Shown piece by piece: positions 1 to 64,000 of a stretch of 64,000 bases of DNA (the stretch's first letter is position 1; every line of letters begins with the position of its first letter). The DNA comes from Haloplanus aerogenes (GTDB lineage: Archaea > Halobacteriota > Halobacteria > Halobacteriales > Haloferacaceae): NCBI RefSeq assembly GCF_003856835.1, contig NZ_CP034145.1, positions 2,046,001-2,110,000 on the forward strand, read 5' to 3'. A program made the position numbers and the translations under genes. The notes below the pieces were generated by a model. The model made no database searches, was not told the DNA's origin, and worked only from the letters and a program-made list of their open reading frames with translations.

Positions 1-29
1 CCCTCGACGACTTCGAGGCTGGCATCTAG
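1..29 (+). CDS. 3' tail of a CDS entering from the left
   Basis: Reading from base 3 gives LDDFEAGI followed by TAG at 27-29, which looks like an acidic haloarchaeal C-terminus. The rest lies outside the window, so no function can be given. The following bases up to 116 hold only the promoter area of the next gene. Confidence 0.3.
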
Positions 30-116
30 GGCAGACGGAACTTTTCGTCTCGGTCGCTACCGACCAGCGGCGCGTCCGCACGGAAACGTTTTCACGCGCT
101 ACCGACACCCTTGGGT

Positions 117-1079
117 ATGAACCTGTTTCGGAGCGTCCGCACGGTGACGACGGCCTCCGGTACCGGCTACGTCGACTGGCACGCTGTGGCAGAGGCGGCC
201 AAGGCCAGCACGGACGCCGGTTCCCTCGACCTGAGCGCCGCGGAGCGCGAGGGCTACGCGGCCGACGTGCGCGACGCGCGGGACCGCCTCCGAACCCTCG
301 GCGGCGTCGACTTCGACCTGCCCGACACGGTCGAAATCCAGAACCGCCACCACTGGATCGACGCCAACGTCGACACGTTCCGGCGGGTGATGGCACCCAT
401 CGAGCGGGAGGCGCCCGACGCACTGTTCCCCGGCGTCACGCGCGTCGTCAACACCGGGACGCTCTCCTTTATGCTCGCCTTCCTCGGCCGGAACGTCCTC
501 GGGCAGTACGACCCGCTCCTCCTCGCAGAAGCGGCGCCCGCGGATCGGGACCACGCGCTCTATTTCGTCCATCCGAACATCGTCGACGTGGCCGACTCGC
601 TCGACGTTGACAGGCCCCGCTTCCGCCGGTGGATCGCGTTCCACGAGGTGTCCCACGCCGCGGAGTTCGGTTCGGCCCCGTGGCTCTCGGATCACCTCGA
701 AACCAAGCTAGAGCGCGGCATCGACGCGCTCGTCTCGGGTGATCTGGATCGGGAGGCGTTCAGGGAACTCGACACGGCGATGACGGCGGTGGAGGGGTAC
801 GCCGAACTCCTGATGGACCGGGCGTTCGACGACGACTACGCCGACTTGCGAGCGAAACTCGACGCACGCCGACAGGGTGGCGGCCCGGTCGCCCGACTCG
901 CCCGGCGACTGCTCGGACTGGGGTTGAAACGCCGGCAGTACGAACGCGGCGCGGCCTTCTTCCGGGCCGTCGCGGACGCTCGGGGGTTAGAGGGGGCGAG
1001 TGCGGTGTGGGAACGCCCGGAGAACCTCCCGACCGAGACGGAACTCGACCACCCGGACCGCTGGCTGGCGCGGGTTTAG
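117..1079 (+). CDS. Zincin_2 (DUF2342) protein, F420-biosynthesis-associated type
   Basis: This 320-residue protein matches the zinc-dependent protease-like family (PF10103) found in F420-producing archaea and actinobacteria. The zincin signature HEVSH lies at residues 176-180, in a helix followed by AAEFG, and would bind zinc with a Glu base. The family is linked to F420 genes by co-occurrence, but its substrate is not known to me. A TTG six bases upstream could extend the frame; ATG at 117 is preferred. It has no signal peptide and should be cytoplasmic. Its stop overlaps the stop of the convergent small membrane gene by four bases. A cofD gene for F420 synthesis lies about 50 kb away in the same window. 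Confidence 0.82.
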   Translation: MNLFRSVRTVTTASGTGYVDWHAVAEAAKASTDAGSLDLSAAEREGYAADVRDARDRLRTLGGVDFDLPDTVEIQNRHHWIDANVDTFRRVMAPIEREAPDALFPGVTRVVNTGTLSFMLAFLGRNVLGQYDPLLLAEAAPADRDHALYFVHPNIVDVADSLDVDRPRFRRWIAFHEVSHAAEFGSAPWLSDHLETKLERGIDALVSGDLDREAFRELDTAMTAVEGYAELLMDRAFDDDYADLRAKLDARRQGGGPVARLARRLLGLGLKRRQYERGAAFFRAVADARGLEGASAVWERPENLPTETELDHPDRWLARV

Positions 1080-1297
1080 CGCTTCCGTCGCCACTCGCTG
1101 CCGACCCAGTTGAGATAGAGGACGAGTGTCACGCCGACGAGGAGGCCGACGAGGACGGCCGCGAGCGCCTGCACGGCTGTGGCTCCGGCGGCGATGGCGA
1201 CCAGTCCGCCCGAACAGCCGACGAGCGCGACGAAGCCCATTTTGAGGCGCCGCGAGGCGGCCCGGCGGTCCTCGTCGGAGAGGCTCGGCCCGACCAT
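1076..1297 (-). CDS. small two-helix membrane protein
   Basis: This 73-residue protein starts MVGPSLSDED, has a basic stretch (RRAASRRLK) and then two hydrophobic helices joined by a short turn (about residues 17-38 and 40-60), and ends in WRRKR. I do not recognise the family. The ATG at 1297 shares one base with the stop of the upstream SnoaL-like gene (TGATG), so the two are translationally coupled. The frame is open further upstream, but that extension is Arg-rich and lies inside the neighbouring gene, so I rejected it. Confidence 0.6.
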   Translation of the reverse strand: MVGPSLSDEDRRAASRRLKMGFVALVGCSGGLVAIAAGATAVQALAAVLVGLLVGVTLVLYLNWVGSEWRRKR

Positions 1298-1692
1298 CAG
1301 CCGTCCACGTACGGTGTACTGACGTGCATACCGACGAACAGCCACTCCGCGTCGTCTTCGTCTCCCACCGCACGGCGCTCCATCGTCCCGCTCCACCGGG
1401 TCGAGAGCGCGTACTCGTGGTCAGCCTCGCGGTCTGTCCACGACATGAACACCGAATCCGAGAAGTAGGCGTAGCCGTCGCGTTCGGTGACGCGGAGGTC
1501 CTGGCTCTCGGCGGTCCAGTCGTCGGTCGTGCGGGTCTGTTCGCGCAGGCCTTCGGCGACGGCGTCGTAGCCGACGAGTCGTTCGCCGACGCCGAACTTC
1601 ACCACGTCTGGGCGTTCCACGAAGTAGGGATACAGCGGTTCGCCCCGACGCAGGGCCTCGTAGTACTCGCGGATTGTCTCCGCCGCGTTCAT
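1297..1692 (-). CDS. SnoaL/NTF2-like protein
   Basis: This 131-residue protein opens with MNAAETIREYYEALRRG, the first helix typical of NTF2/SnoaL-fold proteins, and continues with alternating strands (YAYFSDSVFMSW, EWLFVGMHVSTPY). Such domains serve as small-molecule enzymes or binding proteins; nothing here identifies the ligand. It is the first gene of a two-gene unit with the small membrane protein. It has no signal peptide, so it is probably cytoplasmic. Confidence 0.7.
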   Translation of the reverse strand: MNAAETIREYYEALRRGEPLYPYFVERPDVVKFGVGERLVGYDAVAEGLREQTRTTDDWTAESQDLRVTERDGYAYFSDSVFMSWTDREADHEYALSTRWSGTMERRAVGDEDDAEWLFVGMHVSTPYVDG

Positions 1693-1727
1693 GGGCGACG
1701 TGTCTCGCCCGCGGCGGTTAACTGTTT

Positions 1728-2315
1728 TCAGGAGGCGAGGGCGGCGGCGGCACGCCGGAGGGTCGTCACGCCGACGAACCGCGGGACGCGCTGCGCGTAG
1801 CGGTCGTACGCGTCGCCGAACTCGGCGCGCAAGTGTGGCTCCTCGGCACGGGGGAGGAGAAGCACCCAGCCGACGTGGACGGCGGCGAGCATCGCGACGA
1901 GCATCGAATCGACCGCGAGCGCGAAGCCACTCACGCCGACGATCATGCCGACATACTGCGGGTTGCGCGTGTAGGCGTACGGGCCGTCGGTGTAGAGGTC
2001 ACCCGTCACACCCATCGTCTCCGCGGATTGCATCGTTCGCGCTCCCCAGAGGAAGACGGCGGTACCGAGGAGGGCCGCCGCGACGCCGGCGACGGCGGCT
2101 GCCCGGGGGAGGTCCCACGATCCAAACGTGAGGACGGCGGTGCCGAGGAGGGCGAGGTCGAAGACGCCGACGAGCGTCCAGTGGCAGTAGTACGCCGGCG
2201 TCCGGTCGCCGGGCGGCCACCACTCGTGGTCGGTCAGGAGCGTTCCGAGGACGAGACCGTAGACGCCGGCGGCCGACAGGAGGCCGGCGGCGAAGGCGAT
2301 TCGAGTCGGTGTCAT
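1728..2315 (-). CDS. isoprenylcysteine-methyltransferase-like membrane protein
   Basis: This 195-residue membrane protein has about five hydrophobic segments. The C-terminal half carries the ICMT / phospholipid-methyltransferase pattern: GPYAYTRNPQYVGMI followed by a hydrophobic pair and then EEPHLRAEFGDAYDRYAQRVPRFV. In this family that half binds S-adenosylmethionine and the acceptor is a lipid or prenyl-cysteine. The substrate here is unknown. The start MTPTRIAF (ATG 2313-2315) is chosen because the upstream extension is Arg/Pro-rich and not membrane-like. It is divergent from the bat-type regulator at 2401. Confidence 0.75.
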   Translation of the reverse strand: MTPTRIAFAAGLLSAAGVYGLVLGTLLTDHEWWPPGDRTPAYYCHWTLVGVFDLALLGTAVLTFGSWDLPRAAAVAGVAAALLGTAVFLWGARTMQSAETMGVTGDLYTDGPYAYTRNPQYVGMIVGVSGFALAVDSMLVAMLAAVHVGWVLLLPRAEEPHLRAEFGDAYDRYAQRVPRFVGVTTLRRAAAALAS

Positions 2316-2400
2316 ACGGGTCGACGTTGGGCGCGGCGTCGGGAGTCGAAACTGCCTCACAGCCGAGGCTTTTATTTACAGGCGTGCGATGCTCGCGTCG

Positions 2401-3054
2401 ATGAAGTACGCCCGACTGCGCGTGCATCACGACCCCGACCGGCTCCACCCCATGCACGCGTTCGAGATGCGCCACGACGACATCGAGCGTGCCGCCCTCC
2501 TCCACTGGAATACGGTGCTGGACGAGACGAACACGATGGTGTTCCGGGTTCGGGGCGACCCCGAGCCGTTCCGCGCGAAACTCGACGCGCGAGCGGCGAC
2601 GGTGGCCTACAGCCTCACCGAGGCCGTCGACGGCGTGTTCTACTGCTGTGTCCGCGACCGGGTGACGGAGGCGGATCGAGGCTACATCGACGCGTTCGCA
2701 CGGGGGACGCTCGTGGTGGTCCCACCGGTCGCGTTCGAACCGGACGGGACGACGACGGTGACGCTGGTGGGGACGCCGGCCGACATCGACGCCGCCGTGT
2801 CGGAGTTACCGGCGGGGTTGCGGGCGACGGTGGAGTCGGTCGGTCCGTACCGGCGGCGGGCCGGGTCGTCGACGCCGAGACTCACCGACCGGCAGCGCGA
2901 GGCCGTCGCGGTCGCTGTCGACTGCGGCTACTACGACTCGCCGCGGGAGGGAACGGTCGCGGACGTGGCGGCCGACCTCGACATCTCGCCGGGGACGGCG
3001 GCTGAACACCTCAGGAAAGCGGAAGAGACGGTGATGGGCCGTCTAGTAGAGTAG
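2401..3054 (+). CDS. bat-type (HTH_10) transcriptional regulator
   Basis: This 217-residue haloarchaeal regulator has an N-terminal sensory region of about 150 residues without a recognisable cofactor motif. The C-terminal HTH_10 domain begins LTDRQREAVAVAVDCGYYD and continues with VADVAADLDISPGTAAEHLRKAE, the recognition-helix pattern of the bacterioopsin-activator family. It probably binds promoter DNA; the target is unknown. A TATA-like TTTATT at 2371-2376 lies about 27 bases before ATG 2401, which favours a leaderless transcript over the in-frame ATG at 2389. Its last 12 bases overlap the convergent phoU. Confidence 0.8.
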   Translation: MKYARLRVHHDPDRLHPMHAFEMRHDDIERAALLHWNTVLDETNTMVFRVRGDPEPFRAKLDARAATVAYSLTEAVDGVFYCCVRDRVTEADRGYIDAFARGTLVVVPPVAFEPDGTTTVTLVGTPADIDAAVSELPAGLRATVESVGPYRRRAGSSTPRLTDRQREAVAVAVDCGYYDSPREGTVADVAADLDISPGTAAEHLRKAEETVMGRLVE

Positions 3055-3726
3055 TTCGTCGTCGTTCTCGACCATGTAGAGCGTGCGGGCAGCGATGTTG
3101 ACGGCGTGGTCGCCCACGCGCTCCAGGTCGCGGATAGTGAGCAGGAGGCGGGAGACGTCCTGCATCAGCGACTCCAGTTCGGCGTCGTCCTCGTTGTCGC
3201 CGAGGTAGTCGCCCTCGATGAGATCACGGACCACGACCTCGCTGGCGGCCTCACACATCGCGTCCACCTCGTCGTCCCGGTCGGCGACGGCGTAACACGC
3301 GTCCACGTCCTCGTTGGCGTAGGCGTCCATCGCGTCCTCGAGCATATTCAGGGTCGCCCGCCCGATGCGCTGCATGTCCACGTCGGGGAAGAGGTCACGC
3401 TGGGCGTCGAGCGTGTAGCCGCCGAGGTTGACGGCGAGGTCACCGATCCGTTCGAGGTCGGTGATGATCTTGAACGACGCGGCGATGAAGCGGAGGTCGC
3501 CGGCGACGGGTTGCTGGAGGGCGATCAGGTCGATACACTCCCCCTCCAGTTCGAGATACATCTCGTTGACCTCGTTGTCGCCCTCGATCACTTCACGGGC
3601 GAGCCGTTCGTCCTTCCGTTCGAGGGCGTCCAGCCCCGTCCGGAGCCGCTCCGCGACCACTTCGCTCATGTAGAGAACGTCGTCGCGGAGCTCCTCCAGC
3701 GACGACTGATAGTCCGTTCGAGCCAT
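3043..3726 (-). CDS. phoU: phosphate signalling protein PhoU
   Basis: This 227-residue protein has two PhoU repeats of three helices. The metal-binding motifs are visible as DLERIGDLAVNLGG near residue 90 and DLERVGDHAVNIAAR near residue 205. In bacteria PhoU damps Pst transport and signals phosphate sufficiency; the haloarchaeal role is probably inhibition or modulation of the adjacent PstSCAB system. It is the last gene on the minus strand after pstB, with 95 bases between that contain their own TATA-like sequence (GTTTTAGG on the minus strand, around 3750), so it may be transcribed alone as well as from the pst promoter. Confidence 0.93.
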   Translation of the reverse strand: MARTDYQSSLEELRDDVLYMSEVVAERLRTGLDALERKDERLAREVIEGDNEVNEMYLELEGECIDLIALQQPVAGDLRFIAASFKIITDLERIGDLAVNLGGYTLDAQRDLFPDVDMQRIGRATLNMLEDAMDAYANEDVDACYAVADRDDEVDAMCEAASEVVVRDLIEGDYLGDNEDDAELESLMQDVSRLLLTIRDLERVGDHAVNIAARTLYMVENDDELLY

Positions 3727-3821
3727 ATCACAAACTCGACACGGGCGACCTAAAACGTTGCCCCATGTCTACTGTTGACTATAGAGACATCTATAGCTAC
3801 TCGCGGCGAAATCTATAGCCG
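3727..3821 (-). promoter_or_regulatory. pstB-phoU intergenic region with three CTATAG motifs
   Basis: The palindrome CTATAG occurs at 3779-3784, 3791-3796 and 3813-3818, three copies within 40 bases. A TATA-like run (TTTTAG on the minus strand) lies about 25-30 bases before the phoU ATG. The copies sit just upstream of that element, where activator sites usually lie in haloarchaea. That they control phosphate response is inference. Confidence 0.4.
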
Positions 3822-4697
3822 TTATCCGAACTTGCCGGTGATGTAGTCCTCGACGCGCTGACTCTCGGGGTTCTCGAAGATTTTCTCGGTGTCGTCGAAC
3901 TCGACGAGTTCGCCGCCGGTGAGGAAGACGGCCGTCTTGTTCGAGATGCGCGCCGCTTGCTGCATGTTGTGAGTGACGATGACGACGGTGTACTCCTCGG
4001 CGAGTTCGGAGATGAGGTCCTCGATCTGCGAGGTGGCGACGGGATCGAGCGCCGACGCGGGTTCGTCCATCAGGATGACCTCGGGGTCGGGGGCGATGGC
4101 GCGGGCGATACAGAGGCGCTGCTGTTGCCCGCCGGACAGTTCCAGTCCGGATTCGTCGAGCCGATCCTTCACTTCGTCCCACAGCGCCGCGCGCTTCAGC
4201 GAGTCCTCGACGATTTCGTCGTAGTCGCCTTTCTTGTTCTGGATCTTGAGGCCGTAGGCGACGTTGTCGTAGATGCTCTTGGGGAAGGGGTTCGGGGACT
4301 GGAACACCATCCCGACCCGGCGGCGAAGCGCCACGGGGTCCACGTCGTCGTCGTAGACGTTCTTCCCGCGCAGGTAGAGGTCACCCTCGACGCGCGCGGC
4401 GTCGATCAGGTCGTTCATCCGGTTGATACACCGGAGGAAGGTGGACTTGCCACACCCGGACGGACCGATCATGGCCGTCACCTGATTCTCCGGGATTTCG
4501 AGGCTGATGTCCTGCAGTGCCTGCTCGTCGTTGTACCAGACGTTGACGTTCTCGGCGCGGACGACGGTGTTCGCGCTCATCGTCGGCCCCGAGGAGGCGA
4601 CACTCCCGCTCACGTCGGTTTCGACGAGCATGTCGTCGGTCGTCGGGTCGTCGGTCGATTCGCCGGCCGCGTACTCCTGCTCTGGATTCTCTGTCAT
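3822..4697 (-). CDS. pstB: phosphate ABC transporter ATP-binding protein
   Basis: This 291-residue ATPase energises phosphate import. Walker A is GPSGCGKS, the signature is LSGGQQQRL, Walker B is VILMDEP and the switch His follows in VIVTHNM. Relative to bacterial PstB it carries a haloarchaeal acidic N-terminal tail of about 40 residues before the ABC fold. ATG is at 4695-4697, four bases after the pstA stop codon on the minus strand. It acts on the cytoplasmic face with PstA and PstC. Confidence 0.96.
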
Positions 4698-4701
4698 GGA
4701 T

Positions 4702-6300
4702 TTACTGATCGGTCTGGTACTTGTTGCGCAGCACGATGGCGATGGAGTTCATGCTGAGCAGGACGATGAGCAACACGACGACGCCCGCTGGAACGGCCGC
4801 CTGGTAGAACGGTTCGCTGGCGAACAGGCTCGCCCAGGCGTACACCTGCAGGGGCATCGCGCTCACTTTCGAGGAGAGCGCCGTCGGCAGGGAGAAGAGG
4901 ACGTTCGGCGCGCCGATCATGATGAGCGGCGCCGTCTCGCCGATGGCCCGGCCGAGTGCCAGAATCGTCCCCGTCAGAATCCCGGGGAACGCCCGGGGCA
5001 GGACGACGTTCTTGATCGTCTGCCACCGCGTCGCTCCCATCCCGTAGGACGCCTGCCGCATCGAGTCCGGGACGCTCCGGAGCGCCTCGCGGGCGGAGAT
5101 GATGACGATGGGCAGGATGAGGAGGGCGAGCGTCGCGCCGCCGATGAGGACGGTCCCGGTTGGCTGGCCGAGGTACGTGACGAACACGCCCAGTCCGAGC
5201 AACCCGTAGACGACGGAGGGGACGCCCGCGAGATTGGAAATGTTCACGTCGATGAAGCGGGTGAAGCGGTTGTCGGGGGCGTACTCCTCCAGATACACTG
5301 CGGCGCCGACGCCGAGTGGGAACGAGAGGGCAGCGACAGTCACCATCAGCAGGATGGAGCCGCCGATAGCCGGATAGAGGCCGGCCTCCGCGGCCGTCCC
5401 GCTGTGAGCGCTGGTGAGGAACTGCCAGTCGACCCACGACTGCGGCCCGGCGAAGCCGAGAGCGTCGACGGCGATGGCGCCGACGAGTGCGCCGCCGAGG
5501 ATGGTGGCCACGAGCGCTAGCCCCGAGCGCTGGGTCGGTCGACGGCGAGCGACACCAACGGCGTAGCCGGCGGTCGGCACCACGGCCACGGCCAGCAACA
5601 CCGTCGCGGGAACCGCGCCGATGGCGAGTAGCGGGCCGAGCACCTCGCCGGCGCCGACGGCGGCGAGAGCGACGAGCATCGCGAGCGCCGTCTTCCGGCG
5701 GCCCGCCTCGGCGGCGGCGTAGCGGCCGACGAGGACCGCCACCGGCCCGCCGAGCGAGAGGGTCAGCATGATGCCGTCGGTCGGGTAGACCGGGAGCGAC
5801 TGGATCGCGCCCGGGACGAGCAGTAGCGAGCCGACGATGATCGCGCCCGCACCCACGAAGCGCGCGATGAAGGGAAGCTGTCGGTCGAAGCGTTCGAGAC
5901 CGACGACGCCCGCGAGCGCGAGACCGAGCGCGAGGACGTAGCCGAACCAGACGACCGGCGGAACGATGTCGACGAAGATCATCGCCGCGCCGCCGGCGAA
6001 CATGGCGCTGACCGCGAGCATCCCGACGACGCTCGCGCCGAACCGGAAGGCGGCGGGATCGGCTCGGAGGAGGTAGCCGCCGACGGCGAGTGTCGGCACG
6101 ACGAGCGTCAGGAAGAACGTGAGATGCCAGCCCGGATCGGCGGTCAGCGGCTGGATCGCGTCGTTGGCGACGTAGATCAGGAGGATCGTCAGCGCGACGA
6201 TGCCGAACAGCGTCGCCGCGAGCAGGACGTAGCGAAAGACGGTGCCGACGGTTCGGCTGACGTGGCCGAAGCCTTCGATCCGTTCCTCTTGGGCCGCCAT
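4702..6300 (-). CDS. pstA: phosphate ABC transporter permease PstA, with an extra N-terminal membrane region
   Basis: This 532-residue protein is much longer than bacterial PstA (about 300 residues). The C-terminal part is a normal PstA core, with the BPD permease EAA loop seen in [21 protein letters not shown]. Ahead of it are roughly 230 residues with several additional hydrophobic helices. The start at 6298-6300 ([10 protein letters not shown]) is used because it follows the pstC stop by one base; an upstream ATG at 6339 would overlap pstC by 38 bases. It forms the membrane pore with PstC. The long N-terminal region is probably a haloarchaeal family trait, not an assembly error, because the frame is intact. 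Confidence 0.92.
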
Positions 6301-6301
6301 C

Positions 6302-7261
6302 TCAGTACTCCTCCCGGTACCGCTGTGCGACGAGGTCACTGATGACGTTCATGATGAGCGTGATGACAAAGAGCGTGAGACCGATGGCGAAGAGGCTGCG
6401 GTAGGCGATGCCGCCGCCGGTGACGTCGCCGGTGAGGAGGTTGACCATCGCGGCAGTCATCGGGAGCGCCCCCTCCAGATAGTCCGCGGGGTTGAGCGGA
6501 TTGACGAGGTTGGCCTGCGTCCCGGCGGCGACCGTGACGGCCATCGTTTCGCCGATTGCCCGCGAGAGCGCGAGAATGAAGGAGGAGAAGATACCGGAGA
6601 GGGAGGCGGGGACGACGATGCCGACGGAGACGTCGAACTTCGTCGCGCCCATCCCGTAGCCCGCCTGCCGCAGGGAGTCGGGGACGGCGGACATCGCGTC
6701 CTCGCTGATCGAGGCGACCATCGGGATGATCATGATGCCGACGACGATGCTGGCCGACAGCATGTTGAACGTCCCGAGGCCGGGGATGATGGTCCGCAGC
6801 GCTGGCGTGATGTAGACGACGGCGAAGAAACCGTAGACGACCGTCGGGACGCCCGCGAGCACTTCCAGTGCGGGCTTCAACACGCGCTGGGCGCGCGGGC
6901 TCGCGTACTCGCTGAGGTAGATGGCCGTGGCGACGCCGAGGGGGATGGCGACGACGGCGGAACCGATGGTGATCGCGAGCGTCGCCGACACCAGCGGCAG
7001 GACGCCGAACTGTTCGTTGTTGATGATCCACTTCGTTCCGGTGAGGAAGTCGACGACCGACGCGGTCGGCCCCTCGACACCCATCAGCGGAGCGGTCACC
7101 GAGAAGAACTTCGCTGCCTCCGTGGTCAACATGAGGATGATGCTGACCGTCGTGACGATGGACAGCACCGCACACAGGAAGAAAAACGAGCGCGTCAGAA
7201 GCTCCTGTGGCGCGTTCTCGGTTCGCTGGGTGAGGTCCCGTTGTAGGTCGTCCGTACTCAT
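6302..7261 (-). CDS. pstC: phosphate ABC transporter permease PstC
   Basis: This 319-residue permease has six predicted helices. The ABC-contact loop is visible as MSAVPDSLRQAGYGMGATKF, and GETMAVTVAAGTQAN lies near the pore. It pairs with PstA and uses PstB for energy. The gap to pstS upstream is 67 bases, and the gap to pstA is a single base, so translation of pstC and pstA is probably coupled. Confidence 0.95.
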   Translation of the reverse strand: MSTDDLQRDLTQRTENAPQELLTRSFFFLCAVLSIVTTVSIILMLTTEAAKFFSVTAPLMGVEGPTASVVDFLTGTKWIINNEQFGVLPLVSATLAITIGSAVVAIPLGVATAIYLSEYASPRAQRVLKPALEVLAGVPTVVYGFFAVVYITPALRTIIPGLGTFNMLSASIVVGIMIIPMVASISEDAMSAVPDSLRQAGYGMGATKFDVSVGIVVPASLSGIFSSFILALSRAIGETMAVTVAAGTQANLVNPLNPADYLEGALPMTAAMVNLLTGDVTGGGIAYRSLFAIGLTLFVITLIMNVISDLVAQRYREEY

Positions 7262-7328
7262 CTAACGTGGGTCGGTTCTTCGTTCGGTGGAAAAAGCTCT
7301 TCGTTCGGCCGCAGCCACAGGCTCGGTC

Positions 7329-8330
7329 TCAGCCCTGTGCGTTCTCGATGGCCGATTCGAGGGCGTCCATCGCTTCCTGCTGGTCCTCGTCGCTCAGGGG
7401 GACGTAGCCGACTTCGTCGGCGACGATCTCCTGACTGGTGGCGTTCTCGAGCCAGAAGCGGGCGAACTCGGCGACGTGCTCCTCCGCCAACGATTCCTGT
7501 TTGGCGTAGGTGAAGAGGGGCCGCGAGAGCGGGGTGTATTCGCCGGCGCGCGCCGTCTCCAGCGACGGTTCGACACAGCCACTGCCGTCGTCGACGCTGA
7601 GGGCCTTCACGCGGTCCGTGTTCTGGGAGTAGTACGCGAAGCCGAGATAGCCGATGGCGTTCTCGGAGCCTTCGACACCCTGGATGATCGTCCGGTCCTG
7701 CTCGGTGGCGGAGTAGTCCTGGCGGTGGCCCGGCCCTTCCTCACCGAGAATCGCCTCGATGAAGTAGTCGTAGGTGCCGGAGGCGTCGGTCGGGCCGTAG
7801 AGTTCGAGCGGCTGATCCGGCCAGTCGGAGTTCACGTCGCTCCACGTCGTCGGCGACGATTCGGCCGAATAGATTTCGTGGAGTTCCTCGACCGTGATAC
7901 AGTCGACCCAATCGTTGTCGTTGTTGACGATGACCGTCAGCGCGTCCGTGGCGACGGTGAGTTCGACGGGGGTAACGTCGTTCCCCGAACACGCCTCTTC
8001 CTCCGTGGGCTGGATGGGCCGCGAGGCATTGTTGAAGTCGGTCCGGCCGGGACAGAAGTGGTTGGCGAAGCCGCCGCCCGAGCCGGTCGACTGGATGTTG
8101 ATGTTGACGTCCGAGTGTTCGGACTGGAATCGCTCGGCCATCGCCGTCGCCAGCGGGAACACGGTCGAACTGCCAGCAATGTCGATGGTTCCCGAGAGCC
8201 CGTCGCCGCCGTCGCCCCCGCCGCCGGACCCGCTCTGCGTGCAGCCAGCGAGCCCGACTGCACCGACCGAACCGGTCGCCGCGAGGAACTTTCGGCGCGA
8301 CACACGTCCACTCGTGGATTCCTCCGTCAT
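7329..8330 (-). CDS. pstS: phosphate-binding lipoprotein PstS (Tat-exported)
   Basis: This 333-residue protein begins with a Tat motif SRRKFLAAT followed by a hydrophobic stretch and the lipobox LAGC, so it is exported folded and lipid-anchored outside the cell. After a Gly/Ser-rich linker comes the PstS fold: GTIDIAGSSTVFPLATAMAE and STGSGGGFANHF are phosphate-binding loops. It delivers phosphate to PstCA. ATG 8328-8330 is preferred over the adjacent GTG at 8331-8333. It is first in the operon and divergent from the AbrB-PhoU gene, with 324 bases of regulatory sequence between. Confidence 0.95.
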   Translation of the reverse strand: MTEESTSGRVSRRKFLAATGSVGAVGLAGCTQSGSGGGGDGGDGLSGTIDIAGSSTVFPLATAMAERFQSEHSDVNINIQSTGSGGGFANHFCPGRTDFNNASRPIQPTEEEACSGNDVTPVELTVATDALTVIVNNDNDWVDCITVEELHEIYSAESSPTTWSDVNSDWPDQPLELYGPTDASGTYDYFIEAILGEEGPGHRQDYSATEQDRTIIQGVEGSENAIGYLGFAYYSQNTDRVKALSVDDGSGCVEPSLETARAGEYTPLSRPLFTYAKQESLAEEHVAEFARFWLENATSQEIVADEVGYVPLSDEDQQEAMDALESAIENAQG

Positions 8331-8654
8331 CACCCGAGAATGACCGACTGTGACGTAAGTACCCTTCTATGATAGCTATATAGATATGGGTACGTGAACG
8401 AATACCGAGGGCAGTCGGATTTAGGGACGAGCGAATCGACCCAGTCGACGCGGTCAGTTCGCGCCACATATCGGGATATAGCCCCTATTACGGCTTTTGA
8501 GGGGCCGGTTTCGTCGCCGTCCAGCGGCCTGATTGCGGCGGATTGGTAGTGGCCGGGAGCCTTCCGACCACGACTGGCCGCGCACCGAGGACCGAAATGA
8601 ACGAAGTATATAGATATGGGAGGTTTTATCTCGTGGTATCCGTTGTCTCCGTAT
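8331..8654. promoter_or_regulatory. divergent pstS / AbrB-PhoU promoter region with a 14-bp direct repeat
   Basis: The 14-base sequence TATATAGATATGGG occurs exactly twice, at 8377-8390 and 8607-8620. Each copy overlaps the likely TATA region of one divergent gene: about 45-60 bases before pstS ATG on the minus strand and about 35-48 bases before ATG 8655 on the plus strand. Because the copies are on the same strand, they face opposite ways relative to their genes. No coding capacity was recognised here. A phosphate-dependent operator is the likely role, by inference. Confidence 0.5.
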
Positions 8655-9656
8655 ATGGTCGAGACCCGAAAGGTGCAGGTGACGGGCGGATCGACGTACA
8701 CGGTGTCGATTCCCAAAGACTGGGCGACCGAGAACGGCGTGTCGGCTGGCAGCGAGGTGGCCTTCTACCCCGAAGGCGACTCCCTCTTCATGACGCCCCG
8801 GACCGGCGACGACCGGACGGAGGGGACACTCGACATCGGTGACCTCGCCGGCGAGGAACTCGTCCGCGCCGTCATGACGATGTACGTCAGCGGATTCGAC
8901 ATCATCGGTCTCGAGAGTGGGCGGATCACGACCGATCAGCGCCGGACGATCCGACAGGCGACGCAGAGCCTCGTCGGGCTGGAAGTGCTCGAGGAGACCC
9001 GCGACAAGGTAGTGATCCGCGACCTGCTCGATTCCTCGGAGCTCTCGATCAACAACGCCGTCACCCGGATGCGGCTGATCGCCCTCTCGATGCTCGAAGA
9101 CGCCGTGACGGCGCTGATCGACCTCGACGACGACCTCGCACGCGACGTGATCCAGCGTGACGACGACGTGGACCGCCTGTGGATGGTCGTCTCCCGTATC
9201 TTTCGAGCGACGCTTCGGAGCCCGCGGGCCGCGGAAGAACTCGGCGTCTCTCGTGAGGTGTGTTTCGACTACCAGTCCGCGGCGCGACAGCTCGAACGCG
9301 TCGCCGACCACGCGACCAAGATCGCCCACCTCGCGCTCAACTTCGACGAACCGCTCCCGGACGACGTGATCGAGGCGCTCGACGGCCTCCACGACGACGC
9401 CGCGGAAGTCATCGACGTGGCGATGGACGCCCTCTTCCTCGACGACAGCGAAGAGGCGACCCGACAGGCCAACGAGGCCCGCGAATCGGTACAGGGCATC
9501 GACAGTCACGCCCGCTCCATCGACGAACTCCTCCGCGACCTCGATCCGACGCGAGCGCAACTGCTCGGACTCGTCGTCGACTCGTTGTCGCGGAGCGCCG
9601 ACTACGGCGGAAACATCGCCGAGACGGCGTTACAGAAAGCAGCGCCGACGCCTTAA
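8655..9656 (+). CDS. AbrB (SpoVT-type) domain fused to PhoU domain regulator
   Basis: This 333-residue protein starts with a swapped-hairpin AbrB/SpoVT DNA-binding domain (residues 1-45, MVETRKVQVTGGSTYTVSIP then DWATENGVSAGSEV). Two PhoU-type helical repeats follow (for example RQLERVADHATKIAHL and SLSRSADYGGNIAETA). The architecture suggests a transcription factor that senses phosphate state through PhoU-like helices; its divergent placement next to pstS makes the pst promoter the obvious candidate target. ATG 8655 is chosen because the AbrB domain begins there; 13 upstream in-frame residues look non-coding. The stop overlaps that of rps8e. Confidence 0.9.
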   Translation: MVETRKVQVTGGSTYTVSIPKDWATENGVSAGSEVAFYPEGDSLFMTPRTGDDRTEGTLDIGDLAGEELVRAVMTMYVSGFDIIGLESGRITTDQRRTIRQATQSLVGLEVLEETRDKVVIRDLLDSSELSINNAVTRMRLIALSMLEDAVTALIDLDDDLARDVIQRDDDVDRLWMVVSRIFRATLRSPRAAEELGVSREVCFDYQSAARQLERVADHATKIAHLALNFDEPLPDDVIEALDGLHDDAAEVIDVAMDALFLDDSEEATRQANEARESVQGIDSHARSIDELLRDLDPTRAQLLGLVVDSLSRSADYGGNIAETALQKAAPTP

Positions 9657-10024
9657 TCGATCAGGACGGCGTTGACCTGTCCGCTCTGACCCGGCCGAGA
9701 CGTGACGCGGGCGCGACCCTCGCTCGTCTCGATAATAGCGCCTTTCGTGATGATGTTCCGGCGGGCGTAGTTGGTGTTCGCGGGGTTCTCGACCACGTTC
9801 TCGATGTCGGCTTCGACCGTCTCGTCGCCGGTAGCGACGTGGGCGACGTTCGTCGCGAGCGCTCGCGTCTTCGTCTCGTTACCGCGGGAGTCGACGGTCT
9901 GGAACCGGGGTTCGCCGACCGTCGTCTCCGCCGGCTGGCGGCCGAGCTGGTATCGCTTCTTGTTTCGAGAAGGCCGGAGGCGGCCTCCAGTGCGCTTCCG
10001 CGTGGAGCGTCCCTGGTCTTTCAT
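9653..10024 (-). CDS. rps8e: 30S ribosomal protein S8e
   Basis: This 123-residue protein is archaeal/eukaryotic S8e of the small subunit. It opens MKDQGRSTRKRTGGRLRPSR and carries GEPRFQTVDSRGNETKTRAL, then NIITKGAIIETSEGRARVTS and RPGQSGQVNAVLID, all typical of the family. The start at 10022-10024 gives the normal length. No clear TATA element is close to this ATG on the minus strand; the nearest good one is about 300 bases upstream beyond the hairpin-rich stretch, so the mRNA may have a long structured leader. Confidence 0.95.
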   Translation of the reverse strand: MKDQGRSTRKRTGGRLRPSRNKKRYQLGRQPAETTVGEPRFQTVDSRGNETKTRALATNVAHVATGDETVEADIENVVENPANTNYARRNIITKGAIIETSEGRARVTSRPGQSGQVNAVLID

Positions 10025-10051
10025 ACCCCAATCGAGTCCAAGCAACTACTT

Positions 10052-10315
10052 CAGACTGTCGAACCAGCCCGGGCTACGGATCTCCGCTCGGCTTCCGAGC
10101 CTCGGCGGAACGGGACAACGCGAAGTGGGTACGAAACGAGGCGCCCGCCGCCGTGGTTGGCGGCGGGCGAGCATCGAGGGGCATGTCGCAAGTATGCGAC
10201 GCGGGTAAATCGACGACGGGGTGAATCGCCGGCACAGGCCCCGAGCGCCGGGTGGCTTCCAGACAGCCGGACGGGCGGGCATGCCGCAGGCTGTCCGAAA
10301 ACCGATTTAGCATAT
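10052..10315. ncRNA. unassigned hairpin-rich non-coding segment upstream of rps8e
   Basis: No convincing gene covers this stretch, yet it holds several perfect stems: GCTCGG/CCGAGC with a 3-base loop (10087-10101), an 11-base stem CGCCCGCCGCC/GGCGGCGGGCG (10142-10169), GTCGCA/TGCGAC with a 4-base loop (10185-10200), and GACAGCC/GGCTGTC (10262-10268 with 10289-10295). An AT-rich TATA-like element (TTTATTA on the minus strand, 10329-10335) lies about 25 bases before a possible minus-strand start near 10306. It could be a free RNA or the structured 5' leader of rps8e. I could not match it to RNase P RNA or SRP RNA. Strand and identity are unproven. Confidence 0.4.
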
Positions 10316-10552
10316 GCCAACCAACTGTAATAAATCTGACCCGCCCTGCAGGACCCGCCGATACATGTATATCTGTCTACACGTATCAAGACACCTGTCG
10401 AGAATCGATGGACTGCGTGGCAGAAGTCTCCGTGTCCGTCCCCAATTTGGCTCGCGTCGCTCCGCAGGCAACCCCACGATAGCGACGTGAACGCCGGCGT
10501 CACGAGCGTACAGTCCGGCGAGTCGTCGGTGCTGGCCGTGGTGCCGGACTAG
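10316..10552. other. 237-base stretch without a supported gene
   Basis: The segment contains AT-rich promoter-like sequence (10325-10385) and a perfect 8-base inverted repeat AGTCCGGC/GCCGGACT (10512-10519 and 10543-10550) just past the 3' end of the zinc-binding gene. Short open frames exist but have no recognisable protein character. Confidence 0.4.
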
Positions 10553-10816
10553 TCACCGCTTCACCGACACCACGTCGAATCCCGCGCCGGTTCGCTCGAC
10601 GTAGAGGAGCACGTCGTCGTCGGTCCCCACGTCGGCCAGTTCGGGCGCACAGCCCATCATCCCCACTTCGTTGAATCCACAGGTGCCACAGACGGCGTCG
10701 TCGAGCGACGGTCGGTACCCGGCGTCGCGTTCGGTCGCCGGGAGATAGCCGGCGTCGTCGACGCTCGCCCCGCAGACCGAACACGTGAGACTCGTCGGCA
10801 TCGGATCGAGTCGCAT
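10553..10816 (-). CDS. small zinc-binding protein with two CxxC pairs
   Basis: This 87-residue protein has CSVCG near residue 12 and CGTCG near residue 43, a pair of Cys knuckles that should bind one zinc. The remainder is acidic with a C-terminal strand-rich part (DDVLLYVERTGAGFDVVSVKR). I do not recognise the family, and it could be a regulator or a protein-interaction module. The start follows the TrkA-like gene stop by four bases, so the two are probably co-transcribed; ATG at 10799-10801 is an alternative start five residues later. Confidence 0.65.
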   Translation of the reverse strand: MRLDPMPTSLTCSVCGASVDDAGYLPATERDAGYRPSLDDAVCGTCGFNEVGMMGCAPELADVGTDDDVLLYVERTGAGFDVVSVKR

Positions 10817-10820
10817 ACCG

Positions 10821-11483
10821 TCACTCCTCGGGCGCGCCCCGGAGCTGTCGCAGCACCTCGTCGACGACTTCGTGGTCGGCGGCGACGATGTATCGGCGGC
10901 CGGCGACGAGCGTCGTCGAGTGCTGGACCGCCACGTCGCCGCTGGTCTGGGAGATGACGAGCGAGCCCTCGGGAAGCACGTCCGCGACGACTTCCCCGGC
11001 CGCAGGGGCGTCGTAGTCGACGCGCACGTCGAAGAGTTCGAGGTCGCCGGTCACGCCTTCGAGCGTCCGGATGTCGCTCCCGGCGAGGGCGTTGACCGCC
11101 GCCTTGATACTCGCCCGCTCGGGGAAGTACACCCGGTCGACGAACTCGGTGTACTCGTCGCCGTCTTCGACTTGGATGCGCGCGACGGTTTCGATGTCGG
11201 GGTAGAGCTGTTTGGCCGCCATGCAGATGGCGAGGTTGGTCGACTGGTCGCCGGTCAGCGCGCCGATCACGTCCGTCTCGTCGGTGATGGCCCGTTCGAG
11301 CATCGACGGGCGCGTGGCGTCACCTTCCAGATACGTGACGCGGTCGTCCACGTCCGCGGCGTCGATACGGCTCCCGTCCCGCTCGATGATCGTCACGCCG
11401 GTACCGCGGTTGACGAAGTCCTCCGCGACCCGTCGTCCCACACGGCCACCGCCAGCGATCACGATGTGATCCCGTTCAGCCAT
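10821..11483 (-). CDS. TrkA-type RCK potassium-channel/transport regulator
   Basis: This 220-residue protein has one RCK_N Rossmann domain beginning with IVIAGGGRVGRRVAEDF, the dinucleotide-binding GxGxxG-type loop, and Asp/Glu at the end of strand 2 (IIERDGSRID). A smaller TrkA_C (RCK_C) domain occupies residues 135-215. Such proteins gate TrkH/KtrB-type potassium transporters in response to NAD(H) or nucleotides at the cytoplasmic face. No channel subunit lies next to it. It is the first gene of a pair with the downstream zinc-binding protein. Confidence 0.88.
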   Translation of the reverse strand: MAERDHIVIAGGGRVGRRVAEDFVNRGTGVTIIERDGSRIDAADVDDRVTYLEGDATRPSMLERAITDETDVIGALTGDQSTNLAICMAAKQLYPDIETVARIQVEDGDEYTEFVDRVYFPERASIKAAVNALAGSDIRTLEGVTGDLELFDVRVDYDAPAAGEVVADVLPEGSLVISQTSGDVAVQHSTTLVAGRRYIVAADHEVVDEVLRQLRGAPEE

Positions 11484-11604
11484 ACGTCACGCTACCACAC
11501 AGCATACGTTAAGTCTGGGGACCGCGGGAAATGTGGCCAGTCGGTCGTACGGATCGTCGACATGGGAACAGCGATCCACTGGAATCGGCCGATAACGGCC
11601 CGTA

Positions 11605-12033
11605 TCAGGCCGTCTGCCGCCCCACGACCGTCTCCATATCGAGTTCGTAGAGCGTGAACGCCACGTCTTCGACGGATTCGTCGAACAGGCGGAAGGGCGG
11701 GAACCACTCGTTGAGCGTCGCCTCGTCGACAGCCCCCGCCCACTCCGTGACGGGACCGCGGACGTGGATGCTCCACGACTCGTCGGCGGCGACGGCGAAA
11801 CAGACGAACGTGGCCGTGTCGGTCGTGTCGAGGTAGTGCTGTTTCTCCGAGTCGTCAGCGTGGGTGCTCACGCGCAGGAGGAATCGGTCGCCGTCGTAGT
11901 GGTAACTCAGCGGCACCGCGTAGGCGTCGTCACCGTCCGCGAGGGCGAGGACGCCGTGGTTGCCGCGGCGCAAGTAGTCGTCGACCGTGTCGGCATCCAT
12001 CCCCACCGTGGTGACGTACTCGACGTGTTCCAT
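11605..12033 (-). CDS. pyridoxamine-5'-phosphate-oxidase-like flavin-fold protein
   Basis: This 142-residue protein fits the short PNPOx-like split-barrel family of haloarchaea: GNHGVLALADGDDAYAVPLS is the first strand pair, followed by FLLRVSTHADDSEKQHYL and TFVCFAVAADESWSIHVRG. Such proteins usually bind FMN, F420 or heme. It is too short and divergent to be true PdxH. It has 121 bases upstream of the TrkA-like gene and is probably monocistronic. Confidence 0.82.
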   Translation of the reverse strand: MEHVEYVTTVGMDADTVDDYLRRGNHGVLALADGDDAYAVPLSYHYDGDRFLLRVSTHADDSEKQHYLDTTDTATFVCFAVAADESWSIHVRGPVTEWAGAVDEATLNEWFPPFRLFDESVEDVAFTLYELDMETVVGRQTA

Positions 12034-12077
12034 GGGGGCAGTACGCCGGGGGACGGGATATATCGTCGTGTCCCCGA

Positions 12078-13055
12078 TCAGTCGGCGTCGATGCAGACGG
12101 AGTCGTCGAACGCGTCGGTCGACACCGGCGTCCGACCGCGGAGACGGCAGAGTCGGTCACGCACGTCCACCGACTCGCTGCCGATGACGGCGAAGCCGGC
12201 GAAGATGGTCACGAAGCCGCCGACGGCGAGGGTCGAGATGATCTCGCCGAGGAGCGCCCAGCCGCCGAGCGCAGCGACGACAGGCACGGCGTAGAACACC
12301 AGGTTCGCTCGGATGGCGCCCGCCTGATCGAGGAGGCCGAAATAGGCGATGTAGGCGACGGCGCCAGCGAGCAGGCCGACGTAGGCCAGCGCGGCGACGG
12401 CCTCGGGGTGCCAGACGATGGCGCCCGGCGACTCACCGGCCGCCACGCTGAGGGCGTGCGAGAGAAGTGCCGCGAAGGGGAGCCCCCACGCGGTGCGGGC
12501 GGTGCTCGACAGGGAGCCGCCGGCCCAACGGATGAGGACGCTCCCGAACGCGCCGACGACGGCGCCAGCGAGCAGGAGCGCCTTGCCGACGCCCAACTCG
12601 AACAGCATCGCGGGGTCGGGATTGACCACGAGCGCGACGCCGACGAAGCCCAGCATCATCCCCGCGACTCCGCGGCGCGAGAGGCGCTCGTCGGCCAGCA
12701 CGAGCGCCGCGAAGATGGGCGTCAGGATCGGGTTGAGGCTGAAGACGATGGCGGCGACGGCGCTGGTGGTGTACTCCTGTCCCACGAACAGGAGCGCGTT
12801 CGTCGCGCCGATGGCGAGGACGCCGGTGGCGAGAATCCCGGCCGCGTCCCGCCACGTCCGGGGAAAGAGTTCGCCACGTGGCGTCGTCACCGCCGCGTAG
12901 GTGAGCAGGGCGACGGCTGCAACGTCGAATCGCAGCGCGACGAACAGGAGGGGTGGGAAGTACGCGAGGCCGGCTTTCGCCGCGACGAACGTGCCGCCGA
13001 AGAGGATGCCCGCAACCGCGAAGGCGATCAGCGAGCGGCGATCCGCCGCCGTCAC
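12078..13055 (-). CDS. EamA/DMT-family transporter
   Basis: This 325-residue protein has ten predicted helices in two EamA repeats (about residues 10-140 and 155-290). The repeats show typical features such as GGTFVAAKAGLAYFPPLLFV and the second-repeat PVVAALGGWALLGE. The family exports or exchanges metabolites such as amino acids or nucleosides; the substrate cannot be read from sequence. The start is a GTG at 13053-13055. A C-terminal cytoplasmic tail (residues 295-325) carries two Cys residues. It is divergent from the HTH regulator at 13271, which might control it. Confidence 0.85.
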   Translation of the reverse strand: MTAADRRSLIAFAVAGILFGGTFVAAKAGLAYFPPLLFVALRFDVAAVALLTYAAVTTPRGELFPRTWRDAAGILATGVLAIGATNALLFVGQEYTTSAVAAIVFSLNPILTPIFAALVLADERLSRRGVAGMMLGFVGVALVVNPDPAMLFELGVGKALLLAGAVVGAFGSVLIRWAGGSLSSTARTAWGLPFAALLSHALSVAAGESPGAIVWHPEAVAALAYVGLLAGAVAYIAYFGLLDQAGAIRANLVFYAVPVVAALGGWALLGEIISTLAVGGFVTIFAGFAVIGSESVDVRDRLCRLRGRTPVSTDAFDDSVCIDAD

Positions 13056-13270
13056 TCGAACGCCTCGCCGACGATCCGTTCGCGTTCCGTTCCGAGAGCC
13101 GAAATTCGTAGATAGTGAGTCATCGAATAGGGGTAGGTTCCGGAGCCGTTTAGTTTAATTCGTAAAATTTTGCGCGCCAAGAAACGCGTGCGATCCGGGT
13201 CGTGGTGTTCGCGGCGTGCAACGATTTCACGGTGCGAAAGTGGTTTCCCGCGTCGGGGAGCAGAGGGCGT

Positions 13271-14065
13271 ATGGAGTCCGCACTGGCGGAGATCGAATTC
13301 CTCGCGCTCTCTCCGAACCGGGTGGCGGTGCTTCGGTGTCTGGCCGAGGACCGACACACGCGCACCGACCTCGCGGTCGTGACCGGCGCCTCGCAGGCGA
13401 CGCTCGGCCGTATCCTGCGCGACTTCGAGGAGCGGTCGTGGATCGAGCGGATCGACGGCGCGTACGTCGCCACGGCGACGGGCGAACTCGTCGCGGACGG
13501 TTTTCTCGACCTGCTGGATATCGTGGAGACGGAGGGAGACCTCCGCCCCATCGTCGAGTACCTCCCGACCGACGCCCTGGATTTCGACCTTCGGCGATTC
13601 GACGACGCGACCATCACCGTCCCGAGTGGCACGAAGCCGAACGCCCCCGTCGGACGCGTCCTCGACCTCCTCCGCGAGGCGTCGTCGGTCCGAGCGTTCT
13701 CGCACGCGTTCAACGAGGATAGCCTCGGCGTCGTCGAAGAGCGCGTGGCCGCCGGCGAACTGACGTTCGAGGGCGTGTTCTCCCGGCACGCCATCGACGC
13801 AGTAGCCGACGACGATCGGTTACGGCGACGGCTCGAATCCCTCCTCGACGCCCCCGCAGCGAGCATTCGGGTCCGCGAGGCGGAGATTCCGCTGGCGGTG
13901 ACCGTCGCCGACGAGGCCGTCCACCTCCTGCTTCGCGACGCGAACGGAGTGTTGCAGGCCTCCGTCGACACCGACGATCCGGTGGTTCGCGACTGGGCCC
14001 ACGACGAGTTCGAAGCGTACTGGGAGGCGGCCGAACCGCTCGATCACGACGATATCGGCGCGTGA
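13271..14065 (+). CDS. winged-HTH regulator, haloarchaeal FilR1-like
   Basis: This 264-residue regulator starts MESALAEIEFLALSPNRVAV. Its N-terminal winged helix has RTDLAVVTGASQATLGRILR as the recognition region. The C-terminal region (about residues 120-245) resembles the FilR1 middle domain found in many haloarchaeal HTH proteins, whose ligand is unknown. ATG 13271 fits the domain start; the frame is open 69 bases further but that part lacks protein character. The 215 bases to the divergent EamA gene include AT-rich sequence at 13151-13170 (TTTAGTTTAATTCGTAAAAT). Confidence 0.8.
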   Translation: MESALAEIEFLALSPNRVAVLRCLAEDRHTRTDLAVVTGASQATLGRILRDFEERSWIERIDGAYVATATGELVADGFLDLLDIVETEGDLRPIVEYLPTDALDFDLRRFDDATITVPSGTKPNAPVGRVLDLLREASSVRAFSHAFNEDSLGVVEERVAAGELTFEGVFSRHAIDAVADDDRLRRRLESLLDAPAASIRVREAEIPLAVTVADEAVHLLLRDANGVLQASVDTDDPVVRDWAHDEFEAYWEAAEPLDHDDIGA

Positions 14066-14106
14066 GGAGAGACGGAAGGGCCGCGAACGCACACACCCTA
14101 CGCCGA

Positions 14107-14220
14107 TCAGGACCGGGAGCGTCGATAGTTTACCAGACGGCCGCCACAGGTCGGGCAGGTCATCCGAAACGGCCCCGCTTCGAGCTCCCGGTCACAGCCC
14201 GGGCAGACGTAGCGTGCCAT
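14107..14220 (-). CDS. 37-residue zinc-ribbon protein (rubrerythrin-like knuckle)
   Basis: Translation from the ATG at 14218-14220 gives MARYVCPGCDRELEAG and then CPTCGGRLVNYRRSRS with a TGA stop. Two CxxC pairs 16 residues apart form a complete zinc ribbon. Very small single-ribbon proteins of this kind are common in haloarchaea and often influence growth or stress behaviour. A TATA-like run (ATATTTAATT on the minus strand, about 14246-14255) sits about 27 bases before the ATG and supports the call. Confidence 0.75.
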   Translation of the reverse strand: MARYVCPGCDRELEAGPFRMTCPTCGGRLVNYRRSRS

Positions 14221-14373
14221 AGCGTCTGCATCCACGTCGCGACCCTAATTAAATATTTTCGTGGCTTGGCTTTTCGAATGTGGTTTTTTGTCCCATATTA
14301 TGCACTAAACAGATATTCTCGTTCGGCGCATCGGAGGGAAAATACTTAGCACGAGCCCATCGGAGTATCGGCC
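14221..14373. promoter_or_regulatory. AT-rich divergent promoter region
   Basis: The region serves the zinc-ribbon gene leftwards and the gene at 14374 rightwards. It is strikingly AT-rich for this genome, with AATTAAATATTTT near 14246 and AAAATACTT near 14340. The second element lies about 30 bases before ATG 14374. Further AT-rich bases lie in the middle, where no gene was seen. Confidence 0.5.
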
Positions 14374-14964
14374 ATGCCCCAGTTGCGGTCCTGTTACTTC
14401 TGTGGCGCCGTCGGTGACTCGCTCAGGGAGTACGAGGTCGTGCCGGAACGGCTGGTATCGCCCAGCGGGACACGCTCGGCGGTGCTATGTTCGACCTGCC
14501 ACGAGAAACTCCGGCGTGTGCTCGAACCGCTCGTCGAGGCCGCCGAGTCCTCGTCGGGGAAGTCGGGACGTGGTATCTCCTCGATCGGTGAGGTGACGTT
14601 CGAGTCGGCCGAGACGGCGGACACCGACGGCGCGGCGGACGGGAAGGACGACGCCGACGAGACGACGCCGGATATCGAGGTGACGAACCGCGACACGGCG
14701 GCGGACGAGGAGTCGACCGGTGCGGACACCGACGGCGACGACGCGGACGGGGCGGACACCGACGAAGATGTGCCCGACGGCTACTACAAGGTCCTCCGAC
14801 TGCTACAGAACCGCGAGTTCCCGATGGAGCGGACCGATCTGACCGCCCTCGTGACCGGAGCCTACGACGTCTCCGAACCCCAGTGCGAGCGTATTCTGGA
14901 GGTGGCCATCGACCGCGGCGTACTGGTCGAGGACGGCTCGACGCTCGATATTGGCCGCAACTGA
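14374..14964 (+). CDS. zinc-finger protein with acidic linker and C-terminal helical domain
   Basis: This 196-residue haloarchaeal protein starts with a four-Cys zinc site (CYFCG at residues 7-11 and CSTCH at 39-43). A strongly acidic, low-complexity linker rich in Asp, Ala, Thr and Gly follows (about residues 75-135). The last 60 residues (GYYKVLRLLQNREFPMERTD onward) look like a small winged-helix or helical domain. A nucleic-acid-binding or regulatory role is plausible but unproven. No operon partner overlaps it. Confidence 0.7.
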   Translation: MPQLRSCYFCGAVGDSLREYEVVPERLVSPSGTRSAVLCSTCHEKLRRVLEPLVEAAESSSGKSGRGISSIGEVTFESAETADTDGAADGKDDADETTPDIEVTNRDTAADEESTGADTDGDDADGADTDEDVPDGYYKVLRLLQNREFPMERTDLTALVTGAYDVSEPQCERILEVAIDRGVLVEDGSTLDIGRN

Positions 14965-15025
14965 CCGGCCGGAGACACGAACAATTATGGATGATAATCG
15001 ATAACGTTCGAGCCGGTGGTAGCGA

Positions 15026-15232
15026 ATGAGCCTCATGGACAAGGTGAAGGAACTCCTATCTCCGGACGAGGAAGAGACGGTCCTGTACGACTACGAGTGC
15101 AAGGATTGTGAGAAAACCATCACGTCCAGCGACCCGCCAGAGGAGGCGACGTGCCGGAACTGTGGGTCGTCGAACCTGAAAGAGGTCGGGAAGATGTACG
15201 CGGGCGGCGGCGGCGGCGGCGGCGCAGGCTAA
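15026..15232 (+). CDS. small FmdB-like zinc-ribbon protein
   Basis: This 68-residue protein has CKDC near residue 25 and CRNCGSSNLKEV near residue 42, forming a zinc ribbon of the FmdB type. It has a charged N-terminal helix (MSLMDKVKELLSPDEEE) and a poly-Gly tail. A nucleic-acid or protein-interaction role is likely. The AT-rich sequence ATTATGGATGATAATCG at 14985-15001 provides a possible promoter. Confidence 0.7.
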   Translation: MSLMDKVKELLSPDEEETVLYDYECKDCEKTITSSDPPEEATCRNCGSSNLKEVGKMYAGGGGGGGAG

Positions 15233-15274
15233 TCGGAGCCGCGGCGGTCGACGCCCTCGCCCCGAACATCGTTT

Positions 15275-15691
15275 TTAGAGGAGTCGGCCAGTGCTGGCGA
15301 CGTGTGCAGTGTAATATCCGACGAGGAACACAGCCGTCGCAAGCGACGTGATCGCCGCGGATTCGACGTGCATCCCGTAGATACCGACGGGCGGCCCGGT
15401 GATCATGAGTGCCACGCCGCACAGGAACGCGACCCGCGGCCGCCCCGCGGGTGGCATCGACAACTCCCGGCTCTCGCTCCCCGGATCGACGAATCGACCG
15501 GTGACGAGATAGTGGGCGACGAGGTAACACCCCCACGTCGGGAGTCCCGAGACGAACACGGTCCAGACGGAGGCGCCCTGCGCCGCCTGCAGGACGGCGT
15601 ATCCGAACCCTAGCGACATACCGAGTGTCGCCAGCACCACTCCCGCGAACCGGATCACACCGAGTCGCGATATCGGGTTAGAGCCACGCAT
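15275..15691 (-). CDS. four-helix membrane protein B (left copy)
   Basis: This 138-residue protein has four predicted helices. It shares a distinctive central motif, GCYLVAHYLVTGRFVDPGS, with the protein at 17664-18050, which has GSYLVAHHGATGRFVDEPG, and the two also share their overall helix layout and a closing (T/L)TG ending. It overlaps the upstream protein A gene by 14 bases and is the last gene of a GT4-A-B unit. The function is unknown to me; context suggests membrane lipid or cell-envelope work. Confidence 0.7.
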   Translation of the reverse strand: MRGSNPISRLGVIRFAGVVLATLGMSLGFGYAVLQAAQGASVWTVFVSGLPTWGCYLVAHYLVTGRFVDPGSESRELSMPPAGRPRVAFLCGVALMITGPPVGIYGMHVESAAITSLATAVFLVGYYTAHVASTGRLL

Positions 15692-16112
15692 CGTTCAGTC
15701 CGACGTGCCCAATCACGTAGCCACCACTCATCGCGACACCCGCCACGGCCATCCGCCAGATGTCGAGCGTCCCGACCGTCTGTGCACCGATCACGCCACC
15801 GACGGTCGCAATTCCGATACCCAGATTCAGCAGCCCGTACTTCGTGATCGCGCCCGTCGCAGTCGTGCGGTCGAGGCGGTCGCGAACGGCGGAAACGCCA
15901 CCCTCCCGGAGCCCGAGTTGGATCGAACGGTATCCCAATCCGAACAGCAGGAACCCGACGTACGCGCGGAGGAAGTCGCCGTCGAACGCCGACACCGCCG
16001 CGAGCGACCCGCCGTAGACGACGACCGAACTCCCACCGAGCAGCCACAGCCACTCCCGGAGCGCCGTGCGCAAGCGATTGGACGGAGACACGAGATCCGC
16101 CACGCCGATCAC
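15678..16112 (-). CDS. four-helix membrane protein A (left copy)
   Basis: This 144-residue protein has about four helices. It is a paralogue of the protein at 17277-17663: VGFLLFGLGYRSIQLGLREG here against VGFALFVGGYRTMQYGVHGW there, and GGYVIGHVGLN against VGYVIGHIAAN at the C-terminus. Its ATG overlaps the GT4 stop by four bases, and its end overlaps the B gene by 14 bases, so all three are translationally coupled. I cannot assign a reaction. Confidence 0.72.
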   Translation of the reverse strand: MIGVADLVSPSNRLRTALREWLWLLGGSSVVVYGGSLAAVSAFDGDFLRAYVGFLLFGLGYRSIQLGLREGGVSAVRDRLDRTTATGAITKYGLLNLGIGIATVGGVIGAQTVGTLDIWRMAVAGVAMSGGYVIGHVGLNDAWL

Positions 16113-17218
16113 CGCAGCCCCCGATAGATGTCAGCTAGCCGTTCGAGCGTCGCGTCGATCGACAGCGTCTCGCGGTGGGCCAGACAGCCGGCTTCGAGGT
16201 CGCTCCGGTCGTCGAGTGCGTCGGCCAGCCGGTCGGCCATCGCGTCCGGATTCCCCGGTTCGAACAGGTAGCCTGTCGTCCCGTCGTCGATGGTCGACCG
16301 GAGGGCGCCGGCGTCCGCACCGACCACGGGCGTCCCGCAGGCGATTGCCTCCAGGCCGACGAGCCCCTCCGTCTCGACCGGGCTGGGGAAACCGAACACG
16401 TCGAGTGCGGTGTAAAACGCCGGGAGTTCCTCGCGGTCCAGAAACCCGACGAAGCGAACGTCGACGTCCCGCCGGCGCGCGAGCCGTCGAAGGTCGTCCG
16501 TCGCAGGACCGTCGCCGCCGAGGACGACGGTAACGTCCCTGTCGAGACGGTCGGCCGCCCGAACCAGATCCTCGATTCGCTTCTCGAAGCCGTGCCGGCC
16601 CGTGTATCCCACCAGCGTCCCGTCGAGCCCGTATCGGTCGCGAAACGCTGTGCCGTCTGCCGGCTGGAACTCTCGAAGATTGATCCCGTTGGAGAGCGTC
16701 CGGACGGGGACCTCGCCGTCGAGGCGCGTTTCGAGTTCGCGCGTCGTCTCGGCGGACGGTGCGAGTACGAGATCCGCCGCCTCGAGCACGCGACGTTCGT
16801 ACGTCGAGAGGCCGGAGGCGAACAGCGACGCCCCCACGTCGGTCGGCACCACGTACTCGGCGTACTCCGCCATCGGCGTGTGATACGAGACGACGAACGG
16901 GAGGTCGTGCGTCCGGGCGAGCACCCAGCCGGCGGCTCCGACCGAAAACACGCTGTGGGCGTGGACGATGTCGGCGTCCCGAACTGCGGAGGGAATCCAC
17001 GGCAGGGCGGCGCGATAGCCCGGATAGAAGGGGAACGGTGCGCTGGAGATCGGATACTCGTGGTCGCGTGGTCGGTGGTCGCTGTCGGGGTACACGACGT
17101 TCATCAGCCCGTACGACTGATTCCAGCGCTCGGCCCACTCCGCGATGGTGTACGTGACGCCGTTGACCGTCGGGAGATACGTATCGGTGAACGCGGCGAC
17201 TTCGAGTCCGTCGGTCAC
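16109..17218 (-). CDS. GT4-family glycosyltransferase
   Basis: This 369-residue enzyme has the GT-B fold: an N-terminal acceptor domain starting FTDTYLPTVNGVTYTIAEWA and a C-terminal nucleotide-sugar domain with VGYTGRHGFEKRIEDLVRA, VLGGDGPATDDLRRLA and PSPVETEGLVGLEAIACGTP (the EX7E-type signature). The closest known role in this subfamily is transfer of a sugar or mannose to a lipid such as diacyl- or archaeol-type glycerols, which is inference here. It is the first gene of a minus-strand unit with two small membrane proteins, which may hold it at the membrane. Confidence 0.88.
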   Translation of the reverse strand: MTDGLEVAAFTDTYLPTVNGVTYTIAEWAERWNQSYGLMNVVYPDSDHRPRDHEYPISSAPFPFYPGYRAALPWIPSAVRDADIVHAHSVFSVGAAGWVLARTHDLPFVVSYHTPMAEYAEYVVPTDVGASLFASGLSTYERRVLEAADLVLAPSAETTRELETRLDGEVPVRTLSNGINLREFQPADGTAFRDRYGLDGTLVGYTGRHGFEKRIEDLVRAADRLDRDVTVVLGGDGPATDDLRRLARRRDVDVRFVGFLDREELPAFYTALDVFGFPSPVETEGLVGLEAIACGTPVVGADAGALRSTIDDGTTGYLFEPGNPDAMADRLADALDDRSDLEAGCLAHRETLSIDATLERLADIYRGLR

Positions 17219-17276
17219 ACAGGGGTGGTGAATCGGTGGCTAAATATAACGACCGGTCGTACGCTCGTCCCGCGAA

Positions 17277-17663
17277 ATGGACGCGACACGGGTCGGGTGG
17301 GTCGTCGTCGGGAGCGCGATCCTCTGTGCCGGGATGACGCTCGTCGGCGTGAACGCGTTCGCCGGGCGACTCTGGCTGGTGGTCGTCGGCTTCGCCCTGT
17401 TCGTCGGTGGCTACCGGACGATGCAGTACGGCGTCCACGGCTGGCCCTCGCTCGACGGCCTCGGCGCGACGAACGCCTCCACCGCCGGATCGCTGGCTCG
17501 TGGCACCGGACTCGCGCTCTCGGTCGTCCTCTGTGCGTACGGCTTCGTCCTCATGGGCGAGGCCGTTCGCGCATCGGCGTGGCAGCCGACGCTGTTCTCC
17601 GGCGCGTCCGTCGTGGTCGGATACGTGATCGGACACATTGCCGCCAACGGCGAGGTGTTGTGA
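17277..17663 (+). CDS. four-helix membrane protein A' (right copy)
   Basis: This 128-residue protein is a paralogue of the A protein at 15678-16112. It starts 58 bases from the divergent GT4 start. The ATG at 17277 is preceded by TAAATATAAC near 17241, a probable TATA element. The stop codon is followed directly by the GTG of the B' gene. Function is not known. Confidence 0.72.
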   Translation: MDATRVGWVVVGSAILCAGMTLVGVNAFAGRLWLVVVGFALFVGGYRTMQYGVHGWPSLDGLGATNASTAGSLARGTGLALSVVLCAYGFVLMGEAVRASAWQPTLFSGASVVVGYVIGHIAANGEVL

Positions 17664-18050
17664 GTGATCGGGCGTCGACGACTCCAGTTGTACGGCGGCT
17701 TGCTCGTTGCGATCATCACGCTCGCGCTCGCCGTCGACTCGGCGGTGCGTGACGGCTACCTCGAGGTGTTCGGCTGGGTCGTGGCGTCGTGGGGGAGCTA
17801 TCTCGTCGCCCACCACGGCGCAACGGGGCGATTCGTCGACGAACCGGGAACGGGAGACGCACCGGCGGTTCCCCAGTCGTTGCCGCGTCGGGCGATCCTC
17901 GTCGCCGCGATTCTGGGGATGGTGGTCGCCTTCCCGCTCGGAATCTTCGCGCTCGCCAACGACTCGTTCGGCGTCCTCCTGACCGCCGCGACCCTCTTCG
18001 TCGGCGCGTACGTCGCGGGCCATCACCTGCTGACCGGACAGCCACTATAG
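17664..18050 (+). CDS. four-helix membrane protein B' (right copy)
   Basis: This 128-residue protein is a paralogue of the B protein at 15275-15691, sharing the AH-x-TGRFVD motif after the second helix and a (L)TG ending. It begins with GTG immediately after the A' TGA stop, so expression is coupled. It has four predicted helices (about residues 8-28, 32-50, 72-90, 95-117). Function is not known. Confidence 0.7.
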   Translation: MIGRRRLQLYGGLLVAIITLALAVDSAVRDGYLEVFGWVVASWGSYLVAHHGATGRFVDEPGTGDAPAVPQSLPRRAILVAAILGMVVAFPLGIFALANDSFGVLLTAATLFVGAYVAGHHLLTGQPL

Positions 18051-18103
18051 ATAGGTACGTGGACACTAGTGTTTTACACGAGTGGCTATCAGTGTAGCTG
18101 ACG

Positions 18104-19561
18104 ATGGGCACCGGATCGCCTGACGACGCACCCACTGTCGACTGGTATCCGACGGATCCAGACCCCGAGCAGCGTCCGTTCAACGCCTTCGTCCGCGGCA
18201 ACGACCTCGCGACCCGCGCCGAACGGCCGTTTTCGTCCCTGAGCTTTCACCAGTTCTGCGCGGTGTCGCCACGAGAGACCTTCTACACGCAGGAGCGACA
18301 GGGGGGATCGGTTCGAATCATGCCGGCTATCGTCCGCCCGGCCCTTCGCTACTGGCCACTGACGATATTCGTCATGACGGTGCTCTATCTCCTCGCCCCC
18401 CTCGTCGAACCGGGTCTCGAACCGGTCTGGGCGTTCTTCCCACCTCTCACCGTCGACAACCTCGTGTGGGTCGCTGGCGTGATCGTCGTGTGGACGACGC
18501 TGTTCGCCATCATCAGTCAGGTCGGCATCGTAACCCGGTATTCGCAACTGGCCAAACCCGCGTTCGTCTACGGCCTCCTCGGCATCCTACTCGCCGGGAC
18601 CGTGTTTTCGGTCTTTCTCGTCTGGAACAGCGACACGCCAGCGACTCTCCCTCGAAACGTCGTCTTCGGTTCGGGCTTTCTCTTCGCCGCCTACGTCTCG
18701 GGGATGATCGCGTACGACCTGTTGATCCGGACGGAGAACATGCTCGAAAACTTCGGGAAGAAGAACATCGTCGAGAACGAAAGGCAGTACGAGGACGTCT
18801 TTCTGTCGGACTTCACGAAGAAACTGGAGGCGTCGGTGTTCGACGTGCCGCTCGCACTCGTCTTCGGCGTCACATTCACCAGTCAGCTCGTGGGGTTCTG
18901 GCTGCTGCAAAACGGGCCACACCAGCTCGATTCGTCCATCGCGCTGGCCTGTAACGCCTTCTTCGACGCCATTCTGATGACGGCAATCTTTCAGTTCTTG
19001 ATCTTCATTCGACAGCTGAACCTGCTGCTGGACGACAAGTACGAACGCGACGGGGAAGCGGTGGTGCTCCAGTTCCAGCCGTTCCACCCGGACGGCCGCG
19101 GCGGGTTCCGAGACATCGGCCGGGCGGCGATGCAGGTGAACGTCCTCGTCATCGTCGCCGGGCTGTACTACGTCTACCGGCTGTACGTGCAGGGGCTTCG
19201 CGCCCTCCCCGCGGGTGGATTCGACGCCCTCCAGAACATGCAGGCCGTCATCTGGCTGATCGACTTCGGCGGCCCCATCGTGCTGTACGCCGTCGTCTCG
19301 GCGGTCTGGCTCTACTACACCTTCTGGACGACACACCTCAAAATGGCCCGGGACAAGGAGCGGATGATCCTGCGACGACAGGCGTCGTACCGCAGCGACA
19401 CTGACGACGAGACCGAACCCATCGGCAGCGTGAACGACAGGGCCGGCTACGAGGAACTGCTCACGTCGCCCGTGTGGCCGCTCGACAGCCGACAGCTCCA
19501 GACCGTCGTGCTGTCGAACATCATCCCACTGTTTCTCACGCTGTCGAGTATTCCCATCTGA
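18104..19561 (+). CDS. multi-spanning membrane protein of unknown function
   Basis: This 485-residue protein has a cytoplasmic N-terminus of about 75 residues, then about eight hydrophobic helices (for example WPLTIFVMTVLYLLAPLV, LVWVAGVIVVWTTLFAIIS, MQVNVLVIVAGLYYVYRLYV). A charged loop lies near residues 205-240 (LLIRTENMLENFGKKNIVEN) and the tail is acidic. I recognise no transporter signature. It stands alone between the B' gene and a convergent GGGP-synthase-like gene only 10 bases away. Confidence 0.7.
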   Translation: MGTGSPDDAPTVDWYPTDPDPEQRPFNAFVRGNDLATRAERPFSSLSFHQFCAVSPRETFYTQERQGGSVRIMPAIVRPALRYWPLTIFVMTVLYLLAPLVEPGLEPVWAFFPPLTVDNLVWVAGVIVVWTTLFAIISQVGIVTRYSQLAKPAFVYGLLGILLAGTVFSVFLVWNSDTPATLPRNVVFGSGFLFAAYVSGMIAYDLLIRTENMLENFGKKNIVENERQYEDVFLSDFTKKLEASVFDVPLALVFGVTFTSQLVGFWLLQNGPHQLDSSIALACNAFFDAILMTAIFQFLIFIRQLNLLLDDKYERDGEAVVLQFQPFHPDGRGGFRDIGRAAMQVNVLVIVAGLYYVYRLYVQGLRALPAGGFDALQNMQAVIWLIDFGGPIVLYAVVSAVWLYYTFWTTHLKMARDKERMILRRQASYRSDTDDETEPIGSVNDRAGYEELLTSPVWPLDSRQLQTVVLSNIIPLFLTLSSIPI

Positions 19562-19571
19562 CCGCTCGCCG

Positions 19572-20825
19572 TCACGCCGACCAGTCCATCGCCCCGATCG
19601 AGAGGTGAGTCACGGGGAGTGCCGACGGGGTGTCGGGGGCCAGAACCCCCGACGCGAGCGCCGTCAGGAACGACCGATCCGGCGGCGAGTCCACGACGGC
19701 ATCCAGCGAGGTGTCGAGCTGCCGGCGCACGCGTGACGGCGAGGAAGCATCCGACGCCAGCGCCGTTTCGAGGCGCCGACAGAGCGCGAGGCCCGTCGCC
19801 AGCAGCGTTCGCGCCCGGTCGACCGGCGCGTCGACGGCAGTCGTCGAGAGATACTGCGCGGCCGCCGTGTCCGCGACGGTGATGGTGTCGTCTAGCCACG
19901 CCTCGATCCGTGCCGTCGTCGGTTCGGCGCCGACGCTCGACTCGGCGTCGAGGCGTCGATAGAGGTCGACCTCCTCGTCGGCGATGTCGTGGAACACGTC
20001 GCCGACGACGACGGCGTCGGCACCCGCCGCTCGCACCGCGCGGGCGTGTTCGCGGGTTCGCAGCCCGCCGCCGTACCAGAGCCGTGCCCAGTTGAGTGCG
20101 GGCGCCACCGCCTCGATCACGTCGGTCGCCGCCTCGCCGCCGTACGTGCCCGAGTACTCGACGTAGATGATCTCGCTCCGCAGGTGGCAGTCGGCGGTGA
20201 CGGCGCGCTGCCGGGCCGCCGTGGGCGAGAGCACGTCCGCGTCGGTCACGCCTGCTTCCCGCGCCGCCGCACTGTCGGGGTTCTGGATGATGTACGCCTC
20301 GAACAGGGCGCGGTTCAGGACCTGTGCGGACAGGACTGGCGTCACGTACGGTCGGATCACGTCGCTCAGCCACGACGGTAGGTGGTCGTCGAGTTGCGTC
20401 GCGATCAGGTCCTCACGAAGTCCCTCGATCGCCTCCCCGAGCGTGCCCACGAGCGCCTCGGAGGTTCCGTTCAGCACCTCGGGCACGGCGAGAAAGGCCG
20501 ACTCGGACAGCGTCGTGTCGGTGACGTGCCTCGGCGCGCTCGGTTCGTGGATCGCGGGCACCGACGCGAACTCGAGGAGGTCGAACGTCTCCTCCGTGGT
20601 GGTCGCGGTGACGCCGGTCGACCCGCCGACCGAGACGGCGTCGGTGTGGGCGAGATACGCGGGATACAGGATCGGGAGCCGTTTCGCCGGTTCGGGGTCG
20701 AGTTTCGTGACGTGCGTCCACGAACGGGGAACTGGGTTCGCGTCGAACACGCCCGCCTGCTCCACGCTGCTCGTGACGCCCTCGGCAATCGAATGAATCC
20801 ACTGCGACACCGACCGCTCGACCAT
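19572..20825 (-). CDS. PcrB/GGGP-synthase-like enzyme, extended
   Basis: This 417-residue protein has the TIM-barrel signatures of the PcrB / geranylgeranylglyceryl-phosphate synthase family: KLDP (41-44), VGGSTG (66-71), YVEYSG (221-226), YGGGLRT (251-257) and VVVGD (272-276). The family joins a prenyl diphosphate to glycerol 1-phosphate, the first ether-lipid step. It is far longer than usual (about 230-250 residues): there is extra sequence in the middle (about 120-170) and a C-terminal extension of about 120 residues with no recognised domain. It may be a paralogue with altered substrate. The divergent partner starts 153 bases away. Confidence 0.8.
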   Translation of the reverse strand: MVERSVSQWIHSIAEGVTSSVEQAGVFDANPVPRSWTHVTKLDPEPAKRLPILYPAYLAHTDAVSVGGSTGVTATTTEETFDLLEFASVPAIHEPSAPRHVTDTTLSESAFLAVPEVLNGTSEALVGTLGEAIEGLREDLIATQLDDHLPSWLSDVIRPYVTPVLSAQVLNRALFEAYIIQNPDSAAAREAGVTDADVLSPTAARQRAVTADCHLRSEIIYVEYSGTYGGEAATDVIEAVAPALNWARLWYGGGLRTREHARAVRAAGADAVVVGDVFHDIADEEVDLYRRLDAESSVGAEPTTARIEAWLDDTITVADTAAAQYLSTTAVDAPVDRARTLLATGLALCRRLETALASDASSPSRVRRQLDTSLDAVVDSPPDRSFLTALASGVLAPDTPSALPVTHLSIGAMDWSA

Positions 20826-20978
20826 GCTCGGGGCGAGGAGGGGACGGCGCTTCTATCCACCGATCCGGGTCGTCGGCCGGCCGGTCGGCCGTGACACGCG
20901 TGGGCGGCGAATCGACGCCCCCGCGGGCAGTCGTGACCAGCCCCAACCAGAAGGTTTGAATAGTTCTGTAGCGGGCAT

Positions 20979-22244
20979 GTGTCTACATCGGCCGCGTCGA
21001 CGACGGGCCGAACGACACACGGAGCCGACACGACCATGGCAGGGAGCACGACGAACGGCGTCTGGCGGCGCGTGGCGGAGAGCATCGCCCAACGGGATGC
21101 GCTCCCGACGCCGGTACGGGCCATTCTGGGGTATTACGCGGACAGCGGACAACTGTCGGTGAGCGCCTTGCGGCTCCAGCGCACCACCGACCGGTTCATG
21201 ACACGGGCCGTCGAGGACCTGTTCGACCCGGTCGAGGCGGCCATCGCCCGGGACGTGGACGCGGCCCCCGACACCGTCGAGTTCGAGTACGATACGAAGC
21301 TCACCCTCCCGGCAGAACTCACGCTCGGCCAGGTGTACTACCGAGCGCGACGGGAGACGCCGGACGGGTTCGACCCCGTGAACCGCGAACTCACGTCGTT
21401 GCGCGCCCGCCTCGGCGGCGCGGACGAGGACCGACTGGCGCGACTGCTCGACGCACACGCCGACCGCCTCGACACCATCGAGCGGGCGGAGCGGATGACC
21501 GAACTGGTCACGGCCGCCCTCGTCGACGGGGATATGCGCGACGCCCTCAACGACGCGGAGTACGAGGACTTCCACGTCGACTTCCCCGTCGCCTCGGACA
21601 AACTGCACCGGGAGATTGCGTCGTGTGCACAGGAGGCGTTGCAGCGACTCGTCGACGAGCGATTCGAGGCGTTCCCGCCCGCGGTGCGCGACGCCTACGA
21701 CGAGGCGGTGGATATCTCGGAGCGGCATCAGGCACGGGACGACCGCTTCCGGACGCTGGCGCGTCGGGCGCGGGACGGAGACGACGACGCCGTCGTGGCC
21801 ATCGAATCGGAGTACAAGTTCGCCGACTTCGACACGCCGCCGCCGGTGTTCGACGACGACGACCTCGAACTGCCGTATCTCAAGACCCAGTATCGTCGCG
21901 TCGGCGTCATCTATCGAGGGATGATCGAGATGTACCGGGCGGCGGACATCGACATCGACAGGGCGTTCGAGAAGTCGATCATCTTCGCCATCATCGGCGC
22001 GCAGGTGTGGCTCGACGACGTGGACGACTACGAGGCCGACTACGCCGAAGATCAGCTCACGCCGGTCACGGCCGAGTACCTGCTGGCGTCGGACGACGAG
22101 ACGGCGTATCGACGCGTCGTCGACATTTCGCGGACGTATCTCGACGCCGCGAAAGCGCACGCGGAGGCGTCGAACTCCCCGCTCGCGGGGATCGGAAGCG
22201 ACTACATCTATCGCTCCGGCGATCCGTCGGTGTTGCCGCGGTAG
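20979..22244 (+). CDS. helical protein with DDVDD motif, possible prenyl-synthase-like
   Basis: This 421-residue protein appears mostly alpha-helical and acidic. Residues 346-350 are DDVDD, within QVWLDDVDDYEADYAEDQ, in a helix-rich region (YRGMIEMYRAADIDIDRAF before it). This looks like the Asp-rich metal site of class I prenyl/terpene synthases, but a second metal motif is not clear and the family is unknown to me. A GTG at 20979 lies about 24 bases after TTTGAATA (20955-20962), suggesting a leaderless start; ATG at 21036 is the alternative and would shorten it by 19 residues. It is divergent from the GGGP-synthase-like gene, a hint of shared prenyl chemistry. Confidence 0.65.
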   Translation: MSTSAASTTGRTTHGADTTMAGSTTNGVWRRVAESIAQRDALPTPVRAILGYYADSGQLSVSALRLQRTTDRFMTRAVEDLFDPVEAAIARDVDAAPDTVEFEYDTKLTLPAELTLGQVYYRARRETPDGFDPVNRELTSLRARLGGADEDRLARLLDAHADRLDTIERAERMTELVTAALVDGDMRDALNDAEYEDFHVDFPVASDKLHREIASCAQEALQRLVDERFEAFPPAVRDAYDEAVDISERHQARDDRFRTLARRARDGDDDAVVAIESEYKFADFDTPPPVFDDDDLELPYLKTQYRRVGVIYRGMIEMYRAADIDIDRAFEKSIIFAIIGAQVWLDDVDDYEADYAEDQLTPVTAEYLLASDDETAYRRVVDISRTYLDAAKAHAEASNSPLAGIGSDYIYRSGDPSVLPR

Positions 22245-22331
22245 CCACGGTCGCGCCGCTGGCGCGAGCGGCGTCACACGGCACGCCACCGATGAGTTAG
22301 CTTTTCGGTCGTGGACCGTTCAGACACCCCT

Positions 22332-23189
22332 ATGCAGGTCCACACGGTCGGTGAGGGGACTCCCGAGGTTGCGGTCGTCGGTGCGGTCCACGGGGACGAA
22401 CCCTGTGGCGCTCGCGCCATCGAGCGCTTTCTCGATTCCGACCCCGAGGTCGACCGCCCGGCGAAGCTGATCATCGCGAACGAACGCGCCCTCGATCAGG
22501 GCGTCCGGTACGTCGAGACGGATCTGAACCGCGCGCTCCCCGGCGACCCCGAGAGCGACCTGTACGAGGAACGTCTCGCGTACGACCTCATGCAGGAAGT
22601 GCGGGACTGCGTCTCCCTCGGCATCCACTCGACGGTGTCGTATCAGGACGCCTTCGCCAACGTGGCGTATCTGAACGAGCGGAAACGCGACATCGTCGCC
22701 CACCTCCCCGTCACCGGCGTCGTCGACTTCACCGTCGTCGCCGACGGGCGATCGGTCGAACTGCCGGGTTTCGTCGACATCGAGGCCGGGTATCAGGGTT
22801 CGGCCGAGGCCGTCGACAACGCCTACGACTGCCTCCGTGCCTTCCTCCAGACGACGGGCGTCCTGCCCGGCGACCCGCCGGCACCCGATCCGGGATTCTA
22901 CGAGGTGACCGAACCCATCTACAAGGACCCCGGCAAGGAGTACGAGTTCCTCGGCGAGAACTTCGAACGCGTCGACGCCGGCGAGCAGTTCGCCACCGTC
23001 GACGGCGCTCCCTTGACCGCGGACGAGCCGTTCTGGCCCATCCTCATGTCCAGCGACGGTCACGACGTGTTGCTCGGCTACCGATCCAACTATCACGGGC
23101 CCCTCTCGTCGCTCTCGCTGTCGGCCGTCGACGCCGACGCGGACGCCGCCAACGCCGACGCCACCGACGACCCCGTCGCCGAAGACTAG
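22332..23189 (+). CDS. AstE/AspA (aspartoacylase) family metal hydrolase
   Basis: This 285-residue protein belongs to the succinylglutamate desuccinylase / aspartoacylase branch of the M14 zinc enzymes. The metal site begins GAVHGDEPCGARA (His20, Glu23), and the third ligand is probably the His of GIHST. ETDLNRALPGDP matches the conserved substrate loop. The natural substrate, an N-acyl amino acid or similar amide, cannot be read. ATG 22332 is preferred over a GTG at 22311 because the family N-terminus matches there. The end overlaps the convergent kptA by four bases. Confidence 0.85.
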   Translation: MQVHTVGEGTPEVAVVGAVHGDEPCGARAIERFLDSDPEVDRPAKLIIANERALDQGVRYVETDLNRALPGDPESDLYEERLAYDLMQEVRDCVSLGIHSTVSYQDAFANVAYLNERKRDIVAHLPVTGVVDFTVVADGRSVELPGFVDIEAGYQGSAEAVDNAYDCLRAFLQTTGVLPGDPPAPDPGFYEVTEPIYKDPGKEYEFLGENFERVDAGEQFATVDGAPLTADEPFWPILMSSDGHDVLLGYRSNYHGPLSSLSLSAVDADADAANADATDDPVAED

Positions 23190-23872
23190 TCCTCGATAAT
23201 CGTCAGGTACGACGGCGGCACCCGGTCCACCGTGTACGTCTCGTTGCCGCGTTTCGTAATTCGATACTCCCCCAGCAGTGCCGCCGCATCGACTTCGAAC
23301 ACGACGGGGTCGGCCGCGTGTCGCCGCCCGACGGCGTGGGCATCTTCGACAGAGGCCGAGAGATGCACCTGCTGGCGGCTCATCGGCTTCAACCCTTCCG
23401 ACCGGATGGCGTCGACGTTGTCCGGCGTGGTGCCGTGATACAACTCGTCCGGCACCGGCGCGTCCGTAGGTTCGAGGTCGACGGCGACGGAGTGGCCGTA
23501 GGCGGCGCGGACGCGGTCGGTGTCGGCGTCGCTATCACCGGCCTCCGGCCGGTTTCCGGAGGAACGTCGTTCCTCGCTATCACGCTCGAACCGCCCTTTC
23601 GGATCGGTAGCGACGACGCCCGCGACCGCCGCCTCGTCGGCCCACGGATACCGATCCGTCGCCACCGTGACGAGGTCGGCCCACGCCACCCAGCCCCGGT
23701 CGTCGAGCGAGAGGCCCACGTCGTCGGGGAAGTGCCGGAGCGCGCCGCTGAGAAATTTGGAGAGGCGGGTGCGACGGTCCGCCGAGAGTACCGTCTCGCC
23801 GGTGGCGCCACAGACCGGACACGTGCCATCCGTGTAGCCGTGGTCCGGACAGCGTCGAACGGGGTCGGTCAC
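23186..23872 (-). CDS. kptA: RNA 2'-phosphotransferase with zinc-finger N-terminus
   Basis: This 228-residue KptA/Tpt1 enzyme moves a 2'-phosphate from RNA to NAD+. After a short Cys-rich head (CPDHG and CPVCG) comes the winged-helix part (RLSKFLSGALRHFPDDVGLS, DDRGWVAWADLV). The catalytic ART-like part follows (AAYGHS, ELYHGTT, RQQVHLSASVEDAHAVGRRH, DPVVFEVDAAAL). The start is a GTG at 23870-23872. The hinge between the two parts holds a 15-residue insertion discussed as a repeat feature. The gene follows sucD on the same strand with a 31-base gap. Confidence 0.88.
   Translation of the reverse strand: MTDPVRRCPDHGYTDGTCPVCGATGETVLSADRRTRLSKFLSGALRHFPDDVGLSLDDRGWVAWADLVTVATDRYPWADEAAVAGVVATDPKGRFERDSEERRSSGNRPEAGDSDADTDRVRAAYGHSVAVDLEPTDAPVPDELYHGTTPDNVDAIRSEGLKPMSRQQVHLSASVEDAHAVGRRHAADPVVFEVDAAALLGEYRITKRGNETYTVDRVPPSYLTIIED
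23530..23583. repeat. 45-base palindromic insertion inside kptA flanked by 9-bp direct repeats
   Basis: CGCTATCAC occurs at 23530-23538 and again at 23575-23583. The stretch between contains two perfect stems: CCGGCC/GGCCGG with loop TCC (starting at 23538) and GAGGAAC/GTTCCTC with loop GTC (23559-23575). The unit is 45 bases, so it adds exactly 15 codons (SEERRSSGNRPEAGD-like) and leaves kptA in frame. The position is the linker between the winged-helix and catalytic parts. It resembles a protein-coding palindromic element; a search of the genome is needed to show that it is mobile. Confidence 0.6.
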
Positions 23873-23903
23873 GGGCCAGCGTAGGCGGCCCGCCGGAAAA
23901 AGC

Positions 23904-24773
23904 CTAGAGGAAGCCTTCGATGTGGTCCGCGACTTCCTCGGGGGTGTCGCCGACGGGGACGCCCGCGTTGTTGAGCGCCTCGATCTTGCTTTCGGCCGTC
24001 CCGGTGCCGCTCCCGGAGACGATGGCGCCAGCGTGGCCCATGCGCTTGCCCGGCGGGGCCGTCCGCCCGGCGATGAACGCGGCGACCGGCGTGTCCATCT
24101 CGGTCGCGATGAACTCCGCGGCCTCCTCCTCGTCCTCGCCGCCGATTTCACCACACATGGCGACGGCTTCGGTCTCCTCGTCCGCCTCGAAGAGTTCGAG
24201 GGCGTCGATGAAGGAGGTGCCGATGATCGGGTCGCCGCCGATGCCGATGGCCGTCGTCTGCCCAATGCCCCGCTGGGTCAGGTTGTCGACCACCTGATAC
24301 GTGAGGGTACCCGACCGGGAGACGAGGCCCACGTTGCCGTCCGCGAAGATGTTGCCCGGCAGGATGCCGAGTTTCGCCTCGCCGGGCGTGATGACGCCGG
24401 GGCAGTTCGGGCCGACGAGGTAGGTGTCCGTCTCCGAGAGCCGGCGGTTCACCTTCGCCATGTCCTGTGTCGGAATCCCTTCGGTGATGGCGACCACGAG
24501 GTCGAGCGACGTGTCGAGCGCCTCGAACAGGGCGTCCGCGGCGAAGGCGGGCGGCACGAAGACGACGGAGGCGTCCGCGTCCTCGCGGCGCACCGCCTCG
24601 TGGACCGTGTCGTAGACGGGGACACCGTGGACCTCCTGTCCTCCCTTGCCCGGCACCGCGCCGGCGACGACGTTCGTCCCGTACTCGATCATCTGCTCGG
24701 CGTGGAAGTTGCCCTCGCCGCCGGTGATGCCCTGCACGACGACGCGGGTGTCGTCGTCGACGAGGACACTCAT
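23904..24773 (-). CDS. sucD: succinate-CoA ligase alpha subunit
   Basis: This 289-residue subunit carries the CoA-binding Rossmann part ([18 protein letters not shown]), the conserved [17 protein letters not shown], and the phosphohistidine loop in [15 protein letters not shown]. With SucC it interconverts succinyl-CoA and succinate with NTP formation in the citric acid cycle. It overlaps sucC by four bases. A T-rich run after the stop (CTTTTTCC on the minus strand near 23897) may terminate the transcript. Confidence 0.95.
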
Positions 24774-25915
24774 CGGCCCACCTCCTCGGCGTTCTGCACC
24801 GCACGCTGCACGGCATCTTCGAGTGTCCGTTCGACCTGCACCAGTTCCGTGTTCAGGATCTCCATACCCTCCTCGGCGTTGGTGCCGGCGAGGCGGACGA
24901 CCACGGGTTTCGGAATCTCGTCGAACTGCGAGAGGGCGTCGTTGATCCCCTGTGCCACCTCGTCGCCACGGGTGATGCCGCCGAAGATGTTGAACACGAC
25001 GGAGTCGACGTTCGGGTCGGAGAAGACCATATCGAGAGCGTTGGCGACGCGTTCGGCCTTGGCGCCGCCGCCGATGTCGAGGAAGTTGGCTGGCTCGCCG
25101 CCGTAGTAGTCGACGAGGTCGAGCGTCGTCATCACGAGACCCGCGCCGTTGCCGATGATGCCGACGTTGCCCGAGAGGCGGACGTAGTCGAAGCCGTACT
25201 CGCCGGCTTTGCGCTCCAGTTCGTCCGTGTAGGACTCCTCCTCCATCTCCGCCAGATCGGGATGCCGGAAGAGCGCGTCGTCGTCGACGTTCATCACGGC
25301 GTCGGCGGCGACCACCTCGCCCCCATCGGTCACCATCAGGGGGTTGATCTCCGTCTCGCTGGCGTCGTTCGCCTCCCAGAGATCGTACAGCGTCTCCAGC
25401 ACGCTCGAGACGGCCCGGGATACGTCGCGGGGGACGCCTGCCTCGTACACCGCCTTCCGCGCCTGGAAGGAGTGGAGGCCGAAGGCGGGGTCGACGTGTT
25501 CGCGCGCGATAGCCTCGGGGTTCGTCTCCGCGACTTCCTCGATGTCGACGCCGCCCTCGGAGGAGACCATCACGACGGGTTCGCCCTCGCCGCGGTCCAG
25601 CGTCACGCCGAGATAGAGTTCGTCGGTGAAGTCGACGGCCGACTCGACGAGGACGCGGTCGACGTGGTACCCCTTGAGATCCATACCCAGAATGCGCTCG
25701 GCGGCCTCGCGGAGTTCGGCCTCGTCGCTCGCGATCTCGATGCCACCGGCCTTGCCGCGCCCGCCGACGTGGACCTGCGCCTTGACCGCGACGGGGTAGC
25801 CCATGTCGGTGCCGGCGTCGACCGCTTCGTCGACGCTCGTCGCGAGCCGGGAGTCGGGAGTCGGAATCCCGGCCTCGGCGAAGACACCCTTCGCCTGATA
25901 CTCGTGGAGTTTCAT
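24770..25915 (-). CDS. sucC: succinate-CoA ligase beta subunit
   Basis: This 381-residue subunit starts [20 protein letters not shown] and has the ATP-grasp fold: [16 protein letters not shown] near residue 45, the acidic metal site EINPLMV near 195, and the CoA-ligase tail [17 protein letters not shown]. It forms the nucleotide-binding half of the enzyme with SucD. ATG 25913-25915 is chosen because the standard N-terminus begins there; a further in-frame ATG lies five codons upstream. The gene is divergent from the nar operon. Confidence 0.95.
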
Positions 25916-26126
25916 CGATGAATCGGGCAACAGTTGCGTCGAACGGGAGTTAGTAGTATCGGTCGGGGAGGCCCGCGCCGACCGGAAGATGCGGCAGGGA
26001 TCAAAAATCCATCCCCGAACATTGGTCCCACTTTTTTGTAACTCGCGACCCCTTTACCGGGACTGTGGTACCAGTTCCCACTATGACCGGGTCACCACCA
26101 CCAGCCGACCGACCGATCGTCGAGCC
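25916..26126. promoter_or_regulatory. divergent sucC / nar operon promoter region
   Basis: These 211 bases separate sucC from narA. Two copies of TCCCACT occur at 26026-26032 and 26076-26082, 50 bases apart, each after a G(G/T)T, and the first is preceded by GAACATTGG. T-rich and CTTTAC stretches near 26031 and 26052 may belong to the nar promoter. Nitrate reductase operons in haloarchaea are switched on under anoxia and nitrate; which of these bases do this is inference. Confidence 0.4.
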
Positions 26127-26717
26127 ATGAGACGGAACACGGTCGTCATCGTCGCGCTCGTCGTCACGGTGTTGCTGCCGATGTGGTACGTCGCGCTCCA
26201 CGGCGAACCACCGTCGGAGGAAGTCGCCATCGACGAGAGCGTCACGGAACTTCGGCCGCTTCAGGGCTTCGTCGACACGCCGAACAAACTCTCGCCGAGT
26301 CAAGTTGGCGTCATCGTCTGGGTCGCGTTGTTCGGTCTCGTCGGCGTCCTGACCGCAGTGCATCGATTCATGAACGAGGCCGTGCGACCACCGGACGACG
26401 CCTCGCCCGCCGTCTCCGCAGACGGCGGGACGAGCGCCGTCTCACTTCCGTGGCTACAGACGGACCGCCGCTGGATCGTCGAGTACCACGACGCCTCCGA
26501 CGCCATCGAGGGGCTGGTCGCCATGGGTGGGTTGACCGTCCTCGCCATCGTCTTCGCCGCCCTGTTCACCGGCGAGTACCTGACGCTGGGGCGGACGCAG
26601 TACTTCGGCATCTACGCCACTGGGATGTTCGTCTCGCTGGCCCTCTCGACCGTCGCCTACTACGCGTGGTTCATGCCGCACATCGAAGTCGCGGAGCAGC
26701 GGGGGCACGAACCATGA
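26127..26717 (+). CDS. narA: four-helix membrane protein, first gene of nar operon
   Basis: This 196-residue protein has four predicted helices: MRRNTVVIVALVVTVLLPMW, then VGVIVWVALFGLVGVLTAV, IEGLVAMGGLTVLAIVFAA and a fourth near residues 160-182. It corresponds to the first gene (narA/ORF1) of the Haloferax and Haloarcula nar clusters. Its role is not firmly known; it probably forms part of the quinol-oxidising module with the Rieske and cytochrome b proteins. ATG 26127 is the first start matching the membrane N-terminus. It overlaps narB by four bases. Confidence 0.75.
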   Translation: MRRNTVVIVALVVTVLLPMWYVALHGEPPSEEVAIDESVTELRPLQGFVDTPNKLSPSQVGVIVWVALFGLVGVLTAVHRFMNEAVRPPDDASPAVSADGGTSAVSLPWLQTDRRWIVEYHDASDAIEGLVAMGGLTVLAIVFAALFTGEYLTLGRTQYFGIYATGMFVSLALSTVAYYAWFMPHIEVAEQRGHEP

Positions 26718-27355
26718 CGGGTGAGGACTGCGAGGACTGTCCCTGCGGGGGCGACGGCGGGCCGGTCCAGCCGAGCATCTACACCGACCGCCGGGCGCGC
26801 ATGGAAGTTCAGCGCCGGGACATCGCGAAACTCCTCGCGACGGTCGGTGGCCTGACGGCCATCGCGAGCCTCACCGCCCCGCTCGCGGGGCTGACACAGG
26901 TATTCGAGCGAGGGTACAACGGGCCCGTCTACTCCGACGGCGTCCACCTCGTCGACGGCGAGGGCGAGCGTATCAGCGAGGACCGCCTCGCCGAGGGCGA
27001 GCAACTGACCGTCTTCCCCGAACCCCGGCCGGGCATCGAGGACGCGCCGACCCTGCTCGTGCGCTTCCCCGAGAGCGCGTACGGCGGGGGGACGAACATG
27101 GCCTACACCGTCAGCGGGTACGCCGCCTACTCGAAGGTGTGTACGCACGCGGGCTGTATGGTCTCGGACCGCGAGGGATCGACGCTCGTCTGCCCGTGTC
27201 ACTTCGGGAAGTTCGACCCCACGGCGGGCGCGGCCGTCGTTGGCGGGCCGCCGGGGCGACCCTTGCCCCAGCTCCCGATCACCCTGACCAGCGACGGCTT
27301 CCTCGTCGCAACGGGTGACTTCGAGGCCGCCGTCGGGCCGGGAGGTGGCGAGTAG
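26714..27355 (+). CDS. narB: Rieske iron-sulfur protein of the nitrate reductase system
   Basis: This 213-residue protein has one membrane anchor near residues 40-60 ([20 protein letters not shown], after an RR-containing stretch). A Rieske domain follows with CTHAGC and CPCHFGKFD, whose two Cys and two His hold the [2Fe-2S] cluster. With NarC it resembles the Rieske/cytochrome b pair of a bc1 complex and should carry electrons from quinol on the outside of the membrane. An N-terminal CEDCPCGG stretch is unusual. One base separates it from narC. Confidence 0.92.
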
Positions 27356-27356
27356 G

Positions 27357-28727
27357 ATGAGCCGATCCCAGCGCCTCTACGACTGGTTCGACAGCCGCCT
27401 CGACGTGGAGCAGGCACAGGGCTTCCTCGGCAAGGCCTTCCCCGCCGAGGACTCCTTCCTCCTCGGAGAAGTCGCCCTGTTCTGTTTCCTCTTTCTCGTC
27501 CTCTCGGGCGTCTTCCTCGGGTTCTTCTACGAACCCTCCATCTCCGACGTGGAGTACGAGGGGAGCGTCGCGGAGTTCCAGGGCGAGGAGATGCCGGAGG
27601 CGTTCGTCTCCGTCCTCCACATCACCTACACCGTCCCCTTCGGGATGTTCATCCGCCGCCTCCACCACTGGGCGGCCCACCTCTTCGTCGCCTCCATCGG
27701 CTTGCACATGTTACGGGTGTTCTTCACGGGGGCGTACCGCAATCCCCGCGAGCCGAACTGGGTGGTCGGCACCGCGCTGGCCGTGTTGGCGATGGGTGCC
27801 GCGTACACCGGCTACGCGCTCCCGTTCGACGAGTTCGCGGCGACGGCGACGAGCATCGGCTACAACCTCACCGTCTCGGTGCCGCTCGTCGGCGACTTCT
27901 TCGGCGAAATCGTCTTCGGCGGGCAGTTCCCGACGAGCGCGACCATCCCCCGACTCTACTTCCTGCACGTCCTGATCATCCCCGCCGCTATCGCCGTCGG
28001 GCTGGCGGTTCACATGGCGATCCTGATCCGGCAGAAACACACCGAGGCGCCGCGGGACGACGACGTTGAGGTGGGCGGACGGACGGTCGACCGCGACGAC
28101 GACAGCGTGATCGTCGGCCTCCCGGCCGTGCCGAACCAGACGGCCGTGAGCGCCGTGGTCTTCTTCCTGACCGCGGCGACGCTGTCGATGCTGGCCGGCT
28201 TCCTGCCCGTCCACAACGTCGCGGAGTACGGGCCGAACGACCCCGCATCGACGCCCAATCTCATCATGCCCGACTGGTTCCTGATGTGGGTGTACGGCTT
28301 CCTGAAGCTCCTGCCGAAGTGGTTCTCCTTCTCGGTGGGATCGATCCACGTCAGCACGGAGTTCATCGGCGGCATCGTCCTCCCCGGACTCGTCTTCGCC
28401 GCCGTCCTCGCGTGGCCCTTTATCGACCGGACGGAGGCGATTCACTTCACGGCCGATCCGCTCTCGCGCCCGCGGCAGACCGCCGTCGGCGTCGCCGCCG
28501 TCGCGTTCATCATGATCGCCTCCATCGCGGGGATGAACAACATCCTCGCGGCGCAGGTGCTGGGAACGACGACGGACGTGGTAAACCCCATCCTGACCGC
28601 AGCGTTGCTGGGCGTGCCGCCGCTGTTCGCCGCGATCACGTATTTCCTGTTACGTGACGGCGCGTCGGAGGGATCGGACGAGGGCGCGACGCCCGCGGCC
28701 GGTGGGGGAGGTGGGGCCGATGACTGA
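27357..28727 (+). CDS. narC: cytochrome b of the nitrate reductase system
   Basis: This 456-residue cytochrome b has about eight or nine helices. The heme-ligand helix pair is visible through [20 protein letters not shown] and the second His pair in [20 protein letters not shown]. The C-terminal half ([20 protein letters not shown]) matches the subunit IV part of bc-type complexes, so the two halves are fused as in bc1 cytochrome b. It should oxidise quinol in the membrane and, with NarB, feed the outward-facing nitrate reductase. It overlaps the small next gene by eight bases. Confidence 0.92.
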
Positions 28728-28908
28728 CACGAACGGCTCCACGCTCACCGCTCGGCAGTACAGCCTGCTAGACACGACGAGCAAACTGGTCGGTCTCGGC
28801 CTCGTGGCCGCCGGCCTCGAGGCCGGCGGTGCGACGCCGGCCGGCTTCGCACTCGCCGTCGCCGGCGCTATCTGTGCGACCGCGACGGTGTTCATCTCCC
28901 ATGAGTGA
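28720..28908 (+). CDS. 62-residue membrane protein in nar operon (ORF4)
   Basis: This small protein starts [20 protein letters not shown] and has a hydrophobic stretch of about 35 residues ([20 protein letters not shown] and on) that could form one or two helices. A gene of this size sits between narC and narG in other haloarchaeal nar clusters. It may be a small structural subunit. Both ends overlap neighbours by eight bases. Confidence 0.7.
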
Positions 28909-31747
28909 TCACAACGAACTGACGGACGGCGGTATCGGCAGACGCGACTTCGTGAAGGGCCTCGGCGTCGCCTCCCTACTCGGCGCGACGGGGCTCTCCT
29001 TCGCGGACAACGGCATGACGGGTCTGCAACCCGTCGACGACCCCATCGGCAACTACCCCTACCGCGAGTGGGAGGACCTCTACCGCGACGAGTGGGACTG
29101 GGACTCCATCTCCCGCTCCACGCATAGCGTCAACTGCACCGGGTCGTGTTCGTGGAACGTCTTCGTCAAGGACGGGCAGGTCTGGCGCGAGGAACAGGCA
29201 GGGGACTACCCCACCTTCGACGACTCGCTGCCCGACCCCAATCCGCGCGGCTGTCAGAAGGGGGCCTGCTACACCGACTACGTCAACGCCGATCAGCGCG
29301 TGCTCCACCCCCTGCGGCGCACCGGCGAACGCGGGTCGGGCCAGTGGGAGCGCATCAGTTGGGACGAGGCGCTGACCGAAATCGCGGACCACGTCATCGA
29401 CGAGGTGCAGGCGGGGCGCTACGACGCCATCTCCGGGTTCACCCCGATTCCCGCCATGAGCCCTGTCTCCTTCGCCTCGGGCAGTCGACTCGTCAACCTC
29501 CTCGGCGGCGTCTCCCACAGCTTCTACGACTGGTACTCCGACCTCCCGCCCGGGCAACCGATCACGTGGGGCAGCCAGACCGACAACGCCGAGTCCGCGG
29601 ACTGGCACAACGCGGATTACATCATCGCGTGGGGGTCGAACATCAACGTCACGCGCATCCCCGACGCGAAATACTTCCTCGACGCGGGCTACGAGGGGGC
29701 GAAGCGCGTCGGCATCTTCACCGACTACTCCCAGACGGCCATTCACACCGACGAGTGGCTGGCACCCAACGGCGGCACGGACACCGCCCTCGCCCTCGGC
29801 ATGGCCCAGACTATCGTCGACGAGGGCCTGTACGACGAGGCGCACCTCAAAGAGCAGACTGATATGCCGCTCCTCGTCCGCGAGGACACGGGCAAGTTCC
29901 TCCGCGCGAGCGAGGTTGGGCTGGCACCGGACGCCGACGAGCCCGAGAAGGTGTTCGTGATGGTCGACGCCGACGGGAACCTGCGCGCCGCCCCCGGCTC
30001 CCTCGGTGACCGCGACGGTCAGCACGACGCCTCCGCGAGCATCCAACTCGACTTCGATCCGCAGTTGGCGGTCGAGCGCTCCGTCGACGCCGAGGGCGGC
30101 ACCGTCGAGGTGCGTTCCGTCTGGGCGAACCTGCAGGACGAACTGTCCCAGTACACGCCCGAGTTCGTCCACGAGGAGACGGGCGTCGGCGAGAACACCT
30201 ACCAGCGCATCGCTCGCGAGTTCGCCGAGGCCGACGCCGCCAAGATCATCCACGGCAAGGGCGTCAACGACTGGTACCACAACGACCTGGGCAACCGCGC
30301 CATCCAACTGCTCGTGACGCTGACCGGGAACCTCGGTGACCCCGGCACCGGCGTCGACCACTACGTCGGTCAGGAGAAAATCTGGACGTTCCACGGCTGG
30401 CAGGTCCTCTCCTTCCCCACCGGGAGCGTCCGCGGCGTGCCGACGACGCTGTGGACGTACTTCCACGCCGGCATCCTGAACAACACCGACCCCGACACCG
30501 CGGCGAAGATTCGGGAGTCCATCGAGAAGGGCTGGATGCCCGTCTACCCCAGCGAACGCGAGGACGGCTTCCGACCCGACCCCTCGACCATGTTCGTCTG
30601 GCGTGGCAACTACTTCAATCAGGCCAAGGGCAACGTCGCCGTCGAGGAACAGCTCTGGCCGAAACTCGACCTCGTGGTCGACATCAACTTCCGGATGGAC
30701 TCGACGGCGCTGTACTCCGACATCGTCCTCCCGGCGGCCAGCCACTACGAGAAGTACGACCTCTCGGAGACGGACATGCACACGTACGTCCACCCGTTCA
30801 CGCCCGCGGTAGAGCCGCTGGGCGAGGCGAAGACGGACTGGGCCATCTTCCGCGACCTCGCCGAGAAGATTCAGGAGCGAGCGCGGGAACGTGGGGTCCA
30901 GCCGGTCCAAGACCGCAAGTTCGACCGCACCATCGATCTCACGACCATCTACGACGACTTCGTCCGCGACTGGGAGACTGGCGAGGAGGGGGCGCTGGCC
31001 GAGGACCGCGCCGCCGCCGAGTTCATCCTCGAACACTCCGAGGAGTCCAACCCGAGCGACAGCGACGAGCGGATCACGTTCGAGGACACGGTGGAGCAAC
31101 CCCAGCGACTCCTCGAAGCGGGCGACCACTGGACCTCCGAGATAAAGGACGGCGAGGCGTACGTCCCGTGGCAGAACTACGTCCACGACAAGGAGCCGTG
31201 GCCCACCTTCACCGGCCGCCAGCAGTACTACATCGACCACGACTGGTTCCTCGAACTCGGAGAGGAACTGCCGACCCACAAGGAAGGCCCGGCGTCGACG
31301 GGTGGGTCCTACCCGCTCTCGTACAACACGCCGCACGGCCGGTGGTCGATCCACTCGACGTGGCGTGACGACCCGAAGATGCTCCGTCTCCAGCGGGGCG
31401 AACCCGTCGTCTACCTCAACCCGGCGGACGCGGAGGAACGCGGCATCGAGGACGGCGACACCGTCGAGGTGTACAACGACCTCGCGAGCATCGAGGTCCA
31501 GGCGAAAATTTACCCGTCGGGCGAACCGGGGACGCTCCGGCAGTTCTTCGCGTGGGAGAAGTTCCAGTACCCCGACCGCGACAACTTCAACTCGCTCGTG
31601 CCGATGTACATGAAGCCGACGCAGTTGGTGCAGTATCCCGAGGACACGGGCGAGCATCTCCACTTCTTCCCGAACTACTGGGGGCCGACCGGCGTGAACA
31701 GTGACGTGAACGTGGACGTGCGGCCCGCAGGAGGCGATTCCGAATGA
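28901..31747 (+). CDS. narG: respiratory nitrate reductase catalytic subunit (outward-facing)
   Basis: This 948-residue molybdopterin enzyme reduces nitrate to nitrite. The N-terminus has a Tat motif (GRRDFVKGLG, RR at 14-15), placing the enzyme outside the membrane. The FS0 cluster ligands are His75, Cys79, Cys83 and Cys118, with exactly the spacing of E. coli NarG. Asp210 in SFYDWYSDLPPGQP aligns with the molybdenum ligand Asp222. It is shorter than E. coli NarG (about 1,246 residues), as in other archaeal pNar enzymes. It overlaps narH by four bases. Confidence 0.96.
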   Translation: MSDHNELTDGGIGRRDFVKGLGVASLLGATGLSFADNGMTGLQPVDDPIGNYPYREWEDLYRDEWDWDSISRSTHSVNCTGSCSWNVFVKDGQVWREEQAGDYPTFDDSLPDPNPRGCQKGACYTDYVNADQRVLHPLRRTGERGSGQWERISWDEALTEIADHVIDEVQAGRYDAISGFTPIPAMSPVSFASGSRLVNLLGGVSHSFYDWYSDLPPGQPITWGSQTDNAESADWHNADYIIAWGSNINVTRIPDAKYFLDAGYEGAKRVGIFTDYSQTAIHTDEWLAPNGGTDTALALGMAQTIVDEGLYDEAHLKEQTDMPLLVREDTGKFLRASEVGLAPDADEPEKVFVMVDADGNLRAAPGSLGDRDGQHDASASIQLDFDPQLAVERSVDAEGGTVEVRSVWANLQDELSQYTPEFVHEETGVGENTYQRIAREFAEADAAKIIHGKGVNDWYHNDLGNRAIQLLVTLTGNLGDPGTGVDHYVGQEKIWTFHGWQVLSFPTGSVRGVPTTLWTYFHAGILNNTDPDTAAKIRESIEKGWMPVYPSEREDGFRPDPSTMFVWRGNYFNQAKGNVAVEEQLWPKLDLVVDINFRMDSTALYSDIVLPAASHYEKYDLSETDMHTYVHPFTPAVEPLGEAKTDWAIFRDLAEKIQERARERGVQPVQDRKFDRTIDLTTIYDDFVRDWETGEEGALAEDRAAAEFILEHSEESNPSDSDERITFEDTVEQPQRLLEAGDHWTSEIKDGEAYVPWQNYVHDKEPWPTFTGRQQYYIDHDWFLELGEELPTHKEGPASTGGSYPLSYNTPHGRWSIHSTWRDDPKMLRLQRGEPVVYLNPADAEERGIEDGDTVEVYNDLASIEVQAKIYPSGEPGTLRQFFAWEKFQYPDRDNFNSLVPMYMKPTQLVQYPEDTGEHLHFFPNYWGPTGVNSDVNVDVRPAGGDSE

Positions 31748-32811
31748 GTACCAACGAGGATACGAACATCAACGTCGCGGACGGGATCGATCACCAGGTG
31801 GCGATGGTGATGGACCTCAACAAGTGCATCGGCTGTCAGACGTGTACCATCGCGTGCAAGAACCTCTGGACGGAGGGCGGCGGCACCGAGTACATGTACT
31901 GGAACAACGTCGAAACCAAGCCCGGCGAGGGCTACCCCCGTGGCTGGGAGGAGTCCGGTGGCGGGTGGCAAGGCGAACAGGGTGAGGCCCACACCGACCG
32001 CCAACCCGGCGACATCCCGTCGCAGGAGGACTACGGCCGTCCGTGGGAGTTCAACCACTCCGAAATCATGTACGAGGGGAGCGACGAACCTCTCCGGCCG
32101 CGCGAAGGGGCGGAGTGGGGTCCCAACTGGGACGAGGATCAGGGTGCTGGCGAGTACCCCAACAGCTACTACTTCTACCTCCCGCGCATCTGCAACCACT
32201 GCACGCACCCCTCCTGCGTCGAGGCGTGCCCCCGACAGGCGCTCTACAAGCGCGAGGAGGACGGCATCGTCCTCGTCGATCAGGAGCGGTGTCGCGGCTA
32301 CCGCTACTGCGTCGAGGGGTGTCCGTACAAGAAGGTGTACTACAACACCGTCTCGAAGAAGTCGGAGAAGTGCATCTTCTGTTACCCGCGACTGGAGGGC
32401 GAGGGGCCGGACGGGCAGACGTACGCGCCCGCTTGCGCGGAGGAGTGTCCGCCCCAGTTGCGTCTGGTGGGCTTCCTCGACGACGAGGACGGCCCCATCT
32501 ACAAACTGGTCGAGGAGTACGAGGTGGCCCTCCCCCTCCATCCCGAGTTCCGCACTCAACCCAACGTCTACTACATCCCGCCGTACGCACCGGGCCAGCA
32601 CACGGAGGACGGCGAGTCGGTGGACGTGGATCGCATCCCGCGGGAGTACCTGCGGGAACTGTTCGGCGACGGCGTCGACGAGGCGCTCAACACTATCGAA
32701 CGGGAGCGCCAGCGCGCACGGCAAGGGGCGGAGAGCGAACTGATGGAACTGCTCCAGCACAAGAACCCGGCGAAGCAGTACCGGCTGGGAGTGTTCAACG
32801 ACGATGACTGA
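31744..32811 (+). CDS. narH: nitrate reductase iron-sulfur subunit
   Basis: This 355-residue subunit carries four Cys groups: CIGCQTCTIACKN, CNHCTHPSCVEACP, CRGYRYCVEGCP and CIFCYPRLEG with a later CAEEC. In the third group Tyr replaces the second Cys (as Trp does in E. coli NarH), which predicts one [3Fe-4S] and three [4Fe-4S] clusters. It moves electrons from the heme subunit to NarG and is exported with NarG by the Tat system. It overlaps the next gene by eight bases. Confidence 0.96.
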   Translation: MSTNEDTNINVADGIDHQVAMVMDLNKCIGCQTCTIACKNLWTEGGGTEYMYWNNVETKPGEGYPRGWEESGGGWQGEQGEAHTDRQPGDIPSQEDYGRPWEFNHSEIMYEGSDEPLRPREGAEWGPNWDEDQGAGEYPNSYYFYLPRICNHCTHPSCVEACPRQALYKREEDGIVLVDQERCRGYRYCVEGCPYKKVYYNTVSKKSEKCIFCYPRLEGEGPDGQTYAPACAEECPPQLRLVGFLDDEDGPIYKLVEEYEVALPLHPEFRTQPNVYYIPPYAPGQHTEDGESVDVDRIPREYLRELFGDGVDEALNTIERERQRARQGAESELMELLQHKNPAKQYRLGVFNDDD

Positions 32812-33655
32812 CGACCGAAAGCGCGCGCTGGTGACGGCGCTCGTCGTCGGCGCACTGGTGGTCTGTTCGGCGGTGGCGCTCGCGTCGCCGCTGGTGGACG
32901 CTCGCCCGGCCCACGAGATTCCGGTCACGGAGCAACCGGAGGCGGATCTCTCCGACCCGACGGCCGACGGGTGGTCGTCGGTGCCCGCGGCGGACGTGGC
33001 GCTGTCGAGCGCGCCGAGTAGCGTGCCCGACGCCGCCGACACGTCGATCGAACAGGTCCACGTGCAGGCCGTCCGGAGCGACGGGCAGTTCTACGTCCGC
33101 CTGCAGTGGGAAGACGGGACGCAGAACGTGAGCGCCGAGTCACCACGGCAGTTCGTCGACGCCGCCGCCGTCCAGTTCCCGGCCGACACGAGTTCGCGCC
33201 CGCCCATCGCCATGGGCGGCCGGGACAACCAGGTGAACGTCTGGTACTGGAGCGGCAACGGCGGCACCCAGGAACTGCTCGCCGGCGGCGCGGGGTCGAC
33301 GACGGCCTTCCCCAGTCCGTCGGTCGCCGCGAACGCGACCTACGAGGACGGAACGTGGACGGTGGTCTACACGCGCGATATCGCCTCGTCGGGTGCTAAC
33401 CGGACCGACCTCGGCTCGGTCGACACGCTCGACGTTGCCTTCGCGGTGTGGAACGGCGGCAACGGCGAGCGTGCGGGCCGGAAGGCGGTCAGCGAGTGGC
33501 ACTACTTCCTCACTGGCACCGGTCCGCAGGGACCGCCCTACCAGACGCTCCTGTGGACGATCGCTGGCGTCGCCATCGTGGCCGTCGTCGCCGTGACGGC
33601 GTTCGGTGTTCTCCGGGCGCGCGGTAGTGGCGGTAGCGAGGGAGGTGGGTCCTGA
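32804..33655 (+). CDS. EBDH-gamma-like heme b subunit (membrane-anchored)
   Basis: This 283-residue protein has an N-terminal signal-like helix, an outside beta-rich domain and a C-terminal anchor (TLLWTIAGVAIVAVVAVTAF). The domain resembles the gamma subunit of ethylbenzene, selenate and chlorate reductases, which binds heme b through Met and Lys; candidate residues are the Met of PIAMGGRDNQVNVWYW and the Lys of GRKAVSEWHYF. It is the expected electron acceptor between NarB/NarC and NarH. The stop TGA shares one base with the narJ ATG. Confidence 0.8.
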   Translation: MTDDRKRALVTALVVGALVVCSAVALASPLVDARPAHEIPVTEQPEADLSDPTADGWSSVPAADVALSSAPSSVPDAADTSIEQVHVQAVRSDGQFYVRLQWEDGTQNVSAESPRQFVDAAAVQFPADTSSRPPIAMGGRDNQVNVWYWSGNGGTQELLAGGAGSTTAFPSPSVAANATYEDGTWTVVYTRDIASSGANRTDLGSVDTLDVAFAVWNGGNGERAGRKAVSEWHYFLTGTGPQGPPYQTLLWTIAGVAIVAVVAVTAFGVLRARGSGGSEGGGS

Positions 33656-34335
33656 TGGCGACGGCCGACGACGCCCTCGGTGACGATATCGACCTCGACG
33701 CCGCCGCCCGCGGGACGGTGTTCGCGACGCTCGCGGGGGCGTTCCGCCACCCGACCCGCGAGTTCCACGCTCTCACCGCGGACGGCGATCTGGCGGCGGA
33801 TCTGGCGCAGTGTCTCGACCGCACGAGCCTCGACGTGTCGGTGCCCACGTTGCGGACCGACGACGACTACGAGACGCTGGCGGCCCGGTACAACGACCTG
33901 TTCGAACTCGGGTACAGCGAGTACGCCGACCGGACGGACGGGTCGCTGGAGGCGTCGGGACCGCCGGTCCCGCTGTACGAGTCGAAGTACCGCCCCGACC
34001 AGTCGTGGAACGACGTGAACCTCGATCTGGCGCGGGCGTACGACTACTACGGCCTCGAAATCGACGCCGACACCCGCGACAACCACGACGCCCTCCGGTA
34101 CGAACTGGAGTTCGCGGGGTATCTGGCGCGTCGGGAGGCGGCCGTCGAAGGGACGGCCGCAGCCGCCCGCCTCGACTTCCACGACCGCCACCTCGGCCAC
34201 GCGGCAGTTGGCGTCTCCGACCGCCTCGCCGACGAACCCGGCACCGACATCTACGGCGACCTCGGTACCCTGCTCGAAGCGTTCGTCCGCGCGGACCGCA
34301 ACGACCTCGCGGCACGGCTGGAGGGGGACGGATGA
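33655..34335 (+). CDS. narJ: nitrate reductase assembly chaperone (TorD/NarJ family)
   Basis: This 226-residue helical protein fits the NarJ/DmsD/TorD family: YNDLFELGYSEYADRTDGS and PPVPLYESKY correspond to the conserved E-x-Y-x-P-type ligand region. It should bind the NarG Tat peptide and hold the enzyme until molybdenum cofactor and clusters are in place. It is cytoplasmic, with no signal peptide, and overlaps the next gene by four bases. Confidence 0.88.
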   Translation: MATADDALGDDIDLDAAARGTVFATLAGAFRHPTREFHALTADGDLAADLAQCLDRTSLDVSVPTLRTDDDYETLAARYNDLFELGYSEYADRTDGSLEASGPPVPLYESKYRPDQSWNDVNLDLARAYDYYGLEIDADTRDNHDALRYELEFAGYLARREAAVEGTAAAARLDFHDRHLGHAAVGVSDRLADEPGTDIYGDLGTLLEAFVRADRNDLAARLEGDG

Positions 34336-35150
34336 CGGCGACGCGCGTCGGACGGCGCTGGGCGGCGCCGCTCCCCGCGAACCGCCGGCACGCCGTCGTC
34401 GGCGTCGCGGCGGTGGCCGTCGTCGTTCGGACGCTGGCGACGACGGCCGTCAACGCGCCGGTCGGCCCCTCGGGCGTCAGTGCGGCGCTGTTCGGCCTCA
34501 CGACGGCCGTCGCGGCGCTCGGTGCCGTGGGGCTGGCGCTCACGGCCGACGATCCCGTCGCGGGCGTTGGTCTCCTCTTCGTCGGTGTGTTCGGCCTGCT
34601 GTCGCTCGTGACCGGCGCCGTCGCCCTGCCCGCCGCCGTCGCCGTCGTCGGGGGAACGGCCGCCGTCGCCCTCGTCCATCGGGAGTCACTCCCGCCCGTC
34701 TCGGCCGCCGCCGTCGGCGTCCTCCTGGTCGCACTCGCGGTGGGACTGGCGAGTGGCGTCGGCGACGCGGTAGCGCTCCGTCCGACGGCGTCGACGCTGG
34801 CGCTCGTCGGCATCGCCGTCACACCCGTCTTCGCGGCGACGACGGGGCGAGCCGCCCTCGCGGGTGGCCTCGCGTTCGGCGCCGTCGTCGCCGTCGGCCT
34901 CGCGCGGCCGTTCGTCACCGGCGCGGTGACGCTCGTCGGCGGCGGCGTCGTCGGGACGTCGCTCCCCGTGGTCGCCCTCGCGGCGGCGGGGGTGGTGACG
35001 ACCGCCAGCGCCGCCCGTCGGCGCGGCGAGTGGCTCCTCCTCGGGGGCGTGGCGCTCCTCGCGTTCGCGGGCGTGCCCGCCACGCTCGGTCGGGCCGTCC
35101 CCTTCGGCCTCGGGGCTGCGGCGCTGACCCTGTGGGAGGTGGAGCGATGA
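34332..35150 (+). CDS. multi-helix membrane protein in nar operon (ORF9)
   Basis: This 272-residue protein is Ala/Val/Gly-rich and has about nine short hydrophobic segments with few charged residues. A gene of this type follows narJ in other haloarchaeal nar clusters. It lacks any transporter motif that I can name, so a structural or assembly role is as likely as transport. The start ATGA overlaps the narJ stop and the end overlaps the HEAT-repeat gene by four bases. Confidence 0.65.
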   Translation: MTATRVGRRWAAPLPANRRHAVVGVAAVAVVVRTLATTAVNAPVGPSGVSAALFGLTTAVAALGAVGLALTADDPVAGVGLLFVGVFGLLSLVTGAVALPAAVAVVGGTAAVALVHRESLPPVSAAAVGVLLVALAVGLASGVGDAVALRPTASTLALVGIAVTPVFAATTGRAALAGGLAFGAVVAVGLARPFVTGAVTLVGGGVVGTSLPVVALAAAGVVTTASAARRRGEWLLLGGVALLAFAGVPATLGRAVPFGLGAAALTLWEVER

Positions 35151-35995
35151 CCTGCCACGACGACGACGAGGAGTTCCAGAAGCATCTGGAGGAGGAGCCA
35201 GACCCGCAACTCGACCCCGCCAAGAGTCCGGGCATCGGGAGCGACATCGAGGCGCTGGAGGACATCGAAGTGAGCCGTGAGGACGTGACCATCGGCGAGG
35301 CGACGCCGGCGGAACTCGCGGCGGCGGACACCGAACCCGTCGCCGGCGACGGCGCGACATCGCTGCTCGCGGACCTCGACGCGGACGACTCCGTGGACCG
35401 GCGACGAGCGGCGCTGGCGCTGAAAGACGAGGCGACGACCGACGCGGTCGTGACGGGTCTCGCGCAGGCGGCGACGCGGGACGACGACGCCGACGTGCGG
35501 CAGTTCGCCGTGGAGGCGTTGACGGCGCACGGGGGGGAGCGGGCGGCTGCCGTCGCCGTCGCACTCCTCGACGACCCGGACCCGTGGGTACGAGCGGAGG
35601 CGGTCGTCGCCCTCGACAACGTGGACCGCGCGGCCCACGAGGACGAGATCGCGGCCGCCGTCGACGACGACCACCACGCCGTGCGCCGGAATGCCGCCAT
35701 CTCGCTGTTCAAGTTGCGGGGCGAAGCGATGGAGAACCGCCTGCTCTCCCTCTCGCGCGACGACAGCGAACGCGTCCGGGAGTGGGCGGCCCACATGCTC
35801 GGCGGCGTCGACTCCGACGCGGCCCGCGACCGCCTGCGCGACCTGACCGACGACCCCGCGACGGTAGTGCGACAGACCGCCGAGCGCGCACTGGAGGCGG
35901 AGCCCGACCGGTTCCGCCGGCAGTTCGGCGCGCTGGAGAACGACGCTCGCCTGCTTCCCGGCGAGGACCGACTCAACCGCATGCCCGATCTATGA
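35147..35995 (+). CDS. HEAT-repeat protein in nar operon
   Basis: This 282-residue acidic protein opens MTCHDDDEEFQKHLEEEPDP. From about residue 70 it has at least four HEAT/PBS-lyase-type repeats of about 30 residues (DDSVDRRRAALALKD, DADVRQFAVEALTA, DPWVRAEAVVALDN, HHAVRRNAAISLFK, SERVREWAAHMLGG). Such repeats form protein-binding solenoids. Its place between nar structural genes and mrp suggests assembly of nitrate reductase, but this is inference. It overlaps mrp by four bases. Confidence 0.8.
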   Translation: MTCHDDDEEFQKHLEEEPDPQLDPAKSPGIGSDIEALEDIEVSREDVTIGEATPAELAAADTEPVAGDGATSLLADLDADDSVDRRRAALALKDEATTDAVVTGLAQAATRDDDADVRQFAVEALTAHGGERAAAVAVALLDDPDPWVRAEAVVALDNVDRAAHEDEIAAAVDDDHHAVRRNAAISLFKLRGEAMENRLLSLSRDDSERVREWAAHMLGGVDSDAARDRLRDLTDDPATVVRQTAERALEAEPDRFRRQFGALENDARLLPGEDRLNRMPDL

Positions 35996-37260
35996 CGGAC
36001 ACCGACGACACGACCACGACGGCGGCACAGCCCGACGACGCGACGCTCGAAGACCGCGTGGAGGCGGCGCTCCGGTCGGTCCGCGATCCGGCAGCCGACC
36101 TCTCCGTCTTCGAGGCGGGGTTCGTCGAGAACGTCGAGGTGAGTGAGGGCGACGTACGCCTCGAAGTCGACCTGCACGCCCTCGACGACGACACGGGACA
36201 GGGTGTGATCGACGCCATGTTGCGCGCCGTCGACGACGTGGACGGCGTGGGCGGTGTCCACGTCGAACGCGCGTCACCGTCGGCCGAGGGGCGGTCGAGC
36301 GTCGCGGCGTTCGATCACGTCGTCGCCGTCGCCAGCGCGAAAGGCGGCGTCGGCAAGTCCACCGTGGCGGCCCACCTCGCCTGCGCGTTCGCCGCCGAGC
36401 GTGACGTGGCGCTGTTCGACGCGGACATCCACGGCCCGAACGTGCCGGCGCTCGTCGACGCGGCGGGACCGATCCACGCCACCGACGAGGGCGACCCGAT
36501 GCCCGTCCGCCGCCGTGGGATGGACGTGATGAGCGTCGGTCTGATGGAGGACGGCGCGCCCCTCGCGTGGCGTGGGGCGATGGCCCACGACGCGCTCTCC
36601 GACCTCTTCGAGAACACCGCGTGGGAGAACGACGACGTACTGGTGATCGACCTGCCGCCCGGCACGGGTGACGTGGTGCTCACCACCTTGCAGGATGTCC
36701 ACGTCGACGGCGTCGTCGTCGTCACGACGCCCTTCCACGCCGCCGTCAGCGACACCGGGCGCACCGTCGAACTGTTCCGCGACAACGACGTGCCGGTCCT
36801 CGGTGCCGTCGTCAACATGGCCGAGTACGTCTGTGACTGCTGTGGCGAGCCGAACGAGTTGTTCGACGAGTCGGTCGACGATCTGGACGCGCCGGTGCTC
36901 GCGGAACTGCCGTTCACGCGGGAGTTGCAGGGGACGCCCGAACCGGGCGACGTACCCGACGCGGTCGCGGATCTGGGGGAGCGAACGCTCGACGCCCTCG
37001 ACACCGCGGACGAAGTGGACGTGCCGGACGACGCCGTCGATATTCGTGACCTGCCGCCCGAGGAGCGGAAGGGGCGGGTCCGCGAACGGTTCGAATCGCT
37101 CGATCCGGGGGAGCGGTTCGTCCTCGTCAGCGACCGCGATCCGACACCAGTCGGGGGGTTCCTGAGCCGTCTCGCGGGGGCGCCACGCGAGGCGTTCGAC
37201 ATCGAGGTGCGGCGGGCGACGCCGTCCGACTGGGTGCTGGAGACGGTCAAGGTGGCGTGA
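35992..37260 (+). CDS. Mrp/NBP35-type ATPase with MIP18 and DUF2249 domains
   Basis: This 422-residue protein has three parts: an N-terminal MIP18/DUF59 domain (about 20-95), an Mrp P-loop ATPase (about 105-320) with the Walker motif SAKGGVGKST, the DADIHGPN strand and a CDCCGEP cluster-site, and a C-terminal DUF2249 domain (about 345-420, beginning around ERFESLDPGERFVLVSDRDP). Mrp proteins carry and deliver Fe-S clusters. DUF2249 domains often occur near denitrification and heme genes. As the last gene of the overlapping nar unit, it is a good candidate for cluster delivery to NarH/NarG or NarB. It overlaps the following frame by four bases, but that gene probably has a later start. Confidence 0.88.
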   Translation: MTDTDDTTTTAAQPDDATLEDRVEAALRSVRDPAADLSVFEAGFVENVEVSEGDVRLEVDLHALDDDTGQGVIDAMLRAVDDVDGVGGVHVERASPSAEGRSSVAAFDHVVAVASAKGGVGKSTVAAHLACAFAAERDVALFDADIHGPNVPALVDAAGPIHATDEGDPMPVRRRGMDVMSVGLMEDGAPLAWRGAMAHDALSDLFENTAWENDDVLVIDLPPGTGDVVLTTLQDVHVDGVVVVTTPFHAAVSDTGRTVELFRDNDVPVLGAVVNMAEYVCDCCGEPNELFDESVDDLDAPVLAELPFTRELQGTPEPGDVPDAVADLGERTLDALDTADEVDVPDDAVDIRDLPPEERKGRVRERFESLDPGERFVLVSDRDPTPVGGFLSRLAGAPREAFDIEVRRATPSDWVLETVKVA

Positions 37261-37346
37261 CGGCGACGCTGACGCCGACGAGCGCGTGGATCGCGACTCG
37301 GCGCCCACGTCGGTCGTTTAAGAGGTTCCCGGCCCACCACGCAGCC

Positions 37347-37802
37347 GTGCAGTTCGACGACTTCGACCACGACGCGCATCTGCGGCGGGCGTTCGACCTC
37401 GCTCGCGAGGCCGCGGCCCGTGGCGACGAGCCGTTCGGCAGCGTACTCGTCCACGACGACGAGGTCGTGATGGCCGACTCGAATCGGATCGTCACGGCGG
37501 ACGACATCCGGCACCATCCCGAACTCCATCTCGCGTACCGCGCGTGCCGGGAGTTCGACCCCGACGAACGGGCGGAGATGGTCATGTACACCAGCACCGA
37601 ACCGTGCCCGATGTGCGCCGGCGGGATGGTCAGGGCCGGCTTCGACCGCGTCGTCTACAGCGTCGGAAGCGACGAGGTCGCCGCGTTCACCGGCGACGAA
37701 CCGTCGGTCCGCTCGGCCGAGATTCTGACCGGCGTCACCGATGTCGTCGGTCCCGTCCTGAACGACGAGGGGCGGCGGGTCCACGAGGTATTCGACTGGT
37801 AG
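37347..37802 (+). CDS. nucleobase/nucleoside deaminase, CDA fold
   Basis: This 151-residue zinc deaminase shows HPELHLA as the catalytic His-x-Glu motif (Pro replaces the usual Ala) and PCPMCAGGM as the two-Cys part, followed by VVYSVGSDEVAAF. It resembles guanine deaminase and tRNA-adenosine-deaminase relatives; the true substrate is unknown. I chose GTG 37347 (VQFDDFDHDAHLRRAF) because TTTAAG at 37317-37322 lies about 27 bases before it, suggesting a leaderless transcript. A GTG at 37257 would overlap mrp and add 30 non-conserved residues. Confidence 0.82.
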   Translation: MQFDDFDHDAHLRRAFDLAREAAARGDEPFGSVLVHDDEVVMADSNRIVTADDIRHHPELHLAYRACREFDPDERAEMVMYTSTEPCPMCAGGMVRAGFDRVVYSVGSDEVAAFTGDEPSVRSAEILTGVTDVVGPVLNDEGRRVHEVFDW

Positions 37803-37919
37803 CCGGTTGTGGTGAATCGTTCGCTGACGACGGCAACTCTCGACGCCGTCCCTGTGGGACCACCCGCCACCGAGGCGAGACGGAGTGGCTTTATTCGGCC
37901 GCTCGTCGTACACCGGCCC

Positions 37920-38882
37920 ATGCGCGCAGTTCGCTATCACGAACACGGTGGGAGTGCAGTACTGCAAGTCGACGATGTCGACCGGCCGGAGCCGGCCGAC
38001 GACGAAGTGCTGGTCGAGGTGGCAGCCGCAGGCATCAACCCCGTGGACACCTACTTCCGCGAGGGAGCGTACCAGCCGTTCACGCTCCCGATGGTCCCCG
38101 GCGTCGACGCCGCGGGCGAGGCCGTCGAGGTCGGATCGGCCGTCGAGGGGATCGGCGAGGGCGACGCCGTGATCGCCACCGGCCTGAGCAAGGACCACTA
38201 CGGCGCCTGCGCGGAGTACGTGGCCGTGCCGAGCGACCGCATCGCTCGCCTGCCTGCAGGCGTCGACCTCGTGGCCGCCGGTGGCGCGGGTGTCGCCGCG
38301 GTCACGTCGTGGCGGGCGCTGATCGACCACGCCGGGCTGGAACCCGCGGAGACGGCGCTGATCCACGGCGGAAGCGGCGGCGTGGGCCACGCGGCCGTCC
38401 AACTGGCGGCCGCGACCGGTGCGCGGGTCGTCACCACCGCCGCCAGCGAGTACCACGACCGCCTCGACGACCTCGGCGCCGACGCCGTCCTCGACTACGG
38501 CCGCGACGACCTCCGGGACGCGGTGGTCGAGGCGAGTTCGGGTGGCCCGGACGTGATCCTCGATCACCGCCTCGACGACTACCTGCAGTTCGACGCCGAC
38601 GTGGCCGCCCACGACGGCCGGATCGTCGGCATCGGCGAGAACGACCCCGCCATCGGCTTCACGAACGACGGCGTCGCGCGGGGGAAGGATCTCACCTACC
38701 AGTTCATGAGTATGTTCAACACGCCGGAGCTGAGCGAGCCGCTGGGGCGGGTCGCGCACCTCATGGGGACGGGTGACCTCGACATCGAGGTGGCGCAGAC
38801 GTACGATCTGGACGAGGTGGCCGACGCGCACGACGACGTGATGGCCGACAGCTTCCTCGGAAAATTGGTCGTCGTTCCCTAA
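37920..38882 (+). CDS. zinc-less quinone-oxidoreductase/MDR-family dehydrogenase
   Basis: This 320-residue medium-chain dehydrogenase resembles NADPH:quinone reductase (zeta-crystallin group). The NADPH loop is HGGSGGVGHAAVQLAAA (about 142-158), and the N-terminal catalytic domain has AAAGINPVDTYFREGAYQ. The zinc ligands of alcohol dehydrogenases are absent, as is usual for this group. TTTATT near 37890 lies about 27 bases before the ATG, so the transcript is probably leaderless. It is convergent with the SDR gene (four-base overlap). Confidence 0.85.
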   Translation: MRAVRYHEHGGSAVLQVDDVDRPEPADDEVLVEVAAAGINPVDTYFREGAYQPFTLPMVPGVDAAGEAVEVGSAVEGIGEGDAVIATGLSKDHYGACAEYVAVPSDRIARLPAGVDLVAAGGAGVAAVTSWRALIDHAGLEPAETALIHGGSGGVGHAAVQLAAATGARVVTTAASEYHDRLDDLGADAVLDYGRDDLRDAVVEASSGGPDVILDHRLDDYLQFDADVAAHDGRIVGIGENDPAIGFTNDGVARGKDLTYQFMSMFNTPELSEPLGRVAHLMGTGDLDIEVAQTYDLDEVADAHDDVMADSFLGKLVVVP

Positions 38883-39580
38883 GCCTCGCCGTAGACGGGG
38901 ACGGCGGCGCCGCTCGTCACGCCGGCAGCGTCGGAACAGAGAAAGAGGACGACTGCAGCGATGTCGGCGGGGTCGACCCACGCGTCATCGGGGTCCATCA
39001 TCTCGCGGTTCATCGGCGTGTCGATGACGCTCGGCATGACGGCGTTGGCACGGACCGTCCCCAGATTTTCCTCGGCAATCGTCTCGGTCAGGAGGCGGAC
39101 GCCCGCCTTGCTCGCCCGGTAGATGCCGTCGCCTTCGCCGCCTTCGAGCGACGAGCGTGACGACACGGAGACGATGGCGCCCTCCGTCTCCTGAAGGTGC
39201 GGGAGCGCGTGCTTCGAGGCCAGAAACATCGTCTTCAGGTTCACGTCGAAGAGGGTATCGAACAGGTCGGCGTCCGTCTCGTGGATGGGGTCGCCGCCGC
39301 GCCACGTGCCCGCGATGTTGGCCAGATAATCGATCCGGCCGTGGTCGTCGACGACGGCCTCGACGACCCGCTGCACGTCGCGCTCGTCGGTGAAGTCACC
39401 CTCGTAATAGTCGATCGTCTCGGGGTCGACGAGCGACGACTCGTCGTCCGGTGGGACGATGTCGGTGCCACAGACCGTCGCGCCCGCCGCGTCGAAGGCG
39501 TCCGCGACGGCGCTGCCGAGCGCCCCGCAGGCGCCGGTCACGAGCGCCACCTCGCCGGCGCAGTCGAACGTCGTGTCCAT
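38879..39580 (-). CDS. short-chain dehydrogenase/reductase
   Basis: This 233-residue SDR has the cofactor loop TGACGALGSAV, then ANIAGTW for the NNAG-type motif, the catalytic Ser in SVSSRSSLEGGEGDG, and YRASK as YxxxK. The acidic residue after strand 2 (GTDIV) favours NAD+. The substrate is unknown. It is divergent from the sensor kinase gene at 39705. Confidence 0.87.
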   Translation of the reverse strand: MDTTFDCAGEVALVTGACGALGSAVADAFDAAGATVCGTDIVPPDDESSLVDPETIDYYEGDFTDERDVQRVVEAVVDDHGRIDYLANIAGTWRGGDPIHETDADLFDTLFDVNLKTMFLASKHALPHLQETEGAIVSVSSRSSLEGGEGDGIYRASKAGVRLLTETIAEENLGTVRANAVMPSVIDTPMNREMMDPDDAWVDPADIAAVVLFLCSDAAGVTSGAAVPVYGEA

Positions 39581-39704
39581 ACGTCCACCGAACGGTCGGA
39601 ACCCGAATAAGCGTACGCCTCGCGAGGCCCCAACGTGACTAACGCACCCGCTAACGACTGTGCGCCGACAGTTGTTTTACCGTGGATTCCGAATATTCGA
39701 ACGT

Positions 39705-41084
39705 GTGAACCCGGACTATCCGTCTGACGAACGAGAGCAGTCCGGGAGCGAGACCATCCAAACTGTCGACACGCTCCGGGGAGAACTGGAGCGCAACGAC
39801 CTCGCGCGACATCTCGCGCTGTTCTATCGGTCGCCACAGAATCAGCTAGAAGTCGCGGCCACGTTCGTCAAGCAGGGTCTCCGGAGCGGTAATCGCTGTC
39901 TCTACTTCGTGGATACCAACACGCGGTCCACGATAGAGCGTGCATTTCGGCGGGTCGACATCGACGTCGAGCGCAGAGTGGCCGACGGCGACCTGCTGAT
40001 AGAGAATGCGCAGGACGCATACCGCGAAGCGAACTTCGATCCGGACGAACTGATATCGTTGCTCGCGGACGCGTGTCACGGGAGCGTCACCGACGAGTAC
40101 GACGGGCTCTGGGTGGCGGGCGAACTCTCGTGGTGTTTCCACACCAACCTGAGCTACGACCACGTGATCGGCTTCGAGGCGGACTTCGACGCGGCGTGTC
40201 CCGACCTCCCCGTCACGGCGCTGTGCCAGTACGACCTGAACCAGTTCAACGACGAGTCGGTCGCCAAGGCGCTGTGGACCCACGAACAGATCGTCTACCG
40301 CTACCGGCTCTGTGAGAACCCGTACTACATCGCCCCGGACGAGTACCGATCGGACGGGAGCGGGCTGTTGAACGGCCAACTGATGCTGGAGCAGATGTAC
40401 GACCTAGCCCACGCACGGAGCCAGGTGACGCGGCGCGAACAGCGACTCTCGGTCGTCAACCGAATCCTGCGTCACGACATCCGAAACGATCTGAACGTCG
40501 TCCGTGGGATACTGAACCTCTTTGCCGAACGGACGGACCTCGACGACACGTCCGAAGACCGGCTCGATACGGCGATTCGCCACGTCGACGGCATCTTCGA
40601 CGTCGCCGACAAGGCCCGGTACGTCGAGCGGACGATCAGCCGGTCGACGGTGGAACGCGGCACGCTCGCCCCGTTCATCGAACGTGCGCTGGATCGGGTG
40701 ACGACGACCCATCCGGACGCGACCGTCTCCGTGGAGGGGATCCACGACGTCGAAGTGGTCACGGATGCCAACCTCGGCGTCGCGCTCGCCGAACTCCTCG
40801 AATACGCGATCGACGCCCAGGACGCCGACGAGCCACGCGTCGAACTGACGGTTTCGGATCGCCCCCCCGAACGGGTGCAGATCGAGGTGCAGTACCCCGG
40901 GCAGCCGATCCCACGGACCGACCAACAGGTGCTGAACGAGGGGATCGAGACGCCCCTGAACCACTGCCGCGGCCTCGGCCTGTGGCTGGCCAAGTGGGTC
41001 GTGGAGAACGCACACGGCACCCTCGACTTTCCGGAGACGGACGAGCCACGGATTCGGATCGAACTGTATCGGTGTCTCGCCTGA
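39705..41084 (+). CDS. MEDS-domain sensor histidine kinase
   Basis: This 459-residue cytoplasmic kinase has a MEDS (DcmR-like sensory) domain at about residues 30-200, with HLALFYRSPQNQLEVAATFV and the strand ending NLSYDHVIGFE. A haloarchaeal HisKA-like helix follows (ILRHDIRNDLNVVRGIL, with the phospho-acceptor His) and then an HATPase domain, weakly conserved, near residues 340-455. The trigger is unknown; MEDS domains often sense small one-carbon or hydrocarbon ligands. The GTG at 39705 is chosen because TTTTACC near 39673 sits about 28 bases upstream; a GTG at 39660 is in frame but lies upstream of that element. Confidence 0.82.
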   Translation: MNPDYPSDEREQSGSETIQTVDTLRGELERNDLARHLALFYRSPQNQLEVAATFVKQGLRSGNRCLYFVDTNTRSTIERAFRRVDIDVERRVADGDLLIENAQDAYREANFDPDELISLLADACHGSVTDEYDGLWVAGELSWCFHTNLSYDHVIGFEADFDAACPDLPVTALCQYDLNQFNDESVAKALWTHEQIVYRYRLCENPYYIAPDEYRSDGSGLLNGQLMLEQMYDLAHARSQVTRREQRLSVVNRILRHDIRNDLNVVRGILNLFAERTDLDDTSEDRLDTAIRHVDGIFDVADKARYVERTISRSTVERGTLAPFIERALDRVTTTHPDATVSVEGIHDVEVVTDANLGVALAELLEYAIDAQDADEPRVELTVSDRPPERVQIEVQYPGQPIPRTDQQVLNEGIETPLNHCRGLGLWLAKWVVENAHGTLDFPETDEPRIRIELYRCLA

Positions 41085-41162
41085 CGGTGTGCCCCACGAC
41101 GCCGATTCACACACCAGTGAGCGGATCGTGAGCCTTTTTTCCGGGCTGGGGATAGCCGGCCT

Positions 41163-42506
41163 ATGGCACAAAAACAACGAGAGACGTGGACGACGCGTGT
41201 CGGCTTCATCCTCGCGGCCGTCGGGAGCGCCGTCGGCCTCGGCAACGTCTGGCAGTTCCCCTTCCAGACGGGAGCGAACGGCGGTGCGGCGTTCATCGTC
41301 GTCTATCTCCTCGCCGTCTTCCTGATCGGCTTCCCCGCGATGCTCGCGGAGTTCGTGATCGGTCGTCGGGCGGAGCGCAATCCGATAGACGCCTTCGCTC
41401 GCCTCGGTCACCGGAACTGGAAAGTCGTGGGCGCCCTCGGGACGCTCGCGGCGTTCTGGATCCTCTCCTTTTACAGCGTCGTCGGCGGCTGGGTGATTCG
41501 CTACGTGATCGGCAGCGCCCGCGGCGCCTACTTCAGCGGATCGGAAGCGTACTTCGGCACCATCTCCGCCGGCCCCGAAGCGGTCGCGTTCCACGCCGTC
41601 TTCATGGCGCTGACCGTCGGCGTCGTCGCCTTCGGCGTGACCGACGGCATCGAGCGGTCGACGAAACTGATGGTGCCGAGCATCGTCGTCCTGCTCGGCG
41701 GCCTGGCCGTCTGGGCAGGGACGCTGGAGGGCGGCGCCGCCGGCTACGCCTACTACCTCTCGCCCGAAGTCGACGTGTTGCTCGCCAACCTCGGGTCGAT
41801 TCTGCCCGCCGCCGTGGGACAGGCCTTCTTCACCCTCTCGCTCGGCATGGGCGCGATGATCACCTACGCCTCCTACCTCGGCCGCGACGACTCGCTCCCG
41901 GCCGACGGCGCGACCATCGTGATCCTCAACACGTTCGTCGGCCTGCTGGCGGGGCTGGTGGTCTTCCCCATCCTCTTCTCGCTGGGCGTGGAACCCGGAA
42001 GTGGCGGCCTCGGCGCCGCGTTCATCACGCTCGCCGGCGCGTTCGCACAGTTGCCCGCGGGGCGACTCCTCGGCATCGTCTTCTTCGTCGTCCTCCTCCT
42101 CGCGGCGCTCTCCTCCGCGATCAGCCTGCTCGAAGTGGTCACGTCGTATCTCGTCGACAACACCGAACGCTCGCGCCGGTCACTCGCCGTCGCCCTCGGC
42201 CTCGCCATCTTCCTCCTCGGCGTGCCGAGTGCGTTCGGCCTGTCGATTCTCGGCTGGTACAACGCCATCGCGTACAACCTCCTGCTGCCGCTCTCCGTGC
42301 TCTGTCTCCTCCTGTTCGTCGGGTGGGTCGACGCCGGCGACGGGGTCGCCGAACTCCGGCGCGGCACCGGCCTGAGCGAGTCCGGTGCGGCCGCGTGGCT
42401 CTGGTTCGTCCGGACGGTCGTTCCGCTGGGCGTCCTGTTGACGCTGCTGCTCGGCCTCCAGTCACTCGCCGTCCGGGCCGGCCTGCTCTCGCAGGCCATC
42501 GTGTAG
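41163..42506 (+). CDS. sodium-dependent NSS-family transporter (first of tandem pair)
   Basis: This 447-residue transporter has the SNF/NSS signature: TRVGFILAAVGSAVGLGNVW is helix 1 with the unwound sodium/substrate site, and FPFQTGANGGAAFIVVYLL follows. There are about 11-12 helices. Family members import amino acids with Na+. The substrate is not determined. CCTTTTTTCC near 41131 lies about 30 bases before the ATG and is a likely promoter. The next gene is a diverged duplicate. Confidence 0.92.
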   Translation: MAQKQRETWTTRVGFILAAVGSAVGLGNVWQFPFQTGANGGAAFIVVYLLAVFLIGFPAMLAEFVIGRRAERNPIDAFARLGHRNWKVVGALGTLAAFWILSFYSVVGGWVIRYVIGSARGAYFSGSEAYFGTISAGPEAVAFHAVFMALTVGVVAFGVTDGIERSTKLMVPSIVVLLGGLAVWAGTLEGGAAGYAYYLSPEVDVLLANLGSILPAAVGQAFFTLSLGMGAMITYASYLGRDDSLPADGATIVILNTFVGLLAGLVVFPILFSLGVEPGSGGLGAAFITLAGAFAQLPAGRLLGIVFFVVLLLAALSSAISLLEVVTSYLVDNTERSRRSLAVALGLAIFLLGVPSAFGLSILGWYNAIAYNLLLPLSVLCLLLFVGWVDAGDGVAELRRGTGLSESGAAAWLWFVRTVVPLGVLLTLLLGLQSLAVRAGLLSQAIV

Positions 42507-42569
42507 CCTCCCCGAAAGACTGCGCGCGACTCGAAACCCACTTGACGCGCGTTCGCTGACCGGGAGATA

Positions 42570-43979
42570 ATGACACGAGAGACGTGGGCGACGCGCACGG
42601 GCTTCATCCTCGCGGCCGCCGGGAGCGCCGTCGGGTTGGGGAACATCTGGCGGTTCCCGTGGATGACCGCGCAGAACGGCGGCAGCGCCTTTCTGGCCGT
42701 CTATCTGCTCGTCGTCTTCGGGGTCGGGGTCCCCGGCCTCCTCGGCGAGTTCGTGATCGGGCGGCGGGCGCGGCGCAACCCCATGGGCGCGCTCCGCGAC
42801 CTCTCCGGGTCGCGGCGGTGGGCCGCCGTCGGCGCCGTCTCCGCCGTCACCGGCGTCGCCCTCCTCTCCTTCTACAGCGTCGTCGGCGGGTGGATTCTGC
42901 GCTACCTGCTCGTCTCGATGACCGGCCCCCTCACCGGCGGCGCGGCCTACCTCTCCACGCCGGGTGCCTACTTCGAGACCATCTCCTTCGGCTTCGAGGC
43001 CGCGGCCTTCCACCTCCTGTTTCTCGCCATCACCGGCGGCATCGTCCTCGGCGGCGTCCGCCGCGGCATCGAACTCGGGACGAAAGTGATGGTGCCTGCC
43101 GTCCTCGTCCTCCTCGTCGGGATGGCGGCGTGGGTCGTCACACAACCGGGCGCTGGCGCCGGGTATCAGTTCTTCCTCGGGTTCGACCTCACGACCCTGC
43201 GGGAGAACTTCTTCTCGATTCTCGGCCCGGCCGCCGGGCAAGCCCTGTTCACCCTCTCCGTCGGCGCCGGGACGATGGTTACCTACGCCTCCTATCTCGG
43301 TGAAGACCGGTCGCTCCCGTTCGACGGATCGGTCATCGCCCTGCTGAACACCGGCGTCGGCGTCCTCGCGGGCCTCGTGGTCTTCCCCCTCCTCTTCTCG
43401 CAGGGCGTCGATCCGGGGACGGGCGGGCCGGGCGCACTCTTCGTCGGCATCGCGGGCGCGTTCGCCGCCCTGCCCGGTGGCGGCCTCCTCGCCATCGTCT
43501 TCTTCGGCGTCGTCACCCTCGCCGCCCTGTCGAGTTCGATCAGTATGCTGGAGATTCCGGTCGCCGTCCTCGTCGACGAGGGCGGGTGGTCGCGGCGGGC
43601 GGCGGTGGGCGTCCTCCTCGCGCTCGTCGCCGTCACTGGCACTGTGACCGCACTCCGTCCGGCCCTGTTCGACTTCGTCGCTGGCACCCTCGTCGACCTG
43701 CTGCTCACCGGCGGCCTCCTCGCCTTCCTCCTCTTTGCCGGGTGGGTGCTGGGCCGCGACGCGGTGGCCGAGTACGTCTCGGGCGCCGGGCCAGTCGCGC
43801 GGCAACTGGCGACGCCGTGGCTGTTCGCCGTCGGTATCGTCATTCCCGTCTTCCTCGTGTTCACGCTCCTGACGACGGCGGGCATCGACGCCCGCGTGGG
43901 GTTCTGGCCGACCGTTGGCGTCGCCGTCGCGGCCGTCGCCGTCGTCCTCGTGGGACTGCGGCGGCAGGCGACGGTGTAG
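42570..43979 (+). CDS. sodium-dependent NSS-family transporter (second of tandem pair)
   Basis: This 469-residue transporter starts MTRETWATRTGFILAAAGSA and keeps the helix-1 site VGLGNIWRFPWMTAQNGG. It is a paralogue of the gene 63 bases upstream, probably an old tandem duplication, with different substrate-site residues (FPWM for FPFQT). It should import amino acids with Na+. Partial change in residues after GLGN suggests that the two genes may differ in substrate. Confidence 0.92.
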   Translation: MTRETWATRTGFILAAAGSAVGLGNIWRFPWMTAQNGGSAFLAVYLLVVFGVGVPGLLGEFVIGRRARRNPMGALRDLSGSRRWAAVGAVSAVTGVALLSFYSVVGGWILRYLLVSMTGPLTGGAAYLSTPGAYFETISFGFEAAAFHLLFLAITGGIVLGGVRRGIELGTKVMVPAVLVLLVGMAAWVVTQPGAGAGYQFFLGFDLTTLRENFFSILGPAAGQALFTLSVGAGTMVTYASYLGEDRSLPFDGSVIALLNTGVGVLAGLVVFPLLFSQGVDPGTGGPGALFVGIAGAFAALPGGGLLAIVFFGVVTLAALSSSISMLEIPVAVLVDEGGWSRRAAVGVLLALVAVTGTVTALRPALFDFVAGTLVDLLLTGGLLAFLLFAGWVLGRDAVAEYVSGAGPVARQLATPWLFAVGIVIPVFLVFTLLTTAGIDARVGFWPTVGVAVAAVAVVLVGLRRQATV

Positions 43980-44046
43980 CCACGGGCGGCGGAATCCTTT
44001 TGCCGGTCCTCGAACCTTGTTATGGGACGATGATAGGTGGTCGGCC

Positions 44047-45597
44047 ATGACCATGGAGGACCGAATCGAGGAGCTCCGCGAGAAGCGGGAGCGGGCCCTC
44101 CTCGGTGGCGGTGAGGACCGGATCGAGTCCCAGCACTCGAAGGGGAAGATGACCGCCCGCGAGCGCATCGACTACTTCCTCGACGACGGGACCTTCCGCG
44201 AGTTCGACCAGTTCCGGACTCACCGGACGAGCAAGTTCGGGATGGAGGAGCGAAAGCTCCCCGGCGACGGCGTAGTGACGGGGTACGGTGAGGTAAACGG
44301 CCGAAAAACGTTCGTCTTCGCCCACGACTTCACCGTCTTCGGCGGCTCGCTCGGCGAAGTCATGGCCGAGAAAATCTGCAAGGTGATGGACAAGGCGATG
44401 GACGTGGGCGCGCCCATCGTCGGCCTCAACGACTCGGCGGGCGCCCGCATCCAGGAGGGGGTGCGGAGCCTCGCGGGCTTCACCGACATCTTCCACCGCA
44501 ACGAACAGGCCAGCGGCGTCGTCCCGCAGATTTCGAGCATCATGGGGCCTTGCGCCGGCGGCGCCGTCTACTCCCCCGCCATCACCGACTTCATCTTCAT
44601 GGTGGAGGACACCAGCCACATGTTCATCACCGGCCCGGACGTGATCAAGACCGTCACGGGCGAGGAGGTGAGTTTCGAGGAACTCGGCGGCGCGACCACC
44701 CACGCCTCGCGGACGGGCGTCGCCCACCGCGCCTTCCCGGACGAGGAGACGGCACTCGACAACATCCGTCGCCTGCTCTCCTATCTCCCACAGAACAACG
44801 TGGAAGACCCGCCGCGAGTCGATCCGTGGGACGACCCGGAGCGCTCGGCGGACGAACTGAAGACGGTCGTTCCCGACCAGCCCCAGAAACCCTACGACAT
44901 GATCGACGTGATCGGAGGGACCGTCGACGAGGGCTCGTTCTTCGAGGTTCACGACAGCTGGGCGAAAAACGTCGTCGTCGGCTTCGGTCGACTCGACGGC
45001 CACGCCGTCGGCATCGTCGCCAATCAGCCCCGGTCGAACGCCGGCACGCTGACCGTCGACGCGAGCATGAAGGCCTCGCGGTTCGTCCGCTTCTGTGACG
45101 CGTTCAACCTCCCCATCGTCACGTTCGTCGACGTACCCGGCTACATGCCGGGGACCGATCAAGAGCATCGAGGGATCATCCGCCACGGGGCGAAGTTGCT
45201 GTACGCCTACTCGGAGGCGACCGTCCCCCTCCTGACGGTCATCACGCGAAAGGCGTACGGCGGCGCGTACTGCGTCATGGCGTCGAAACATCTCGGCGCC
45301 GACGTGAACTACGCGTGGCCGACCGCCGAACTCGCCGTCATGGGTCCGGAGGGCGCCGTGAACGTCCTCTACAGCGACGAACTCGAGGCGGCCGACGACC
45401 CGGACGCTCGCCGGGCCGACCTGGTCGAGGAGTATCGCGAGGAGTTCGCCAACCCGTACACCGCCGCCGACCGCGGCTTCATCGACGACGTGATCGAACC
45501 GCAGGACACCCGGATGCGTCTCGTCGACGACCTCCACATGCTCAAGACCAAACGCCGGAGCAACCCGGACAAGAAACACGGAAACATCCCGATATGA
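44047..45597 (+). CDS. pccB: acyl-CoA carboxylase carboxyltransferase beta subunit
   Basis: This 516-residue subunit transfers CO2 from biotin to acetyl- or propionyl-CoA. It has both crotonase-like halves: [20 protein letters not shown] and [17 protein letters not shown] in the first, [20 protein letters not shown] and [19 protein letters not shown] in the second, including the oxyanion loops. In haloarchaea it works with PccA (biotin carboxylase/carrier) and a small PccX subunit. PccX follows with a four-base overlap; pccA is not in the window. ATG at 44053 is an alternative start two codons later. Confidence 0.93.
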
Positions 45598-45851
45598 ACC
45601 TCGACATCCCAGACGACGCCGACGACGCGGAGGCGGCGGCCATCGCCGCCGCGGTGGGGGCACACGTCCACGACGGCTACCTCGCGGCCGCGGCCGCCGC
45701 CGCGGGCGGCGAGACGGAGACCTGGACGGGCGACGGCAAACGCTGGACGTTCGCCGGCCGGATCGAGGGGCTACAGGGACGGACGGACCGCGTCCCCGAG
45801 ACGGCACCGACCGACGCCTGGACGGCGTCGGGACGCACGGACCGCTTCTGA
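45594..45851 (+). CDS. pccX: small acyl-CoA carboxylase subunit PccX-like
   Basis: This 85-residue acidic protein starts [20 protein letters not shown] and continues with an Ala-rich helix ([20 protein letters not shown]) and a short basic strand ([19 protein letters not shown]). A small protein in this position is an extra subunit of haloarchaeal propionyl-CoA carboxylase. It overlaps pccB by four bases, so the two are co-translated. I did not see a biotin-attachment motif. Confidence 0.82.
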
Positions 45852-45920
45852 TACGGGGCGTCTCGGGCGGGTCCGTGGCATCCAGTAGGCATATACGTAC
45901 ACCGTCCATAATTCGGGCTC

Positions 45921-47489
45921 GTGAGTGGAGAACACGGAGGGTCCGACGAGACGACCGTCGGTCACTCCGTCGGGACTGATCTCACCGACCTCCTCGACGA
46001 CCGGACCGGCCACGCGGGGTTGACCGGTCGACTGGAGGCCGTCGTCGATGGTATCGCCCCCGTGTGGCGTCGACGGATCGGTGGGGGCACCGTCGTCGGC
46101 ATCGGTACCCTCCTGATTGGAGTTCCACTCTACCACTTCGCACGACACGGCGTCACGGTCGACGCCATCGTCGGGGACGCACTGCCGTTGTTCTTCGGGG
46201 TGATTCTGGTCGCCACCGGCGTCTGGCTCGGCTGGATGAGCGACGACGACGTGGCGCCGCTCGTGACGGCGTTCTGGGTCACGGTCGGCTTCGGCGTCAC
46301 CGGCGTCGTCACGCTGTACTTCTTCACGCTCCACGTCGCCCACGGCCACATCGTCGAGTCACCGTGGTTCCTCGTCTACGACGTGAGCGCCACGGGGGCG
46401 GTCGGCGGCCTCCTCATCAGCCGGTACGACGTGCGCTCGCGGCACCGACATCGACGCCTGAGCCAGCGGGAACGCCAGCTCCGCGCCGTGTTCGAGGGGA
46501 CGCTCGACGCCCTCGTCATCACCGACGACGAGGGGCGGTACGTCGCCGCGAATCCCGCGGCGGCCGACCTGTTCGGCCTCCCGCGCTCGGAACTGGTGGG
46601 CAAACACATCGTGAACTTCGCGAGTGGGTCGGAAGATTTCGAGGCACAGTGGGAGACGTTTCGGGCCGAGGGGGAAGCGCGCGGCGAGTTCGAACTCGTT
46701 CGGCCGGACGGCGAGACCCGGATGGTCGCCTTCGCCGCCACCGCGAACGTCCTTCCCGGCCGTCACCTATCGGCGCTGCGGGACGTGACCGAGCAGATCG
46801 AACACGAGCAAGAACTCGGACAGGAACGCGCCCGCGTCGAGTTCCTCAATCGCCTCCTCAGACACAACGTCCTCAACGGGATGAATCTCGTGCTAGCGAA
46901 ACTCGACGCGCTCGAACCCGCGCTCCCGGACGATCAGCGCGACAGCCTCGACGTGGCCCGCCACCGGAGCGAGGAGATCGTCGACCTCATCCAGACCGCC
47001 CGGCGTCTCGCGACCGACGTGGCAGCCGAGGCGGACGGACGGGCGATTCGCGTGTGTGACCCGCTGACCGACGCCATCGAGTCGGTGCGGGGGGCGTATC
47101 CCGATCCGACCATCGAGTGTGATCTCCCCGCGGACGAGGTGTGGGTCCACGCCGACGGCATGCTGGAGACGGTGTTCGATCACCTCCTGACGAACGCCGT
47201 CGAACACAACGACGCCGACGTGTCCGTCTCCGTCGGCGTCACGGTCGATCCCGAGACGGTCACCGTCACCGTGGCCGACGACGGTGAGGGAATGCCGCCC
47301 GAACGACTCGCCCAACTGTTCGACGACGAGGAGTTCACCCACACCCGCGACTGGGGCGGCTTCGGGCTCTCTATCGTCCAAGCGCTCGTTCAGGAGTACG
47401 ACGGCGACGTGTGGGCCGACGCCAACGAGCCGAGCGGCACCGTCTTCCACGTCGAACTCCAGCGGACCGAGTCACCGGACGGCGCGTGA
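45921..47489 (+). CDS. membrane sensor histidine kinase with PAS domain
   Basis: This 522-residue kinase has four N-terminal helices (about 48-155; for example RIGGGTVVGIGTLLIGVPLY), then a PAS domain (about 185-300; GTLDALVITDDEGRYVAANP), a HisKA-like segment with the phospho-acceptor His in LLRHNVLNGMNLVLAKLD, and an HATPase domain with VFDHLLTNAVEHN and DDGEGMP boxes. The signal is unknown. The GTG at 45921 follows CATATACG (45888-45895) by about 28 bases, so the transcript is probably leaderless. No response regulator is adjacent. Confidence 0.88.
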   Translation: MSGEHGGSDETTVGHSVGTDLTDLLDDRTGHAGLTGRLEAVVDGIAPVWRRRIGGGTVVGIGTLLIGVPLYHFARHGVTVDAIVGDALPLFFGVILVATGVWLGWMSDDDVAPLVTAFWVTVGFGVTGVVTLYFFTLHVAHGHIVESPWFLVYDVSATGAVGGLLISRYDVRSRHRHRRLSQRERQLRAVFEGTLDALVITDDEGRYVAANPAAADLFGLPRSELVGKHIVNFASGSEDFEAQWETFRAEGEARGEFELVRPDGETRMVAFAATANVLPGRHLSALRDVTEQIEHEQELGQERARVEFLNRLLRHNVLNGMNLVLAKLDALEPALPDDQRDSLDVARHRSEEIVDLIQTARRLATDVAAEADGRAIRVCDPLTDAIESVRGAYPDPTIECDLPADEVWVHADGMLETVFDHLLTNAVEHNDADVSVSVGVTVDPETVTVTVADDGEGMPPERLAQLFDDEEFTHTRDWGGFGLSIVQALVQEYDGDVWADANEPSGTVFHVELQRTESPDGA

Positions 47490-47523
47490 TAGTGTCTGTT
47501 GTGAGTCGCCACTGGCCGGCGTG

Positions 47524-47607
47524 ATACGGTTTACTGTAAGTCATTACCGGGAGTTCGCCGAGACGGTCTCGGCGAACTCCCGGGAAACAGTTACAATAAT
47601 CCGTATG
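47524..47607. repeat. 84-base imperfect palindrome with an 18-bp perfect core
   Basis: The core arms CCGGGAGTTCGCCGAGAC (47547-47564) and its exact complement (47566-47583) are separated by a single base. Outer arms ATACGGTTTACTGTAA (47524-47539) and TTACAATAATCCGTAT (47592-47607) pair at 14 of 16 positions. The element lies between the sensor kinase stop and the convergent rps17e stop. It could be a MITE-like element, or a strong bidirectional terminator hairpin, or both. Its outer arms are AT-rich and look unlike the surrounding sequence. Confidence 0.75.
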
Positions 47608-47633
47608 AGTAACCACCGAGAACGAACGACCGA

Positions 47634-47828
47634 TCAGGCGTTGGCGGCCGCGCTCGCCTTCTTGCGCGTGATGTAGCCCGCGATGCGGTTGCGGACGCCC
47701 TTCGACTCCACGTTGGTCAGTTTCGAGACGCTATCCTTGTTGGTCTCGAAGTCGGTGTTGAACGCCTGCGGATATCGCTCCAGCAGAATCCTGCCGAGCT
47801 GTTTGACGTATTTGGGTTTGATGGCCAT
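47634..47828 (-). CDS. rps17e: 30S ribosomal protein S17e
   Basis: This 64-residue protein of the small subunit has the conserved start MAIKPKYVKQLGRILLERYP, then NKDSVSKLTNVESKGVRNRI and AGYITRK. It is archaeal S17e of normal length. It is the last gene of a minus-strand series after the DUF447 gene (25 bases upstream), so it may share that transcript or have its own promoter. Confidence 0.96.
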   Translation of the reverse strand: MAIKPKYVKQLGRILLERYPQAFNTDFETNKDSVSKLTNVESKGVRNRIAGYITRKKASAAANA

Positions 47829-47853
47829 GTTCGTACGTTCGGCTGCTAGGCCA

Positions 47854-48477
47854 CTAAAACGATTCGTTCCGTCGCTCCCGCCACCCGGTCAGCTCGTCGA
47901 TGCGTGCGAACGCCTCGCGCTCCGCCGGACCGCCACACCGCTCGACCGTGTCGGCGAAGTACGCGAGGCGGTCGAGCAGGGCCGCCGTGTCGAACGCGGG
48001 CACGTCCAGCCGCGAGGCCGCCACCGTCGCGTCGATTACGGCGTAGAAACCGCGGTTGATGGTCGGCACCGTTCGCTCGCGCACCGTCGCGGCGCGGGGG
48101 TGGAGCGCCCAGCGCACCCACTCGGTCCCCTCGTCCTCACCCTCCTCGATCCGTCGGGTGTCGACCTCGACCCACGCGGCCGCGCCGTCGCGGACCGGTT
48201 CGTCAGTTTCGATCACGTCGAGCGCCGCGTCGACGAACTCGCGGGGATCGGCCGTGAACTGGATCACGCCCGCGCCGCGCCGCTCGAAGTTGCCGCGGGT
48301 TCGGGTCTTGCCCCACGTCACCGCGGTCACCGGGCCGCCGTCGTCGGGGGCGTGGAGACCGAGCGCCGCCTGATTCCAGCGGTCGTTCGGTCCGAGCGTC
48401 GCCACGACGGATTCGGTGACGCCGCGGAGAGTGACTGGCCAGTCCGCGGTGTCGTCGTCGGTCCGGTCCTCGCTCAC
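47854..48477 (-). CDS. DUF447 family protein (flavin-reductase-like fold)
   Basis: This 207-residue protein belongs to the archaeal DUF447 family, related to FMN-binding split barrels: GPVTAVTWGKTRTRGNFERR and AGVIQFTADPREFVDAALDV are the typical strands, followed by a helical C-terminal half. Its GTG start overlaps the stop of the CitG-like gene by four bases. Members of this family appear in one-carbon cofactor clusters next to CitG-like genes in methylotrophs and methanogens. Its reaction is unknown. Confidence 0.82.
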   Translation of the reverse strand: MSEDRTDDDTADWPVTLRGVTESVVATLGPNDRWNQAALGLHAPDDGGPVTAVTWGKTRTRGNFERRGAGVIQFTADPREFVDAALDVIETDEPVRDGAAAWVEVDTRRIEEGEDEGTEWVRWALHPRAATVRERTVPTINRGFYAVIDATVAASRLDVPAFDTAALLDRLAYFADTVERCGGPAEREAFARIDELTGWRERRNESF

Positions 48478-49364
48478 AGCCGCACCCCCCGTTCGAGCGC
48501 GACAAAGGCCGTCGCGGCGGTGAGGTCGGCGGTCGTCCCCGGATTGATCCCCTCGTCGAGGAATCGCTCGGCCAGCGCCTCGGCGGCGTCGAGGTCGTCT
48601 CGCACCGCGGCGGCCTCGCGGCTCACTTCCTTCGCCCGCTCCTGTCCGTGTTCGACGGCGACGAGCGTGTCCGGACGCTCCGCGAGCAAGTCGAGGAAGG
48701 CCCGTGCGAGACGGTCGGTGAGCGGGTCGTCGTCGACGACGACCCGGTCGGCGGCCGCGAACGTCCGCTCGAAGCCCGAGATCCACTCGGCGGCGTTGCC
48801 GTCGCGGTCGGCGCTCATCGCCATCACGTCCGCGAGCGTCAGGCCGCGGTCCCGGAGCGCCGGCACGGCGTCGGCGCCGCGGCGCACGTCGAGAGCCGAG
48901 GCGTCCGCCGGCGGGTCGCCGACCGCCACGTCGACGTGTTCGAACGCCCGGTAGAAGGCCGCGGCGTCGTCGACGGTCGTCGCCTCGACGACGGCGGTCA
49001 GGCCCTCGGGCGAGAGGTGGTCGGTCGACGCGGCGCGAACGAGGGGGACGAGCAGGAGCAGACAGCCGAACTGCGTGTTGCCGCCGGACTGCTGGCTCAT
49101 GCCGCGGACGGCGCGGTCGAAGGCGTCGCCGATGGACGGGGGGTCGTCACCCTCGACGCGTTCGGCCAGTTCCAGCCCCGGCCGCGATCCGACCGCACCG
49201 GTCAGGAAGTGTTCGAATCGCAGGTCGGCGTGGTCACGGTGCCGGTCGACGTTGCCCGGTTTCGGCGTACTCGCCACCTCCAGCAAGAGGGCGAGTTCGG
49301 CGTGGTCGGCGGGCGACATCTCGGGCCGTGGATGGTTCGAAGCCCGTCGCTCCTCGTCAGTCAT
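48474..49364 (-). CDS. CitG/MdcB-like triphosphoribosyl-dephospho-CoA synthase family protein
   Basis: This 296-residue, mainly helical protein matches the CitG family: LLLEVASTPKPGNVDRHRDH, FEHFLTGAVG, RGMSQQSGGNTQFGCLLLL and FLDEGINPGTTADLTAATAF are all conserved. In bacteria CitG makes the prosthetic-group precursor of citrate lyase; no citrate or malonate lyase acyl-carrier subunit is seen here, so an archaeal role in another cofactor is more likely. It overlaps both neighbours by four bases, in an operon with cofD. Confidence 0.85.
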   Translation of the reverse strand: MTDEERRASNHPRPEMSPADHAELALLLEVASTPKPGNVDRHRDHADLRFEHFLTGAVGSRPGLELAERVEGDDPPSIGDAFDRAVRGMSQQSGGNTQFGCLLLLVPLVRAASTDHLSPEGLTAVVEATTVDDAAAFYRAFEHVDVAVGDPPADASALDVRRGADAVPALRDRGLTLADVMAMSADRDGNAAEWISGFERTFAAADRVVVDDDPLTDRLARAFLDLLAERPDTLVAVEHGQERAKEVSREAAAVRDDLDAAEALAERFLDEGINPGTTADLTAATAFVALERGVRL

Positions 49365-50131
49365 CCCGGCACCTCTCCGTCGATGTCGACCCGTTCGCCG
49401 TCGCCGCGGCGACGCTCCCAGTCCGCCACCGCCCGGGCGACTCGCCGAAGAACGTCGGGGTCGTCGCTCGGGCGCCCGACGCTGACGCCGTCGGCGCCGT
49501 AGGCGAGGTACTCCCACGCCGTCGCCCGATCGCGGACGCCGTTGTTGGCGAGACAGAACAGGTCGGGCGCGGCGGCGACCACGTCCGCGACGACCGGTTC
49601 CGAATCCATGGCGTCGACGTGGATAGCGTCGGCGCCGGCGTCCGCGATGGCGCGGGCCGTCGCCGGGAGATCCACGCCCTCGACTTCGGCGCGCACCTTC
49701 ACGCTCACCGTCGCGCCCGCATCGTGGGCGGCGGCGACGTAGTCGACGAGGCGGTCGGTGTCGCGGAGCAGCGTCTCGCCACACCCGACGGCGCAGAGTT
49801 CGTCCTGTCGGCAGTGGGCGTTGATCTCCAGTACCGCCCCGTGGTCGGCACAGACGGCTGCAGCCTCCCGAATGGGGTCGCGGGTCGCGCTCCGCACGTT
49901 CATCCCGGCGCTGATCGGCGCGTCGTCGAGGGCGGCGAGTTGCGCGTCGACGAACGCCAGCGGATCGGTGGGCAGGAACTCATCGCGGCCGCGGGCGACG
50001 AGGTCACGCGCCGCCGCGCGGGCGTCGGCGTCGAGGGCGATGCCGCCGAGGAGGGCGAGGTCGGCGTGTGCGGCGCCGGCCCGCGCCCAGTCGGCGTCGG
50101 ACGCCCCGCTGAGACTGGCGAGCGCGAGCAT
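49361..50131 (-). CDS. TIM-barrel dihydrouridine-synthase-like protein
   Basis: This 256-residue protein has a TIM barrel reminiscent of FMN-dependent dihydrouridine synthases: APISAGMNVRSATRDPIREA, EINAHCRQDELCAVGCGETL, TVSVKVRAEVEGVDLPATAR, DAIHVDAMDS and NNGVRDRATAWEYLAYGADG. The last motif is the phosphate-binding loop. It is shorter than true Dus enzymes and lacks their C-terminal tRNA-binding part, so its substrate is open. Its ATG shares one base with the cofD stop. Confidence 0.78.
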   Translation of the reverse strand: MLALASLSGASDADWARAGAAHADLALLGGIALDADARAAARDLVARGRDEFLPTDPLAFVDAQLAALDDAPISAGMNVRSATRDPIREAAAVCADHGAVLEINAHCRQDELCAVGCGETLLRDTDRLVDYVAAAHDAGATVSVKVRAEVEGVDLPATARAIADAGADAIHVDAMDSEPVVADVVAAAPDLFCLANNGVRDRATAWEYLAYGADGVSVGRPSDDPDVLRRVARAVADWERRRGDGERVDIDGEVPG

Positions 50132-51123
50132 CAGGCCACCTCCGCTAACGCTGCCGCCACGGCGTCGACGACACGGCGGGCGTCGGCGGCGTCGTCGATC
50201 CGCGTGTCGGTGCGGACGACCGGTCGGTCGAGGTCGGTGCCGTCCGCGTCGTCGAGGACGAACGCGTCGACGAAGGGGTAGGCGTCCGCGACGCCGGCGG
50301 TCGAGGGATCGAGGCCGACGCCGCGCATGAGGTCGGCCGCGGGGCCGGAGAAGACCTCGTCTTCGACGAACGGCGAGACGGCGACCACGGGTGTCTCGGT
50401 GAGAGCGTCGTCGACGCCCGGGAGCGCGCGGATGGGGCCGACGCTCGTGACCGGGTTCGAGGGGCCGATCACCACGGGCGCGTCGAGGGCGTCGCGGACG
50501 GCCGGCGTGGGGTCGGCGGCGTGCGAACCCCGGAACTCCACGTCCTCGACGGCGGGGTCGGCGCGGCGGGCGACCCAGTACTCCTGAAAGTGCATCGCGC
50601 CCTCGTCGGTGTGGACGATGGTGGCGACGGGGTCGTCGCTCATGGGGAGGAGCGTCACGTCGAGGTCGAACGCGTCCGCGAGGGTGCGGGTCGCCTCGGT
50701 CAACGTCCGCCCTTCGTCGAGGAGGCTCGTTCGCGTGACGTGGACGGCGCGGTCGCGGTCGCCGATCTCCATGAACTCCGCGACGCCGGAGAAGCGGCGC
50801 CAGCGCGCGATACGTCGGCCGGCCGTCTGTCGGTCGGGTGGGAGATAGCGCGGACCGCCGGAGAGGTCGGCCGCCTCGGCCAGTCGGCCGAGTTCGTCGT
50901 GGGTCGCGGTCGTGTCGCCGTCGATCCCCCACCACGTCTCGCGGTCGAGGATACTACCCCCGGCGAAGAGGACGGTGTCGAGGTCGGGACAGACGAGGAG
51001 GCCACCGAGTTCCACGTCGTCGCCGGTGTTGGCAACGACCGTGACCTCGGCGGGATCGAAGGCGGCGTCGACCCCGTCGAGGAGTTTCGGCGTCCCCGTT
51101 CCGCCGGCGAGGAACGTAACCAT
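50131..51123 (-). CDS. cofD: 2-phospho-L-lactate transferase (F420 biosynthesis)
   Basis: This 330-residue enzyme attaches the phospholactyl group to the deazaflavin Fo to form F420-0. The N-terminus [42 protein letters not shown] and [15 protein letters not shown] are conserved CofD motifs. It leads a minus-strand operon with the TIM-barrel, CitG-like and DUF447 genes. An inverted repeat TTACAG-5-CTGTAA sits about 40-56 bases upstream. Confidence 0.95.
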
Positions 51124-51284
51124 GGCCAGCGTAGCACGCCGCCGGATTTGTGCCTTTGGGAGTTACAGTGCGTCTGTAAGTCGTCGCACAGCACGTCGTG
51201 CGCAGTGTGGTGATCGGCTGTGCAACCAGTTCCACACGCGACTGTAGGCACTGCACCTATACGCCCGCCGGTCGAAGCGGGAGT
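51124..51284. promoter_or_regulatory. divergent cofD / PAC2 promoter region with several inverted repeats
   Basis: Seen in the sequence: TTACAG/CTGTAA (51163-51168, 51174-51179), GCACG/CGTGC (51191-51201), GTGTGG/CCACAC (51205-51210, 51232-51237) and CAGTGC/GCACTG (51166-51171, 51248-51253). CCTATACG (51255-51262) is placed correctly to be the TATA element of the PAC2 gene at 51285. The nesting of repeats suggests an operator cluster or the remains of a small palindromic element. Confidence 0.45.
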
Positions 51285-52028
51285 ATGAGTCGAATCGACG
51301 TGCTCCGAGACGACGTGTCGCTCGACGAACCGACGCTGGTCGAGGGATTACCGGGCGTCGGCCTCGTCGGGAAACTCGCGACGGACCACCTCACCGAGGA
51401 GTTCGGGATGGTCCACTACGCCAACGTCCACTGCGAGGGGCTCCCACCGGTGGCGACCTACGAGGGTGGGGAACACGACCTGACGACGCCGGTTCGACTG
51501 TACGCCGACTCGGATCGGGACTTGCTCGCCCTCCGGAGCGACGTGCCGGTGGCGCCGTCAGCGGCGCTGGAGTTCGCGGAGTGTCTATCGGCCTGGGCCA
51601 CGAATATGGACGTAACGCCCATCTACCTCAGCGGGATCGGCCGCGAACGCGAGGAGGGATCGACGCCGGCGCTGTACGGCGTCGGCACCGGCGGTGCGAG
51701 CGACGACCTCGACGCCGTAGGGATCGACCCGCCGGAGGAATCGGGGCTGGTATCGGGACCGACGGGCGCGCTGTTGAGTCACGCGGTGCAGAACGACCGC
51801 ACCGCGACCTGTCTGATCGTCGAGGCCAGTCAGCGGTTCCCAGATCCGCAGGCTGCGGCACATCTCCTCGAAGACGGCGTGGGTGTCCTGCTCGACGCCG
51901 AGATTCCGGTCGCGGAACTCACGGAGCGTGCCGAGGAGATTCGGCAGGCAAAGCGGCGTTTCGCCCAACAGATGCAGCAAGTCGACGAGTCGAGTTCGCA
52001 GGCGCGACCGCTCGGGATGTACCAGTGA
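51285..52028 (+). CDS. PAC2-family protein (proteasome-assembly-chaperone-like)
   Basis: This 247-residue protein starts MSRIDVLRDDVSLDEPTLVE and has the PAC2 N-terminal motif GLPGVGLVGKLATDHLTEEF. The archaeal family is related to eukaryotic proteasome assembly chaperones, but its job in archaea is not proven. The C-terminus (ERAEEIRQAKRRFAQQMQQV) is a coiled-coil-like helix. It is 45 bases upstream of grpE. Confidence 0.85.
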   Translation: MSRIDVLRDDVSLDEPTLVEGLPGVGLVGKLATDHLTEEFGMVHYANVHCEGLPPVATYEGGEHDLTTPVRLYADSDRDLLALRSDVPVAPSAALEFAECLSAWATNMDVTPIYLSGIGREREEGSTPALYGVGTGGASDDLDAVGIDPPEESGLVSGPTGALLSHAVQNDRTATCLIVEASQRFPDPQAAAHLLEDGVGVLLDAEIPVAELTERAEEIRQAKRRFAQQMQQVDESSSQARPLGMYQ

Positions 52029-52073
52029 CCGTGTTCTGCAAGCCTTAAGCAACCCGAGGCGTTTCACTCGATT

Positions 52074-52706
52074 ATGCACGAGGATGCGGCCGATGGGACG
52101 GGGGCGGACGCCGCCCCCGAGGGTGACGAACCGGACACGGACGCCGCTCCCGCGGACGAAGACGCGGCGGGTGAGGCGACCGACCTCGCCGACCGAGTCG
52201 CGGCGTACGACGACGAACTCGGCGCGGCGGTCGGGAACCTCGAAGAACGGGTCGAAGAACTCGAAGCCGAACTGGCCGAGAAGCGGGAGCGCACGGACGA
52301 CCTCGAATCCCGACTGAAGCGCAAGCAGGCCGACTTCCAGAACTACAAGAAACGCGCCAAGAAGCGTCAGGAGGAGATCAAAGAGCGAGCGACCGAGGAC
52401 TTCGTCACTCGCCTGGTGCCGGTGCGTGACGATCTCGTCCGCGCCCTCGATCAGGACGAGGACGTGGACATCCGCGACGGCGTCGAGTCGACGCTGGAAT
52501 CGTTCGACCGCGTCCTCGACGAGGAGAACGTGACGCCCATCGAACCGTCGCCCGGCGACGAGGTCGACCCCACCCGTCACCAGGTGATGATGCGCGTCGA
52601 GAGCGACCAGTCCGAGGGGACGGTCGTCGACGTGTACCGCCCCGGCTACGAGATGGCGGAGAAGGTGATTCAGGAGGCGCAAGTGACGGTCAGCGACGGA
52701 GAGTGA
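52074..52706 (+). CDS. grpE: nucleotide exchange factor GrpE
   Basis: This 210-residue protein has an acidic disordered head (about 1-45), a long dimerising coiled coil (about 50-100; LEERVEELEAELAEKRERTD then ADFQNYKKRAKKRQEE), and a C-terminal beta domain (VTPIEPSPGDEVDPTRHQVM, VDVYRPGYEMAEKVIQEAQV). It opens the DnaK nucleotide cleft. The gene order grpE-dnaK-dnaJ is complete here. Confidence 0.95.
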   Translation: MHEDAADGTGADAAPEGDEPDTDAAPADEDAAGEATDLADRVAAYDDELGAAVGNLEERVEELEAELAEKRERTDDLESRLKRKQADFQNYKKRAKKRQEEIKERATEDFVTRLVPVRDDLVRALDQDEDVDIRDGVESTLESFDRVLDEENVTPIEPSPGDEVDPTRHQVMMRVESDQSEGTVVDVYRPGYEMAEKVIQEAQVTVSDGE

Positions 52707-52897
52707 GCGGAGTCGTCGGAAGTCATCACGGAGTCTCCCTAGAGTGGAGCGGCGGCGAATTGCAGTTCTATATAAACGTGTCCGGTGTGAGCCGTTCACA
52801 CGATTCGTAATCGGGGGACTGCGACGAGGTAGTTGCCGCCGCCACCTCACCCCGTCTAGTAACCTTTAACCGACCAAAACCGGTAATCAGGGACAAG
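52707..52897 (+). promoter_or_regulatory. dnaK promoter region
   Basis: A strong TATATAAA at 52769-52776 is followed by GTGTGA-5-TCACAC (52785-52790 and 52796-52801), an inverted repeat that lies where transcription should start. A second TATA-like CCTTTAAC (52863-52870) lies about 30 bases before ATG 52898. The region therefore may carry two promoters, one with an operator overlapping the start site, as expected of a heat-shock gene. No small gene was seen inside. Confidence 0.5.
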
Positions 52898-54808
52898 ATG
52901 GCGAGCAACAAGATTCTGGGCATCGACCTCGGGACCACGAACAGCGCGTTCGCGGTGATGGAGGGCGGCGACCCGGAGATCATCGTGAACGGCGAGGGCG
53001 ACCGAACGACGCCCTCGGTCGTTGCGTTCACCGACGACGGCGAACGCCTCGTCGGCAAGCCGGCGAAGAATCAGGCCGTCCAGAATCCCGAGCGCACGAT
53101 CCAGTCGATCAAGCGCCACATGGGAGAGGAGGATTACACCGTCGAAATCGACGACGACGAGTACACGCCGGAGCAGATTTCGGCGATGGTACTCCAGAAG
53201 ATCAAGCGGGACGCGGAGGAGTACCTCGGTGACGAGGTGGAGAAGGCCGTCATCACGGTGCCGGCGTACTTCAACGACCGCCAGCGACAGGCGACGAAAG
53301 ACGCCGGCGAGATCGCGGGCTTCGAGGTCGAACGCATCGTCAACGAACCGACGGCGGCGTCGATGGCGTACGGCCTCGACGACGAGTCCGACCAGACCGT
53401 CCTCGTGTACGACCTCGGGGGCGGCACCTTCGACGTGTCCGTCCTCGATCTCGGGGGCGGCGTCTACGAAGTCGTCGCCACGAACGGGGACAACGACCTC
53501 GGCGGCGACGACTGGGACCAGGCGATCATCGACCACCTCGCCGAGGAGTTCGAGTCGGACCACGGCGTCGACCTCCGCGAGGACCGACAGGCGCTCCAGC
53601 GGCTGAAAGACGCCGCCGAGGAGGCCAAGGTCGAACTCTCCTCGCGCAAGGAGACGGACATCAACCTGCCCTTTATCACCGCGACCGACAGCGGCCCGAT
53701 CCACCTCGAAACGTCGCTCACCCGCGCGAAGTTCGAGTCGCTGACGAGCGACCTCATCGAACGCACCGTCGCGCCGACCGAGCAGGCCCTCGAAGACGCC
53801 GGGTACGGCAAGAGCGACATCGACGAAGTGATCCTCGTCGGCGGGTCGACCCGGATGCCGCAGGTACAGGAGAAAGTCGAGGAACTCGTCGGTCAGGAGC
53901 CGAAGAAGAACGTCAACCCGGACGAGGCGGTCGCGCTGGGTGCGGCCATCCAGGGCGGCGTCCTCGGCGGCGAGGTCGACGACATCGTCCTGCTGGACGT
54001 GACGCCGCTCTCGCTGGGGATCGAGGTCAAGGGCGGCCTGTTCGAGCGCCTGATCGAGAAGAACACCACTATTCCAACCGAGGAGTCGAAGATCTTCACC
54101 ACCGCGGCGGACAACCAGACCTCGGTGCAGGTCCGCGTCTTCCAGGGTGAACGCGAAATCGCCGAGGAGAACGAACTGCTCGGCGAGTTCCAGCTGACGG
54201 GCATCCCGCCCGCACCCGCCGGCACGCCCCAGATCGAGGTCGGCTTCAACATCGACGAGAACGGCATCGTCAACGTCGAAGCCGAGGACAAAGGTTCAGG
54301 AAATGCCGAATCCATCACCATCGAGGGCGGCGCCGGCCTCTCCGACGAGGAGATCGATCGGATGCAGGAGGAAGCCGAGGAACACGCAGAAGAGGATCAG
54401 CAGCGCCGCGAGCGCATCGAGGCGCGCAACGAGGCCGAGAGCGCGATCCAGCGCGCCGAGACCCTGCTGGAGGAGAACGAGGAGAACGTCGACGACGACT
54501 TGCAGGAGTCCATCGAGGACGCCATCGCGGAGGTCGAGGAGACGCTCGGCGACGACGACGCGACGACCGAGGATCTGCAGGAAGCCACCGAGGCTCTGTC
54601 GGAAGAACTCCAGGAGATCGGCAAGCAGATGTACCAGCAGCAGGCCCAGGCCGGTGCAGGCGGTGCCGGTGCGGACGCCGGTCCCGGCGGCATGGGCGGC
54701 ATGGGTGGCGCTGGTCCCGGCGGTGCCGGCCCCGGCGGAGCGGCCGGCGACGGCGACGAGTACGTCGACGCCGACTTCGAGGAGAAAGACGACGAGGACG
54801 ACGCCTAA
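52898..54808 (+). CDS. dnaK: molecular chaperone DnaK (Hsp70)
   Basis: This 636-residue chaperone has the ATPase domain (1-365; [57 protein letters not shown]), the linker [17 protein letters not shown] and substrate-binding beta domain, the helical lid (about 490-590) and a Gly-rich tail ending in [13 protein letters not shown]. It folds proteins with DnaJ and GrpE. Its length is normal for haloarchaeal DnaK. Confidence 0.98.
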
Positions 54809-54855
54809 CGCCTGAGCCGCGTTTTTCAAATAGGTAGCTTCAGTACACCACACAA

Positions 54856-55992
54856 ATGACAGAGGACTTCTACGACGTGCTCGGGGTGTCGCGGGACGCC
54901 GACGAGGACGAGATCAAGCGGGCGTACCGAACGAAGGCATCAGAGTACCACCCCGACGTGAGCGACGACCCCGACGCCGAGGAGAAGTTCAAGAAGGTCA
55001 AGAAGGCGAAGGAGGTCCTCACCGACGAGGAGAAGCGGCAGGCGTACGACCAGATGGGACACGAGCGGTTCGAACAGGCCGAGAAGCGTGGCGGCTTCGA
55101 CGGCGGCGCCGGCGCGCAGGGGAACCCCTTCGGCGGCGGCGGTGCCGGCGGCTTCGGCGACATCTTCGAGCAGTTCTTCGGCGGCGGTGGCGGCCGCGGC
55201 GGGAACCGCCCGCGACAGGGGCAGGACCTCCGCACGTCGCTCCAGTTGGATCTGGAAGAAGCGTTCGAGGGCGTCGAACGCGAGTTCACCGTCACCCGCC
55301 CCACACGATGTTCGGACTGCGACGGGGCGGGCCACCCGCCGGACGCCGACGAGCGGACGTGTCCCAACTGTGAGGGCCGGGGACAGACCACGCAGGTCCA
55401 GCAGACGCCGTTCGGGCGGATGCAACAGACTTCCACCTGCCGCCAGTGTGAGGGCGAGGGCACCCTCTACAGCGAGACGTGTTCGACCTGTGGCGGCGAC
55501 GGGCAGGTGCGCCGGGAGGCGACGCTCTCGGTCGATATCCCGGCGGGTATCCGCGACGGCCAGACGCTCCGGATGGAGGGCGAGGGGGCGCCCGGCCCGA
55601 ACCGCGGGCCGAACGGCGACCTCCTGATCGAGATGTCGGTCGCGGACCACCCCGACTTCGACCGCGACGGCGACGACCTGCATTATCAGCATCCCATCTC
55701 CTTCCCGCAGGCGACGTTCGGCGACACGGTGGAGATTCCGACCCTCGACGGGACGGTCGAGATGGACGTGCCCGCGGGCACCCAGAGCGGCGAGACGTTC
55801 CGCCTGCAGGGCAAGGGGATGCCCCGCCTCCGCCGGCGCGGTCGAGGCGACCTCTTCGTGCAGGTGCAGGTCGTGACGCCTGAGAATCTGAACAACGAGC
55901 AGCGGGAAGCGCTGGAGCAATTCGCCGAAGCCGGTGGCGAGGAAGTCGACGTGAACGAGGGCTTCTTCGAGCGGATCAAGAGCAGTTTCTAG
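54856..55992 (+). CDS. dnaJ: co-chaperone DnaJ (Hsp40, type I)
   Basis: This 378-residue protein has the J domain (HPD motif at YHPDVSDD), a Gly-rich linker (GGGGAGGFGDIFEQFFGGGG), the four-repeat zinc domain (CSDCDGAGH, CPNCEGRG, CRQCEGEG, CSTCGGDG) and the C-terminal substrate domain. It delivers clients to DnaK and triggers its ATPase. CAAATAGG near 54828-54835 lies about 25 bases before the ATG. The next gene starts immediately after its TAG. Confidence 0.98.
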   Translation: MTEDFYDVLGVSRDADEDEIKRAYRTKASEYHPDVSDDPDAEEKFKKVKKAKEVLTDEEKRQAYDQMGHERFEQAEKRGGFDGGAGAQGNPFGGGGAGGFGDIFEQFFGGGGGRGGNRPRQGQDLRTSLQLDLEEAFEGVEREFTVTRPTRCSDCDGAGHPPDADERTCPNCEGRGQTTQVQQTPFGRMQQTSTCRQCEGEGTLYSETCSTCGGDGQVRREATLSVDIPAGIRDGQTLRMEGEGAPGPNRGPNGDLLIEMSVADHPDFDRDGDDLHYQHPISFPQATFGDTVEIPTLDGTVEMDVPAGTQSGETFRLQGKGMPRLRRRGRGDLFVQVQVVTPENLNNEQREALEQFAEAGGEEVDVNEGFFERIKSSF

Positions 55993-56715
55993 ATGGACAC
56001 GCTCGCCGACCTCGTCGCTCGTGAGCGTCGGAGCGACGACGTGGCGCTCCGCGTCGACGCCCGCGACCGCGAGTACAGCTACCGCGATTTCTGCACGACC
56101 GCGTGGAAGGCCGGACACGCACTCAGTCACCTCGGCGTGCACGCGGGATCGGCGGTGGCGCTCGCCCCCGAGCCGGCACCACAGCCACTCCTGACGCTCT
56201 TCGGGGCCGCGTGTCTCGGGGCGCGCGTGACGTTCGAGACGACGGCCGATGCGCGGGCCGTCGTCGTGCCGGCGGAACGGGTGGGGGATATCGAGGACCG
56301 GCCGAGTCGAAAGGTCGTCGTCTACGGGGACGCACCGACCGATCCGAGCGTCGCTCACTGGGAGCGAACGGTCTGGAGCGAGAACCCCGTGATGCCGCCC
56401 GGCGACCACGCTGCCGACGAGACGGTGCTGGTGGGCAGAGACTGGTCGTTCACGCACGGCGAGGTACTGACGGCGGCCGAAGCAGTCGTCGACGCGGCGG
56501 GCCTCGATTCGGCGTCGACGGTTGCGCTCCGGGCACCGCTCACCGATCCGCGAGCGGTCGTCGCTGGCGTAATCGCGCCGCTCGTCGCTGGCGGGGCGGT
56601 GGTGGTGCCGACCGGCGAGGCCACGACGGCGGACGTGAGCGTTGTCGCGAACGGGGCCGACGGCGACGGAGCCGACGATGGCGCGACGTATCACGTCGCC
56701 AACGTACCGCTCTGA
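55993..56715 (+). CDS. truncated AMP-binding (acyl-CoA-synthetase-like) protein
   Basis: This 240-residue protein resembles the N-terminal part of AMP-forming acyl-CoA synthetases: REYSYRDFCTTAWKAGHALS and ALAPEPAPQPLLTLFGAACL at the start, and VLVGRDWSFTHGEVLTAAEA later. It lacks the Ser/Thr/Gly-rich ATP loop and the C-terminal domain, and full enzymes exceed 500 residues, so it cannot be a normal ligase. The frame is intact without internal stops, so it may be a functional reduced family and not a decayed gene. It starts directly after the dnaJ stop. Confidence 0.65.
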   Translation: MDTLADLVARERRSDDVALRVDARDREYSYRDFCTTAWKAGHALSHLGVHAGSAVALAPEPAPQPLLTLFGAACLGARVTFETTADARAVVVPAERVGDIEDRPSRKVVVYGDAPTDPSVAHWERTVWSENPVMPPGDHAADETVLVGRDWSFTHGEVLTAAEAVVDAAGLDSASTVALRAPLTDPRAVVAGVIAPLVAGGAVVVPTGEATTADVSVVANGADGDGADDGATYHVANVPL

Positions 56716-56793
56716 ACGCGAATCGCGATAGCGCCGGTCGATGTGTCCGACTAGCATAGGTTTATTGACTATAATCGTGAGGTACGTGAACGC

Positions 56794-58191
56794 ATGACAG
56801 CAAGACAGCGCGTGCAGTCGTTCGGCCGGACGATGGCGGACTGGTCGGAGAAGTGGATTCCGAGTCCGTTCCTGTTCGCGGTGATCCTGACGATCATCGC
56901 GTACATCGCAGCAATCGCGTTCACGCCGGACGGGCCGTATCAGAACATCCAGAACTGGTACGACGGCTTCTGGACGCTCCTGACCTTCGCGATGCAGATG
57001 GTGCTGATCCTGGTCACGGGCTACGCCGTCGCCGACTCCGACTTCGTGAGTAGCTACCTGAACAGGCTGGCGTCGATTCCGGACACCAACACGCAGGCGG
57101 CGGCACTCGTGGGCGCCATCGCGCTGATCTTTGGCTACCTCCACTGGGGGATCGGCCTCATCGTCGGCGCCATCTTCGCCATCTTCGTGGCGCGAGCGGG
57201 CCACGAACGCGGGAAGACGTTCCACTACCCCATCCTGTGTGCGGCGGGCTACACGAGCCAGACCATCTGGCACGTCGGCCCCTCGACCAGTGCAGGGCTG
57301 CTGTCGGCGACGGAAGACCACCCCTTCCAGGACATCATCGGCATCGTCCCGCTGAACGAGAGCGTGTTCACCATCTACGCGTTCGGCATCGCCATCCTCG
57401 TGTTCCTGACGGTCGTTCCGGTACTCGCCTTCCTCGCACCCGACGAGGAGGACGCGACGGGAATCGACGAGTACGCACCGAGCCTGCTCAAGGGTGACCC
57501 GGAGGAAGCCGTCTCGGACGGCGGGACGGTCCAGACCGACGTAGAGGTGTCCCGGTCGCCCGCCGACCGCATCAACGACAGCATGGCCATCGCCTACCTG
57601 ATCGGCATTGGGATGATGGTGTACGTGGTCAACTACTTCATCAACGCCGGCGGCATCGGCGAGGCGTTGGACCTGAACGTGTTCAACTTCACGTTCATCG
57701 CGCTCGGTCTGTTCCTCCACAAGACGCCCGCGGCGTACATGGAGACGATTCGCGACGCCACTGAAGGGGCGGCGGGCATCATCCTGCAGTTCCCCTTCTA
57801 CGCCGGCATCCTCGGCATCATCAGCAACTCCGGGCTCTCGGATCTGATCGCGGAAGGCCTGCTCGCGGTGGCGACGCCCGAGACGTTCCCGGTCATCGCG
57901 TGGCTCCTCGGCGGCTTCATGAACCTGTTCGTCCCGAGCGGTGGCGGTGAGTGGGGCATCATCGGCGGCGTCGTCGGGAGCGCGGCGGTCGAACTCGGCG
58001 TCCCGCCGGGCAAGGCCATCGTCGCCTACGGCGTCGGCGACATGTGGACGAACATGTTCCAGCCGTTCTGGGCCATCCCCCTGTTGGGGCTGACGAAGGT
58101 TCGCGCCCGCGACATCCTCGGTTACACCATCATCGTCATGCTGGCGCTGTTCCCGGTGTTCGCCCTCGGTCTGTACTTCCTGCCGTACTGA
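56794..58191 (+). CDS. short-chain fatty acid transporter, AtoE type
   Basis: This 465-residue protein has about ten helices. The AtoE/SCFA_trans family features include ADWSEKWIPSPFLFAVILTI, FGYLHWGIGLIVGAIFAIFV and NLFVPSGGGEWGIIGGVVGS. The family imports short-chain fatty acids such as acetoacetate, butyrate or propionate. An acidic loop at about 215-245 is haloarchaeal. TTTATT (56761-56766) lies about 30 bases before ATG. Context with pccB further upstream fits short-chain acid use. Confidence 0.87.
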   Translation: MTARQRVQSFGRTMADWSEKWIPSPFLFAVILTIIAYIAAIAFTPDGPYQNIQNWYDGFWTLLTFAMQMVLILVTGYAVADSDFVSSYLNRLASIPDTNTQAAALVGAIALIFGYLHWGIGLIVGAIFAIFVARAGHERGKTFHYPILCAAGYTSQTIWHVGPSTSAGLLSATEDHPFQDIIGIVPLNESVFTIYAFGIAILVFLTVVPVLAFLAPDEEDATGIDEYAPSLLKGDPEEAVSDGGTVQTDVEVSRSPADRINDSMAIAYLIGIGMMVYVVNYFINAGGIGEALDLNVFNFTFIALGLFLHKTPAAYMETIRDATEGAAGIILQFPFYAGILGIISNSGLSDLIAEGLLAVATPETFPVIAWLLGGFMNLFVPSGGGEWGIIGGVVGSAAVELGVPPGKAIVAYGVGDMWTNMFQPFWAIPLLGLTKVRARDILGYTIIVMLALFPVFALGLYFLPY

Positions 58192-58290
58192 GGGCGTCGC
58201 CGGCCGATTTTTGCAGAGGTGGGCGTTTCCACGTGACGGGAACGACCGGCGGGTATTTGGGATGATCCCGCATCAGTTAGACTGACAACA

Positions 58291-58313
58291 CGTCGACTCA
58301 CGGCGAGTCGACG
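58291..58313 (+). promoter_or_regulatory. 9-bp perfect inverted repeat upstream of the CBS gene
   Basis: CGTCGACTC (58291-58299) and GAGTCGACG (58305-58313) are separated by five bases and end 22 bases before ATG 58336. A weak TATA-like TTAGACT near 58277 would place the transcription start close to the repeat, so an operator or a leader hairpin is possible. Confidence 0.4.
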
Positions 58314-58335
58314 AACGACCCAACAGGATACACCA

Positions 58336-59547
58336 ATGGATATCGCAGATATCGTCTCGGAGGATTTCGTCGAGTTCGCGCCCGACGCGCGCGTATCGAA
58401 ACTGGCCGGTGCGTTCGGCGACTCGGACGTGAAAGGCGTCGTCGTCCGGGGCGACGACTTCGAGGGTGTCGTCACGCGACGGCAACTCGCCACGTCACAT
58501 CACCAGCCGAACGAGAAAGCCGGGTCGGTAGTCTGGCACGTCCCCCGCCTCGACTCGAACGCGGACGTTCGCGAAGTCGCACAGTTGATGATCGACAGCG
58601 ATTCGAAACTGCTGCCCGTCTTCGAGGGGGAGTCGCTGATCGGCGCCGTCACCGCGGACGACGTGCTCCGAGCGGTCAAGCCGTTCCTGGACGCGGTGAC
58701 CGTGGCCGACGCGTACACGGCCGACATCGTCACGCTCGACCCGGGCACGACGGTCGGCGAAGCCCTCCACGCCTTCCGGGAGCACCGCATCACGCATCTC
58801 CCAGTCGTAGAGGAGGAATCGGCCGTCGGCATCCTGAGTCTCTACGACGTGACCGCACTCACAGTCCGCTCGATGTCGGGGAGTCAGGGTGGTGACGCGA
58901 GCGGCACGGACGCGTTCGGTGGCGGCATCTCGGAGAGTTCCGGCCGGGCACGCGGCGGCGGCTACGGCGCCCGGGAAGGGGAACTCGAACGGATTCTCGA
59001 CCTGCCGGTGCGTGACGTAATGGCGTCGCCAGTCCGGACTATCGACCCCGACGCAACGCTCGACGTGGCCGTCGAGGAGATGTTCGAGGTCGGCGGCTCG
59101 GCGCTGCTCGTCACGGAAGACGACCAGCCGGCCGGCATCGTCACGAAGACGGACGTTCTCGACTCGCTGACGTGGGAAGCCGGCGGCAACCGGAGCGTCC
59201 AGCTCTACGGGGCCGACCTGCTGGACGACGTGAGCTACGACGCGGTGGTCGCGATGATCGACAAATTCGACGACCGGGGCCACGACATAATCGACGCGAA
59301 GATCCACCTCCACGAACACAAGGAGACGCTGCGGGGAACGCCGCTCCTGCTCGCGCGCATCCGCCTCCACACGGATCGCGGCCAGTTCATCGCCTCCGGC
59401 GAGGGCTACGGCGCGCAACACGCGATCAACGAGGCACGGGACGTGCTCGAACGGCGGATTCGCGACGAAAAGACCCGCGGCAAGAGCAAGAAGCACCCGG
59501 ACGCCGCGTTCTGGGAGAGGCGGTTCGGCTGGCTGCTCGAGGAGTGA
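58336..59547 (+). CDS. CBS-domain protein with an HPF-like C-terminal domain
   Basis: This 403-residue protein has four CBS motifs in two pairs (about 1-115 and 120-285 with a Gly-rich linker near 180-215), which bind adenine nucleotides. The C-terminal 110 residues (VQLYGADLLDDVSYDAVVAM, DAKIHLHEHKETLRGTPLLL, GQFIASGEGYGAQHAINEAR) have the beta-alpha-beta-beta-beta-alpha pattern of ribosome hibernation factors of the HPF/RaiA type. An energy-sensing ribosome-silencing protein is possible but unproven. Confidence 0.8.
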   Translation: MDIADIVSEDFVEFAPDARVSKLAGAFGDSDVKGVVVRGDDFEGVVTRRQLATSHHQPNEKAGSVVWHVPRLDSNADVREVAQLMIDSDSKLLPVFEGESLIGAVTADDVLRAVKPFLDAVTVADAYTADIVTLDPGTTVGEALHAFREHRITHLPVVEEESAVGILSLYDVTALTVRSMSGSQGGDASGTDAFGGGISESSGRARGGGYGAREGELERILDLPVRDVMASPVRTIDPDATLDVAVEEMFEVGGSALLVTEDDQPAGIVTKTDVLDSLTWEAGGNRSVQLYGADLLDDVSYDAVVAMIDKFDDRGHDIIDAKIHLHEHKETLRGTPLLLARIRLHTDRGQFIASGEGYGAQHAINEARDVLERRIRDEKTRGKSKKHPDAAFWERRFGWLLEE

Positions 59548-59593
59548 GCAGCCCCAGCAAATCCTTTTAGTGCCCCGTTCACTACGTCGGGGC

Positions 59594-60178
59594 ATGTACG
59601 TCCGGGATGCCAAGAACCGAGACGAGGTCTGGTTGCTCGATCACATCGAGGAGATGGCCCTGGACGACGCCGCCTTCCGATCACGGGACTACGTCATCGC
59701 CGTCGACGAGGAGACGAACGAGCGGGCAGGGTTCGGCCGCATCCGCATCCACAAGACCGACGACGGCGACATCTGTGAACTCACGGGCGTCGGCGTGTTG
59801 CCCGCGTGGCGCGGACAGGGGGTCGGCGCGCACGTCGTCGAACGCCTGATCGAAACGGCGACGGCCGAGGGGTTCGAGACGGTGTACTCGTTGACCGACG
59901 AGCCGGGCTATCTGACCCAGTTCGGGTTCGATCCGGTCGAATCGAGCGACTTGCCGCCGAAGATGCAGGAGCGGCTGGCGACCAAGCAGGAGACGATCCA
60001 ACCCGACTCCGTCGCGACGAGCATCGCCGTCGACGACTTCACGATGCCCGCTCGCCTGCGCGAGGCGTTCAAGGACGCGAGCCCGCACGACCCGACCGAC
60101 GAGTCGGCCGTCGAAGACGCCGAGGACTTCGGTATCGACCCCGACAGCGCGACCTACAAGTACGACACCGGGCGCTAA
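59594..60178 (+). CDS. GNAT-family N-acetyltransferase
   Basis: This 194-residue protein starts MYVRDAKNRDEVWLLDHIEE. It has the acetyl-CoA loop LPAWRGQGVGAHVVERLIE (Q/RxxGxG/A) preceded by the strand CELTGVGV, and a lid region YLTQFGFDPVE. The C-terminal tail (about 130-194) is acidic and may be disordered. The substrate is unknown. ATG 59594 is used because an upstream start adds Arg-rich residues. Confidence 0.85.
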   Translation: MYVRDAKNRDEVWLLDHIEEMALDDAAFRSRDYVIAVDEETNERAGFGRIRIHKTDDGDICELTGVGVLPAWRGQGVGAHVVERLIETATAEGFETVYSLTDEPGYLTQFGFDPVESSDLPPKMQERLATKQETIQPDSVATSIAVDDFTMPARLREAFKDASPHDPTDESAVEDAEDFGIDPDSATYKYDTGR

Positions 60179-60206
60179 CGCCGAAACGAGGGCGTTCGAC
60201 GCGCCC

Positions 60207-60422
60207 TCACGTCCGGTCGTCGAGGAAGTCGGTACTGAACGCGAGCCACGCGAGGACCGTACAGAAGAGGATGGGTGGCAGGATGGCGAAGGCCCAGAGC
60301 GGTTCGATCCCCCAGAAGAGGAGGAGGAGTACGTCGGCGAGGCCGAGCAACAGGAACGGCGTCACCGCGAGCAGCGCACGTCGCCGGTTGGGGCTCGACT
60401 CCTCCGCCTGCGAGAGTGCCAT
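60207..60422 (-). CDS. small two-helix membrane protein
   Basis: This 71-residue protein has two hydrophobic helices (ALLAVTPFLLLGLADVLLLL and PLWAFAILPPILFCTVLAWL) and an acidic tail. It belongs to a widespread haloarchaeal small-protein family of unknown role, similar in size to small subunits of solute symporters. It is convergent with the acetyltransferase and divergent from cdd. Confidence 0.7.
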   Translation of the reverse strand: MALSQAEESSPNRRRALLAVTPFLLLGLADVLLLLFWGIEPLWAFAILPPILFCTVLAWLAFSTDFLDDRT

Positions 60423-60504
60423 ACACGGAGTCGGTGCTCGGCGACCAAAAGTTCCTCGGGTGCGGTGACGGGATATATGACGCGTGGCGGCGTACGCTCT
60501 CGCC

Positions 60505-60921
60505 GTGACCGACGACCTCATCGACGCCGCGCGGGAGGCACTCGACGCGGCCTACGTCCCCTACTCCGAGTATACGGTCGGTGCGGCGCTCCGTACCGCC
60601 GACGGCACCGTGTTCACGGGGTGTAACATCGAGAACGCCAACTTCAGCAACAGCCTCCACGCGGAGGAAGTCGCCATCGCCGAGGCGATCAAGAACGGCC
60701 ACCGCGAGTTCGACCGCCTCGCCGTCACCTCGGGTGCCCGCGACGGCGTCACGCCCTGCGGGATGTGCCGACAGACGCTCGCGGAGTTCTGTGACGACGA
60801 CTTACCCGTGATCTGTGACGAAGGCGGGGAATCGACGACCGAGTACACACTCGGTGAACTCCTGCCGGAAACCATCGGACCGGAGACATTGGAATCAGCC
60901 AAACGTTCTGGGAAAGGTTGA
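60505..60921 (+). CDS. cdd: cytidine deaminase
   Basis: This 138-residue zinc enzyme converts cytidine to uridine. It carries YVPYSEYTVGAALRT, the catalytic HAEEVAIAEA and PCGMCRQTLAEF motifs. GTG 60505 is chosen because GATATAT (60472-60478) lies about 28 bases upstream; a frame-extending codon at 60484 is too close to the TATA element. With the udp gene downstream it forms a pyrimidine nucleoside salvage pair. Confidence 0.93.
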   Translation: MTDDLIDAAREALDAAYVPYSEYTVGAALRTADGTVFTGCNIENANFSNSLHAEEVAIAEAIKNGHREFDRLAVTSGARDGVTPCGMCRQTLAEFCDDDLPVICDEGGESTTEYTLGELLPETIGPETLESAKRSGKG

Positions 60922-61042
60922 TTTAGACATCAAACATTCAATTAGATCCCGAATGAGATTGTGTACCATGGACAATAGGGCCATTTAGCACAACATATCG
61001 TCAGAAGATTTTAGTAGGAAGACGTGTAATCCAGTAAACGAG
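60922..61042. other. AT-rich intergenic segment between cdd and a zinc-ribbon gene
   Basis: The 121 bases are clearly AT-richer than the rest of the window (for example ACATCAAACATTCAATTAGA at 60927). No gene was recognised; a TTTTAG run near 61009 probably belongs to the promoter of the zinc-ribbon gene at 61043. The cdd terminator should also be here. Confidence 0.4.
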
Positions 61043-61177
61043 ATGGCACACCTCATCGAGCCCACGACCGACACGGCGACGCCCGCCGCTTGCCCGTCCT
61101 GCGAGAGCGATATCCTGAACGTCCACGGTATCCACACCTGTTCGACGTGTAGCTGGGTCACGCCGGAGTACCAGTAA
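61043..61177 (+). CDS. 44-residue zinc-ribbon protein
   Basis: Translation from ATG 61043 gives MAHLIEPTTDTATPAACPSC and then CSTCSWVTPEYQ with TAA. The CPSC and CSTC pairs 13 residues apart form one zinc ribbon. Haloarchaea have many such very small ribbons. A TTTTAG element lies about 30 bases upstream, and the udp gene follows 58 bases later. Confidence 0.75.
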   Translation: MAHLIEPTTDTATPAACPSCESDILNVHGIHTCSTCSWVTPEYQ

Positions 61178-61235
61178 CACAGTAGCGTTCGAACGTTACT
61201 GTGGCTATTTCACGGTCCCCGCTGTACGGTGGTCC

Positions 61236-62042
61236 ATGACCGACGACGCGGACGACCGCCAGTACCACCTCGACGTCGCGCCCGGCGACGTGGCCGACAC
61301 CGTCTTACTTCCCGGCGACCCGGACCGCGTCGACGTGGTGACCGACCACTGGGACGACGCCGAGACGGTCGCCGAACACCGCGAGTACCGCACGTCGACC
61401 GGCATCTACGACGGCGCGCCGCTGTCGGTCACGTCGACCGGCATCGGGAGTCCGTCGGCGGCCATCGCCGTCGAAGAACTCGCTCGCGTCGGCGCGGAGA
61501 CGTTCATCCGAGTCGGCTCCTGTGGTGCGCTCCAGCCGGAGATGGACGTGGGCGATCTCGTCATCACGACCGGCGCGGTCCGAGGCGAGGGGACGAGCGA
61601 GGAGTACGTCCGGGAGGACTACCCCGCTGTCGCCGACCACGCCGTCGTCTCGGCGCTGGTCGCGGCCGCCGAACGTCTCGGCTACGACTACCACTGCGGC
61701 GTGACGATGAGCACCGACAGTTTCTACGCGGGACAGGCCCGCGAGGGGTTCGAGGGGTTCGAGGCCGCGGGCACCGAGACGCTGCTCGACGACCTCCGCG
61801 CGGCGAACGTCAAGAACGTCGAGATGGAGGCGAGCGCCATCCTCACGCTGGCGAACGTCTACGGCCTCCGGGCCGGTGCCGTCTGCACCGTCTTCGCCAA
61901 CCGTTCGACGGGCGAGTTCCGCACCGAAGGGGAGGGCCGAGCCGCCGAAGTCGGGAGTCTCGCCGCCGCGCTCCTTCACGAGATGGACGAAAAGTGTGCG
62001 GACGCCGGCGCCGACGCGTGGCACGCCGACCTCTCGCTCTAG
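61236..62042 (+). CDS. udp: uridine phosphorylase-type nucleoside phosphorylase
   Basis: This 268-residue enzyme splits nucleosides with phosphate to base and ribose 1-phosphate. The family motifs are LLPGDPDRVDVV, STGIGSPSAAIAVEEL, RVGSCGALQPEM and NVEMEASAILTLANVYG. The FANRSTGEF stretch is typical of uridine-type enzymes, although purine specificity cannot be excluded. It acts in the cytoplasm downstream of cytidine deaminase. Confidence 0.9.
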   Translation: MTDDADDRQYHLDVAPGDVADTVLLPGDPDRVDVVTDHWDDAETVAEHREYRTSTGIYDGAPLSVTSTGIGSPSAAIAVEELARVGAETFIRVGSCGALQPEMDVGDLVITTGAVRGEGTSEEYVREDYPAVADHAVVSALVAAAERLGYDYHCGVTMSTDSFYAGQAREGFEGFEAAGTETLLDDLRAANVKNVEMEASAILTLANVYGLRAGAVCTVFANRSTGEFRTEGEGRAAEVGSLAAALLHEMDEKCADAGADAWHADLSL

Positions 62043-62142
62043 AAATCGACGGTCGTCGACATCAAATTCGACAAACGGCCGATACAGGCGCTCTCGCAGG
62101 CGTTTCAACACCCCTATAACTGCCCCCGGACGACAGGGACGT

Positions 62143-63321
62143 ATGACTGCTCAGGTCGTCGTTCTCGGGTCCGGGTACGCGGGCGCGGGCGCCGTAAAAC
62201 GGTTCGAAGACGTGAACGACGGGACTGCCGAGCTGACGTGGATCTCCGAACACGACTACCATCTCGTCCTCCACGAGTCACACCGTGTCATCCGGGACAC
62301 GAGTGTCGCCTCCAAGGTCACCATCCCCGTCGACGAGATCAAGTCCCCGGAGACGACGTTCCGGCAGGATCGTGTCACCGACATCGACGTCGACGAGCGG
62401 ACCGTCCACTGCGAGGACGGCGAGCCGGTCGACTACGACTATCTTCTGGTCGCGCTGGGGAGCCGCACCGCCTTCTACGGGATCGAGGGGCTGAAGGAGT
62501 ACGCCCACACCCTCAAGAGCCTCGACGACGCGCGCGAGATGCACGAGGACGTGGCCGCCGCGGGGAGCGACGCCACTCGCTCCGACCCCGCACAGGTCGT
62601 CGTCGGCGGCGCCGGCCTCTCCGGTATCCAGTCTGCGGGCGAAGTCGCCGCCTATCGCGACGAACACCGCGCACCCATCGACGTGACGCTCGTCGAGGGC
62701 CTCGACGAGGTGTTCCCCGGGAACGACCCCGAACTGCAGGGGGCGCTCCGCAAGCGACTCGAAGAGGCCGGCGTCGACATCATGTGCGGCGAGTTCGTCT
62801 CGAAAGTCGACGAGGACACCATCTACGTCGGCGGCGGCGAGGACGAGGACCCGACGGAACTCGACTACGACGTCTTCCTCTGGACCGGCGGGATCACGGG
62901 ACAGGAAGAACTCGAAGACGCCAGCGTCGACAAGGACGACCGGAGTAACCGGGTGTACGCCGACCGCGACTTCCGCACGAGCGACGAGCGCGTGTTCGCC
63001 ATCGGTGACACCGCGCTGATCGAACAGGGGCCGGAGGAGTTCGCGCCGCCCACCGCACAGGCCGCGTGGCAGGCCGCCGAAGTCGCCGGCGAGAACCTCG
63101 TCCGGGCTGCGAAGGGGCAGTCGCTCCGAACGTGGACCTACGACGACAAGGGGACGCTCGTCTCCATCGGTGACGAGGCGGTCGCCCACGGTGTCGACGT
63201 ACTGCCGTTCAACACGTTCGGCGGTCTCGGCGCCGAGACGCTCAAGAAGTTCGTCGCCGCGCGCTGGATCGCGGACGTTTCCTCTATCGGCCGGGCGATC
63301 GACGCCTGGTCGGACATGTAA
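62143..63321 (+). CDS. NDH-2-like FAD/NAD(P)-dependent oxidoreductase
   Basis: This 392-residue flavoprotein starts MTAQVVVLGSGYAGAGAVKR with the FAD dinucleotide loop, has a second loop VVGGAGLSGIQSAGEVAAYR for NAD(P)H, and the C-terminal FAD motif RVFAIGDTALIEQG, all as in type II NADH dehydrogenase and related reductases. The tail (ETLKKFVAARWIADVSSIGR) may attach it to the membrane. It could reduce quinone from NADH without pumping ions. Confidence 0.88.
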   Translation: MTAQVVVLGSGYAGAGAVKRFEDVNDGTAELTWISEHDYHLVLHESHRVIRDTSVASKVTIPVDEIKSPETTFRQDRVTDIDVDERTVHCEDGEPVDYDYLLVALGSRTAFYGIEGLKEYAHTLKSLDDAREMHEDVAAAGSDATRSDPAQVVVGGAGLSGIQSAGEVAAYRDEHRAPIDVTLVEGLDEVFPGNDPELQGALRKRLEEAGVDIMCGEFVSKVDEDTIYVGGGEDEDPTELDYDVFLWTGGITGQEELEDASVDKDDRSNRVYADRDFRTSDERVFAIGDTALIEQGPEEFAPPTAQAAWQAAEVAGENLVRAAKGQSLRTWTYDDKGTLVSIGDEAVAHGVDVLPFNTFGGLGAETLKKFVAARWIADVSSIGRAIDAWSDM

Positions 63322-64000
63322 TCAGCGAGCGAACCACGCCGCGAGCGCCGCGCTCGACACCATTTCGACGACGCCGAACGCGACCGCCGGGAGGGACGAC
63401 ACTGTCGGCAGGCCAGCGGCGATCACGAGTGCCGCCGCGACGGCGAAATCCCGCATGCCGACCGAGAGTACCGACGCGATACGCGCCCGTCTGGACGCCC
63501 GACTCCCGACGAGATAGCCGACACCGTAGCCGGCGCCGTTCAGGGCGATGGCACCTATCACCACGCCGACCAACAGCGACATGTTCGAGCGGACGACGCC
63601 AGCGTTGGCGGCCGTCACACCGCCGATGATGAGCACGACCATCACGGCCGACACCGCCGGATAGTAGTCGTCGTAGCGGCCGACGCGGGACGGACGCCAC
63701 GTCCGCAGACCCACCGCGACGACCATCGGCACGACGACGGCCACGAGCAACTGTTCGACGAGTGGGAACACCGGCACGGCGACGCCGCCGCCGAGAATCG
63801 TGACGACCACGGGGACGAAGCCGACACTCCCGAGACCGACGAGAACGAGTACCGTCGTCGCCAGTGCCGTGTCGCCGTCGGCGAGGTCGGTCATCACCGG
63901 CGTCACGAGTTCTGGCGTCACCGCTCCCAGCACGACGAAGCCGACGGTAAGGGCTGGCGACAGCCCGAGTCCCCGGGCCACGCCGGCGGCCAGCAACGGC
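63322..64000 (-). CDS. BASS-family sodium-dependent transporter (5' end cut by window edge)
   Basis: About 226 residues of a membrane protein are visible with seven or more helices. GLSPALTVGFVVLGAVTPEL, DLADGDTALATTVLVLVGLG and VAVVVPMVVAVGLRTW match the bile acid/sodium symporter (SBF/BASS) family, which also imports organic acids. The N-terminus lies beyond base 64000. The stop is at 63322-63324, adjacent to the convergent NDH-2-like gene stop. Confidence 0.75.
   Translation of the reverse strand, partial: PLLAAGVARGLGLSPALTVGFVVLGAVTPELVTPVMTDLADGDTALATTVLVLVGLGSVGFVPVVVTILGGGVAVPVFPLVEQLLVAVVVPMVVAVGLRTWRPSRVGRYDDYYPAVSAVMVVLIIGGVTAANAGVVRSNMSLLVGVVIGAIALNGAGYGVGYLVGSRASRRARIASVLSVGMRDFAVAAALVIAAGLPTVSSLPAVAFGVVEMVSSAALAAWFAR

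Follow-up and report, generated by a model that had tools for sequence, protein, structure and literature searches.

A lengthened GGGP synthase and its helical partner, a candidate replacement for the UbiA-type DGGGP synthase in Halobacteria

In the stretch of 64,000 nucleotides of Haloplanus aerogenes DNA analysed here (the window), a lengthened group I GGGP synthase, designated PcrBx, is encoded divergently from an orphan all-alpha protein, its partner, which is probably a soluble prenyltransferase of class I fold that acts as a non-orthologous replacement of the UbiA-type DGGGP synthase (DGGGPS). The partner is similar in fold to class I isoprenoid synthases, carries invariant acidic motifs, is linked to PcrBx and to other genes of ether-lipid synthesis, and is distributed in near-perfect complementarity to the UbiA-type enzyme, and PcrBx is the sole GGGPS homologue of a subset of genomes.

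PcrBx and its partner form a conserved pair

PcrBx (417 aa; 19572..20825, minus strand) was called from its open reading frame, a Pfam PcrB match, a structural model and its catalytic residues, and the partner (421 aa; 20979..22244, plus strand), a candidate alternative DGGGP synthase, from its open reading frame, model and phyletic pattern; the partner frame starts at a GTG, with an alternative in-frame ATG at residue 20. In a survey of 391 Halobacteria genomes, the partner was found in 88 and PcrBx in 50, and a marginal partner match in genome G095 (E 9e-4) did not hold up in a profile search. All 50 PcrBx genomes also carry the partner, the two genes lying within 4 kb of each other in 43 of them, on different contigs in 4 and far apart in 3, and the close pairs can be divergent, co-directional or convergent. 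As the partner is conserved in 66 homologues and the pair recurs in 43 genomes, a recurrence that an earlier sequence-only reading of this locus had proposed to look for, the association is beyond chance and the pair is real. An apparent partner-PcrBx fusion in one locus (L150) was discarded as an artefact, the reading frame having run across the Ns of a scaffold gap.

PF01884 and TIGR04147 searches revealed PcrBx as the only PcrB homologue in 20 genomes from five genera, several of them single-contig assemblies, which appear to fall in Halorhabdus, Halapricum, Halovenus and relatives. The partner occurs without PcrBx in 38 genomes, from which it follows that the partner can function without PcrBx; Haloarcula, Halomicrobium and Haloplanus are apparently among the genera with the partner only. 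The partner spans 20 genera and four families in the survey, and none was detected outside Halobacteria: a search of 295 genomes across the phylum gave only eight matches, all of them in Halobacteria. In the partner tree, Halogranum groups with Halorussus (100/100) and Halorubellus with Halosimplex (100/99), cutting across families, and the PcrBx tree likewise pairs Halorubellus with Halosimplex, a pattern that suggests transfer of the genes between families.

Another Haloplanus locus (L114) holds a different partner copy (about 50% identity) at the same place as window positions 20979-25930, in the opposite orientation and adjoining an aspartoacylase-like gene and sucCD, as in the window; the comparison suggests an in-place swap of the partner for a foreign copy together with PcrBx. 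A minus-strand frame at 23186-24265 of the window carries an RNA 2'-phosphotransferase (Tpt1/KptA) domain.

PcrBx is predicted to be a functional GGGP synthase

The PcrB/GGGPS motifs that the sequence-only reading had recognised in the minus-strand protein (KLDP, VGGSTG, YVEYSG and YGGGLRT) are all present, and the Pfam PcrB match extends over residues 35-286 (E 2.5e-25; 89.7 bits against a curated cut-off of 23.9). PcrBx did not reach the cut-off of TIGR04147, the equivalog of the typical haloarchaeal GGGPS (93 bits vs 300). By Pfam match and model, residues 35-286 (19968..20723, minus strand) form the TIM-barrel GGGPS domain, and a structure search matched the PcrBx model to the A. fulgidus GGGPS 8ruw (E 2e-15, TM 0.80 by target). 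About 170 extra residues had also been claimed for this protein; the gain in length is real, and is made up of a helical insert at about residues 137-171 (20313..20417, minus strand), seen in the model and the alignment, and a C-terminal helical extension of about 130 residues (287-417; 19575..19967, minus strand), both missing from canonical GGGPS.

The catalytic residues D13, Y124, Y165 and E167 (A. fulgidus numbering) correspond to D43, Y178, Y221 and E223 in PcrBx, which also keeps the phosphate-binding loop residues S225/G226, G252/G253 and V274/G275, all of them named as metal-, G1P- or catalysis-related (PMC9385802). The column of the chain-length limiter W99 is occupied by Tyr or His in most PcrBx members and by Gly135 in that of the window. 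PcrBx shares 36-44% identity with short divergent haloarchaeal PcrB paralogues, probably the IaH2 group described in PMC9385802, vs about 30% with the canonical enzyme. The best reading of these residues, and of the genomes in which it is the sole PcrB homologue, is that PcrBx is a functional GGGP synthase, as predicted from sequence and model. The separate GGGPS of normal length that had been suggested as a point to check is present in the window genome (G000:C1:899281-899952).

The partner resembles class I isoprenoid synthases in fold and motif order

No Pfam, NCBIfam or PDB sequence match was found for the partner, nor any TM-like segment. Its AlphaFold model is all-helical (pLDDT 92.4), and the top 50 matches of a Foldseek search against the PDB were class I isoprenoid synthases, including isoprenyl diphosphate synthases. 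The best match had an E value of 0.003, with probabilities up to 1.00 and TM scores by target up to 0.59, no E value falling below 0.001 and the query-normalised TM reaching only about 0.4. In an independent viral structure library, the best matches by probability or TM included a trans-prenyltransferase, with a probability of 0.87, and a UbiA protein, with a TM by target of 0.47 at low probability. When the partner profile, whole or in pieces, was compared with that of 20 haloarchaeal isoprenyl diphosphate synthases, no match emerged (hhalign probability 0.2%), and homology at the sequence level was rejected; because sequence profiles miss the relation, the fold assignment rests on structure and motif order. 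With moderate support, the partner resembles class I isoprenoid synthases, the fold that the sequence-only reading had anticipated; the unrelated fold, unconserved DDVDD or pair in a single genome that would have spoken against that reading did not occur.

In the model, DGDxRDAxND closes helix 161-191, KTQY lies close to the start of helix 301-321, and LDDxDDxxxD closes helix 328-349. Acidic motif 1, DGDMRDALNDAE (residues 183-194; 21525..21560, plus strand), stands at the C-terminal end of the first of these helices, in a FARM-like position, with D185/D188/D192 as its DxxDxxxD. Its residues D183, G184, D185, D188, N191, D192 and E194 are invariant in the 66 homologues, and the core DGDMRDALND (residues 183-192) follows a GDxxDAxND pattern in 66/66. 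Acidic motif 2, DDVDDYEAD (residues 346-354; 22014..22040, plus strand), stands at the C-terminal end of helix 328-349 in the SARM position, with D346, D347, D350 and D354 in 66/66 and D349 in 65/66 (pattern LDDxDDxxxD). DDVDD had been taken as an Asp-rich prenyl-synthase site and as the only visible motif of the protein; it does lie at the position of the second Asp-rich motif and is conserved, but it is not alone, as DGDMRDALND is equally invariant.

As placed by the model, KTQY (residues 302-305; 21882..21893, plus strand) lies at a helix start like the KT motif of isoprenyl diphosphate synthases, with K302 in 44, T303 in 64 and Q304 and Y305 in all of the 66 homologues. YDTKLTLP (residues 104-111; 21288..21311, plus strand), in which Y104, T106, L108 and P111 are invariant and position 107 is K or R in the same homologues, appears to take the place of GGKRxRP without its arginine. 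Mapped from the model helices, the order of the partner motifs would follow the relative positions of FARM, KT and SARM. Paired DxxDxxxD motifs, which resemble the two of the M. jannaschii DGGGPS (PMC9385802), occur in all 66 homologues; two such motifs also arose in 457 of 2000 shuffles of the acidic partner, so the pair by itself is weak evidence. The invariance of the acidic motifs argues for metal-dependent catalysis, as a prediction.

The partner is linked to genes of ether-lipid synthesis

Next to PcrBx the window encodes M485 (18104..19561, plus strand), a 485-aa multi-span membrane protein with 8 TM-like segments that is a recurrent PcrBx neighbour, and two small membrane proteins recurrent with it, m1 (17277..17663, plus strand) and m2 (17664..18050, plus strand); no Pfam family scored above cut-off for any of the three. 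A GT4 glycosyltransferase (16109..17218, minus strand; Pfam Glycos_transf_1, 2e-31), also found in the Halorubellus cluster L127 with 66% identity, joins the M485 set in two loci. PcrBx occurs together with M485, m1 and m2 in the window, Halorubellus L127 and Halorhabdus L152, and near an M485 homologue only in Halomarina L092. These membrane sets with PcrBx thus stand in unrelated genera (window 16109-19561, L127 4394-7834, L152 4799-7411, L092 4830-5765) and are possibly a lipid transport or glycolipid module.

In Halorhabdus, the partner, an isoprenyl diphosphate synthase, m1, m2, an M485 homologue and PcrBx form a co-directional run, an apparent operon, adjoined by a divergent GGR-family gene. 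At the Haloarcula locus inspected, the gene divergent from the partner encodes a digeranylgeranylglycerophospholipid reductase (NF041385; 771.6 vs a cut-off of 700 bits) and belongs to a neighbour cluster common to 21 loci. The partner is repeatedly linked to ether-lipid synthesis, with or without PcrBx.

Each of the 45 genomes checked has at least two ordinary isoprenyl diphosphate synthases (PF00348), which rules out the partner as a substitute for the ordinary GGPP synthase. A third type of these synthases, of about 363 aa and with a GTIIVDDVED motif, was seen in loci L157-L163 and L171; among the 45 genomes it occurs almost only where the canonical GGGPS is missing, plus Halomarina. The Halorhabdus genomes G050 and G089 have a different isoprenyl diphosphate synthase inside the partner-PcrBx operon.

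We consider it unlikely that the partner is a divergent isoprenyl diphosphate synthase, or the regulatory subunit of one, making GGPP or a longer prenyl diphosphate or channelling it to GGGPS while another protein makes the second ether bond. Isoprenyl diphosphate synthases are among its top structural matches, a complete DDxxD occupies its SARM position, and a real synthase gene adjoins it in Halorhabdus. In known enzymes, however, IPP and diphosphate are bound by the arginine of GGKRxRP, the first Asp of FARM and the RRG that follows it; the arginine and RRG, present in the local isoprenyl diphosphate synthases, are lacking in the partner, which suggests an acceptor other than IPP, and the first FARM Asp is not conserved in its family. 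Moreover, as the genomes checked keep their ordinary synthases, there is no gap for the partner to fill, and the absence of DGGGPS from 86 genomes, described below, would be left unexplained.

The partner and the UbiA-type DGGGP synthase have complementary distributions

An early hint came from a count of UbiA proteins in 45 genomes, in which the DGGGP synthase group was missing from partner genomes. In a class-wide NF009521 search of the 391 genomes, with absence defined as a best E weaker than 1e-70, 86 genomes had the partner without NF009521, 299 had NF009521 only, two (G238 and G300) had both and four had neither. Of the 88 partner genomes, 86 thus lack DGGGPS, which 299 of the remaining 303 genomes possess (Fisher p 7e-79, a value that overstates the evidence because related genomes are not independent). 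About a quarter of the haloarchaeal species sampled, including Haloarcula and Halorhabdus, lack an NF009521 DGGGPS, and so does the window genome (best E 8e-8), whose NCYYDRDID UbiA protein was rejected as DGGGPS on being heme-O-synthase-like (209.7 bits vs the TIGR01473 cut-off of 210.3).

Among the genomes with neither enzyme, G186, G199 and G365 are fragmented drafts, and G322, a six-contig assembly, may hold yet another solution. In two genomes of family f4 (G043 and G077; loci L075 and L076), which lack canonical GGGPS, the sole PcrB homologue is a short divergent paralogue that is probably of the IaH2 group. Because these two keep the UbiA DGGGPS, its loss tracks the partner and not the type of GGGPS. 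The sequence-only reading had placed the pair in a lipid branch beside normal ether-lipid synthesis, a proposal that we abandon: as PcrBx is the sole GGGPS of 20 genomes and the partner is complementary to DGGGP synthase, both look like enzymes of the main pathway.

It is improbable that DGGGP is made by a paralogous UbiA protein while the partner serves the pathway in another way, such as carrying GGGP or acting as a scaffold. UbiA proteins are versatile and some partner genomes hold extra weak ones; in addition, DGGGPS was found in nearly all archaea sampled and, after a wider UbiA tree, Thaumarchaeota, with no DGGGPS orthologue, possibly use another enzyme, which may be a paralogue (PMC6431249). 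Nevertheless, the complete partner genome G002 encodes only three UbiA proteins, namely heme O synthase, MenA and a PRK12875-type prenyltransferase, and the invariant acidic motifs of the partner argue for metal-dependent catalysis. The weak UbiA proteins of partner genomes were rejected as DGGGPS: a lycopene-cyclase-type domain is present in two of the annotated ones, and no such protein occurs in G002. In partner genomes (L223 1096-2529 and L220 1078-2298), a low-scoring UbiA protein with the motif DDAxDxxYD is joined to such a domain of the CarR type.

That the complementarity reflects shared ancestry, an early partner gain and DGGGPS loss in a few clades with no functional connection, is very improbable: a few genera do give much of the count (24 genomes in g29 alone), but the state varies inside genera, G310 being unlike the other clear-state g2 genomes and G159 unlike the other g65 genomes, the partner tree cuts across families, and an essential lipid enzyme cannot be lost unless another takes its place.

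A proposed route to the second ether bond

As a replacement for the UbiA-type enzyme, the partner would take the step that follows GGGP synthase. PcrBx would make the first ether bond and supply GGGP, the partner would ionise GGPP with Mg bound at its two acidic motifs, and the C-2 hydroxyl of GGGP would attack the ionised GGPP to give DGGGP, with the second ether bond of archaeal membrane lipids; the extra domains of PcrBx may serve to bind the partner or to pass GGGP on. The earlier proposal that one gene makes or holds a prenyl diphosphate and the other transfers it stands as regards prenyl chemistry, although for the partner transfer of the second chain is more likely than supply of prenyl diphosphate. 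In its conserved structural elements, UbiA DGGGPS is similar to the soluble GGPP and FPP synthases (PMC9385802), a likeness that makes a soluble class I enzyme for the DGGGP step chemically reasonable. A point against the partner as DGGGP synthase is that its acceptor GGGP is expected to be membrane-associated and the partner has no TM-like segment. Tentatively, PcrBx and the partner might even be a soluble complex that builds both ether bonds off the membrane, the partner being a new family that has repeatedly displaced UbiA DGGGPS.

Formation of the second ether bond is regarded as a UbiA reaction and as nearly universal among archaea, and Halobacteria are said to possess a DGGGPS (PMC9179154). 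In the literature searched, mostly without subscription papers, we found no report of DGGGPS lacking in Haloarcula or relatives and no description of the partner family. If the partner is the substitute, an enzyme can be named for the haloarchaeal DGGGPS gap: a class I protein that does in soluble form what a UbiA enzyme does in the membrane, is possibly easier to use in archaeal-lipid engineering and bears on the evolution of the archaeal membrane pathway.

Comparison with known systems

Compared with group I GGGP synthase/PcrB (PF01884; the haloarchaeal IaH1 and IaH2 paralogues), PcrBx shares the fold, the G1P site and the catalytic residues, and differs in its insert, its long C-terminal extension and the altered W99 column. 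The closest fold to the partner by Foldseek is that of the trans-isoprenyl diphosphate synthases (PF00348; GGPP, FPP and octaprenyl), with which it has in common the DDxxD in SARM position and KT at a helix start, whereas its FARM is altered to GDMRD with no RRG after it and YDTKLxLP lacks the arginine of GGKRxRP. The UbiA-type DGGGP synthases (NF009521; M. jannaschii DGGGPS, PDB 6M31) are integral membrane proteins with no detectable sequence similarity to the partner, which has no such membrane segment; yet both are helical proteins with two acidic motifs, prenyltransferases by function or by prediction, and their distributions are complementary, as would fit the reaction that we propose they share.
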